DNA of 64,000 bases from Dichotomocladium elegans (Eukaryota > Mucoromycota > Mucoromycetes > Mucorales > Lichtheimiaceae): the NCBI GenBank assembly GCA_025716815.1, contig JAIXMN010000007.1, positions 389,501-453,500 on the forward strand. The letters run 5' to 3'. Positions within the stretch are counted from its first letter, which is position 1. Each line of letters opens with the position of its first letter. Below are positions 1-64,000 of this stretch, in pieces. The translations under genes were made by a program, and so were the position numbers. Below the pieces are notes generated by a model. The model had not been told where the DNA came from. It made no database searches and saw only the letters and a program-made list of their open reading frames with translations.

Positions 1-471
1 CCGGCCTGGCGCTCTTCGTAAAAGCCGATAAGCGAATTGGCGAGCAGGAGAAGGACGATACCGATGAAGTCGGGGTAGTCTGGCGGCTTGCCGCCACCAT
101 TGGCGAGTGCGATCGAGACAATAGCTGCAGCCTCCATGACCCAGGAAAGCGGGTTCCACATGAAGCTCAGGAACTGAAGGAACGCATTGACCTCCTTTTG
201 CTCCAGCTTATTGTGGCCAAATTTTTCTATGCGTGCTGCGGCTTCATGGGACGTTAGGCCCTCTGGCTGGGACCTATCAAGTAGCAAGGGGTGTTGGTCA
301 GTGCATGTAGAAAATAAAAGTGAGGAATAGCGGATATATGCGCTGCTGTATGCCATACTGGAGGAGCTGCAAAACGTCATCGGTTTCCATGGTGGACAAG
401 TCGAACTTGTCCTTGTCATAGAGCTCCTCCACCGTGAGCGTTTGTACGGTCTCCATCAGCTTTTCTGCCAT
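1..471 (-). CDS. PMA1: Plasma-membrane H+-ATPase (P-type, type IIIA), 5' end only
   Basis: The proton pump hydrolyses ATP to export H+ across the plasma membrane and drives secondary uptake. Only the first ~128 codons are in the window; the gene runs off the left edge. Exon 1 is 359-471 and exon 2 is 1-273, with an 85-nt intron 274-358 whose removal joins LLQ to SQPEGLTS. Exon 2 reads an actuator-side helix ([13 protein letters not shown]), then the first two membrane helices ([19 protein letters not shown], then [20 protein letters not shown]), which is the typical Pma1 order. The phosphorylation site, nucleotide-binding loop and C-terminal autoinhibitory tail lie outside. The N-terminal extension before the first motif is short. 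Identification rests on the strong local resemblance; whether this is the main or a secondary pump paralogue cannot be said. Confidence 0.88.
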
Positions 472-2742
472 CGATTTTGATGATGTAGCTGGTAGAAGAC
501 GTTAAGGGAGAGAAGAGAGAAAAAGAAAAGAAAATAAAAAAAAAAAGATAAAAGGAGAGGGGGAAGAACCAGTCTCCGGGAAGCACTTGGCCTTTTTAAA
601 TAGGAAGATATAGTATATAGCCCAAGTATGTTTCTACACATACACACCATCTGCTTTCTATAGACACCCCTGAAATGGTCCAAAACAACGGGGACATCTT
701 ACATGTACACGCGCATGGCGTAAGTTGGTTTTAGCCTTTATCATACGGTTTCTATTTTATTTTGGATAACTATGCAGTAAGACGAATTGTCTGTAGGAGT
801 GCAATAGATTCAGGGCCAAGCGCAGCCGCAAAAGGGACTCGACTCATACGTATTAGAAAACAGAGAAAAATCCGACATCTGATATGCAGTATCAATGCAG
901 AAGCCCTGGTAATTGCAATGCATTGATTCCTTAAATCGGTAAATCACCCCTTCCATTAGGGAGAGTGGCGGCTGGAGAGAGTGCGGCGAAGATAGTTTTC
1001 TTCATCCATTAACCGTAGAACGAAGAAAGATCTACTCGAACTCATACACCTCCGTTTTTTTTTTTTTTTGGCTGGTATATCGCTTCCCACACCCCAATTT
1101 AACTCTCTACCCCCCAAACTGTTCATTTGCTCGACAGCATTGCCAAAAGAAGAGAAAGAAGAAGAAAAAAAGGCTGAGCATCAGACAGGTTTCAAATGAC
1201 AACTTACATACAGAATGAATGCAATAGATAATAATCAATGACATAGTGTCATTTTCTCTCATCATCTCGTCATTTTGGATTAATATGCAAAGTGAAGAAC
1301 GAACAGTAGTACCACCACAAACTATGCCTTGCATGACAGCCAGTCATTATGCCACCGCTCCCATAGATATGGTCGACCATCCTAGTACCGGCATGTAATG
1401 ACATGCCTACCTATTTTGCCAGATGGATAAAAATGTGGGTATCGCGCTTGTGTGAGGCGGGTTGATCGACAATCCATCTGAGTCTGTCAATTATCGCAAT
1501 TCATTAGAAGTTTTCGTCAATAAAAAAAAAAACTCAATATGACGTGGGGGTGGGGGCCAGCATCTTTGTTATATTCAAAGCAGTAGAATGCTCGTGAGAA
1601 CGATGGGTGTCTGAACCCGCAACATTAACCAAAAAAAGGAATGAAAATAAGGACGGTTCCCACCTTCGACAACCATCTTAACAGGACCGCCAAGAAAAAA
1701 AATGCACTATTACAACAATCAAACCGATTCTCAGTCCGCATGGCATTGCCAAATGTATTACTGTTAATTGTCCAGCCCACATTAATTTAGCTCATATACC
1801 TTATATCGTATCCACTTTTGTAATTACAAAATATTTTGATGAGTCAGATTATCCGAAAAGCCAAAATATTTGATAATATCGGATAGCTAGGATTTGATGA
1901 CTCGGTGGTACAGTAGTATCCTGTGCGTAGATTAGACATACATGCCTGGAAATGTGTGGCAATTTTCATGTAGAGTGACAGCAGCCCGGGCAGACTGCAA
2001 AATAATGAATCACACCGCAAGACGAGAACTCGTGACTTTGTCATCACAACAGCCGATCCCTATCATACACACACCCATTATGATCCACGAAGCCAAATCA
2101 TGTAATGGCACGATAATTACACATATCGAACATATCAAGCTTCGATATGGAATACGGCCTAGTCCATGGTTTTAACAATCCCGGCAAGGACGGCCTGTGA
2201 ACGACTAGCTAGAATGACTTGAATCTGAGTATTGTTGGGTTGATTGGCCATTCAACAATAAACATATGCAAATGAGGTTGATGGATGAATACCCCACCCC
2301 CAAACCCACCGGTGCCACCTTGGAGAAAATCTTGGCTTTATCTCCATTTAAAGAGCAACTGACTAGGAAACGAATATGCATGAATCGAAACCCAGCAGCG
2401 AGACTCCGACAAAAGAAAAAAAAAAAAGTCAAGGGGGTGTGGAGGATCTGATGGACTGCAGTGTTGTTGTACAGCTCTGCCTTTTATCACTTTATTCCGG
2501 CCACTGGTTTGAGCAAGTTTGCCTGTTGCATCTGAAAAGCAGGGAGAGAGATATGCAAAAAGTTGACTTTGATGTGTATGTATTGTGCATGGATCTACTC
2601 CCTTCCCTCCCCCCATTCCCGAGATCCACTTAGCAACTCCCTGTTCCCTTTGCTTAGCAAGGAGCGTGAGTGGACCCATTAAAGTAAAAGAAAGTCTTTA
2701 TTTCTTTGTGTTCTTCGAATGGAATGCCTTGTTCCTTTTTTC
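472..2742. other. Intergenic: upstream of PMA1 and downstream of the GATA gene
   Basis: About 2.3 kb with no supportable gene. It contains poly-A/poly-T runs (about 535-547 and 1056-1068) and short purine-rich tracts. All open frames here are short and lack splice partners or recognisable motifs. The part next to position 471 must hold the PMA1 promoter and 5' UTR; no clear TATA box was identified. Confidence 0.6.
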
Positions 2743-4256
2743 TCAAGGCGGCTGTGCAACAAATGCCATGAAAGACTCCGGCTGGTCTTCCGTGCAAAGT
2801 GCAATCGGATGGCTTTCCTGTTCCGCATTGAGGAGCGTTCTTGGTGGTGCTGTTTCTGACGACTGCTGTACAGTGATAGATCCTCGTCTCATCAGTTTAG
2901 AATAATCTACAAAAGAACACAAAAGGTCAGCCTTCGGTGCCCGCCTAACAATGGTGGGAGGGGGAGCATTGCTACCCACGTAAGCCACAAGCATTGCACA
3001 GAGTTCTCGCACCATCTGGACCCCGGCGCCACTCGGGAGTCTCAGTCGTATGGCAAGAGTGACATCTCTGTCCTAGACTAAAATAAACAAAAGCCCCTCC
3101 ATTGTTGCTGTTAACAAGTTTTGCTTTCACCGGTCCATCAGGTCACTGCAAATACTTGCGTTGTTTTCTTCTGCAGAACATCATTGGTCAGCTTATTTTT
3201 GGTTCTTGCCGTTCTAGCAATCGTTCACAATCACTTACAGTCCGACGTCGATAACTTGTCCGTACACCATCTTGCAAGTTTCGCGCCCGGCGAATCGCTG
3301 CATATTCAGGCTGACATACGCATATGAGCTTCCCACATGCTCGTTATGATGGATTATTCATTTCCTCTCTTTTACTTTTTGGTCATTTTTATCCTGCGTT
3401 AATAACTGCAGCAGTTCATTTGCTTTCCTTGCGATGTCATCCAGTGGGCTTGGATCGGGCGAGTCGAGCCTGAGTTGCTGGATGTCTTGATACAGAGATG
3501 TGCAGGTGGCAATGGCCTTCATATATACCAATGAGAAGGATCAACCGAAGAAAGGGTGAGGAAGAGATGGTTGGTTTGTTACGTTGCTGTTAATACGGTT
3601 GATTCAAGGCGAATATGCGTATGTGCGTACGAGAGAGAGAAAGCAAAAAAAAAAAAAATACCTCGGAGAGGCGCTGTGGTAGTAGCAGTAGTGATGGTGG
3701 CGGTGGTGGCGATGGTGAGGGATCATTTTCATTTGTAGTCGACGGCGCTGCGTTGATCAGAGTTGTCGTTGTCGTCAAAGGTGGAAGGAACTCTGGTGAG
3801 GATGAAGGAGGTGTTTTGGATAGTACTGATGCTGTTGAAGGTATTAATAATGGCTGTGCAACGGGTGGTACCCTTGGGATGGCAGCTGTTCGAGTTATTA
3901 TCATATCATGTAGTTGCTGCTTATTCAAAAGCTGCGTTGCTCTTATTGGTCCAGCTGCGAAGGAGATTGTGGTCGTCGTTGCCCGTGGATCCCTTATAGA
4001 CGGTAACCGGCTATGTCAAACAGGGCGCTGCAATAAGAAATAACGCATTTTATATCACCCGAGCTTTTCACACACGCACACACACACACGCACGCCGATA
4101 GACTCCTGCTCTTTCTCGTCCTCTGGCAAGGTGTCGTACACTAGAATGACGCGAGCCAGAGAGCAATGGAGAGGAATGAAAGTCAACATACTCAGGTATT
4201 CGAGGATCCAGAGGCAAAGCTTCAGATGAAGGACGACACAATTCGGAAACGTCCAT
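2743..4256 (-). CDS. GATA-type zinc-finger transcription factor (X18 finger)
   Basis: Seven exons: 4192-4256, 3662-4010, 3376-3516, 3239-3310, 3156-3170, 2980-3067 and 2743-2906 (894 nt, 297 residues). The DNA-binding domain is near the C-terminus: Cys216-x2-Cys219, [20 protein letters not shown], Cys238-x2-Cys241, continuing HYSKLMRRG. The spacing is C-x2-C-x18-C-x2-C, the class seen in fungal NsdD and WC-2-like factors rather than the x17 AreA class. No PAS domain is visible, so it is not a complete WC-2. The finger is split by the intron 2907-2979, and a 15-nt micro-exon (3156-3170, KKTTQ) supplies part of the basic flank. The middle is Pro/Ser/Thr-rich (a GGTGGC-type repeat on the plus strand gives a proline run). 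It presumably acts in the nucleus at GATA sites; targets are unknown. The first intron contains a CA repeat (about 4074-4092), and the 5' exon choice is less certain than the finger. Confidence 0.82.
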
Positions 4257-4919
4257 TGAGCAGGGACAACAAGGAAGGGAAAGAGAAAAGGAAAATGCAA
4301 TTGAGTGGAGAAGGGGCTAAAAGAGCTACACAGAAACTGGCTGCCTAGTTTCTGTATCCATTTAATCTCGATTGGCACAATCACCTTTGTCGTTGGTTTT
4401 GTTAACCCAAAATGGTATATAAGCCGAGATTTTTTTTGTCTCCTTCCATCTTTTTTTGCTCGCCTCTTTCTCGGCTGGCTTCCGCTAGATAGAATCATTG
4501 GCATGCAAATGATCGATGTGACTGTAAATTCAATCCTGCTCGCCATCTTTGCCCCTCTTCTAACACCCCCATAGTTTTCGTTTATACAAATACTATCCCT
4601 CCATCACTTCACCCCTCTCTTTTGTGATCAAATATATCGTGAAACATCCTTTTTTACAAGAAGGATCGACAAATACTTTCTATATTAGGCAATGGAATGT
4701 TACACGTTCTGTAGATCTTTGGTTCAGGTTGGTGAATTTCAATGTTTCGAATCTTTTACAAGAATATTAATGGCATCGAGCTCTTACGACGAAGAGAGAA
4801 AAATGTAGTGCGACTGAAATAATGTGTGTGTATGTGTGTACATGAACTGATAAGGAGATTTCTGTCAAAGAAAAAGAGGGAATGTAATGAAGTATCATAG
4901 TATGCAAAAAAAAAATTGT
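4257..4919. other. Intergenic between GATA gene and DBP4 (both minus)
   Basis: About 660 bp holding the GATA promoter side and the DBP4 3' UTR. The minus strand has a long open frame across 4055-4546, but it is hydrophobic and low in complexity, and it overlaps the GATA first exon and its intron. I do not regard it as a gene. No RNA gene was seen. Confidence 0.5.
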
Positions 4920-7570
4920 TTAGGCCCCAAGCAGCTGCAAAGCAAGCTTTTCCTGGTCTTGCAATGTCTGCGGCATATCCACTTGGATGACTCGTCTTTT
5001 TCCGGGCTGTCTGTCTTCCTCGTCAGATGATTCAGCTTGTGCCTCCTCCCATTTCCGCTTCCATTCTTTGCGTTCTTCATCGTCTTCCGACGGAACATCA
5101 TCTTCAGAGATCGCTTCAAACTCGCCCTCTTCGTCCGACGAGCCCATGTCAGCCCCCTCTTCTGCTAGTTGCTTCTCGCGTAACTTGCGCTTCAACTTCT
5201 TTTCCTTTCGTTTCTCCTTGGCAGTTACCCGATCTTCAACATCTGCAGACTGCATCTGTTTCGACTCTATATCAATATATTGCTCGCGCTGCGTCTTAGC
5301 ATCTCCAGCCTCCAAGAACGCTTTTTCATCGAGCATCTCATAAAGTTGATGTGGCTAGCAAAAAAAATATCCAACATTAATCGGATTTAATCCGCCGTCA
5401 TCCGCCATATCCACAATACTCACGTTGCCTTCTTCATCAAACACTATACGTTCACCCTTGGCTGCACGTTTTGCTCGTTCCTTCTTGGACATCTTTTGTT
5501 GGCGATTGGATAAATTCTCGGCATGGATAGCCTTTTTTGAACACGCGTTAGCAACAGCTTCATTCTTCCCTTGTTTATCCCCTCACCTTCATATCGTCCT
5601 CAGACTCTGATTCGGAAAGTTCATGGTCGGCCCGCTGTATCGTCAAGAAACCATCGTCTTCATCACCGCCGATGGCATCATTAAAGTCGACAAGCTTGTG
5701 ATAATGCTCCGAAAGAATATCCTGATTTTTGCGTTGGAACATGCGATCGTACTTGGTCTTGACCCCCTTTTTGGCTTCTTCCTCGTGTTCGCTCTCTTCC
5801 TCCACCACTTTCTGTGCTGTCTTTCCTTCCTTCTTCTGCTTTGCTTCAGCTTTTGAAATGAACTTAATCTTCGGCGCACCAGCCAAACCGAGAGCATGAG
5901 CAAACTCCTCAGCAGGAAGTTCTGCAGCCTTAAAAATGTCTTTGTTCCGTTGAAGGTATACAGACCGCATGTATGATACAAAAGCCTAAAACCTCATTAG
6001 ACAAAATTTCACATTTGCCTTATTGCAGACCATGTACTCACTCGTTGGCCGAGATACTTCATCTCTGCATCTTGGAAACAGAAACTCTGGAGCTGATTTT
6101 GGATGGATTGCTGTTTGCTTGCACGGATTTTGATTTCTTCGATTGGAACCTTTTTCTTCTTCAGTTCCTCCAACATGCCATCTACTTCAGTGGGTAGAAG
6201 CATCAAGAGCGCATACCCCTGAGCATCATAGCGGGCCGTGCGGCCAACGCGATGAATGTAAGTATCCGCATCTTCGGGGCAGTCAAGCTGTATAACCCAA
6301 TCCACTGCAGGGAAATCGAGACCGCGGGCCGCAATATCAGTGCTGAAGAGAACCGCATGCTGGCTTCCCATAAACTTTCGGAAAATCTCTACACGCTTCG
6401 TTTGCTTTTGTTTACCGTGCAAGTGTAGCAAAGGGACACCAGGCTGAAGCTTACAGAAGGTTTCATAGACGTATCGAGTTTGTTTACAGCTCGACAAGAA
6501 GACAATCGTCTTTTGCTTAAGATGGCTCTTGATGAATGACCACAGGATATCCAATTTCTTAGGAAGTTCACACACAACATAATGCTGTGTCAGCTTCTTC
6601 GGCGTACTGTGCTCAGCTTTCTCGTGAACTGATACATATTCGGGATCCTTCAAACTGAGACGCGCAAGGTCTTTCACGGAACGGGTCTGGGTAGCAGAGA
6701 AAAGCAGAGTCTGTCGACTGCGTGGGAGGTTATCGACAATGGCATTGACTGTCTTCTGGAAACCGAGGTCCATGATACGATCAGCTTCGTCAAGGACTAA
6801 ACATGATCATTAGCAAATATCTCCACCTGCCTCTTCTCTCACATATCCAGATCATATACCTAGTATCTGAAGGTTATCGCAGTCAAAACCAGCTGACTGA
6901 TCCATATGTTGAAGCAAGCGGCCGGGGGTTGACACCAAGATATTCATACGTGCGATACGCACTCGCTCCACATCAAAGTCTTTACCGCCGATAATCAAAC
7001 CAGCAGAGAAGGAATGCGACTTGCCGATCTTTTTGAGTACCTCAAAGATCTGGACGGCCAACTCACGAGTAGGTGAAATGACTAAGGCACCGAGTCCATC
7101 GTCCTGGGACCACTGAGCACGCTCAAGGATTTCTAGGATCTAAACGATCGTGAGCAATTATCAGCGAGATCCCCCTCCTTGTTGTGTATTTAATATACCG
7201 GGACAAGAAATGCAAGCGTTTTGCCGCTTCCGGTTTTCGCTGCGCCCAAAACATCCCGTTTAGCTAATGCGAGTGGGATCGCTTTACGTTGGATCTCGGT
7301 TAGCTGCAGAAAATTCGCGGCTTTCAATCCCTGCTGAGTCTTTGAGGTAATCGGAAGGTCGTCAAAGAGCTTAGCATCGCTGTAGTTCTCCTAAACAAAG
7401 ATCGATTAAAAATACTGGATCAGAAAGATCAAATTGATAAATACAACAGCTTTATGACATACAGGCTGAGAGCATTTCACTTCAATCGCCTTCAACTCTT
7501 CCTGTAGCTGAAGGCGACGTTCCAGTCGCTTCTGGTGAGAGCTGGAGGTCTCCTTTTTGCGGTTGTACAT
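4920..7570 (-). CDS. DBP4: DEAD-box ATP-dependent RNA helicase Dbp4/DDX10
   Basis: Dbp4 is a nucleolar helicase needed for early pre-rRNA cleavages and release of snoRNAs from 90S pre-ribosomes. Seven exons: 7463-7570, 7199-7390, 6860-7139, 6042-6796, 5587-5985, 5424-5531 and 4920-5354 (2277 nt, 758 residues; yeast Dbp4 is 770). Visible motifs in order are the Q motif (FLQLTEIQ, about residues 63-70), Walker A AKTGSGKT (87-94), [20 protein letters not shown] (196-199), SAT (227-229), [10 protein letters not shown] and HRVGRTAR (about 374-381). The C-terminal third is acidic and lysine-rich with coiled-coil character ([15 protein letters not shown]), as in the family, and ends in LALQLLGA. The start codon at 7568-7570 opens a basic N-terminus and is the only ATG giving a clean splice into exon 2. 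Confidence 0.95.
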
Positions 7571-8349
7571 CTCAAAGAAGCAAGGCGAAGGAGAAAAATT
7601 TTGGGAAAAGTATCAAAGGCTAGATGGTTCTTTAATCAGCCTCCGCACCAATTATACGTCTTCTACCGTTTTCTTTTCAAACGACTCTTGTCCATCTCCT
7701 CTCTCTACGGGTCCTGCCGGCATGTAATGATGGGGAATGGGGCACTGGGAAGGGGTATCCTAGGAGCTGATATAGTATTGGATCAACTCTTTGGTGAATA
7801 AACTACTGTACATTAAGGCATCTCAAAAATCTTTATGCATTTTCGTCTCAAAATACCCAACTCAATTTTGCTTAAAACCGGTTGTTCCGAAGACAGGAAC
7901 TTATTGTCAAATGAGAGCATGGCGAATTGTATTGATTATACCACGTTATCATCGTAAGCGACAGTGTACGAACGAAATATTTGTTTGACTGATGGATGAA
8001 AAGGAGATACCATAGAGTAAAGTCAATGAATAGACATGCGGATCCCAGAGCTCGTGCTTTGATACAATCAGCGCTCGATATTCCGGTTTGCTCTGTCAGG
8101 CCCAGATGCAACCGGCAAACTGGCCATTGGTATTCATTGTTGTACGCCACATTGATTGACAGCGACTGGTTCCGTTCCTGTTACGTATAATATGGCAAAG
8201 CAAATGTCGCATTCACAGAGAACTTTATAGATTAATAAATCACATCTGCACTTGATAAATTATGGAAAAAAGGTCAGATGATACTGGACTAATCGGTAGA
8301 GCTTCGACTTGGTTGTCTTCGGGTAGGGCCATTCCTTTTTTTTTACCGA
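7571..8349. other. Intergenic upstream of DBP4
   Basis: About 780 bp. The side next to 7570 is the DBP4 promoter region. No gene, RNA or motif could be supported; the minus-strand open frame at 7872-8150 has no recognisable features. Confidence 0.5.
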
Positions 8350-8737
8350 GGAGCCGTTGCTCACACCCGAAGTTCTCACTTTTCTATCGCCGTCTGCCTT
8401 GAACCCGGATTCATAGGCGTAATTTGCCGTCGGCCTGCCTTTTGCTTGTTTCATGCCGCCTTTATGCCCCCAGCGTGCACCTGCAGCTGCTTCTGGCATT
8501 TGCTCAAAATTTGTTTCTGCCGTCGCGTCGCCGCTGCTCTTGATGCACAACCAATTCTCCGCTATGGTTATCGCTATGCGCACATCTTGATGCGTCTTGT
8601 GTGAGCCGGGTGGTAAGTAAGAGTGTAAAGGGGCGGAGTTGATGTTTCCTGATGCTGATGAGATCTCTTTACGTGTTGATACGACACTTTCATATAATTT
8701 TGTGCGATCTTTTTGGGGAAATAAAGTAAAGACTGCG
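8350..8737. repeat. Dispersed repeat, copy A
   Basis: This block aligns by eye with 19056-19500 (copy B), same orientation, at roughly 70% identity. Shared landmarks on the plus strand are GTTGCTCAnACCCGA, GGCGTAATTTG, GCGCACATCT followed by a GTGAGC stretch, a perfect GGTAAGT splice-donor-like site, AAAGGGG-CGG-TTGATGTT, and near the end GATAAAGTAA (AATAAAGTAA here). Read on the minus strand both copies encode PEA(A/T)AGARWG followed by a basic Gly/Arg/Lys stretch, and several differences between copies fall at third codon positions. This suggests descent from a coding element, but no full-length protein survives. It is probably a transposon or multicopy gene remnant of unknown type. Confidence 0.6.
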
Positions 8738-8914
8738 AAAGAAATGCTGCCGCACAATTGATGTAACTCTTTCGTCGTTGAGCGTCGTTTTCGACATAAG
8801 GACTGTTCCCAGTTTATGTTCTGGGGGAATCAAAAAAGCAGAAAGAATATAATCTTTTTACAAGCGGCCTAGTAAGAAAAGGAAGGTTTTATAAATTTCT
8901 GATAAAATCAATGC

Positions 8915-9790
8915 TTATGCAGAGCATTTATGAGAATGCCTAATAACGCCTTTAAGATCACTTAGCTTCAAGTGATATATCGCTTCATTGATCCATGTCA
9001 TCAACGTTTCGCGTTTGAGAAATTTGTTACAATTCATTTATTTTTGGCCAATGGCTAGGATTTCTTAATTGGATTGAGCTCAGGAGAATATAAAGGCAAG
9101 CATGCACAGCGGTAACTACGGTAATCTACATATTCAGCAGTGTCGACTGATATATGGATAGGAGCATTATCCATCACGACATAATGGCCTTTCATCTGCT
9201 GATACTGGACAATTTCATCTAAGGTAGTTTCCAGAAAGCCGATATATGTTCTGTAATTGTTCTGTTGCTCATACATCCGACACCATCTCTTCGAATTTTC
9301 TTTTTATTGAATAGAGGCTGAGAAATCTTGAAATTACATTTATCAGACATTCAGCAGGAACTGCGCCTAAAATGGTTATTCTTATTGCCTGTGTTTTGCG
9401 GAACTGTTACTGGCGCCGACGTACCTTTTTTTGACCATGCCAGATTAATATGAAATGCAAATTCATCAAGAAAGGCACGGTTTCTCATAATATACACGTC
9501 TGCTTTCTCCATGTACGAACCGAATCCAGATATCTTTGAATCTTTTCTTCGCTGATATGGATCCCGGTTGAAACCGAGCTTTTTGAATGACAAGTTGCAG
9601 CGTTCTTTTACAAAAACAAGCAGAGTACTTTTAGATATCTTCTATTCTATGAATATCTGCATTAGCTTCTTCAGTACCTTCAACTAAGACGAAGGAAAGG
9701 TTCTCGTCAATACGCTAAAGAACAAGGGTTCTATGTTCCTCATCAGAGAGGGCGTGGACGAGTAGTCATTTTCTGCGGCTCAAAAATATA
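8915..9790 (-). pseudogene. Decayed Tc1/mariner-IS630 type DDE transposase
   Basis: Three frames on the minus strand carry consecutive pieces of one transposase. The 5' part (about 9790-9600) reads helix-turn-helix-like text around DEEHRTLVL and RIDENLSF but has in-frame stops. The middle (9351-9593) reads LDEFAFHI and WSKKGTSAPV. The 3' part (9055-9276) reads the DDE core VVMDNAPIH and LPLYSPELNPIKK, the hallmark of the IS630/Tc1 superfamily, then a stop. Beyond it, near 8990-8920, a shifted frame still resembles the family C-terminus (LKGVIRHSHK). Stops and frameshifts make it non-functional. Terminal inverted repeats and TA target duplication were not found by eye. Confidence 0.78.
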
Positions 9791-11962
9791 GTCATGGTCC
9801 TTCTCTTACTGCTTAGCCGATTATTGTAATGTACGGAAATGAATCTCAAGCTGCTTTGCTGCTGCTGCCGCCGCGCTCAGGCGCTCTCATATAACAACTT
9901 AAAGAACGTTGCTTTGACCCAATTAGAATATCGTGTATAATTTCGCCCCATTGATGTTTCCCTGATAATAGCATCACTACTAGGCATTTCCTCATTTCCC
10001 ATATACATTGTCCCCGTTTCTCTCTAACTCTCCGGAGGTCGTTGAGCTAAATGGTGTGTATGAGAGCTCAATTTTTCAAGGCGAAATTGCTCCTCATAAA
10101 CAATATAAACCATTGGTTCAGATCTTCCATATTCGTCGACGAGAGAATGTATTCCATTTTCCAATAAGATTGAGTGTTTTATTATCTTTGATTTCTAGCG
10201 TAATTGCGAAAATGATACACGCACTTGAAGCAAACGGCCGCTATTTGTCTTACGTTTTTCTTTTTTATTTCGCTAAGGACTCCGTGCTCTCACTGCCTTT
10301 TTTGTTGGACACGACACTTCAATGTCATCCAGATATGAAGCCTGCCTCGTATTTACCGGATTTCAAACTGGCAACGTGACCTGTGTTTTATATTTCCATT
10401 CTAGCATCTCTGTCGTAGCCCTCCTGTTCATGACACTGCGCTTTCACAGTCAGTAGCGTGCGGAACTACTACTCATCCAACACTTCCAGCAAGTACGTCT
10501 TGATGCCCTGACTTCTTCCATCTCACTTCTATCCAATCGGTGATTTCCTCTTAATGAAGGCGGAGGGAACAATTGCCTGGAATAATAACTACAGATGGGG
10601 TGTAGGGGAGAAGGAGTGTCAACGGCTAACACTTGTTCCGTCAAAGCTAACCTGGTCCATCCCAACGCATATAAAAAGAGAGTTGTTTTTATTCAATAAA
10701 GAGGATCCCGTCTCAGAGACTCGATTTTGACTCATTGGTCTACACACAACAACACAATCTCGACAGGCAGCTTGCGACTAATGCACGCTTGCGATGGAGT
10801 CTCTATTACTGATCATCAGCTTGTTATTGTGCTGGAAACCATGTAGAGTATGCCCAAGTAGTTTTTAAGACCGTATTGCTGAAATAGACAGCAAAGTGGA
10901 TTCCGCGCATTTCGATTTTGAAAATCTTATACTACCCGAAAAAGAAGAACTAGCGTTGAAATAGGGCAAGCGGGTGGAAGTGGTAATGGCTGTGGTTTTC
11001 ATGTTTGATAGAGATGAATATGAAAAGGTCAGAAGGACCGAAGGAAAAAACCAAAGTGGAGCCCGGGGATGACGCGGATGGCAGCTTTGCTGTTACACAA
11101 GAAATCAATAAAGGATGTGCCAGTTGAGATGTGCAAGGATGGCGAATGGGATGATAGAAGGAGGTGAAAGCCTGGTTTAGGGTAGAAGGGACACCTGTTA
11201 TTGTGTGTAATGAAAGCCGAGATGGAACATGGTTTAAAACGAATGAGGGCCGGATCAGGGGGGATCTCTGAATTAGCAGCAATTGATGAATTTGAAACCG
11301 ATATGGCACGGCGAGGCGACTGAGGCTACACTGGTTAGAAGTGATTAGGTGAGCAATACGTGTTTTTGATTTTACGCGATCGATCTTTATTGTAGCTAAA
11401 GAATGGATGGGTATGATTTATTCCTGCAATTGGATTTCAACTAATGTCACGTGCTGTGCTATCGTAGCCCCTTGTTTTACTCTAATTGCTGCGCTCCATT
11501 TCGCGTGGAGCTGATAAACTGCAACACAGTGTCGCGAAGGGAGGACCAAGAAAATATAATGAATGTCAATCTGGGACAAGATAGGTTGATTTATGGTCAC
11601 CGCATACGACGTGTAAACGCGCGAAAGTATGACTACAGTCAAAGAGTTTCTGGTTTTTCCTTCTTCGCACTCCTTCCTTTTTTTCTTCCACGTTTCCTTC
11701 TGTATTTCCCTTTTCTCTTTCGCATTTTCCTAGTAAGTATCCTTTCTTTTTTTAACTGCATATTCCATGCACTCGAATCTTAATAATGAATAATTTTATT
11801 ATTCTAGGCAATTCATCAACAAGGTCTCGATGGAATGATCTGTCCCAAGACGTAAAAGCCCTCAGATGCGAGGAATGCTCCGCTCTAAAGGCTACTCGCC
11901 AAGACAATGTATTGATTGAATCCAGATGAGCTTGGAGAGAGCGCACGCATAAAGATGCACTG
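9791..11962. other. Gene-poor accessory DNA
   Basis: No supportable gene in about 2.2 kb. Open frames at 10008-10379 (plus, 123 codons, starting at a TTG) and 10950-11309 (minus, 119 codons) are long for chance but lack an ATG in good context, splice partners or known motifs. A short CTG/CCG run lies near 9849-9877. This may be degenerate transposon sequence. Confidence 0.4.
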
Positions 11963-12465
11963 GTGGTCAGTATAGTTGGTATCGAGCAGCATAGTGTTGC
12001 ATGCTGGGACTGGCGAGTAAGTAGAAAGAATGACCGCGGCATATCAGTGGATGGCAAGGTCCTCCCCGGTCAGGAGAACGGTAGAGCAAGAGAGACATGG
12101 TCTGGATGGTATCTTACACCGTACCGTCCACCGAGCCAACACCTTGCCCAGATTGAAAGGGTCACGCGTGCCTTGGGCGGTATCACTACTATTGATTCCA
12201 TCCTGCCGAAGGCGTGCCAACATTCCTTATCTACACAACCACAGATTGTGTTCAAAAGGTACGGTATTATGCTGTACCTTCTTTTGTTGCTGATGGTGGA
12301 TAGATATTGTTTCTAGCAGTGTTTACGGCGACTGGGCGCAGGAAGATACTCCAACAAGCCAACATTATGCATCCTCCAGGTATGATACCATGCTTTGTAT
12401 TGCAACACTGCTGATGAATGGCGTATATCTATGGTAGCAATACACACGACAACCGGGCCAGATAA
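11963..12465 (+). CDS. 3' exons of an unrecognised spliced gene (or relic)
   Basis: Three segments join cleanly: a frame open from about 11930 to 12258, then 12317-12379, then 12438-12465 ending in TAA. Both junctions split a serine codon (AG|C), and both introns (12259-12316 and 12380-12437, 58 nt each) have GT...TAG ends. The joined 3' part reads QIVFKSSVYGDWAQEDTPTS and ends HDNRAR. Upstream text includes TWSGWYLTPYRPPSQHLAQ. No convincing ATG opens the first segment, so a 5' exon is missing from this model or the gene is a relic. No family was recognised. The boundary at 11963 is arbitrary. Confidence 0.35.
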
Positions 12466-14690
12466 TAAATGTCGTCAAGCATCTTATATCTCCAAGATAA
12501 CGATACCATCCTCTGTCACCTCAATCGCGGCACTCATTATCATTATCAGTACATGATACATGATGCTTACCAGCCTGCAATGACTAAGGAGGACAAGGAG
12601 GAGAAAAGCGCGCACAAGTACACCTCGTGAATATTAAATTTTATTTTATCAGCGGCATTTGACACAGCCCACAGCGGTAAAAACAATCATCAAAGTACTC
12701 ACTGTGGTTTCCGCAAACATGAAATCATTACTCTACATGACTTTCTTTACACCATCATAGTATTGCAGTCGCGAGACCCACAAGAGAATAAAAGTCGGAA
12801 GCCAACATTTTCATTATGTATAAAGCGATATATGCACCTAGCAAATGGCCATCAATAACCAAGTCATATGGAGAGATACAGTACTAATTAGATTCACAAA
12901 CTATCTGGATGACGATGTACGTTTCAATTTCCTCATCCTTTGGCAAAATGCCCCAAGGACAATAGGTCATACAAACGCAATCCGGTTTAACTTCACAGAA
13001 GCCCAATTCTGATGCTCTGCAGAAATATTTAACGGCTTCCATACAGTACTTGTTTGCCCTATTGGTATGTTTGCAGATTGTGCAAAAATAAGGATAAAGA
13101 ATCAACAGAGAGCGCTTTAGCTCTCCTCTATATAGTTTGAGCTGCCACGCACCATCATGATACTATGCCCGCAAACCATCTGGCGCAGACCAAGATCAAC
13201 CCGTCCCAACTTCGGAGCGCGACCGCCAGGACTGGCTATTTTCCTGGGTATCGTAAAGGTCCCAATGATTTGCAAAGGAGATGCGATGGTCACCTCTTGA
13301 TAAAGCGCATACGAGCTCCCCTCTTCATCCCTCTTGGTGGTGAGGGCTTCTAAAGCAGTCTCCACTGACCCTTCATCATGGATACTTCACATTTGCTAAA
13401 GAAAACCCAATGCCAAATTTGAGCAGCTTACTTGGTAAATGCCGTTGGGCAACTGAGATGGAGCTATGGTAAAAACGAACGTCCATTGCGACAGGTTGCC
13501 GGAGCTTCCTTTCCACCCAGCATGCCATCAGGTCGATCGTAGAAGCAGCAGTGGTACTCCTTCTACTGCTCTATCGTCTTCATGCTTCGTGCATGATCGT
13601 CCAAGTTAAGATCTAAGCCAGCGTTGCATACGGTCTCTCGCACTATCTGGCATCAAGAGGTCACCACCCGGGTTGCGCAACATGCTTTCCAGCCTCCCAT
13701 TTTCTTGCCTAGTCAATGAGGTCATAGAGCGTCGCCCAACCTGAGGAATGGTGGAACCAGGAGTGCATATACCGACTCCAAATGGCCAAGTCTTCTTGGC
13801 TTCCTTCGAGGTAGTCAATGGATCAATCAGTCTGGACTGTGGCGTCGCCAGAATGAGGGAACAGGAAGCGCGCGGGACCAGACAAAAATAAATATTGACA
13901 TCATAAAAAGAGGGGATGGATAAAATGTCTTGGCCCCGTGCTGCTGAGAATTACTTGGAAAGGCGATCGACGTGCCACCTTTATTTTGTTTACCATCACA
14001 TATAACACTCGGCGCTCTCTCCATAAGAGACATTGGAGTGTTATCAGTAGATCTCATCCCTCATATATCGTACGTGCTACTCATTGATGGAGCAGCTATG
14101 AAACATTTGCTGCAACAGTAAAGTTCAAAGAGAGAGCAACCTTCCGGATTCATGGTTTATTGACATTTTCACATGCTTTCCATTTTGGGGGGAGGGCGTG
14201 ACCTGTGCACCATAAATGATCTCTGTGCAACCTTGCAGAATGTTGATCCCCCGCACGTAGCCACTGTGACAGCCAGAGTTATGGTGGTAATAGGCGAAAG
14301 TATGTCAAAACGCAACGGAAAAAGACGAGACTAGTACGAGGAGAATCGCAAACATCGATTTATGGATATTGTAATATCAAGCAATGTGAAGGAAGACATA
14401 CACGGCGATGGGGAAAGAATGAAAAAAGTTTATATCATATATGTTGCTCCCTTGGGGGGAGAGAACGTTTCTTAAGAAACTCTTTACACTCGTTAATTGA
14501 CGTATGGACCAAATACTACCCAGATAGACAGACTGGCTATATCGTCATCAACCAGAGATGAGACTGTTCGAAGGTAAAGAATAAGGTGAATCGCCCATGG
14601 GTGGAGTAGGAAGTAAATGATTTCGTTTTTCGCGGAAGACGGTTAATCCTGGGATCCCCCCCATCGATTTTCCTTGACCCCACCGAAAAA
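12466..14690. other. Gene-poor stretch with unexplained minus-strand open frames
   Basis: Minus-strand open frames at 12884-13105 (a Cys-rich segment around KYFCRASELGFCEVKPDC), 13117-13365 and 13606-13818 have amino-acid text that looks protein-like rather than random, and they lie in the same order on one strand. I could not connect them with consistent splice phases or recognise a family. They may be exons of an unrecognised gene or a decayed element. Nothing else was seen. Confidence 0.35.
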
Positions 14691-14695
14691 AAAGC

Positions 14696-14705
14696 ATATA
14701 AATAC
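14696..14705 (+). promoter_or_regulatory. TATA-like box before the Ser/Pro-rich unit
   Basis: CATATAAATA lies about 40 nt upstream of two close ATGs (14738 and 14745) in an otherwise AT-moderate region. This is the usual distance for a fungal TATA element, which supports real transcription of the downstream low-complexity unit. Inference only. Confidence 0.4.
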
Positions 14706-14737
14706 GGCAGAATGTTAGTTCAGATTTCGTAACAGTT

Positions 14738-15807
14738 ATGCAACATGTTTACAGCACCTTTCTCTCGCTCTTCGCCTTCTCTCGCTCGCTCGCTTCTCGG
14801 TTCGTGGGCTGGTCCCGAACCAATGGAGATCTGCCCGGACTCTCCTCTTCCGTCGGCTTGGGCTGGTCCCGAGCCGATGGAGATCTGTCCGGAGACTCCT
14901 TTTTCTCTGCTCGGGCTGGTCCCGAGCCTATGGACATATGCCTTCCCTCGCCGCCGCCGTCGCCTCTTTCTGCTCGGGCTGGTCCCGAGCCTATGGACCT
15001 ATGCCCCCGTCACCGTCGCCGTCGCCGCTCCTTTTCTCTGCTCGGGCTAGTCCCGAGCCTATGGATCTATGCCCCCCTTCGCCACTGGCTCATTCCTCTC
15101 CTTCTTTGTCGTCTTCTCCTCCGCTTCCGTCGTCCTCTCCTTTTCTTCCGCCGTTGTCTCCTCTTCTTCTGCCTTCGCCCATTCCGTTCTCTGTACCTTC
15201 CTCTCCTTCCTCTCCTTCTTCGACTCCTCCGCTTCCTTCCTCCTCTCCGTTCCTTGAGCCAGTGTCTCCATCCCTTCTCCATCTTGCGTCTCCTTCCTCT
15301 CCTTCTTCCCTATCATCCTATCCTTCCTTCCTTACTTCGCCTTCGTCTTCTTCTCCCTCTCCGTCCCCGCCCTACATGCCTGCCTCCCCCGTCCGCGACG
15401 AAGGCATGTAGGGTGATGTGCCTTCCTTCCATTCCTTACCGGTATGTTTTAAAGTCTGCCTTGTGGTGTACGATATTATGAATGCTAAAAGCTTATTTTT
15501 GACTCCATCGCTTCTGTAGCTTCCGCTCCTGCCGCCTTCCTCTTCTTCCGTCTCCTTATCCTCTTTCGTTCCTTTCCGCTCCTTGGTATGTATTAACAGT
15601 TGGCGTGTAATATATACTATGAAAATCAAGGCTCATCGTTGTCCATCTCTTCTATAGTTCCGCTTCCTCTTGTTCCGCCATCCTTTTCTTCCTCTTTTCC
15701 GCCTCCTCCGCTCTGTGGTGGCTTCCCGAGTCAGGGGCTGTCGTAAGTCAAATCGAGAACCAAATACATAGCCATGTTACTAATTAGCGCACATTGACCT
15801 GTGTAGT
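14738..15807 (+). CDS. Low-complexity Ser/Pro-rich spliced unit, uncertain
   Basis: After a TATA-like element the strand becomes extremely C/T-rich. In one frame it reads a Ser/Pro/Leu-rich protein containing AGPEPMEICP repeats (frame of 14745), and in another (14938-15411) a Ser-Pro-rich tail ending RDEGM. Three intervals look like introns: about 15440-15518 (GTATGT...TCTGTAG), 15584-15656 (GTATGT...TCTATAG) and 15744-15807 (GTAAGT...TGTGTAG), each flanked by the same C/T-rich text. No single frame runs through all five repeat units, because the spacers are 54, 53, 63 and 68 nt. Either splicing is more complex, the gene is decayed, or the transcript is non-coding. No family recognised. Confidence 0.3.
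14806..15075 (+). repeat. Five spaced copies of a GC-rich hairpin-forming motif
   Basis: GGGCTGGTCCCGAGCC followed by (A/T/G)ATGGA recurs five times, with its GGTCCC core at 14811, 14865, 14918, 14981 and 15049 (the last copy has AGTCCC). The motif can fold two ways, GGCT with AGCC or CGGG with CCCG. Spacers between copies are diverged pyrimidine-rich DNA. The core is far better conserved than the spacers. Confidence 0.7.
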
Positions 15808-15873
15808 CCAGCAGTCTCTGAGGGGACCATTGGTGTCTTTCCATGGTCCCTTGGGCGGCGGGTGAACCCTGAT

Positions 15874-16604
15874 GGAAGTCATCCATGGCTGGAGAGGATG
15901 ATCTTTCCTGCATCTCTCAGTGGTCTCCGAGGTGCTGTCGAATCGCCTACCCGATGATGCCCCTGTGGGATGACGGAGAAGCCACGCCGTAGCAAATCCT
16001 TCGTGAAGGAAACACCGCTGGAAAGTGGGTATTGGCATCCACGAGAGCATGCAATACTATATACCCGTTAGCACACCGAATGCAGATGATGCACATACTG
16101 TCATTACACGCATGCTGAGCAAGAAAGATTGTTCGAGGGCAGACACATCAGCGCACCAGTACTGGAGACCATGGCAACCCGCTCCACATGTGGACGGGCT
16201 GTCTTGGTCTCCTCTATGAGAAGTATACAAAGGTACGTTGAGCTTTATATTCCATTGTTTTGCATGATATGGCTTTACTAACTACGCTTTAGTATGGAAT
16301 AGCACCCAGAGGCCGACTGGAGCGTTGATGTTTCTATACCTCGAATCCTCTTTCTTGCGAAGCATGTTGTATACTGACGGTATGTACAGCATCTGCGTTC
16401 AGTGTAATAACGGATATATAGCATTGCATGTCCTTGTGGATGTCAGTATCCGCTTTCGGGCGGGGTCTCCTTCACGAGGGTTTTGTTGCGGTGTGACTTT
16501 TCTGTTGTTCTGCAGGGTCATCATTGGTGTAGGTGGTTCGGCGGCGCCTGGGAAGCCACAGAGGGATGCAGGGAAGATTATCCTCTCCTGCTGTGGGTGA
16601 CTCT
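15874..16604. repeat. Long inverted duplication (arms ~290 bp, loop ~150 bp)
   Basis: The plus strand of 16313-16604 aligns almost without gaps to the reverse complement of 15874-16163, at roughly three quarters identity by eye. Matching landmarks include CTTTCTTGC, GTATGT-CA-CATCTGC, TAACGG-TATATAG, ATTGCATG, TCCTTCACGA, CATCAT-GG and ATCCTCTCC. The loop (16164-16312) contains an intron-like interval, 16233-16292 (GTACGT...CTAAC...TTTAG). Transcription through this would give a hairpin of about 290 imperfect pairs. Open frames on both arms (minus 15784-16050, plus 16483-16824) show related text (TTERCRKDHPL and ATEGCREDYPL), so the duplicated unit may once have been coding. No known element was recognised. 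Confidence 0.75.
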
Positions 16605-16895
16605 CTTGACGGGGGATCCCAATGCCCCTCGGGAATGTGATCATGACGTGCTTGTGCACACCCTTTCCGTGCCACTTGCACTCTTTGGGCGAAGGCAGCG
16701 AGTTTATATTCTCGCATGTGCGGCGGTTTCCTCGTTACTACGCTTACAGACACTACGCGCTGTTCTCGGGAGATCTCTGATCAAGGCAATATCGTTACGG
16801 GGAGAATTCGCTACGGCGGTCTAATTTAACCGGAATCATTGGCATTATAACAGCGGGTGGCCAGCGCACTTTTACTTTGAACCGAAACTACTACT

Positions 16896-17613
16896 TTGGA
16901 GACACAACATATTGACATGGATCCCAGGCGGTGTATTTCACAAGCAAGGATATCTACTACGTCAATATCCTTGTCCACAAGAATACTTTTGGCGGAATTA
17001 TGCATTCACTCAGCTGCATCTGAGCATAACACGAAGGCGACGACTACCAATGCCATGTCGAATCAAGGAGCATCTTATGATAAAGTCCATCAAGCAAACC
17101 TGGTCATTGCTCTCATCCTCAGAGAGGGACAACACTCCACCATATCAATCATCACATAGAAAGTGTATACAAATAGCCGAGAAGCACAAAAAGATCGAGA
17201 AAACCAAGAAACACACCAATGGACACAAGAACAGTTCCCACCGGTCTTCGCCGAATACAATCAGCAGAACTTATTTCAAGAACATCCAAGAACATTTTGG
17301 ACATGTATCGTATTCACGCCCATCAAACCACAAACCGGTTGTGCTACGGTTTCTCTGATAAACCGCCTTTACTTGTCGATCTGGAAAGACTACCTAGTGG
17401 GCTACTGTTTACAACTCACAGATTATTATACAACAAGTGAAAAGCTTAAGAGGCCTCCCCTATGTTGAACTAAATCATCAGGTATGTTTTAGGCGAATAT
17501 CTTCATCATCAATTACCTCACATGCTAACTATATCGTTTGTCTGATGCAGAACACATTAGATTATTACTCTGGACTCACGGCGGCAGTCCACATTGAGAG
17601 GCCAGAAACATGA
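16896..17613 (+). CDS. Unrecognised gene; two 3' exons are well defined
   Basis: The most secure part is the last intron, 17482-17550 (GTATGT, internal GCTAAC, ATGCAG). It joins, in phase 0, ...VKSLRGLPYVELNHQ (exon about 17422-17481) to NTLDYYSGLTAAVHIERPET and a stop at 17611-17613. Upstream, several overlapping frames between 16896 and 17440 look protein-like, but no unique exon chain could be chosen. An acceptor at 17421 (CTCACAG) is plausible, with a weak GTTGTG donor near 17337. No family recognised. It lies just beyond the inverted duplication and may belong to the same element. Confidence 0.35.
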
Positions 17614-19055
17614 TCTCCAGATGCTTGCGAATATACCGCAATTATACCGTATTTTTTATGTATTATAGACGACAGATATAAATAATAGATGATGTAAATA
17701 ATAGAGCAAATCACATATACAATTTTATGCCACGTCTAGGACTCTCTCCAATAGAGTACGAGCATTATAGAGAACGTTCGGAAAGATATTTAGATGATTA
17801 TCCTACAAAGCACAAAACACAAGGCGGATGGCAGATGGCATATGGCAGATTGCTGATTGTATGATCGGCGCGCTGGGCATAGCTTTTCCTTGCACTCAAC
17901 GTTACTATATGGGCGGTGTGCATATATCAGACCAATCTTGGCGCTCTCAATGATTGGCGACATAAGGAACCACTGCCGTGCTCAACCCAAACCAAGTATG
18001 CTGTTTAAATCCCAAGACGAGCTACAAACGGGTGCTAAAGCAATCCCATTCCACGCTCCAACAGCCTAGAAAAGAAGCAGAAGTATTACCTTTTAAGAAC
18101 CGTTAAGCATGTGACCGCGTTCGTAGCCGATGCAGGTCACATGTCACCGCTGGGGATCATGTGAATGCCATTGGTGCTCTCTACGTTGCTTTGAGTTTCG
18201 AGGTCCTGATCATTGATACGCTCCCTATTTTTTTAAATGCGTCGGTCAACCTCTTTTGTGTTTGCATGTAAAGATCAGGAAGAGCTAGGAATAATCTACT
18301 CCAAAATCAGAAAGTCGCTGATGGCACTGAGGAAATCAGAGAGCAACGTGGTGACAACATACCGCATTCTATGGAGAGGGCACCCTGCAAGCAATCACAA
18401 GAATTCATGCAACCGCGTAATCATTGGATCTTGACTCTCGACGGCTTGTTTATCTTGTCTTTTGACTATCTTGCGCTTCTATACAACACGGGAGGTCTGA
18501 TATGTAGAGCCATTAGGTCGCGGGAAAAGGACTCGGCGTACTCTAATAATTGCTACTAGTCGGACAATGGTTACGATCGAGCTCGAAGCAGAAGCGTAGA
18601 GTGGCATCGTATTTTTTTCGTGCGCACTTGGAAGAGCGCAAGAAAGATGTTTCTTGTTGATTCCAATGGAAAGCGCGGTAAGTTTATCTTTCCATCCGTT
18701 CTCCTTCAAGCAACAGCTCTGGCAAATTATCTCAAATGTACAGGCGGTCTGCGTGAAAGGGATGCGTTAAGCACGTTTTCCCGTCCTCTCCAGGGATTTT
18801 AGGCCTATGTGCCCGGCTTGCGTTGTTGCCGTAAATCAGCCTGCCCTTTTTGTATAGAATCTGCCCTGGAGTTCACGCGACCAAATTGCCACACCTCATT
18901 TTTTTTTTAAAAAAAAATTATAAAAGAAATCGTTCTGTGCTTTGTAGATTGACCAATTGCACCCGCACTTGATGAGCCATGGAAGAAAAGTCAACAACGA
19001 TACCGAGCTACCTGGTGGGGCTGCGTCGCCAGTTCTTGTCCCTGCCGTTGCTTCA
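17614..19055. other. Gene-poor accessory DNA
   Basis: About 1.4 kb with no supportable gene. A short intron-like interval (GTAAGT at about 18678 to TACAG at 18743) sits in a 40-50 residue open frame starting near 18647 but has no further exons. A poly-T/poly-A stretch (about 18900-18917) precedes copy B of the dispersed repeat. Confidence 0.4.
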
Positions 19056-19500
19056 CTGTTGCTCATACCCGAGTTGCTCCTTATTTTGCTGTCCGCTGCC
19101 TTATTCCCGCGCTCGCCAGGCGTAATTTGTCCACTGGTCTGCCTTTTCGCTTGCTTCGTCCGCTTTTGGGCCTTCGCCCGCCTTTAGGCCTTCGCCCCCA
19201 ACGTGCCCCTGCCGTTGCTTCCGGAGTTATCCTACTCTTTGCTTCTGGCGTCGCCTGTCCTTGCTCCTGCCATTGCTCCTGAAGCACCATCCATCCGTCC
19301 GCCATGGTCACCCGCCACGCGCACATCTGGATATGCCTGGCGTGAGCAGTGATGGTAAGTCAAACTATAAAGGGGACGGCTTGATGTTCTCTGTTGAAGT
19401 ACGAGGTCCGTTTAACTTATCAAAGGACATTTCATCTAAGTTTATGCGACTTTTTTTTTTTTTTACAAAATTCATTTTGGGAGATAAAGTAACCGGCTGT
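19056..19500. repeat. Dispersed repeat, copy B
   Basis: Second copy of the repeat at 8350-8737, same orientation. It carries the same ordered landmarks, including GGCGTAATTTG, GCGCACATCT, the GGTAAGT site at about 19354-19360, AAAGGGG-CGG-TTGATGTT and GATAAAGTAA. On the minus strand it reads PEATAGARWG then an Arg/Gly/Lys-rich repeat (RRPKGG twice). A T-run at about 19451-19465 is specific to this copy. Confidence 0.6.
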
Positions 19501-20428
19501 GCGTAGCTACAGTGTAGTTTTACAGAGGTAGATGCCCGCACGGGAAAGTATTTGACCTTCTGCTTCATCGATGGTAATTGCTAAACGGTACAAACAGGGA
19601 ATTGGCGGCGGCAGAGCACAAATCGGATCTCATTCTCTTTTGGGCACAGAATAACTCAACGAAGGATATGCTCCGCGCCATGTTGTGCATGGGCAATGCA
19701 TCTGGCGGCAACGCAATGGTCCATAATTCTTGTAACGATGACTGTCGTTGCAGAAACGTGAGCCTTGGTTGAAACTTAGCAGTACCAAAGACGTACTGAT
19801 TTTAGCTTGTTGATAACATCAACCTGGGCATTCCTGGTTGTAAGGGTGGTACCATGATGAAATTGGAATAGGCGGCTAGCCGTGGAGGGCAAGCGAACGG
19901 TAGACGACAATGATTGCTGCTGTTGACCTTAACGCATTATTTTGTGGAAGTCGACACTTTTGTGATACGTGAGACCGGCCGCCACCGACAGCAGGACGCA
20001 TGTTGAGAAAGAAAGAAGCAACGTGAGCTGAAATAACATCAAAATATCGTGTATACACGTTCTTTGGTAACAATATGTTATTAGAGATGGTAAAACAACA
20101 CATAGCAATAGGCGCAGCCATCAATTAAGCAAATAAAGGTCTTCGGCAATCGTGGATGCTGTCTCAGGAACAAAATCCGTACCAATGTTTCTCCTCCATT
20201 TACCCGAGATGACTGAAGAAACACAGCTTTTCGAAAGTGGGCGGGTATTTAGCTCGAAAACATTATGAGAATCATAATCAAGGGAACAACAAAGAAATGG
20301 GATGCAAAAAAACAAAGAAGGCGGAAAAGGTCGCCCTCTGGTTGGTTGCACAAGACAAGAGCAGACAAAAGAAGAGTCAGTTCCGCGCACTCTTTTCCAC
20401 TTTCTCTTGTCCAGCTCACGGTTTCGCG
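19501..20428. other. Intergenic, upstream of kinesin-13
   Basis: About 930 bp. No gene or RNA supported. The last 200 bp before 20429 must include the kinesin promoter; no TATA element was identified. Confidence 0.5.
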
Positions 20429-23345
<2,917 letters not shown>

Positions 23346-23582
23346 AAAAATGAATAATGAAATGTTTCCCCACCAGCCAAAATACCCAGTTTCTATCTTC
23401 CATCTCATGTCCCCTCCCCAACAAAGACGATATTGTACACCTACACTACGTTCTCTTCCACGCAAATGTACATCTCTCTTATGCATGTTTACTTTCTCAT
23501 TGCACTTCCCCACATAATCCGTCGCCTTCATTAAAAAGGACAAAGAAGAGTGAATGAATTCCGTCTTTATTCCAGATCATAC

Positions 23583-24120
23583 TTAGATGTTGGAGGGGTA
23601 AAGCATCTAGAATTGAAGTAGACGAACGACTGTGAGTATTCGAATGGAACGAAGGTGTTCAAGAGACTTACGATGCGGACGGAGGCACCGAAGGACTTGG
23701 GGGGCAAGTTCTTGCGGAAGCGAGCCTTGACGACACCGCTGGTGCCGTGGGGGCGGGCAATGCGACCCCAGATGACACGGAGCTTAGAGCCGTTCTTTTC
23801 CTTGTTGGCGTAGTAGACGTAGGCGACACGCTTGCCGAGGTAGAAGCGGGCATCCTCAGTGGTCTGAACACCCTCAATCTTGAGGAGCGATACATTGGGA
23901 TTCTGGGTACGCTTAGCGCGTTCGTAGCCCAAGACGCGGCCCTTGGCGTACAGACTATGGTTGCAAATATCAATTCATCCATCCATTCATTCATCCATCC
24001 ATCCATCGTTCGTTTGCGGGGGGAGATGTGCGCTTCGGTCTGGTGGTGTATGTATATATGTGCATATATGTGTTTATGTTGATTGTAGCTTCCTTACCGA
24101 GAGGTGGATTCAGCAGCCAT
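23583..24120 (-). CDS. RPL33: 60S ribosomal protein eL33 (L33/L35A)
   Basis: Three exons, 24098-24120, 23672-23954 and 23583-23606, give 109 residues, the expected size (yeast 107). The start [20 protein letters not shown], the core [19 protein letters not shown] and [17 protein letters not shown], and the end ASVRIMLYPSNI are diagnostic. It is a component of the large ribosomal subunit. The first exon carries only seven full codons, and intron 1 (23955-24097) contains an ATCC tetranucleotide tract. It is convergent with the kinesin gene, whose stop is about 240 bp away. Confidence 0.97.
23974..24007. repeat. ATCC/ATTC microsatellite in RPL33 intron 1
   Basis: About 34 bp of tandem TCATCC/ATTC tetramers inside the first intron of the ribosomal protein gene. 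Confidence 0.85.
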
Positions 24121-25096
24121 GTTTGCGACGGATGAAAGGAGGAAGGCCCGCTCGTTTGCTGGGCCTGTACTCGCAATGGAGCCTCTGCCGCCACCTCCAC
24201 CCCCGATCCGCGTTCCTCCCCCAACTTCCGTTTTCCGGTTAACCCAGCCCTGTTGGTCAAGTCAGATTGCTTAGACGCAGTCACTTGCACAACCCATTCC
24301 TGGATTGAATTAAATCGGTTTTACAATTATAGCCAATCCGATTCTCTGAAACGGAGGCTTATCCCCGTGGGTCGACAAGCTCGGCATGCACCAGCCTTAT
24401 GGCATTTTCTACTTTAAAATTTCGTACACAAGAAATATTTCGACAATCATAAGTCAGCTGAAAACAGCAATCCTTCCTACACTTTATAACTTGCACAAAA
24501 GGGTCTCGAGGGATCCAGCATTTACCCGGGTAGTCCCGGCGATAACCAGCGTAAAAAGAACAAGAAAAAGGTCCCCAGCAAACCAGGAGAGAGGAATGGG
24601 AAGGCGTAAAAGGGTTCCTTCTCTTCCATGTCTCATCAAGTACGGATATATACGATTGGCCAATCTGCAAAGGAGAGTGGCTGTTAGGATGCAATAAATA
24701 CTTTAGTATGATAGTGATTGTACCCGATAAGAGCATGTATTTGAAGCTCGAATCTCTTATTCTTTGTGGTTTAACAATGCTGCACCATACTGCGATGCGT
24801 CACATGATATCCTCCTTTGGAAAACTTACAACTTTCATCGCTGCTACTTCACGATGCTCACCGTCTATCAAACGTTTAACAAACAGCGCATATATTAAAC
24901 GAAACCAGACTCACACAAGAGCACAATCTCGTTCCATGCCCGACTACAATGCAGCTTTATCAATGACCGTATTCTGTTTATCTAGATTAGCGGGAAATAT
25001 ATTCATCATAATAAAAACCAAGAAACCTTCCTTCTTCCTCCCGTGCCAACGACTAGATTTCTATCCCTGCACAATTAGCTTACTATTAGGCAGAGG
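24121..25096. other. Intergenic, RPL33 promoter side
   Basis: About 980 bp with no supported gene. The plus-strand open frame 24708-25100 has random-looking composition. Position 24121 onward is the RPL33 upstream region. Confidence 0.5.
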
Positions 25097-25554
25097 CTAG
25101 TACTTGGATTCCAAGGCTTCAAGAATACGAGCAAAAGCTTTGAGCTTTGTTTCACTCTCTTGCAGTCTTTTATAGCGCTTTTCGATAAAGTGTCTTCCTG
25201 CAAAAGAAAATGCCGCTTCACCTCCCTCTTTTGCCACAGCCCAAATTTGTCCTACGGTATCGAGTTAATCTAAGGGAGGCACGTAACGAGTACCCACGAT
25301 ACTAATGTCCTTCTTCATCTTTCTATGCGTGTGGATGGGTGCTTTATCCTCGACCTTACCGTCCTTTTTTTCGACAGAATAGAATCCTGTTTTCTGTTAA
25401 CGAAGATAGGAACAGTGCTGTGCACAGAGGTTCGAGTGTAAGTAGACCTAGCCATACTCGTTTTACATGTGCCCCTTCGGTCGAAATAAAATTATGATCT
25501 ACTTACAGCCCCTAAAAATGCTATCACGGCACAAATTATGTCGTTTTTACTCAT
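25097..25554 (-). CDS. Small conserved-looking protein, 100 residues, unknown function
   Basis: Three exons, 25507-25554, 25294-25393 and 25097-25251, splice with matching phases (0, then 1) into 303 nt ending TAG. Intron 1 is GTAAGT...TTAACAG; intron 2 is only 42 nt (GTACTC...CCGTAG). The protein starts MSKNDIICAVIAFLGAKTGF, a short hydrophobic N-terminal segment. It continues with a basic middle (HTHRKMKKDISIV) and an amphipathic C-terminal helix ending ARILEALESKY. It could be a small single-pass or peripheral membrane protein. No family was recognised. Clean phases and helical, charged text make chance unlikely, but the function is unknown. Confidence 0.62.
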
Positions 25555-28494
25555 CTTTGACCAGTTAAACACGGATGCACGACAAGCCAATATTAGTCAG
25601 CTTCCGCTCACAATGCTCGACATGTGGGGCAATGGGGCTTTTCGGCGATTTGCTGGCCATCCTATCCAGCATTCAACCAGCTAACGGGTGATATTCCCGC
25701 GGCCTTTTCCAACACCACTTTATGCGATCTCCGCGATAATCCTATGCTATGTGCTGGTATTGGAAACCCGTGAGGGGCGTGTACGACTCTACACGACGGC
25801 TTTAGTCTAGTGCTTGCGCCAACAATAATTGGCTTTGGTATCAATGTTTGGATGTAAACCTGTCCGCCTGTCGAGAATCGACTGGTATGAGGATCTCGAC
25901 TACACTTGGCTGGATCAAGGTCATATTGGTCGATGTCCCTCATACCGGTATCTCCATCTTTTTGCTTATGCTGCATGCACCTTTCGTAACCCATCCTACT
26001 GACATGTATCACGAGCAGCACTGCGATGATGCAAAGGCACCCAAATATTCATCTTTTGTTGCCGTGCTCGCAAAGAGCGGAAGCTGCATCCGGTACGAAT
26101 GTGTGGAACGCAAGAGGATCATTGCATTAATTGCTCACAGTGGGTTGACACAAGACGTCACCATTCCATTGCTGTAAGCCCTGGCGCAGCAATGCCATCT
26201 ACCGGATTTGGAAGTGACCATAAGCAACATCAGTCAGATGCTGAATTCGCCCAACTGATTGATAGTAACCGACGTTGTAGCCTTTTCCAATGTCCTTTGC
26301 AGTTTAGGGTACTATTTACATATATCCATGAGCACTTGTACCAAACTAAACGTACGGGTCTTTCCTTCTCTCTCTGTGTGCGCGAATTGAGTGAGTGAGT
26401 GAGTGTGTCCTATGCAAAAGTTATGACCATGAGCAGGTTTTGAGACTGGAAAAAAGATCTTCCATGCAGCTCAGTAAATCAGTCGGCTCCATCGAGCTGG
26501 AAGGGTGAGTATGGACCGCGGACAGATGAATACGTCGCGCCATCTGGTTTTCTTCCCCAAATCGTGCTTCTCATGCTCTGAACTTGTCAATCGGTATTGC
26601 GCAAGACGACACCTGGATCACCTGCAAGGCTCATGAGAGCAATGAACTGTTCCACAGCGACCTACTAATACGGCGTTGGCTGCCTTTACCATCTACAACG
26701 CCCGGTGCGGGCTAACAGTGACAACGGTTGCAGCAGCCATGGTTATGACTGTAGAACTTTATACATTTGAACCGCCAGGTAAATTTAATGCCGTACGCGA
26801 GAAATACGTGTGGGTTCGTATATTGCTTTGTGGCCCCGAAAAAAAAAGGTGACCGAGAGAGAGAGAGAGAAATCATGGGGGAACCTCACCCTAGGATTTG
26901 TAATAACTAATTCATCTTTGCTTGTATCTTTTGGTACTGTAACGATTATAGGAGTCACTTTTTTGTACCATGCCTTGATGCGCTTTATGCTAACATGGAA
27001 TCCAGACACATCGGATAGACAGGTTTTTTTCTTCTAAAGTCAATATCAATCATATCCATTGTTGCACCCAGTCAAGACCGCGCTTGGATGTTTACATCAT
27101 TCTTCCTGTCCACAGGCTGAAAGCAAGAATTCTTTAATTCATTTTTCATAAATCAACGGAGCGTAGTTTTCAATACTTGAAAGCTCTCAATCTCTGGACC
27201 AGTTGCTACATCGGTCACTCTGGGACAGCTATGTTTCTTGAAATACATCCTGTCAGAATCTTCGTCATACTTTATCACATATTCGTTGTGTTGAACGAAC
27301 ATGGATTCCTAGCTATTTTGTACACCTGATGCACTCAGAGCTTTCCCCCTAATACATCAGCTTGAAAAAAAATCGAACCTTGTCTTGGTCAATGCAAAGT
27401 TGTATAACTGATTGTAAAACTTGCTTCTTCCGCTTGAGGAGTCTGCGTTGGCAACGAACCCCAGAGTTGCCGTTGCAATGATAGGCTTCACCAAATACTC
27501 TGTGCCGGAACAAATAGTTGGAAGACAGTATCTTTCCTCAGCAACATCATAGACCATGGGGTCAGGACAGCCATGCTGCGCAGCCGCTTGGTCCTGTCTG
27601 TCGATAAGAAATTGAAAAAAGCTGACGTATTATTTTTGTGCGACATTCTGATTGCCCGAATTGGAGGGTAAGTCTACCTGTTTCAAAACCAAACACAGCG
27701 AAACCAAGCGTAAGACGGCTTGCGCGTGAGTTTGTAATTAATTCCCCTTATTCATGCTGTGCCTTTTCATTACCATATTGCTGCGTTCCCCCCCCCCTTT
27801 GCCCTATTTCATTATGCCTCCCTACTTGAACTTCCGGTCGTGCATCTAGATGCTAGAGCCTGTGGTGCAGTGCAAACTGGGAAGGGAACGATAACAAAGT
27901 CTGCACGGTCGTTACAGACCAGGATACTAAGCTGGCCAGAAAGTCAGAGCCGTTGTCCGGTGAACAAAAGAAATGGCCGTGTGTTCAACACACACTACGC
28001 TATAAACTCCGTGAAATGATCGCTGCGCAAAGTAAAGCTCCGCCCTTTCCCTCTATTATTTTTTAATACGGGTGTATGTGTGTGTGCACGCGTAAGAAAA
28101 CTGCATACTGTACCGATGCCCTTGGACCAACTAATACATGAGCCTGTTACGGCCTTGTTACTGGTAGGATGCACATAGTGATTATTCCTCCTCTCCCTCG
28201 CATCATGTGCCTGTTTTTGGAAAATATTGTAAATAAGATGAAAGAATATAGCTAAACCTTTTTATGTCCTAAACACCACGAGGAAAAGGAGGGCAGTGAA
28301 ATATCTTGTGCTTGAGGACTCCAATTCGCGGATCACCATTAATGCTCTCTCGAGCGGAGAAGATCTTATTTTTTTTTTCCCTTTCCGTACCTCGCTCATT
28401 TTTACCCTCGCTTGTTCTCGCGCCCCTTCCTCCCCTCTTCCTCGATCCTCCTTCTTTCTAATCCATTTTCTTTCCTTTTCCGCTGTCTGGGTCC
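25555..28494. other. Second gene-poor stretch
   Basis: Nearly 3 kb without a recognised gene. It includes a 50-codon plus-strand frame from 25844 (…WYEDLDYTWLDQGH…), a GA run near 26855-26872, a possible pseudogene at 27357-27760, and, just before PMR1, a strong pyrimidine-rich tract (about 28360-28490) likely to be the PMR1 promoter/5' UTR. Confidence 0.45.
27357..27760 (-). pseudogene. Possible frameshifted gene relic
   Basis: On the minus strand one frame (about 27760-27590) reads RLTLGFAVFGFETGRLTLQF and then stops. An adjacent frame continues with IDRQDQAAAQHGCPDPMVYD, then KPIIATATLGF and ALTKTRFDFF (27357-27630). The two overlap as if a one-base shift had occurred. The text is protein-like, but I recognise no family and cannot exclude chance. 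Confidence 0.3.
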
Positions 28495-31951
<3,457 letters not shown>

Positions 31952-32727
31952 AACTTGCATCTCGAACGTAACCCCTTTATTTTCAAATTTTTAGATAAGA
32001 TAGACACACGTAATGTACTTTTTTTTTTCATATTGTTTTTTTTTTTTCTCTTCTTCTTCAACGAAATTCTCCTCCATCTCGTCCACACACATACACATAT
32101 CGTCATTTCTTGTAATTATGTTAAATATCATCGAGTAAAACATGTCTGAATATACGGACCGGATGCATAATCTGTTCTTATATTCTTCCACGTACATAGT
32201 GTACCAAACTTATATGGATGTGCTGCACGAATGGGCGCGTGCAACCGATTCGGGTAAGCATGATGGATATCCCCAGTGGATTGATGTATGATCTATGCAA
32301 GCATCGGGAGTCCGTTTTTCGTTGTTGCGACCTTGGTTTTTTATGTATATATCCATACAAGCAAACCAATCAATATGTACAGTAAAAGCAGCCTTATTGT
32401 CCTAGGCGTTTTTCTCGGACAAAGAGGGACAGTACCTTTTGGAGACATTGTTTCTTTCTATGATGATGATGTATACTCAGCCCTGTACGCGAGAAAACCA
32501 AAGGTGGTCGTACGTATATATACGTAATATTCATGGCTGTGGCAAGAAAAAAAAATCTATGGCAGAAGCTCTTCAAAACAACATTCCAAGCATTGCTAAC
32601 CGATGATACAGTGCGATATACTGTATATAAACACCGGGAGGGGCAAGGGCATTTTTTATGCATTAGGCCTACAGCAATGGAATATTTTGCAAATGTATTT
32701 TTATACACACACAGGAACGGACAAGGT
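31952..32727. other. Intergenic between convergent PMR1 and UBP2
   Basis: About 780 bp of AT-rich 3' flanks with T-runs (32019-32050). No gene or RNA supported. Confidence 0.55.
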
Positions 32728-34259
32728 TTATGGACCTGACTCATTGTCCGACTTGGTTTCCACGATTTCGTCGATATCAGCGACCCGAACATACACCACA
32801 AAGTAAGGATTAGCAGTATGTCCGGTGGTGTCCAGAAAAATTTCTGCCTCCTCGACCTAGTGTCGAATATATACCGAGAGAGTGTGTGTGTCAGTCAATT
32901 CCTTCCGCCCGCTCTGTCCTTTTTATTATTACTACCTTTGATACATAGGAGTCATTGTATCTCCACCATTGTTCGGCCTTGTGATCATAAATATATACCC
33001 AATAGTGGCCGTAGTTTGCTTGACCTTTATGTATGAATACCGCGTGGAGTTTGTATTCGTAGCATGTCAAGTCATCGTATTGGGCGCGTATTTTTTGCTG
33101 GAGGTCTTTAATCAAACTGATGCTCTCTGCGACGTAGTCAAACAAAATTAAGACCGATTCATGGCCAAGGGAAGTAAAAATAAAAGGGGGGGAGAGCTGC
33201 AGACATACCTGCAATTTTACTCCGTGCCTGGTCCGCTCTGGAGATCAATAACTGAATGGCCTCCTTGTATGCTACCGTTTGTTCCTCGTTGTTCTTCCTG
33301 CAATGTTGCGCAAGTATCTCAGCAGTGGCTTCGAGCATTTGGGGTATCGGCATTGGGTAAGCCTGTATTCAGATGAAGCAATTTCAGACGACGTTATGTC
33401 TTTTATACATCTCAATCCATTACACTCACCTTATCTTCTGTCAGTTGGCGTATAATCGCCTTGTGGTGGTTAAGCTGTCTTTGCCATTCAGCTACTTCTC
33501 TGCGACGCCCAGCAAGGGCCTCAAAATTCTCCTCGCTGTAGCGGTCAAGATATAAAGTCTTTTCTAGTTTTACAAAGGCGTTGCTCTTGTAGATATTCGA
33601 AGTTTCCCTATCAAATTGCACGCGCTACATATGTCAAATGCGTTAAAGAAATACAAATCTGACAAGAAAGTGGACATTTTCATTCGCAGAGGGGAGTTTT
33701 ACACCTCACCTGGACTTGTATTTGTAAAACAGGTGGAAAGGCAGAAACGGTGACCTCCCTTGTGGCGTCTCTCCCTCCGTGAAAGTTTTCCACGCGTCCT
33801 GCAAAGAAATATTCATCCAATCCATCATAGAGCTCTTTGCCTTCGACTGCATCAACAATCACATGAGCAAACTCTTCTTGCTGAACCTTGCGGACGACTT
33901 GCAATGTGCTCGTATCTTCGTATGTCAGGATCTGCCTTGCTTTGAAGTAGAAAAGGTCGCGCACAATATCCCGGGTTTGCTCATCGCCTTTCCGTTCCAG
34001 CGGCCGCAGTGCCGCCTCGACGAGGTACATGACATTGCTCATGCACTCTTTTTTTTTCAATCAATAATAGGATCAGTTTTACCTCTATGTGTGTGTGCTT
34101 GTATCTCTGGGAGTATTTCACCTGTCACATCCTGCTGTTTGCCGAGCATCATCGTTGCTGCGCTTGGCCTTCGAACTGGCTTTGACTTTTTGTCCTCAAT
34201 CGTAACCGGGTTTTTCGTTCTGACAGCTTCATCATATGCCGGAGGGTCTTCATGTTCGG

Positions 34260-34290
<31 letters not shown>

Positions 34291-36314
34291 AACATCCCCG
34301 GATGGGTCTTCTGGCCGGTTTACGCTCTTTTCGACTTTGGATGGCGCCGATACAGCCGTGCTTGAATTATTAGATTCCTCAATCTCTTCAAACTCCTTTC
34401 CGTTCAACAGGGCCATGTACGCGAGATCGTATGTGGGGGAAATCGCCCACTCTGTAGTACTGCCGAGATTGATGAAGAGGTCTCTCAGATTGGAAACAAC
34501 TGCTGGGAGGATTAGGAAGGGCGATTTCCGATCCAACGCCATTCACCTACACTTTTTGGCTCGCTTGACTTCCTTGCGGTCGACCTCCATACCACCTATC
34601 TTCTTGATGGTCCAATCTGGATCTTCTTCGTTATCCGCATTTTCGTCCAAATGTAGAATAGTTTCACGGAGAGGTACTAACGTGTAGTAATACTACGCAG
34701 CGTCAGTCCTGCTAAAGCAATGTAAGGTCTTCAAACTCACCTGCAGCAAGCTGTTGAGGTAACAAGTGTTTCCAATGTTATTCAAACCAATGGGCCTGCC
34801 AAAATAGAGCGGAGGTTAACGAATCACGTTGAAGATGTTTGATACACCTACTTGTCAGGCCGGGTGGGAAGATCTAAAGAGGATCGCAAGCGTTTAATAC
34901 ACTTCTTCCTAAATATTCAAAAGGCACATACCAGGGCCCTTTCCAGATCCTGCAAAGGTTCGCAGTTTGTCATTTTTCCGAAGATTGGCAATAATCTCCA
35001 GCTGTACGCGGTGCGTTTGCTCATTCCCAGGATCTTCTTTCATCTACTCAGCATGTCGTTTATTAACGCATAGAGGGTAATTGATTCCACACCCGGTTAA
35101 GTACCTTTTGTTCAAATAGATTCTTCAGATATTCTTCATCCACATCATCATTCTGTGACAAGCCGTAATAACTAAACGCATCGCTGATGTCCGTATCACT
35201 GACACGTCCCGTACTCGATTCTATGGCAACCTCCGTCAAGAGGGTCTCACTCTCCCTCAGATGTGCCAACCTGGCAAGAGTGCCCATATAAGCCGAAGCC
35301 TTTTCAGGCTCTTCCTGAACCAGGCGGCGGTAGAGCCATATAAGCAAATCATCCGTCGCTCCGGCTGTGCTTCCCAAATAGTCTCCAATATCTTGTTCGC
35401 CAGGCTCATTAGTGCACGACACGTGTTCCACTGCATCGTTCACACCCGTTATGGAATGGAGGTCATGCATGGCTATCCTGATTCCATCGAGTTCGGCAGC
35501 AAAACTCGGAATAGATCGCTGTATACCCTGTTGCAGCGTGTGCAGGCATAGCAAAAGCTGTGCACGGATCACAAACAGCCGGTCCTCGTCAACATACTCA
35601 GGTGCGTCGAAATACTCGGTCTCTGTATTGAAGTTGTATCCAATCTCTGCGATGATGCATTTACTAAGCTTACTCATCAGTTCTCGGCTGCCCTCATCAT
35701 CTATCTTCCTTTCTGGTTTACCTGCTATCGTCGAGACCCATCTTGGCTTTCACATTCGGGTTGTTTGTATTGATGCTCCGCCTGTCTCCTTTAAGCAGGT
35801 TCGACACGTAGGTCAATAGGATGATCAGCGTGTCAAGCATATTTGGTACATTCTCTTGAGCGGATTCTTGATAGAGCGTACGGGTACTGATCAAAGCCTC
35901 GAGGTCCTCAGGCCTGAGCACCGGATTCTGCAGTTCAACTTCGATTACTCCCTGACAACCGCAGCATTCGAAACGCCCGGCTAAGTTGTAGTGAAAATGG
36001 TGTGTCTCGAGCGTTGGGCATGGTTTTCCTTCAAGCGTAGATCGAATGCCGAGACGTTGATGGCATACACTGCAAATTATCAGAGTTGATTGGCCATTGT
36101 CGTCTTGCTTTGGAAGGGAGCAAAATTCATGTGGATGCAAAGCTCCGTATGGTGAAGGAGTATTGTCACTTTGCCTGCGCTGATCAAAGTGCTGGTACAG
36201 AAATGCGATAAGACCAGCGGGCGTAAAGCTGTAATTTGTCGAAGCGTATATGGTTCTGTTCCGCGGTGGAAGTTCAGGAACGGATGGCGGAGGAGAGGAC
36301 TCGTCGAGCGACAT
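32728..36314 (-). CDS. UBP2: Ubiquitin carboxyl-terminal hydrolase, Ubp2 type
   Basis: A cysteine deubiquitinase of the USP family. In yeast Ubp2 trims K63 chains and counteracts Rsp5. Twelve exons: 35722-36314, 35105-35663, 34932-35043, 34852-34873, 34741-34795, 34551-34692, 34122-34502, 33710-34047, 33430-33624, 33209-33362, 32936-33126 and 32728-32856 (2871 nt, 956 residues). The Cys box is PIGLNNIGNTCYLNSLLQYY (Cys440), the middle has KQQDVTECMSNVMY, and the His box is HKGQANYGHYWVYI (His891). The N-terminal half carries a Cys-x2-Cys/Cys-x2-Cys pair (ICSVCHQ and CCGCQG) that may bind zinc. A nine-residue Gln run (CTG repeat, about 34261-34290) sits in an insertion. The acceptor of the first intron is uncertain (58-nt intron chosen). 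Confidence 0.92.
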
Positions 36315-37244
36315 GGGATATAGAGACAGTTTCTTTTTCGGGGGAGGGGGCGCGCAGAAATAGCTTTTGTTCGCTCTATGCGTTCAGCTGGGGGAGGAGG
36401 GGGGTGGGCCAAAAGAGCAAACTAGACCCAGCCCTGCAAAATTTGGCGCGCGCGCGGGGGTGCAAGGATAGCCAATCAGTGTCAGCTTTCTGATCCCAGC
36501 ATAAATTTCAATGATCTTTGTCACTCCCCAGGGCCTGCTTTTATCAGAACAAGTCCACCTTTTGCAAGGCAAATCCATCGTTTTGGACAAAGACTAATCA
36601 TTCACTCACTTTCTGAACTTGTGTATTCCAGACCAAGCCGTTTAGAGGAAGAAATACGTATATATGTACACGTCTCAGGAAGTGAAGGTCATGGTGGAAA
36701 ATGACATGTCCATCTGCCCCGACCTTCAGCGTGTTTAGCTCATTTCAGCAAAACAGGCCCTCCGCATAAGTCGACTCTCTTCCAACGGACCATGGACATT
36801 CATCAAAGAAAGTACCACGCAAATCCGGAGGAGTTGCTTTCATTGAAGCCCCAATCGACAGACCAGAGTCCTGCTACGTAGACTAGGCGAATGAAAGTTG
36901 CCTTGCGCATCAATAGATTCTGCACACATCGTGAGAGAGAGTATTCAAACATTGGAACAATGTACATGGAGCGCGAGTATTAGCGATGCGATGAGCGAGT
37001 GACGAAATGCTTAGTCTGTACTTAGAATATGATGTGGATATTCGTGCATATTCGTGCAAGGCACACCTTGCGCGGGCCAACACCCCCCATCCTTTTCCAG
37101 ACATCCCAACACCGCCCATCCGAAAAACTCCTCCTTTCGCGCGCCCCCCCCAAAAAAAGAAACTTCGCCCACTGCATGACGGACGGCCTTTCATTACTTT
37201 CCCCCCCTTTTTTTTTTTACTTGCTCACAAAAGTTTCTCTCGCC
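36315..37244. promoter_or_regulatory. Divergent intergenic region, UBP2 / RVS167
   Basis: About 930 bp between two divergently transcribed genes. It contains a GC-rich patch (36448-36460, GGCGCGCGCGCGG), C-runs and a T-run just upstream of the RVS167 start (37209-37218). No further gene seen. Confidence 0.5.
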
Positions 37245-39050
37245 ATGAGCTGGTAATAGAAAGAGCATAAAAATGCGCATGCTGCTTTGCTACTAACAGC
37301 AAATGGTCCTATAGGAAAGGCGTCACGAGGGCAATTTCACGACTTCCGCATCAAATGATGAGTCGAAAGCAGGATGGTAAAAAGGAGGGCGGCGCAGGGA
37401 CCGGTGAATGGACGATGTGTCCCATGGCGCATGAGCAAGCAGATCCAGGCACTGATTTCCAATGGACCTAGCAACGGTTGATGAGGATTTTGTTCGACTG
37501 GAGAAGCGCTACAATGAGGTTGTGCAGCATATCAATACGCTACGCCAGCAGACGGGCGCCTTCCGCGACGCCATTGCAGGTAGGAAGAAGTTATTCTCTC
37601 AGTAGTGGCCAATAGCAATTAAAAGAGGCGGTGGCGGGGAGCTATAACGACCATGCTGTATGCGAGTTGGACAGGCTGACACTAACCTATTTTTTTCGCC
37701 CTGCAAAGCGCTCTTGGAACACCAGATGCACTGCGCTATCACCATTGAAGAAATTTATGCGCTCTATGACGATCAGCCACTGGAACCGCTTCAAGCCTCG
37801 CAAGATTACGCTACAGCGATGACGTATTCTCGAGACGAGATTCTGGAGCAGCTGGTAAGATGTATAAACCGTATTGGACACGCCTAGCGATTGACTCTAA
37901 GGCAACAAGATTGGCGTTGTGCGTGCGGACGGGGGCGGTGGCGGTGGCCGGAACTATATTTTCTTTTTTGGGGGGTGGAATATAGGACAAACTGGATAGT
38001 CAGGTTGTTCAGCCCATTGAGGAAATCCATATGACGACGAAACAAATTCAGAAAACGATCGTGAAACGCCAACATAAGCTGGTTGACTATGACCGCTTCC
38101 GTGTTTCTTTCCAGAAATACCAGGCAATCCAGGATCGCAGTCCTTCGGAAGAAAAAAACATCATCAAGCTCGAGGGTCAGCTTGCAACGGCAACCCAAGA
38201 CTATCAGTACCTCAACGACTTGCTGAAGCAGGACCTGGTCCGATTTTTGCGGTTGGCGACAGAGTTTATTACACCCATTCAAACTGCATTTTTCCATCTT
38301 CAGTGCAGTCTTGTCGGCAGCATGTACGGCCGCATCTACGAGGTCGCACAAAACAAGGCCTATTTTACCACGATCGATCGACCTCTCGAGGAAGGTTACG
38401 CTACACTCGTTGCTCAGAACGATGTCAAGGCCGAGATTGAGAATTTGGAGCTCTTTCGAAAAGGCGTCGGAAGCAAAAATAGTGAGTCATGATCTGAACC
38501 TACCATGCAAGAAAAAAAGGGGGGAAAGGTGTGGGGGAGGATGGGGGCGGCGGACGACTAAGAGGGTTTGGTGAGGTAGGCATGATTCGTCCTGGTCAAG
38601 CATCGCTCCGCGAACGCGTCGCTGCCGCCACTGCCGCTGCTACTACCGCTCCTATGGCTGCTAGTGGCGGTGTTAGGACTGGTAATGGCGATATTCCTGG
38701 AACAACGGCTTCCATTTCCTTGAAGCAGCAGCAGCAGCAGCACCAAGAGCAAAGGCAACAGTACCAGCAACACAGACGTGCGCCACCAGCGCCTCCGCCC
38801 CGTAACAACACGGCGACCTACGTGATTGCTTTATATGACCTTGATGCTCAGCAAGAAGGAGACCTGTCCATCCGAGCCGATGATCGCATTGAGGTACTTG
38901 AACGTACCGAGGATACGATGGACTGGTGGAAGGGTCGTATTGGCGACCGTGTCGGGATGTTCCCAGGTGATAAAGATGCCTTGACATGTGACCAAGTGTT
39001 GAATGATCCTGCTAACTAACTGCTTAGGCAATTACGTCAGGGAACTGTGA
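37245..39050 (+). CDS. RVS167: Amphiphysin-like BAR-SH3 protein (Rvs167/Hob1)
   Basis: Binds and bends membranes at endocytic sites, with partner Rvs161, and links to actin regulators through SH3. Seven exons: 37245-37252, 37315-37376, 37472-37579, 37709-37854, 37986-38481, 38580-38966 and 39028-39050 (1230 nt, 409 residues). The first exon is only 8 nt (ATG AGC TG); with exon 2 it recreates the family start MSWKGVTRAISRLPHQMM, which is why this start was chosen over the ATG at 37462. The BAR coiled coil spans ~20-250. A Gln-rich/Pro linker (QQQQQHQEQRQQYQQH, then APPAPPPR) leads to the SH3 (ALYDLDAQQEGDLSI, WWKGRIGDRVGMFPGNYV) at the C-terminus. The last exon carries only NYVREL. Confidence 0.94.
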
Positions 39051-39618
39051 ACCGAAGCAGTTTTTTCTCTGGCATGGGAATACGGGATTTTTGTACGTCA
39101 GATGCGTACGTAGGTATACAGGAAGATAGCCTAACAATCAAAACAAAAGTAAATCCGTTTCTTCCGCAGAAAATTTACGCACTGATGCTATATCTATATG
39201 TGTGTATGTGCGTGGGTTGCAGTGTGCAAAAGTGCAGGCAAGGGGGGTCTTGCGGTATAAACGATCAACCGTAAAACATGAGTGACTGCATCCCTGCACC
39301 CAAGAAATCATGTTTTCCGTCTTGGCCGTTTGCAACATCAGAGCTTTTCCATCCGCAACCCCATGGATGAAAGACAGTCCTGGAAATCATATGGTATTTT
39401 GTCGATGTATATAAAAAACGCCCATTCGGTTACCGTCTGTACCTGGACGTGGCCCCCAAAAAAGAAAATAGAAAAGCCTGAGACCAAGTTAAACTTTCGC
39501 TTAGAGATTCTTATTAAAAAAGGAAAATGCAATGAATGTGGGAATGAAACGGTTGTGCTGTGATGCATGGGTGTATGTGTGGAAGGAGCTTCTAGCGAGT
39601 TACTTTGAGCGGAAAGGC
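39051..39618. other. Intergenic between convergent RVS167 and the ABCC gene
   Basis: About 570 bp, 3' flanks only. No gene supported. Confidence 0.55.
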
Positions 39619-42600
39619 TCATTTGCTTTCGAGATGCTTCGCTGTGGCGACTTGGAGAAGGTCGCTGTACTCGCCACTGCGTTCGCACATCTCGTTGAAG
39701 ATACCGCCCTTTCGTGTGATAAGGTTGTAGGGTGTATCAAACTCCTTCACCCTGCCCTGATCGAGCACAAGGATGCGATCATAATCGACGACGGTTCTGA
39801 TCCGATGGGCAATGCAAAGCAGCGAAGACCGGTTGAACTCCTTACGGATTGTCTGCTGGATTTTGTGGTCCGTGTCAAAGTCGACGGATGATGTTGCCTC
39901 GTCAAGGATGATCAATGTGGATCGTTTCACTAGAGCACGTGCAAGAGCGATCAGCTGACGCTGACCTTGCGACCAATTGCTCCCGCCCTCAAGCACAGGC
40001 GAGTCGAGCGTAATCTTCTTCTCGCTCTCGCCATTCTTGTCGTCAATGAGATGCGAGCGCTTCAGCGCTGCCCACAATTCCGCTTCGTCGTGCTGGTTAA
40101 ATGGATCAAGATTGTTTCTAAGCGTGCCTGAGAAGAGGACCGGATCCTGCGGAATGATCGTCAACCGTGATCGGAGGTCGCCGAGGCCGAGGGTCCCGAT
40201 GTCGACGCCGTCAATCAAGATACGTCCGTTGCTCGGTTCCATGAAACGGAAGATAGAGAGCGTCAACGTGGACTTCCCACTGCCCGTGCGTCCCACAATG
40301 CCGACTTTCTCAAACGGTCGCGTCTCAAAAGAAACATTATGAAGCACAGCAGGAGAATCGGGTGAGTAGCGCATCACAAGGTCCTCCACCTTCACACTGC
40401 CAGTCTCAGGCCAGCTCGCGGGCGGTTCGTTTTCAGGAATTCGAGCAGGCGCCTCCTCCTCGATGTTAAGGTATTCATGCACACGTTCGATAGAGTTCAT
40501 TTCCATCTCGAGCTGTGCGTACATCCGGACAATCCAGAGCACGTGCGCCGTGAATGTGAGCGCATAACTCAGGCAGAGACCTGCTAAACCTGGATCGACA
40601 GTGTTTCGGGAGATCACAACCACCAGACCTGTGCAGAAGCTTACAAAACTGCCTAGCAACTCAACGCGAATATGGAGCCAGCGGTTGGTTGCCCACATCC
40701 AGAGGAAGGGTCGGTTATTGTCGTCGATGCGCTTGAAATTCTCGCGGAGGAACCGCTGGTTCGCGCCAAATGCTCGAATGGTCGCGACGCCGTTTAGACT
40801 CTCTTCAAACTGTATATAGATCGGACTCCGGGACACCGAGTTGAGGCGCTTCATATCTCTCGAGGTCGCAATATAGTACGCACCAATCATCCAATAAAGC
40901 GCGGCAATCACAACTGCGGGCATGATAAACAATGGCATGACAGCAGAGATCAGCAGGACGACGCAGAGAGTGGAGACCACTGAGTAAAGAAACGTGCCAA
41001 GTGACATGGTAAGTTCTTGGTCGATTGTCCCAATATCAGACGAGAAGCGGTTGATAACTCGACCCAGAGGGGTTGTGTCAAAAAATCGCACCTTTGCACG
41101 CAGAATGCTGTGGAGGAGTTTTTCGTGCAACTGGTAGGAAGCGACCATCGACGCGTGCACCAAAGCAATATATTTGCCCGTGCTCATGATGAGTGCCACG
41201 ACACCGATGATAATGTAGATGCCAAGATAATAAACAATGTTGACTTCTTGCTTGCCGCTCTGCGGCACCAATAGGTTGCCTAACGGAGGTTCTTGAAGCC
41301 TGAAAGACCCAAGAGAGCTGACAGCATCACTTGTGATCACCTGCGTATCGCTGCTGTAATCTCGGTAAGCACTCGCCCAAACCTTAATCCAGTAGTCCTG
41401 CCCAAGAGTTGCAAGCTGCGTCGCGCCAAACATGAATATAATGATGAACCAGAACAGGTATCCTCCGGATGCGTGGAAATACGTCTTGTACACAGCCCAA
41501 GTCACGCTTCCTTCTGCGCGAGCCTCTTCCTTAATAAGTTTACCAGCACCATCTTCGAGCTTCTTTTTCACCGTCTTTGGAACTAGGGGAACAGCTCCAT
41601 CAACAGCCGCTTCTTCAGCAGCATCATCTGCTTCCTCGCTTTTTCGGTTCAGTTCGTCTCCAAGCGCACCGCTTTGGATTACCATTTGCGGATCACCACA
41701 GCTCACCACTTGTCCGTCCTTTAGCGCAACAACGTAGGACGCGTCCTTGATGCAGAGCCCAACATGGTGAGTCACCAGGATAACAGTACGGCCACGCACT
41801 GAAATACAACCGGGGCATTGAGTACATTGGACTTTTCCGTTCTAGGAGCTAAGGGCATTACTTACTCAGGTCGCCAGTAATGCAATGTTCATAAAGGTGC
41901 TTTGCAGTATGAGCATCTACTGCACTTAGACAATCATCCAATATAACTGTTGCTGCCTGGGAGTAAACTGCTCGCGCAAGCGCCAATCTGAGCGATGATG
42001 GGGATGTCTTGTAAGCGACAGTACCCGTGAAAAAATATGTCTTCACTAACCTTTGTTTCTGACCACCACTGAGCGTTACGCCCTTCTCTCCAACCTCTGT
42101 AGAGTCGCCGTATTCGAAAACGTCGAGATCTTTTGTCAGAGCAGTCGCGTACAGAACCTTTTCGTAACGGTCCTCATCGTATGGCAAGCCGAAAAGGATA
42201 TTGTCCTTGATGCTGCAATTCTGCAACCATGCGGTCTGTGCTACATAGGCGATTCCGGACACGGCGCCTCCAAGAGGACTGCGGCGGTTAGGCAGGGTAC
42301 GCGGGAGCCGGCTCTCGCCCTGGAAGCAGTAGGTCTCACCGAGAAGGCTCGACAAAAGCGTCGTCTTTCCGGACCCAGTCGGACCGCAGACAATGGAGAG
42401 TTTGTTCTGCGGGAAGGACAAATTGAGATTCTTGATGATTGCCTTGCTTTCGTCCTTTTCCCATCCAAATGTGGCACCACCGACAAAGCCAATCTTAACG
42501 CCGTCGAGGATCATTTGGCTGCCCTTGATTTCCACATCATCCTGATCCAAAAAGTCCTCGATACGCTTCACAGAAACGCGCGCCTGGAGAGCCCATACAA

Positions 42601-44791
42601 ACATCATGGGAAGCTCGTCGAGGGACATGCGTAGGATGTTAAAGAGGGCCAAAGCAGAGAAGGCGGTCGCTGCAGTTAGTTCATTTGTTCTGGTATACAC
42701 GTAGAAGACGACCACCATGATCATGATCGGGATGAAGAACCATGCGTTTGAGCTATGCATGAACAGCATGAGACGTTCACGAAGGACTTTGAGTTCAGCC
42801 GTTCGCGCCTTCAGCGTGCGTGAGTGGAGCTCATCCTCCCAGGCAAAAAACTTGACAATACGGATAGCCTGGAGGAGCTCGTTGACGACCTTGAGGCGCT
42901 TGTCTGTGGCAGTCATCACCTTGTCCTGTACTCTCTCAAATTGCTTGTTGAGGTACACCGTCACAGGCTGCGCAAGGACCATTACCAAGACGCCCCATAG
43001 AGCAGCTACACCCAGAAGCTGGTAAAGACAAATAATGCTGCCAATCAGTTGGACGGGGTATGAGTAAATGAAGAACACGTAGGATGAAAAGTCGCTGATT
43101 TTTTGCGAGTCGACAGATAGTAGGTTATTGACATTTGCCTTGGCCTTTGACTCTTGTTCTTCGTCCTCTGAAAGATTCACGGCACGCCGTCTCAGTGCCT
43201 TGTCGAACACTTCACCAACAACGATTGCTTGGATTCGGATACAAAGGGTGCGGCCAATATACAAAGCTTGCTGGCTGGCTAACGTTTCTGCCGAGGCAGT
43301 CACGAGCAAGGCAACCACATAAAGGTAAGCAGTCGATACGGGTTCGGTTTGATCAACGGCTTCGATGTAATTAACGATCTTGTTCAAGAAGATCGGAGGG
43401 CCAAGCATGCAAACTAGTTGTTTTTTTTTTACCCACGCCGCCGTTCATCACACGGTGAGTAAGAATGATCACAGTGGTATTGTTTTCTTTTTCGCATCGT
43501 TGACTTACCAGACCAGACCATGCTGAACAGGAACTGAGCAGCCAGCTCCTTCTTAAAGCTCTTCACAATACCCCACGCGACGGAATGGGATCGGTGCTTC
43601 TTGTACTCTCTAAGTATATGCTTTGCTCGGTTCTCTGCCAAGAGCTCGTCCAGATCGTCTTCGTTCAGGGTATTTTTGAACCCTTTGCGCATCGTATCTT
43701 CCATCCAAGAAAACATATATCGGGAGTATAGCGAGGCCCATCGTTCTCGTGAAAGTGGACGCCCCTAATAACGCAATCATCAGCCATCGATGCTCCTTGC
43801 AAATGCCCCGTATTTTACTTACAGTGTCTGTGATAACCACGGGGTCTTCAGGTTCGCTTCCTTCGTGCATGAGAACTGCCAGCATTGGGAGGGTGATACA
43901 TGCCGAAGCAATAGACAGCGAGTATCCGGTCGAGCCGATGGTCGTGTAATGTACAAGATAGAACGATCGTAAATCAAAGCAGTTGATAAGAAAATCACAC
44001 ACGAGCAGAACATTTAGTTGCTTGATGATTCGGGGACAAATGGCCTTTTTGCTGGAACCAGCAAAGGATAGATTGAGGAAGGACAACAGAAAAAGGGCGC
44101 CCTGATGAACATTGTATCTATCGTCAGCTTTTTTTCTGTTCCCTTCCCCTTCTCCCCATTTTTCTTTACCCAGAAAAGAACGTTGGTTCCAACAGAAATC
44201 CGCACGTTCATCCAAGAGCCCTCCACTCGTTCATCGAGCTTGTACTTCTGGTCACTGAGGTGACGGAAGGTTGCGCATGCCAGTCCAAAGTGAAGCAGCG
44301 TTCCCAAAAGCCTCGTAAAATTAAAAATTGTCCAGCGGGCCGATTTGGGTTCGAAAGTCGAGGCGATTGTACTTGGTGCGCGCGATGATGCAGCAGAGAT
44401 GTTCTCTTCTTCTTCTTCTTCGTTGTCGTCGTCGCGGGCGGTGCCATAGGAAACAGGGAGCGTATCTTTTATTAATGGTGAGTAGGCGGGTGATGAGGAA
44501 CGTCGATATTCAATAGCCGATCTCGTAATTGCACCAATGGCCCAAGCAAGGACGACGGTCGGAATCAAACTGTCAATGACACTAGAGAAATAGATTAAGC
44601 GGATTGTTCCCGAGTGACGATTTGCGATCTACGTACATTGCGCGGAAACACGGTGAGAAATCACCGTTCTCCCAGACGTCCTGCTGTTAAAAGAGAGAGA
44701 GAGCATATATTTCAGTCCACGAGTTTGTCTGGTGGTGGGGGGGGGGAAGAGCGAGACTGCGAGTATTTACGGATAGGCTGCAATGTGCCAT
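39619..44791 (-). CDS. ABCC (MRP/Ycf1-type) full ABC transporter
   Basis: Exports organic anions and conjugates using ATP; in fungi such proteins act at the vacuole or plasma membrane. Eight exons: 44771-44791, 44637-44683, 44170-44581, 43823-44101, 43509-43764, 42051-43413, 41866-41987 and 39619-41798 (4680 nt, 1559 residues). An N-terminal TMD0-like region (MAHCSLSQDVWENGDFSPCF then hydrophobic helices) precedes TMD1. NBD1 has Walker A GPTGSGKT (682-689), signature LSGGQKQR and Walker B VILDDCLSAVD with Asp in place of the catalytic Glu, the usual degenerate site of MRPs. NBD2 has GRTGSGKS (1336-1343), the ABCC-type signature WSQGQRQL and LIILDEATSSVD. An acidic run (DDDNEEEEEEN) lies in the TMD0-TMD1 region. 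The signature motif of NBD1 is split by an intron (41988-42050). The substrate cannot be told. Confidence 0.93.
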
Positions 44792-45693
44792 TGTATAAAG
44801 AAAAAACGCTAGGGCAATTTGGAAGGACACAAGAGGATGGGCTTTGCTAACAGATCGGCGTGGTTATAAACCGATGTCGATTGCTGCGGATGGGATAATG
44901 GATTCAGGGACCGATATCCGCAGCAGCACTAGCAGCAGAAGCAGCATGGATGATGTTTTCAGGTAAGTCATAACGTGGTAGCTCTTTGCCATCCTCGAGT
45001 CTTCATCGGAGAGAACGGCAGCCAACACCCTCCAACCCCACCTGTTCTCAGCAACCACCGTCTTCATACAAGACTGATGATACTTTTGCATTTTTGAACG
45101 CTTCAAGCAACAGACGACACCCATCTTTGCAAAGGAATAGCGCACAGTCCGTGCTATCGATATGAAAAAGGCTCTTGTGCTACTTATTAAACCTAAAAAG
45201 GCAGAAATATACAAAACTGGAAACTGACATTTCCACGCACCACACCCCAAACCCAGCCATCCACGCACAAATCCCCCCCCCAAACCCAACCTTCTCCCAC
45301 CTGTCGCCATCTCACGTGGGGAATCAAAGTTTTTTTTTTTGAAGATCTCTGCTGCGGTCAGCGAGAACGGAGGGCGCTGTGTGTAACCAGCAGAATGGGC
45401 CTCCACATGCATTGTCCAATCAGGTTTCTCTCCAGCTATTTCCTTTTCATTGCACTGCTGTGGATCTTTTGGATAGGGAAAATGTCTGATATACCATCCA
45501 CACAGAGGGGTGTATTTTATTACTACAGCCAAGACCATCGTTTGGAAAATAAGGAACTCGCCATACATTTTTATAAGTAGCAAAAGCATCGTATAACCGG
45601 TTTAAGCGTTAAAGGAAATAAACTATATTACATGATCAAATATCTGCAGGTGTCCAAGGCAAACAATACGAATACTACTTTTTATGTACAACC
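44792..45693. other. Intergenic between INTS7 3' end and ABCC 5' end
   Basis: About 900 bp containing the ABCC promoter. A 241-codon minus-strand frame spans it (44864-45589) but includes translated poly-A/T and G-rich tracts and resembles nothing; it is treated as chance. Confidence 0.5.
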
Positions 45694-48600
45694 TCAGGGC
45701 CAGGTCACCTTCCCGCAATGATATGGCCCCATCGACCAGATGTTCGAGTTTTGGTCGACTATATTAACAAAGACATTGAGCCAGCCTTCCTGCTGTACAG
45801 AAGGTGCCCCATGTGCTCCTTCAGGCCCATCAACTGTAGGCAGATGAAGAAGCCCTTTGCATGTAAAATAGTTGTTCATGATATCTGCAGAAAACGTAAT
45901 TGGAGGCTGAAGGAATGTCATCTGCCCACCGGAAAAGTTAAACTTTTTTCGATTCCGCCGTAATCTCAGCAATGGCTTACCCCGTTTGGCTTCTGATGTA
46001 TCATCTCCGGTGGGTCGGACAATATCATATCAACTCCAAGTAGATCATGGAAATGGCGTGGGTTTTCCCGGGTCAATGAGCAAACAATAAATGCTTTTGA
46101 AAAACGATCGGTAATATCTACAAATTTGCATCAACGAGCACGCTCCTGACCATCGCCAGCGTCTAGATCACCTACCTATTCCGTCTTCACTCTTCACAAA
46201 ACCCTCAAACTTCATCACGAGATCCTCGTTTCGCTGCACAGTTTGTGCCGTCTGATCATTCAAACGGGGATCTGTGATGAGCTGCTCATTGATAGGACAA
46301 TAAGATTACTTCCATTGATACCAAAAGGCTCGCATCATTCTAACCTGGACATTCACTTTTGCTCGACCGTTGAAGAAAAACGACGGTAGACTTAAAGGGC
46401 AGCTGAGTATGCTCTTACTGAAAGTCGATATATTCGCTGTTACGTGCTAGAAGAAGTTATTAATAACAACCAGACTACGGGGTCCATACACACTCACTGA
46501 TTCTAGGTCAGCTCTATTGTCGGTCACGCCATCCCAATCGACTATTGTACGCAGGAAAGTTTGGCATATTCCAAAAAGAGGCGCAGCAGCATTTGTATCT
46601 TGAGTTAGCGGTTTTTCAGTGTCGAGCACGGGAATAAGAGTAGGATCAATGTGTACGCTATGCTCATTTTGGAAAAAAAAAAATGGTGAACCCCACGACT
46701 CGCAAGCAGGCATAATTTCAACCGACTCACCTTGTACCGAGCAATACTTGGATTGCATAGTCAAATATGAGTGCACACGTTTTGAGACTATCCAGGCTTG
46801 AGAGCGTAGCCTGGTCTAGACCATAATAGGACCTGTGCAGAAAATCATATCGAGACGCCAATTCCCTGAACCGGTGTGCGCTATCAATGAGCTAAATGGT
46901 GAACCCACTTTAGTATTGATTGTCTACAGTGGCCTTAAATCGTCCTCGAGCTATCTTACCATCTTCCTTTTTTTTCTCTCAGAAACCGTTCGGTTCGCGC
47001 CATGACTAAGGCGCTTGTGCATCTGCTCGATTGCGCAAACAAACTCCATTCGTAACTGAATAAACCAAATCCCAAACACTTTTGCACCGACTAGAGCTCG
47101 GAAACCCTACATCACCCTTTTTTTAGCTAAAATTGATCTATGACGTGTGGACCATATGCTGTACTTACCCGAAACTGAATGAGACTGTCAAGATAAGCTG
47201 TGGTTATTTCATGCGCTTGATCTAGCGTACTCTCGGCGAGCGTCGCTTCAGAGCAAGCGAAATGGAATAATGAACTTAACCAGTATTTGGATGCCTCTGT
47301 CTCAACCTAAAAAGAAAATAGAAGATTAGATTGAATAAGGAATGCAGAAAGAGAAGTCATTTGTTATTCTCTATACCGTGCGACTTAGATCCTTTGTGAT
47401 GTGTTGCATGATCAAGTGCCATCCGCAGCTCCCTGCTTCCTGAGCGATCCGATAAAGATACCACCTGTTCTTCGTATATACTTGATGAACCTTGTTCCAC
47501 TCGCCAAACTCTTGCAAAAGCGACATCAAATTTTCAGAATAGAGCTTGATGACCGACGAGTTTGATCTTGTAATGCGGAGCATTAGCTTAACAATGTTAA
47601 CCTATGAAGAAAAACAGCATTAGAAACATCCCCTCCATTGAAGCCAGATATGTGACATACAAACACAATTGGGCGGCTGATACAAGTCTTGAGCGATACA
47701 AGTGCCTTGTCTGGAAACCAATCTAAAATACCTTGGCATTTTCGTGATATGGACGACAAAAATGCCGGTAGAAGTTTTGCTACTGGTTCTATGCATTGTC
47801 CCTATGTTGGTCAGACAGTCATACTACATATCAAACAAGCGCAAACCTCGGGTGTTCATCATCAGATTAAAAGTCTCAAGGAAAGTTTCATTCCCATCAA
47901 ACCCATCAAATTGAGCCAAAAGATGAGCCTCCAATTTGAGGACTTGCGAGATCTAAGTCAAAGGAACTGATGAGCGCAAATTTTCAACAAGATTTAGAAA
48001 TAGCGAAACTTGCATTGCGCTATGCCTACCTACATGTTCACCGTCCATAATATTCTCGAGATTAATTGTCCTCAGATAACCACTAAACCGCATAGAAGCA
48101 TCCGAAAGTATTTGCGCCATCCTGTCCTGTTGCTTGTGCGATGGCGTTGGTTTGCTGATCTCTGCTAGGGTGACTATGAAGCGGGTGCATGCGATAACAG
48201 CCGCGATGTCTTCTTTTGATATTGACTCCAATAGCCGTTTCTCACAGACACGTATCGCATCTTCGAAGATTTCGCCGTTATCTACCCAGGTTTCCCGCAA
48301 CATGTGCCCGACGACGTCCCGATATGACCAGATGACTTTGCGAACACAAGTATACCTCTTGCGAATTAACCGAGGGCTAGTTGCTTCGGCTGTCACCAGC
48401 TCGAACAATTGCTATTTGTTGGATGGTGCATATCAGTTTCTCAGTTCCAGGTTCTAATACAACTTTTAACATACGTGTATGGACTGTGGGTCTAAGGTTA
48501 TGTCGCTCTGAGCGATAAGGACAAGGTCATAGAGCGCAGCAGAGGATACACTCTCTCTGGGGTCATTCAATCCGTATTTGAACAAAAGCCTTATCTTTGG

Positions 48601-49704
48601 TGGGTGTGCGATTCAGCACTAATTCCTTCTGTATTTCCTATTGTCGACACCTACATGTTCTTTCCGGTCCAGCAACGCTTCCTTTAACAGAATACTCAAA
48701 GTCCGTAAGGTTACTACCGTTAACTTCTCGTCCATGGATGAATTGTCCAGCATATTAATACAACTCTTCTTTGCCTGGATAATGTATCTCTGGAAATCAG
48801 CTGCAGACAGAGACCATCAATTTACATCCCCTACCATACGTGTAAGATCGATATCTTTGTGCATATGTCTGAAAAGCTGCACAAGCCGCAGTTTAGTATC
48901 GCATGGAAGGGTGACATCTAGAATCCATATGTATGAGTCGTACGTATCAAATAAAAACGTCCATTCAATTCTACCGTTTAGCTTGTCTTCTATCCTTGGA
49001 AAAATGACAGGTGCAAAGCGGATCGAACGTGCGCATATCCGATCGGCTGCCCATATGGCTGATTCCATTTCTGTGCGATCTGTCGCAGACTCTAATCTTT
49101 GAAGTACACTGTCGAAAGGTCGTCAGCTCCTAATTTCACCTTACCCCACAGGAGGTCAGTTCAGAAACGTACGCATAATGTATTTCGATCTTGTCGGCGA
49201 TGATCATGGACATGCATCCTAGAATACTTCTCACAATCGGTCAGTCCAAACAACACGTAAACACATTCTCCTGGAGGACATGAAATCTACCGTAGTGCTA
49301 TAGATCGGGCGATCGGATCATTACTTCCGAGCACAGGTAGCACGCGCCGGACGGTTTCTTCGACATTAATGACCTTTGTAAGATGCTGCTTTGACGCTTG
49401 CTTGAAGACACGATAGACGTAGAATTTGATGACATTATTGCTGTGGTTTTCGATCCTTTTAGTTTCATTGCCTTGAAGGTAAGCAAAAAGCATACCTGAC
49501 GCGAAACCAGTCAGCTAGTTTAAGAATGGCAGCGTTAATGATGACCGGGTAAGGATACTGATCGAATATTTCAATGAAACTAGCAAGGGCCTGGATTTGC
49601 GACCCTTGTATTCCTAAAACAACTCCATGTAACTTTGCGTTGAAGCGTGATTCAACGTCCAAGAGCGCACGATGGCCTTTTGCTTGCTCCTGCGTTGCCG
49701 ACAT
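45694..49704 (-). CDS. INTS7: Integrator complex subunit 7
   Basis: In animals Integrator cleaves snRNA and other nascent Pol II transcripts; INTS7 is a HEAT/ARM-repeat backbone subunit. Nineteen exons: 49496-49704, 49291-49455, 49173-49226, 48975-49108, 48835-48917, 48655-48789, 48475-48594, 48034-48411, 47847-47952, 47661-47722, 47377-47601, 47169-47306, 46960-47106, 46731-46891, 46498-46657, 46345-46446, 46176-46281, 45981-46117 and 45694-45921. They sum to 2850 nt, 949 residues (human INTS7 is 962). Anchors along the protein are IFDQYPYPVIINAAILKLAD, LGSNDPIARSIALR, LPCDTKLRLVQLFRHMHKD and TLRTLSILL near the N-half. In the C-half they are NRWYLYRIAQEAGSCGWHLI, SKYWLSSLFHFACSE and CPLSLPSFFFNG. 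Identity rests on family resemblance recalled by eye over the whole length; a few internal introns are short (45-60 nt). Confidence 0.85.
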
Positions 49705-49942
49705 AGCGTCACTAAAACACACAAAAGAACACGCAGAGTGCGACGCTGGGAGGGGGGGATTGTGGAAGACTTTCCACGTCCGCCGCAATTGGATGGGATG
49801 TGCGGAAGGAAAATTTAGAGGACAAGACCGTTCCACGCATAGCTTTCACCCATTTCCGTAACGCGAGCGACTATCCTTCTATCTTTATTACCCATCACCC
49901 AGCGAAAACGACAACAGAACAAGAAAATCAAGTGAATTTCAA
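49705..49942. promoter_or_regulatory. Divergent promoter, INTS7 / kinesin-14-like
   Basis: Only 238 bp separate the two start codons, so both promoters must lie here or overlap 5' UTRs. No TATA box was recognised. Confidence 0.6.
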
Positions 49943-51186
49943 ATGAGCGAACCAATGAAGCGCAAGATCTCAAGTACAGACAATACCATTCGAGCAAAGC
50001 GATCTGCAAAAGCCCCAAGCATTGCAACCACAAAAGCAACCCTGGCCCGAGCGGCAGCAATCAAGTTCAACAATAGCCAATCCGCCGGTGCAGAGAGCAG
50101 GACACGAAATTTGAATGCAAAAACAACACCAGGATCAGCAGGCAAAAGCGATAGAAAAAGCCTGGAAGGAAAAGTGACCGGTGGTGGAAAACCTGCCATT
50201 AACGCAAAAGAAACGAAACGTCCTTCTTGGGATATTCGGGTAAACAGACGCGAGTTTCTGATAATCCACTCTCGCTAATCACAGCGGTATATATATGTAT
50301 ATATATATGAATAGGGGCGTATGAGCGATATGGAAAGTCAACTACAAAAAGATCGAGAAAAGAGTAAGTGATCTATTTATCCATATTTTCCAGCAATGAT
50401 AGGGAACTAATGTACATTCATAGTTGGGAAACTCGAAACGTACCGTGATGGACTCATGAGCACAGTGAAAGACAAAGATACGGAAATCTCCACCAATATT
50501 CAACAGATTGCAGAAATTAAAGCAGACATACAGGTTCATAAACTCCAGCCTTTTCTGTTGCCCTAGTGTGTGGCTAACTGTAGCTGACTTAGTTGAAAGA
50601 ACGAATGTATCAGCAAATATCAGCAGATACACGATCACAATACCAGGACCGAATACAAAGATTGGAAGATCTACAAAGAAATTCGAAGAGCGAGATTGAC
50701 GTCTTGGAATCCGACCTGGCAGACGCCAACCGCAACCTACAAGACATAGATTCAAAAGCTGATAAGGAAATGAACGACAACATTATGCTTAAGGTGAACA
50801 TATAGAACATTGGAAAATACACAGCTATTGATCGATATCTACAGAAAACAATATCCGACTCAACCGCTGCTTTCAAGGATGTGGAAGGTCAAATATTAGC
50901 CCTGAAATTGAAGTTAACTGTAAGTCATGCTCAGGGGGAGGGGCTATTCAATTGCAGTCCGATTAAAACTAAATTATTTTTATAGCGCGCCGACGACACG
51001 CTCGCAAGCCGTGAGCAGCTCATTCAAAAGCTTCGAGGTGAATTAGAGGCCGAGGCTGCAGTGACTGACAAGCTTGAGGCCAAGTTTGATGAAGAGACCC
51101 GGAATCGGAAGCGACTTGAAGCGACTATTGCAGAACTCGGCAATCGCACTGAGCTTGTCACGCAAACAAAAAAGAAAACGCTGTAA
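49943..51186 (+). CDS. Kinesin-14-like tail and coiled coil without motor domain
   Basis: Six exons, 49943-50239, 50315-50363, 50424-50533, 50593-50793, 50845-50919 and 50986-51186, give 310 residues. The N-terminal ~100 residues are basic, Ser/Thr/Ala-rich and unstructured (a microtubule-binding tail type). At the first junction it reads KRPSWDIRGRMSDMESQL, closely like the segment that begins the stalk of kinesin-14 proteins (RPxWDxKG). The rest is heptad-like coiled coil to RKRLEATIAELGN, exactly where a kinesin-14 motor (IRVFCRVRP) would begin, but it ends TELVTQTKKKTL and stop. No motor sequence occurs in the 150 bp before the next gene. It may be a motor-less paralogue or a truncated gene; an unrelated spindle or kinetochore coiled coil is the alternative. 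Confidence 0.68.
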
Positions 51187-51337
51187 AATAAAAATTCGCT
51201 ACAACAATTGTTGCCCTCCCGGTTTGGGAATAAAGCCGAAAATTAGGTTCCTGCGGGTGGAGACAGCGTTGTTTGTCAAAGCTCATTTCCTCCCACCCCT
51301 GCGCGTGCGCTGTATTCTTCGCGTGCTGAGCTTCCTC

Positions 51338-54178
51338 ATGCCTGCATCAAACGATCCTCGTTCGCCTCTTCTTCCAAACAATCGCGCCAACGGCCGAGAT
51401 GACCATTCCAATTGCGACAGCAATGAAGAAGCTTCCGAGACGGATTACGGCAGCGGGGTGTACAGATACCCTCTTTATCTCCAACCTGGACAATTCACGT
51501 CATTGGAGAAATTGATGTTTTTCATCAGCTCGATCCTGCTTATTTTTTTGTGCATCTTTATAGGGCTTTATGCCCGAAGCAGTTACAATGGTGTTCTGCC
51601 CCCCAGGCCAACTCCTTCCCCGACAAGTATCCCGGTTCCAATACCGTCTCCAAACAACTCTAAAGTAACTTAGATATGCATAAACACAAAGCGGGAAGAG
51701 AAGGGAGACAGCCAGTAACTTTCTCTTCCGAGTAGAGCTACTGTCTAAGCCCTCGCTGTGTAATGGTTGCCTCAGATATACTTCAGGTACGCTGTGAACC
51801 AAAGGACGAATCCAAGACTTTACGAGCGACTTGTTCTGTAGGATCTGAATACAGCAGTGGACCCGTGTGGCGATTTCTACACTTATGCATGTAAGATATT
51901 GACGGCCAGTGCATTCCTCGCGTCCTAAGTATTCGAATGGGGATAGGTGGCAATTGGGTCAACCGACAGTATCTGAATGAGGACAAGCCAAAGATCAGCG
52001 TCCTAACCCTAGCGGAGGAAGCAATTCAGCACCGTCTTGCTCAGCTGATCAACGGTCATCCGAGCAAGACTCAACCACATGACCAGCTACCATCACCGGA
52101 TGATATCATTGACAAGCAGCTCAAATCAAAGCTGCGAGACTTTTACGGGGCATGTATGGATGAAGACGCCATCGAACGTGCAGGAGTGCAGCCGTTTTAT
52201 CCAACTTTCCGGGCCATCCGTGAGCTTCTCCCGCTTGATCGAAATACGTTAACCCGACCCATCGCCAGCAACCTCAGTCGCACTCTGAGCTATTTAGCTC
52301 AGCGCAATGTATGGGCTCTTTTCACACTTGGGATCCGTCCAGACCGTCGACAACCGCAGCGTTTAATGGTGTCCTTGGGTCCTGGAGAACTCGGGCTACC
52401 TTCACCGAAATATTACAATGACCCAGAGATGGTTTCTACATACATGTCGGTTGTGGCAGATATTCTGGAAGCGGTCTTCAAGAAAGACACCAAGAACGAG
52501 TTTGGGTGGGGATCATGGAGCAGTGTGGCGACAGCTCGGCGTATTGTCGAGTTCGAGCAACGGATTGCACTGATGGAAGATGGGGACCCATCACCACATG
52601 ATTTTGAATATTGGACCATCGAGCAGCTTCAGCATGCAGCCCCAAATATTGAATGGGCTACGGTCATGCACGGTCTTGTACCCCCGGGTATCCCGAAAAT
52701 TCAGAACATCCTTGTTGCTCGACCTGCTTTCGTCACCCAGCTCTCGCAGATAGTCGTCGAAGATGCAAACACCCGCACACTGCAAACATACCTGATATGG
52801 CGAACGGTGTGGAAGTACCTTGATACTTTAGGCGAAGAGTTTATAGCACCTCGTCGCAGACTCTATGCGAAACTCCTGGGCCTCGAAGTTCGTGCAAGAC
52901 ATCCACGCTGGCAATTCTGTCTTTCTCAGGTGGACGCATCACTCGGTTTTCTACTAGGGCGATATTTTTTAAAAGAAAACATGGATGAACGTGCAGCTGT
53001 CCAGGTCGAGGATGTCATAAAAAGCTTAACAGATACATTCATGAGCCGTCTGGACCAGTTGGATTGGGTTGCGGCCAAAGACGAGGATAATATTGCCAAC
53101 AAGGTATCCGCACTGACCATCCCCACGCATTTAATGCTCGATGAGGATCTGCTTAATCCAACGAAAACCAATTCACATTTAGATGAAGTACATGGACGCC
53201 GAAGTTGGGTATCCCAGATCAGGCCCAGATATGGGCTCGAGCATATCACTTGCCGAGTACTATGAAAAAGTGGATGTTGATCGGGCCCATTTTTTTCAAA
53301 ACGTTCTTGGAGCAAATCAGGCAGCCGTCAAGCGTAGTTGGGCTCACTTGCGTGAGCCAACTGGCGCATGGCCTTGGGATATTACACCGCAGCATCTCGG
53401 ACTTGAATATCATCCGAGTCTGAATAAGGTACAGCAATATCAACGTATCAAAAACGGAGATTATAGAGTGGCCATATAATACGTTCGGCAAAAAAAAAAA
53501 ACTTAGCTCGAAGTACCCGGAGCGATGCTCGGAGCTCCATTTTACGAAACATATGCGCCAGAATACTTGAATTATGGTTCTCTTGGTGTCACCATTAGTC
53601 ATGCCACCTTGGAGGGATTCGACACGATCGGAAGGCTGATCAACGACGAAGGACGAATCGGCTCCTGGTGGTCAAACGAAACCCGGGAAGCTTACGATAG
53701 AAAATCGAAATGCTTCGCTTCCCAATACTCCGGTTTCTCTGTACAAGGACCGGATGGAAAAGAGTACCATGTGGATGGCGAACGGACGCTGAGCAGCAAT
53801 ATTGCAGACAACGGTGGTTTGCTACTAGCGTATATTTCGTGGCAACAACGGTTTGAGAGCGGAAACTATAACAATAAGCTGCTCCCAGGGCTTGACGCCT
53901 GGACACGAGATCAACTATTTTATATCAACTTCGCACGCATGTGGTGCAGTAAGAGCACTGCGGAAAATGACATGCATGACGTGAGGGTTACACGGATATG
54001 CGGCGAGGCTCAATGAATGTGTGGCTGAAACAGATTTCGTTAGGTATTGGTTGGGATGCATGCACCCGACAAATGGCGTGTAAACGGTGCGGTCATGAAC
54101 TCTGAACACTTTGCATCTGCGTTTTCGTGCCCCGTAAATTCCGCAATGAACCCTCGCAATAAATGTAGTTTATGGTAG
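51338..54178 (+). CDS. M13 (neprilysin-family) protein with destroyed zinc site: pseudopeptidase
   Basis: Seven exons: 51338-51664, 51736-51786, 51842-51890, 51947-53103, 53183-53428, 53507-53980 and 54044-54178 (2439 nt, 812 residues, normal family length). It is a type II membrane protein: cytosolic N-terminus, TM helix ~59-79 ([18 protein letters not shown]), Pro-rich linker, then an M13 ectodomain beginning [14 protein letters not shown] and [15 protein letters not shown]-terminal family text is complete ([47 protein letters not shown], final CSLW). However, the zinc motif HExxH is HATLE (642-646), the third ligand Glu in ENIAD is Ser (SNIAD, 707-711), and the substrate-binding N-A-(F/Y) site reads LEYHP. 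The reading frame is intact through seven exons, so it looks selected as a non-catalytic protein. Function unknown, perhaps binding. Confidence 0.9.
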
Positions 54179-54723
54179 CGCTTGCAGATATTTCTCCGGT
54201 GAGGCACTCCTGTTCCTTGAATCAGAATATCCAAGTAATAGATGCGATAAAATTGCACAGAGGCGTCCTTCCCCAGTCTCCTGTCTCGCAGTACGTTAAA
54301 ATGATTCGTTTTCATATCCCGCACGCTTTAGCAACCCGCTCTCTCCGCGCAGCAGCCATACTCTCCACCGCAACCCCCAATAAAAGTAAGGCGTGCGGAG
54401 GATGGTTTTGCCGAGAGCGGCGATTATGGAACGCATTGACCGCATGTTTTCGGGCATGCTTGCATATGAGCGGAAGCAGTGGAGAAGATTGGATGATTGA
54501 GCAAACACCGCCTGTGATGCACCCATGTCCAGGGATCGATTTTTTTAAGACAATGCTGACTTTTTTCTCATCGGGCTAAAAAAAGGTGACCCAGCGTTCC
54601 GCACAACACACCCCTCCCCCCAAATGAGTTTTTTACTTTCTCACCCTCTCCCTTCCGGCCCTTCCACAATCAGCCGATACTTAATCTCTCTCTTAATCGC
54701 TCTATTTATCTCACTGTAATGCA
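54179..54723. other. Intergenic between M13 gene and SPX-RING gene
   Basis: About 545 bp, 3' flank of the M13 gene and promoter of the SPX-RING gene, which is pyrimidine-rich near 54630-54700. No gene supported. Confidence 0.55.
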
Positions 54724-56500
54724 ATGAAATTCGGAAAATTGCTGGAGAATGAAGCCGAAAGCTTTCCGCCCGAATGGCGGCCGTATCTGATCCGCTACAA
54801 GACACTCAAGAAGCTGATCTCCAAAGTGACGGACGAATTAGAAAAGCATGGTCTTTCGGCCGCCGTTTTACGAGAGTATCTCGACGACAGCATGGACGAC
54901 GATCCTAGTGGTGGCCCTAAAATACAATATTACTTCTCAGGTGCCTATCGTTGGTAGAGAGTGTTTGCTAGGTTCAACACCAACTGATCCGACTGTATCT
55001 TTGGGTTGGGTGGGGATGGAAAAAAGGCGAGCCTCCCAATAGTCACCCGTGCATCGAGATTATCTACGATCCGACTCAATCACGGCTCGAGGAGCTTCTA
55101 GGGCAAATCACTTTGGAAAATGGGAGCGGTGCCGAGACGGTGACCCCTGGACCGTCCTCAGCAAGATCCCAGCTGCGATATAAACGAACAGAGAATGACA
55201 CCGACTTCTATACCCTCGGCGAGGAGTTTGGGAAGCACGCCAAAGTGGAAGACGGCATATCCGGCAGGTGCAGTGACATCGATGACGTTCGTATTACAGA
55301 AATTACCGACGGCGAAATAGCTGAGACTGCACAGAGTCTGCCGGCCATCAAGAAAGAGTTCCGAAGCCTCGTCATCGAACTCGAACGCGATGATGAGTTC
55401 TTTCAGATCTTGACAGCTGAACTGCAACAAGGATCGGTCCTACAGGACATGACTAGGAGGCGCTTTGAGCAGGACGTTAGCGCACTCGAAAAAAGAATGA
55501 CCAAAGTGGTAAGTAAGCAAGTTAATGATATTGCTGGACCAAAAAAAAATCAGGCAGCAGAGAGAAAACGGCCTAAATGCGATCCAGGTTTCTCCAGGGC
55601 ATGCAGCAGACATGTATACCTGGCGGACCATCTTTAGCATATACATGGACGCTCAGATCTTCAAAGGTAAAGTAGAGCACGACCGAAGCATCCGTTCCGT
55701 CGAGAAATCCAAAGCACAAATGGATTGGTTCCTTGGTCAGCTGGAGGAAAAGCGTCTTGTGTCCAAGTTTAAGAAGGGCGTCTCGAGGGAATCATTTGAC
55801 CAGTTTATTGCTCTAAACGCCGAGCTTCTCACTTTAAAGCACTATCAGCTTTTGAACCAGACTGCCGTGACCAAAATCCTCAAGAAGCACGATAAACGCA
55901 GTGGACTCAAGTAAGACACGCGTACACACACACACATATATATATATATTCTAATGGATACTTCCACATCCATGGATAGTGCGAGCACTAGTTTCCCGAG
56001 CTTCATCAAGGAAAGCAAATTCTTCAGCTCTGGCCTTGCGGATATCCTGTGCGCTTCTGTCCTAGGGGAATTGATGAAGATCATTCCCCAGCCAGATGAC
56101 TATCGTGAGTACATGCTCTGGACTAAAAACAATGATATATAGATATTAATCGAGCGCAGTATGTCCGGTCTGTATGTCTGTTGCTTGGCGTCCCATCCGT
56201 CTGGTCTGTGGACATGTATTCTGTGTTCGGTGCCTCATCAAGGCACAGAAGAAGAAAATGGAGAGCTGTCCTCTCTGCCGCCACCCGACTGCTGTCAAGC
56301 TAGCCAGCTCGTTAAACCTCGATATACCAATGCAAAATTTCCTCAAACTCTATTTCCCAAAGGAGATCAAGCAAAAGAAAAAGGAGAATGAGCGTGAGCA
56401 GGCTATTGAAGACGTGCAGGCCATGACTGGACGCAGATATACGGAAGAAGAGCTGATGCGCATGCACGCACGCTCCAAGCATTCATGTTACATTATGTAA
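54724..56500 (+). CDS. SPX-RING E3 ubiquitin ligase with C-terminal CaaX-like motif
   Basis: Five exons, 54724-54953, 55043-55508, 55558-55910, 55992-56104 and 56160-56500, give 500 residues. The N-terminal SPX domain starts MKFGKLLENEAESFPPEWRP and is interrupted by a charged insertion (about 100-200). SPX domains sense inositol pyrophosphates and so phosphate status. The C-terminal RING is C3HC4: Cys389-x2-Cys392, Cys404, His406, Cys409-x2-Cys412, Cys424-x2-Cys427, with WRPIRLVCGHVFCVRC. This architecture matches plant NLA and fungal SPX-RING proteins. The last four residues are Cys-Tyr-Ile-Met, a farnesylation-type CaaX box, which would tether the ligase to a membrane; that is inference. 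The donor of intron 1 and the acceptor of intron 2 have alternatives. Confidence 0.9.
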
Positions 56501-57256
56501 AATATCCCACCTTTTCATTTTCTGTATCCCCCCTTACACATATACGAACGTATTTACGTATCTACACTCATACAATTCTAATATCTCAATAATCCGCTTC
56601 TTCTTTGAAACGGAAAGTTATAACTCGGCATTCCCGTTGAGTGACTATAGCGATAATAAGCACACTCTTAATGGCTGAATTTACCACTGTACATACACAT
56701 CCTTAACCACATCGGCATCGAACCAGAAGGCCATGTGCTGTATTTATTGGGCTGGCATTGGTTGCATCCGCCATACCCTCAAATGATGATAACAAAGCTG
56801 GAACGCTCTGTATAGCATGATACTATTGCTCCTACCATAAATATGAAGGACGCTAATGCAATGGCTCTACCATCCCATCCCCGTTCTTTTTTTTTTTTAC
56901 CGGTAACTGTCACATCGGGCCAAGATTCGTCTCTAGGGATGGTGCTGTGCTTCTCCAAACCCATGGAATGACATATACATGTTGATCAGATATCCAATAT
57001 GAGAGAGTAAACATGACATGGGCCGGATTCTAGCTATGAATGGCATGGCTGTTATAATAGGAGAGGGTTCGAGACTAGGTCCATCTGCTTCTTATCTTTG
57101 ATCTGTTCCCATTCCCCAGCGGTTTTTTATAACATCAAGCATACGAAGATGGTGTACAGTACAGTGCTCAACCTCCATATTGAACATCGTCCGTAGATTA
57201 GCGGATACCGCTTGACAATGGTTGTATCCAAATTGGCAAGATGTTACCGGGACCGC
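56501..57256. other. Intergenic between convergent SPX-RING and VPS68
   Basis: About 755 bp, 3' flanks. No gene or RNA supported. Confidence 0.55.
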
Positions 57257-58066
57257 TTAAATATAGAGAACCGACTCCTCCGTGCTTTGGGATACCCAAA
57301 GGATCGCCGTACTAGACAGCCGCGGTTGATTGTTCAATAGCATAGCAATTCAGCAGTATGAAAGTAATCATCCTACCTGATCATGATCAGTGTACACTGA
57401 GCCACGATCCCGTATCCAGCGTATGTCTGTGCTAGCCCCAAGTCTTCTGCCTCGTATTTTACTACGAGGACGCTCTTGGAACATATTGAAATAGGCGTGT
57501 CATCAGTGTCCGATATTGGGGATGGCTCCTGTTTGCATACTCACGACGGATCCAGCAAACCCTCCAGCTAGCATGGTGAATCCCTTCAATCATGTTTTGT
57601 TTTAATCATATCGGGACGCGGTTGTGCGAAACCCTACTAGCGCATCAGCATACCAAAAACAAAAATAAACGTGCAACGGGTGACGGCCCATCCCCGTAGG
57701 AGCCTCGCAATGCTTCTTTATCTATCAAGCATATTCTGCTCGCTCCTTGTTAGCAAGAAGTGTCATCCGAGCAAGGGACACGTACGTAATCATGCCCAAT
57801 GTCGTAATGATGCCGGGTGCCCAGTCTTCGAAGCCAATATATACTGTTCGGTCGGATAGTTTGCAGGAGAATGTTACAGCATCGATAAACAACCACCATG
57901 CCACAGCGAACTTGAAAGAAAGAAAAAAAAGGGGGGAGAGGAGTGGAGAAGCTTGCTCAAGAACAAGCCAAGAATATCGGTGATCTCGCATGGTCCTGTA
58001 GCTTACCAACATTCCAGACAGATAGACACCAAACTGCCTCCCTTTGCCGCTGAAGCAGCGCGCCAT
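57257..58066 (-). CDS. VPS68: Vps68/TMEM50 (UPF0220) family membrane protein
   Basis: Six exons, 58007-58066, 57786-57910, 57654-57735, 57545-57583, 57377-57474 and 57257-57311, give 152 residues (human TMEM50 proteins ~158). Family marks are AWWLFIDAVTFS, DWAPGIITTLGM, ARLFLFLGFTMLAGGFAGS, LVVKYEAED, and LWVSQSTE at the end. Four hydrophobic helices are apparent. Yeast Vps68 works with Vps55 in endosome-to-vacuole traffic. The 50-nt intron 57736-57785, with a GCTAAC branch site, is needed to restore CLIDKEALRG. The start MARCFSGKG was preferred; in-frame ATGs upstream exist but give an atypical N-terminus. Confidence 0.85.
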
Positions 58067-59653
58067 GCCACAGATGAAAACAGAATTGCCATTCTCAAAA
58101 GAATTCATCATGAAAGGATTCCGCAGGTGGAATAGGTTTCCTCTCTCCCTATCTATCTTCCGCCGAACATCTGCCTCCCCACGCCCCGCCCCGCCCCGCT
58201 CCGCTCCGCTCCGCCCATTCCGGTTGGGGAAAGAGATTGTGGGGCCGTGCGGGCTCCCGCGGATGGATTGGACAGTTGCGCACGCGCCCGTCAAAAAAGA
58301 AAACACGAAAAGCGATGGGAGACATCCTGTTTTGTCTGCTTGTCATGTCTTAATTCTTTTCTTGATCTCGTTGTTATCCTCTTTTTTATATATATCTTCA
58401 GAAGATATATCTATCATAGAAGATCCAAGAAAATCTTGATCATCGACATATGGCTCTAGGTTCTCTATACCAAGACTTGTGCATATTCGCTTTTGGGCGC
58501 AGGGGTTGAGCGAGAAAAACAGACACCTGCACTACGAGATATCCACCTCTTTCGCATCTTCAGAAAAGCCAACAATTTTAGCTACTGAAGTCATCAAAAG
58601 AACTTTATATCCATGATGGTAATGTTGACTGCTACTGTAGACAACATGACAGCATCAAGGGGTGTTCATATCCCGTGCCATCATGAAAACGCTCTATCGA
58701 GAAGCCTTCTCCATTTCCCGAAATTTTTCTGGGCGTACCGTCGAAACGGACATCACCGCCTGTTCGAAAGAACAAGCATATTCCAAAAGTGTTATGTAGG
58801 TGTACATAGCCAGCCGAATTAACATGTAAATTCATACCGATACGTGTTTGCTACAGTATGTATGTATCTATCCGTTAGCACAAAAGAAAACAGGAACATA
58901 AGCCCTATGCTTATGCTGACGAGGAAGCATGTCCGTGAGAAGAGAGTGTAGTGTATTGTGTGTGCGTACCAGTATGAGGTTACATACACCTCATGACCTC
59001 AAGTGCATAATACATAGTACAGTAGCGAGACGGTGCAGACATTCTTGACGGGTTACCGTATTAACCCTTCAGACGTTTCAAGCACATTGTTGATGACGGA
59101 ATCTTGGACGGCAATGCGGGAGAACTATGATAACTGCTCGAGGGAGGGGGGAAGGGAGATGATGAAACTAACGCAATGCCAGAGGCAACTGCCTGACCCG
59201 TGTTTGTTTTACTTCAGAACGTCCAAATTGGGTCATTCAAAGGCCAATATGTTCTAGGACGGTCTGTGCTCGACATGACTTCTGGTAAAGCTACAGTAAG
59301 AGGTATATATAGAGAGAGCTGCATTTCATTTCTCTTTCCATGTGTGTCCTATGGTCCTTCCTCGTCCCCTTTCTTGAGCACGGAAAGAACAGCGGTAAGA
59401 GATAACGCCACCGTCCCATGAGATATGGATGCTGACGGATGCGCTGCAGCCATAAGAGGTACAGTAGTGTACAGCAGGTGTTTTCAGTGGTGCGTGTTAA
59501 AGTCCAGGAATAGATCCATGGGAAGGGTCAGATGACATGGGACGCTTGTCCTATAAGCGTATGTAATACATACACGGTATGCGCATGTTTCTTGCGGTAT
59601 AAGAAACCCTTGGCTGTGGGGTGCATACCGAGAACTCCACACTTCTTTTTGTC
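58067..59653. promoter_or_regulatory. Divergent intergenic region, VPS68 / J-protein
   Basis: About 1.6 kb without a supported gene. Contains a CCGCY pentanucleotide tract (58182-58216), a 10-bp inverted repeat ATATATCTTC-A-GAAGATATAT (about 58390-58410) and CG-poor DNA. Promoters of both neighbours must lie here. Confidence 0.45.
58182..58216. repeat. CCGCC/CCGCT pentanucleotide tandem repeat
   Basis: About seven tandem CCGCY units, roughly 115 bp upstream of the VPS68 start codon. Confidence 0.85.
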
Positions 59654-60556
59654 ATGACAAACCTGCCCGATTATTATAGCATTCTAGAGGTCGCAACTAG
59701 CGCATCTCAGTCTGAGATTAGAGAGGGTGGGTTGGCCTTTGGCATTTTCCATGAACCTGCTTCATCTGATCTGTTAGGGAATCATAGCATACAAGAAACA
59801 AGCTCTGCTCCATCATCCCGACCGACTTGGAGATAATGTCTCTACCCACGAACGGGAAGAGGCGACCAGACGATTCCAAGCTATTGCTGATGCGTATTAC
59901 ATTCTTGGAGATGCAGATCGACGAGCAACTTATGATAGAGCTAGACGGCAGAGTGGCTATGCATCAGCGAGGGATGAGGTGCCCAGAAGTGATGCCAATC
60001 GCGTCTTCAGCGATGTTTTTGAAGAACTTCTCCGTCCTGAAGGTGATGATGCTACCTCCCTCTCACGGTCTATCAGCGATCATATCTTTTGTTTCTCATC
60101 GCAACAGTTTGTCTTTAGTCGAGCATCCGGGCCATTTATGGCGCATTATGGGAGCTTCAGCAGGCATTATTCTCGGATTCATCGTGGGAAACATTGGCGG
60201 CGCAGTACTGGTTGGCAAAGGATGAAATGGGTGGGGAATACATACTCGTGGCTTCTTATTTTCTCAATCCCGGAACAATAGGGCGGTGTCGCCGGAAGAT
60301 CTCTCGGTAAAATCAGAGACAATAAAGGTACGCAGAGTAGAGCAGGGCAGGGCAGGGCAGGACAGGACAGGACAAGACAAGACAGGACGGCCGAGTCAGT
60401 GAGTGAATGAGAGGGATCTGCTATTCATATCCAACAACAATAGGAGTCTCCGTATATACCGCCTTCCAGCGCCTCTCAATAAACGAACGAAGAGACATCC
60501 TGACCGCCTTGCTTGCGAGATTTCTGACGCAAGGAGCGTCAGGTATGATGAAATAG
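59654..60556 (+). CDS. J-domain (DnaJ/Hsp40 class C) protein
   Basis: Five exons, 59654-59726, 59788-60042, 60119-60204, 60282-60327 and 60444-60556, give 190 residues. The J domain is at the very N-terminus: DYYSILEVATSASQSEIREA, then YKKQALLHHPDR with the essential HPD (partner Hsp70 stimulation), then RRFQAIADAYYILGD. The C-terminal half has a glycine-rich hydrophobic segment (IMGASAGIILGFIVGNIGGA), then GKIRDNKG and a helix (RRDILTALLARFL), a pattern seen in small fungal J proteins. The hydrophobic segment may contact a membrane. The last intron holds a pentanucleotide repeat. Its stop is 67 bp from the convergent HEM14 stop. Confidence 0.87.
60341..60388. repeat. GGGCA/GGACA pentanucleotide tandem repeat
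   Basis: About nine tandem units drifting from GGGCA to GGACA and AGACA, wholly within the last intron of the J-domain gene (60328-60443). Confidence 0.9.
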
Positions 60557-60623
60557 CAAAACTCATTAATAAAGAGCTATTCGCTATCCTCACAGAAATC
60601 CTGCTGACGCATTTATTTTACCA

Positions 60624-62401
60624 TTATGATTTCATTAAGATATTCACATGACTTTTAGAAAGTCGTGCACTCTCATCCATAAACTTGTCCTTGTTCTCCA
60701 GCCGATTCAAGCCCGTCACAACCCTATCTTTTGATCCAAGACCACCCGCTACTAGCAGCTCCTCGACAAGCTCACGACTGTGCTTTATGCAGTCTGGGAC
60801 GCTCACACTCAGATAACTTGCTCCTGTGACGCTGAGGGAATGCCCATACGATTGCTGCAGAGAATGATGGATATCACGCAGCCGTTGCTGGTGACCAACC
60901 AAATATTGTGGAATGCACTTCGCCTGCATGTGAACCATCGCGTACTCGGGTGTCGCCTCAATTCCCAGGTAAGCTTTCATGGCTGCAAGAGCAACTGAAT
61001 AGGCGTCTTTCGGATCTACTTTGTCGATTGGCGCTCCTCCAAAAACGCTATTCCACTGATGTCCGCCAATCATCACGGTGAGCTTGACCCGTTCATCCAT
61101 ATCTTGGCCCTGCATCGCATTCGAGTCGAACACGACGCCGAGCACACCAGGAACAGGAAGTGGCTTTTCGGGATAGGGCGTCAGAAAGCCAAACCCATCA
61201 TATTTCAGCTTGACGTCCGGTGTGTATGCAAGATTAACAACAGCGACATCCGCATTTGGATTATGGCAGAGATGCGGGAGCGGCTTGTCATGCAAGATGC
61301 CATCAAGCCTGGCGGATGGGATTGAAGATATAACATGATCGACATGGATATCTTGTTTCGATGTGGTAATCTGAACAATTTCATCGGTATGCCGTCAAGG
61401 TTCTTCAGATGACGCCTCCTTTGCTTAAACTTACTTTACATCCTGACCGGTCATCATTCACTTTAATCGTCAATGCAGGCTCACCCAATATAATCTTTAC
61501 ATTCCTTTTTGTCTCAAGCCGCTTCCGCAATCCGTGGGTTAGTGTTTCCGCTCCATCCTTAAATCCGATGACGCTCATTGTCTCCATCTCTCCGAACCAA
61601 TCAGGGTCATTCTTCCGCGCACGGGCGGCGATTCCCCTTTCACGAAAACTCTCAAGATTGACGCCGCCCTTCAGCAGTCCTTTGACAACGCTCCCGTGCA
61701 CGCGCTCGTTTTCGTAAATCATACGTAGTGTAGATTGGGCTGAAAGGGCTTTGACGTCCCCTGCATATATACCGTGCACCATCGCACCCACGAGGTTTAG
61801 TGCAATGTGGTCATTGAAACGTCGTGACACCAGAGAATACAATGATTCGTCGTCGCCCGTGTATCCGGAGCGGATGAACGGCTCTTGCAGTATAGCTGGG
61901 ATGACAGACTTTAGGATGGGTGGTTTACGAAGAAGCATCTCTGAAAGAGAACTAGGGAGCGCATTAATCGAGCCATCATAATATATGTATCGGTTCTTTG
62001 CAGAAGGATGCGTCTTGGGTACAGTTAAAAGGGTATCAACGAGTCGTAAATCTTGAATCTATTTGAGCGTATGAGAGAATGTGTCAACAGATCGATTTTG
62101 CGTTTTTTACCATGTCTAGTGTAACAGCACCACTGCTACCTGACGGTCGTAAAGTCCGTGGTCCAGCCTCAAAAAGAATGGCGCGATCGTCGTGATTAGG
62201 AAGTAAAGAAGCCGCAGTAGGGTAAAAACCTGGACCGACGCGATGGCTGCGGATCCAGCCGCCAAGACGCTCAGAACCTTCGATGAGAACAATCTGGGTA
62301 TTGCGCGGGGCAAATCTTGCCAAGTAGTACGCTGCTGAAAGGCCGGATATGCCACCTCCTAACACTGCTACTGAAGCCATTCGAGCAATGCCGCCAAACA
62401 A
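60624..62401 (-). CDS. HEM14: Protoporphyrinogen oxidase
   Basis: Oxidises protoporphyrinogen IX to protoporphyrin IX with FAD, the penultimate step of haem synthesis, on the inner mitochondrial membrane. Three exons, 62111-62401, 61435-62058 and 60624-61370, give 553 residues (yeast Hem14 is 539). The dinucleotide-binding motif is [16 protein letters not shown] near residues 13-28, followed by ERLGGWIRS. Further family text is [39 protein letters not shown] and [10 protein letters not shown]. The final part ends near [15 protein letters not shown]. An alternative start is the second ATG ([10 protein letters not shown]). Confidence 0.93.
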
Positions 62402-62595
62402 AGATGAACGGATAAGATATCGTTGAGGAGGTCACAACGATGACGTTTTTTTGTGTGCCCCTCCCGCCCCCCCCCCGAATCCCAGTCAAAAAAGGGTGGC
62501 CAGCTTTTTGTCACGCGTTAACCAAACCCACCTTTCTCTTCTAAAGAATAAGCCATTTAGTCACATCACATATAGTTGCTACCGCGGCTGCCAAA
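62402..62595. promoter_or_regulatory. Divergent promoter, HEM14 / 4E-T-like
   Basis: 194 bp separate two divergent ATGs and include a C-run (about 62466-62478). Shared bidirectional promoter inferred. Confidence 0.6.
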
Positions 62596-64000
62596 ATGTC
62601 AGATCCTGAGGGCTCCAAAACTCCTGAATCAGCTTCATCACAAGTACTGTCAGAAACTCTGGTGATGAATTCATCACCTATAATTCGCTATACAAAGCAA
62701 GTACTACTGTCACTGCATGACAGTCCCCTTGTCGCCAAACCTGCCGACATGCCACCGTTATCATCTTGGTTCAGGTAAGGTTATTCATTTCCTCTTTCTT
62801 CATTTTGTCCATTTCTTCGCTATTGTTTTTTCATTGTGTGTGCGTGTCTGTGTGAATATCAATCAAATTCTAAGCTCTTTTCGCCTGCTAGTGAAGACCC
62901 GGATACACTCATATCAAAAAATATCCTCAACGGATCAGCACCCACACGAAGCTCGGGTATGTAATTTTGACATGACCGCACGGCATGATACATTAACCTT
63001 GATGCATGCTTAGTGTCTAATGTTTTAGATAAAAATGTCCTTCTTGCCCCGAACAAATCTGTTTTTTCATCGGCCGCTTATGGAAAACGGCAAGAAGAGT
63101 CATCCAACACCCGTTCATCACATACCTCATTAGTTTCTCGCCAGCGACATGTATGTTGTGTTACGAGCCTGGGAGGTACCAGAATAATCGAACCACCTAA
63201 AACCCCGAGTTCATACTAGGCAGCGGATGAGTTTCGAGCACGAGATTACGGATTGTCGAGCAAGGACGCCCGGCCGCCACGGTCCGCCGAAAAAAGCTAT
63301 ACAAATCGAGGAAACGACAAAACTGAAAGACGTTCAACTCCGTCTCAGCACAGCACAACGTCCTTAAACAATAAGCGGCAACAACAACAGCAGCAGGCAA
63401 ATAGTACAAATGATGCAGGTCGGCATCGACGGGACAGTATGTATTTTTCACTATTATCTTCTCCAATGCTCTCCTGTCAAAAAGGAACTAATGATCAATG
63501 TTGACCACAGGTCGCACAGCGCGGAGCGCAGCGACAGATAATACAACGTCTCGCTCATCTGATAGATTGCCGGAATGGATGGATTACAGTCCGACCGTGG
63601 ATTCAAAGAGCCACACCATTGAAAAATCAAAACAAAGCCGACAAAACACGCGGCCCGAGACTATAAACGATCTGGAAGCATGGAAGAGGAACATGAAACA
63701 AAAAGAAAGTGGTAACGGGAACAATCCACCTCCAGAGAAGGACGCAGCGGACGAAGGTAACTTGGTAGAAAAAATACCTTTCGAGGACAGGCCGCTAAAA
63801 CTCGAAGCTAGTTATTCGGAACGGGAAGACAGATTTGGACCTGACATTGGGGATTGGTGGTCTGGATCTGCAAAGCCCTGCGTTCCTACCACAGCAGCAG
63901 CAACAGCGACAGATACAAACCTTGGATTTTCTATCCGTAAATATCACGGAAGGTACAGGGGCTCTGTCAACAGTGAGCAGTCGCCTTGAGCGAGGATCGC
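62596..64000 (+). CDS. 4E-T (eIF4E transporter)-like eIF4E-binding protein, 5' part
   Basis: Exons 62596-62774, 62891-62958, 63014-63150, 63220-63436 and 63511 onward; the gene runs off the right edge. The N-terminus has a canonical eIF4E-binding motif Y-x4-L-Φ, YTKQVLL (residues 32-38), within IIRYTKQVLLSLHDSP. This corresponds in position to RYTKEELLDIKE of animal 4E-T. Downstream text is basic and disordered with a Gln run, then LPEWMDYSP and DLEAWKRNMKQK, which also resemble 4E-T/EIF4ENIF1 segments. Such proteins bind eIF4E, repress translation and bring mRNAs to decay bodies. A donor near 63952 (AG|GTACAG) probably ends exon 5, because the frame otherwise stops at 63987-63989. Confidence 0.68.

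Follow-up and report, generated by a model that had tools for sequence, protein, structure and literature searches.

An apparently maintained, predicted non-catalytic M13 protein of Dichotomocladium elegans belongs to a lineage spread across many Mucorales genera

Introduction

Pseudopeptidases of the M13 (neprilysin) family have been described in flies, so that proteins of this kind are already known. The following statements on these systems are based on excerpts of the cited papers. Bland and others described Drosophila M13 genes that lack key catalytic residues (PMC2259306). Of the Drosophila Nepl genes, 21 are predicted to be inactive, and 18 have no predicted transmembrane (TM) domain and are predicted to be secreted (PMC8223033). 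For Nepl15, whose substitutions are conserved across a genus, peptide binding without cleavage has been suggested (PMC7822871). Gone early (Goe) is a type II membrane M13 protein without both zinc motifs, the extracellular region of which can attenuate EGFR signalling (PMC4242634, PMC11266112). A review names Ecm14 (family M14), Tma108 (M1) and the alpha subunit of yeast MPP (M16) as pseudopeptidases of fungi and yeast (PMC11266112). Our searches of the open-licence literature brought up no M13 pseudopeptidase from a fungus; the single match for neprilysin in Mucorales dealt with antifungal enzyme formulations.

Here we describe an M13 gene of Dichotomocladium elegans (Mucorales, Lichtheimiaceae), found in a window of 64,000 nucleotides, by which we mean the whole stretch of DNA that was analysed. 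Its product, hereafter the pseudo-copy, resembles Goe in that both are membrane M13 homologues without HExxH; Goe also lacks ExxA/GD and acts without catalysis. Compared by description, and for Goe from excerpts, the two differ: Goe is an insect protein whose extracellular region is necessary and sufficient for its overexpression effect, whereas in the Mucorales protein the membrane anchor is the most conserved part. Like Nepl15 and other Nepl proteins, the pseudo-copy is an M13 homologue without motifs needed for catalysis (excerpts of PMC7822871 and PMC8223033). However, Nepl proteins mostly lack a TM domain, while the Mucorales protein is anchored and the loss common to its relatives concerns the third zinc ligand and the NAY motif, HExxH being retained in many of them. 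Neprilysin and endothelin-converting enzyme 1 (6svy, 1dmt, 3dwb) share with it the modelled fold, the CxxW motif, the clamp Arg and the conserved cysteines, but have intact zinc ligands, general base and NAY motif. The D. elegans sister copy on C36 (P0041) and an Umbelopsis protein (P0046) have the same membrane M13 architecture, and the latter also has the QPGxFTSLEKL anchor; unlike the pseudo-copy, both retain HExxH, ENxAD and NAY. Ecm14 is likewise a conserved fungal pseudopeptidase, but of family M14 (PMC11266112, in excerpt). What seems to be new here is the fungal lineage, its graded inactivation and its nearly frozen anchor. Our main reading, to which we give a probability of roughly 0.5, is that of a type II membrane M13 pseudopeptidase maintained in many Mucorales, with the mechanism and history proposed below.

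Results and discussion

The frame is intact and the active-site motifs are lost

The gene consists of seven exons separated by six introns of 55-79 nt, all GT-AG (Table 1). As stated in a preliminary description of this DNA, which was made from the sequence alone, the frame is open throughout, and the TM anchor and the C-terminal Cys are retained. The protein is composed of an N-terminal cytosolic part, one TM helix and an M13 ectodomain. Both Pfam matches exceed the curated cut-offs: Peptidase_M13_N at residues 134-539 (1.3e-78, 265.5 bits, cut-off 32) and Peptidase_M13 at residues 604-811 (5e-48, 163.9 bits, cut-off 24.5). A structure model gave the neprilysin fold, in agreement with the earlier view that the whole fold was kept. 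Together with the CxxW motif, the two profiles and the modelled fold indicate that the pseudo-copy is a member of the M13 family by descent.

A deposited D. elegans record of 430 aa (P0023), the model of which begins within exon 4, is exactly identical to residues 383-812, HATLE included. Residues 1-382 come from the gene model of this analysis and are supported throughout by the alignment of orthologues. Codon usage, scored after training on the C36 sister, gave weak evidence for the modelled frame: it came out ahead in each of the four exons scored (4 to 7), although exon 7 had a score below zero even in this frame.

Table 1. Positions in the window of the D. elegans M13 pseudopeptidase gene and its features
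Feature	Position	Strand	Details
Whole CDS	51338..54178	+	812 aa and stop; 7 exons
Exons	51338-51664, 51736-51786, 51842-51890, 51947-53103, 53183-53428, 53507-53980, 54044-54178	+	
Anchor (cytosolic juxtamembrane segment and TM helix)	51449..51589	+	residues 38-84; 65-93% identical in covering pseudo sequences
TM helix	51512..51574	+	residues 59-79; hydropathy maximum 2.9 at residue 59
GLE at the position of the substrate-binding NAY motif	53399..53407	+	residues 601-603; neprilysin N542, A543
Exon 6, zinc-site region	53507..53980	+	
HATLE replacing HExxH	53600..53614	+	residues 642-646; neprilysin H583, E584, H587
SNIAD replacing ENIAD	53795..53809	+	residues 707-711; Ser at third zinc ligand, neprilysin E646
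Retained His and Arg (neprilysin H711 and R717)	54059..54079	+	residues 774-780
C-terminal CxxW (CSLW)	54164..54175	+	residues 809-812

Neprilysin positions were assigned by alignment to rabbit neprilysin, where the chain offset agrees with the human numbering, part of which is given in PMC7822871. The pseudo-copy departs from active M13 enzymes at three motifs, HExxH (HATLE), ENxAD (SNIAD) and NAY/F (GLE), all of which had been noticed in the preliminary description. The same description held that every zinc ligand motif was gone. While this is true of the motifs, one ligand, the first His (H642), is kept, as are the second-shell residues D649 and D711. From the three altered motifs we infer that the D. 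elegans protein is very probably not a zinc peptidase. As an M13 homologue with an intact frame from which at least one catalytic motif is missing, it falls under the definition of an M13 pseudopeptidase (motif criterion as in an excerpt of PMC8223033).

We also looked for a hidden HExxH in another frame of the genomic DNA and found none: when all six frames of the gene span were read without splicing, HExxH and EN[ILV]AD were both absent. Several base changes separate HATLE from HExxH, so that a single sequencing error would not explain the loss.

Third-ligand and clamp losses are common to the pseudo clade

Protein searches gathered candidates by shared words and scored part of them; they were non-exhaustive, so all counts are among the matches listed. 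The pseudo set used for counting contained 19 sequences, namely the D. elegans pseudo-copy and 18 species records, from 18 genera in all; the genera other than Dichotomocladium likewise belong to Mucorales. The comparison set contained 25 canonical or outgroup sequences chosen from the matches listed (22 of 59 listed matches, plus P0008, P0009 and P0039). Excluded were P0023 (the same gene as the pseudo-copy), P0025 and P0027 (without the catalytic half), P0040, and P0028 to P0038, for which the N-terminal domain alone is listed in Pfam. Some counts are out of 18 because the P0006 record is without the HExxH exon and P0022 (Syncephalastrum) without an aligned third-ligand position.

The Glu that serves as third zinc ligand was found in 0/18 pseudo-clade sequences and the Asn of NAY in 0/19, so that the D. 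elegans gene is no isolated oddity. The Asp709 equivalent was missing as well (0/16), and the equivalent of W693, an S1' residue, was present in 1/19, the sole keeper being the D. elegans pseudo-copy. The H711 equivalent was kept in 8/16 sequences. Other positions were retained: the R717 equivalent (R780) in 17/17, the D650 equivalent in 19/19, and the Cys and the Trp of CxxW each in the 17 sequences covering them. As for the remaining cysteines that are conserved among canonical proteins, every sequence with coverage has them, with one exception at position 117. By alignment, all 25 canonical and outgroup sequences retain both His, the base and the third ligand. A motif scan of 97 proteins showed a contiguous HExxH in 24 of these 25; in the record of P0007 (Jimgerdemannia), 16 inserted residues separate HE from the second His of the alignment, by which we counted it as intact.

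Alignment of the zinc region across orthologues, which the preliminary description had called for, showed that the key losses are common to the clade and that HExxH is intact in 13/18 of its sequences. The motif is broken in the other five, D. elegans (HATLE), Fennellomyces (HQILH), Lichtheimia (REILH), Spinellus (QNILH) and Syncephalastrum (HALMP); the losses in P0022 and P0020 are less certain because of possible gene-model faults near the site. By parsimony, HExxH was lost at least three times on one tree and at least four times on the other. No pseudo sequence that covers the third ligand or the NAY Asn has kept it, so that these disabling losses look ancestral. They probably came first, ahead of the divergence of the sampled lineages, and the repeated losses of HExxH followed.

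A weak or altered metal site may persist outside the D. elegans lineage, given the 13 intact HExxH motifs. A more specific proposal is that, outside the HExxH-broken lineages, metal is bound via a different third ligand, perhaps the acidic residue that directly precedes the lost Glu, with D. elegans representing a late loss. The two His columns of HExxH show only 2 changes each in the pseudo clade, against a median of 5 in the C-terminal part, and at position 706 (Ser in D. elegans, 53792-53794) we counted by eye Asp or Glu in 10/18 pseudo-clade sequences where canonical proteins have Gly. However, the general-base column E643 shows 4 changes, the Asp709 and H711 equivalents are gone in 16/16 and 8/16 sequences, and the D. 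elegans pseudo-copy has Ser at both 706 and 707. When the 13 HExxH-intact sequences were scanned for new Asp, Glu, His or Cys columns, 15 columns passed, none of which was evidently placed, as far as sequence can tell, to replace the Glu. We therefore regard such a shifted metal site as very unlikely.

For Absidia, Cunninghamella and Halteromyces, only motif-intact copies were among the matches listed, and Rhizopus had no record among them. The pseudo lineage may thus not occur throughout the order. Two of its members, P0017 and P0020, are named endothelin-converting enzyme 1 in one source, which is a warning for annotation. A Mortierella alpina record outside the alignment (P0063) has ENIAD and NAY and no contiguous HExxH; this could be a gene-model fault.

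The pseudo clade and its motif-intact relatives

In three trees, the 19 pseudo sequences were split from the 25 others with 100/100 support, and they were monophyletic when the trees were rooted on animals. The motif-intact Umbelopsis copy joined the pseudo clade in free trees (97.1/100 with the full length, 97.6/100 with the ectodomain and 54.8/67 with the catalytic half). AU tests with 5000 resamplings, which is below the number advised by the program, rejected neither a pseudo clade that is sister to the intact Mucorales copies (p 0.116) nor a grouping of Umbelopsis with the intact copies (p 0.134). More than one age of the duplication is therefore compatible with these results. Among the matches listed, both copies were found in eight species: Dichotomocladium elegans, Fennellomyces sp. 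T-0311, Zychaea mexicana, Circinella umbellata, Phycomyces blakesleeanus, Spinellus fusiger, Mucor flavus and Apophysomyces ossiformis, the pseudo record of the last being without the catalytic half.

The anchor is the most conserved part of the pseudo-copy

Protein-level rates were used in place of dN/dS, because about 50% amino acid identity means that synonymous sites are saturated. Over 28 species pairs, pseudo sequences were farther apart than intact copies, with a median distance ratio of 1.40 for the full length and 1.64 for the catalytic half; the Phycomyces-Spinellus pair had the reverse direction, and the Apophysomyces pair consists of two different species. This faster overall pace is what a decaying pseudogene on its way out would show. 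Against such decay stand the 812 open codons over seven exons, the identity of 43-52% between the D. elegans pseudo-copy and the seven pseudo-clade sequences compared, and the even higher identity of the anchor. A useful contrast is provided by a truly broken M13 locus of the same genome, on C33 near 383k (L014, G000:C33:380500-385500, about 1480-3320), where the frames are disrupted and a stop immediately precedes the C-terminal motif. Decay is therefore highly improbable, and we are confident that the D. elegans pseudo-copy is a maintained protein.

The TM helix of the pseudo-copy corresponds to a helix at 52-78 in a structure model of an orthologue, and by analogy with the family we assign the protein a putative type II (N-in) topology. 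Segment rates were expressed as changes per unit tree length, i.e. relative to each clade's own pace. Compared with about five intact Mucorales sequences, which align poorly upstream of residue 53, the pseudo clade changed at 0.13 times the rate in the juxtamembrane segment (0.04-0.27) and at 0.30 times in the TM helix (0.16-0.52). The zinc region was faster (1.32 times, 1.12-1.62), as was the NAY region (1.15 times), and the remaining parts lay between 0.83 and 1.15. Parsimony counts saturate on the longer pseudo-clade tree, and ratios near 1 for fast segments are therefore probably underestimates. The conservation, being strongest in the cytosolic juxtamembrane segment and the TM helix, favours a role that depends on the anchor.

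These rates also bear on the idea that the pseudo-copy is a peptide sink or decoy: peptides would be bound, uncut, in the old cleft of its ectodomain and thereby kept away from active M13 enzymes. The invariant Arg (R780) and the modelled fold would suit such a sink, a role proposed for Drosophila Nepl15 in a paper that cites PHEX as binding substrates without catalysis (excerpts of PMC7822871). However, the NAY clamp is not only lost but highly variable, with 10-13 changes per column, while 84-98% of the C-terminal columns change less, and the W693 position is non-Trp in 18/19 sequences, D. elegans being the exception. The NAY region and the zinc region have the highest relative rates, which disfavours a ligand conserved in the old cleft, and we consider a sink unlikely.

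Alternatively, the pseudo-copy could pair, through anchor or ectodomain, with the C36-type membrane M13 protein and regulate the trafficking or activity of this partner. This would fit the co-occurrence of both copies in eight species and the nearly frozen anchor of the pseudo-copy. Yet the intact copy shows no matching conservation of its juxtamembrane segment (0.92 changes per site and unit, against 0.12 in the pseudo-copy), so that a co-evolved anchor pair is not evident. We hold this partnership to be improbable, to the same degree as the sink.

Proposed history and mechanism

Each copy seems to retain a different ancestral part. In the anchor, pseudo sequences were closer than intact Mucorales copies to the intact proteins of the earlier-diverging Umbelopsis, Endogone and Jimgerdemannia (+0.23, CI 0.115 to 0.350; core residues 53-80, +0.235, CI 0.103 to 0.377), whereas in the ectodomain the intact Mucorales copies were closer to this trio (-0.13, CI -0.157 to -0.108); these intervals come from column resampling, which ignores relatedness among the sequences. 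Omission of Umbelopsis left the result unchanged.

In the history that we propose, duplication of a membrane M13 gene would have given two copies. One copy, that on C36 in D. elegans, would have kept its zinc-site motifs. From the other, the third zinc ligand, the Asp709 equivalent and the Asn of the substrate clamp would have disappeared ahead of the divergence of the sampled lineages, fold and anchor would have been kept, and HExxH would have been lost later in the lineage of D. elegans. The conserved cytosolic and TM anchor would place the ectodomain at a membrane site or partner, where it would bind a protein or peptide without cutting it. We put forward this anchor-centred binding or scaffold mechanism tentatively, at somewhat less than even odds. 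The preliminary description had suggested a new non-catalytic role, and the upkeep of the gene across orthologues does suggest a non-peptidase role under selection; on the other hand, receptor, scaffold and peptide sink are indistinguishable by sequence.

A further and still more speculative step is a split of jobs after the duplication. One copy would have kept the cutting ectodomain while its anchor drifted; the pseudo-copy would have kept an ancestral-type anchor, dropped catalysis and become a widespread anchored scaffold or receptor. If this is true, fungi possess an M13 pseudopeptidase lineage that functions via its membrane anchor and not via the old cleft. The stages present, from a lost third ligand with intact HExxH to the loss of all motifs, with a motif-intact sister alongside, make the order of inactivation traceable, and the deeply conserved anchor is a concrete place to look for function.

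Other M13 loci and neighbouring genes

A profile search found PF01431 matches at seven places in the D. elegans genome, the pseudo-copy and the broken locus on C33 near 383k included. Five loci (C36, C1, C112, C33 near 164k and C68) encode ENxAD, an NA[FY][FY] motif and the start of HExxH, and in the motif-intact C36 sister the latter is in one piece (HELTH). The locus on C112 ends with KASVW instead of CxxW. At C1, C112, C33 near 164k and C68 (L010, L011, L012 and L013), an intron apparently interrupts the motif after HEFT or HELT, the second His being encoded by the following exon; searches run exon by exon can overlook HExxH in such genes. An early intron of the C36 sister (L009, reverse strand) has an apparent GC-AG donor (GCAAGT), where the P0041 model differs and is without a few residues.

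Downstream of the pseudo-copy, the next gene (54724-56500, + strand) encodes pieces of an SPX domain and, after them, a RING finger, an arrangement known from phosphate-sensing ubiquitin ligases. At 39619-43444 on the - strand, two adjacent open reading frames match ABC_membrane and ABC_tran and are probably one ABC transporter gene with an intron.
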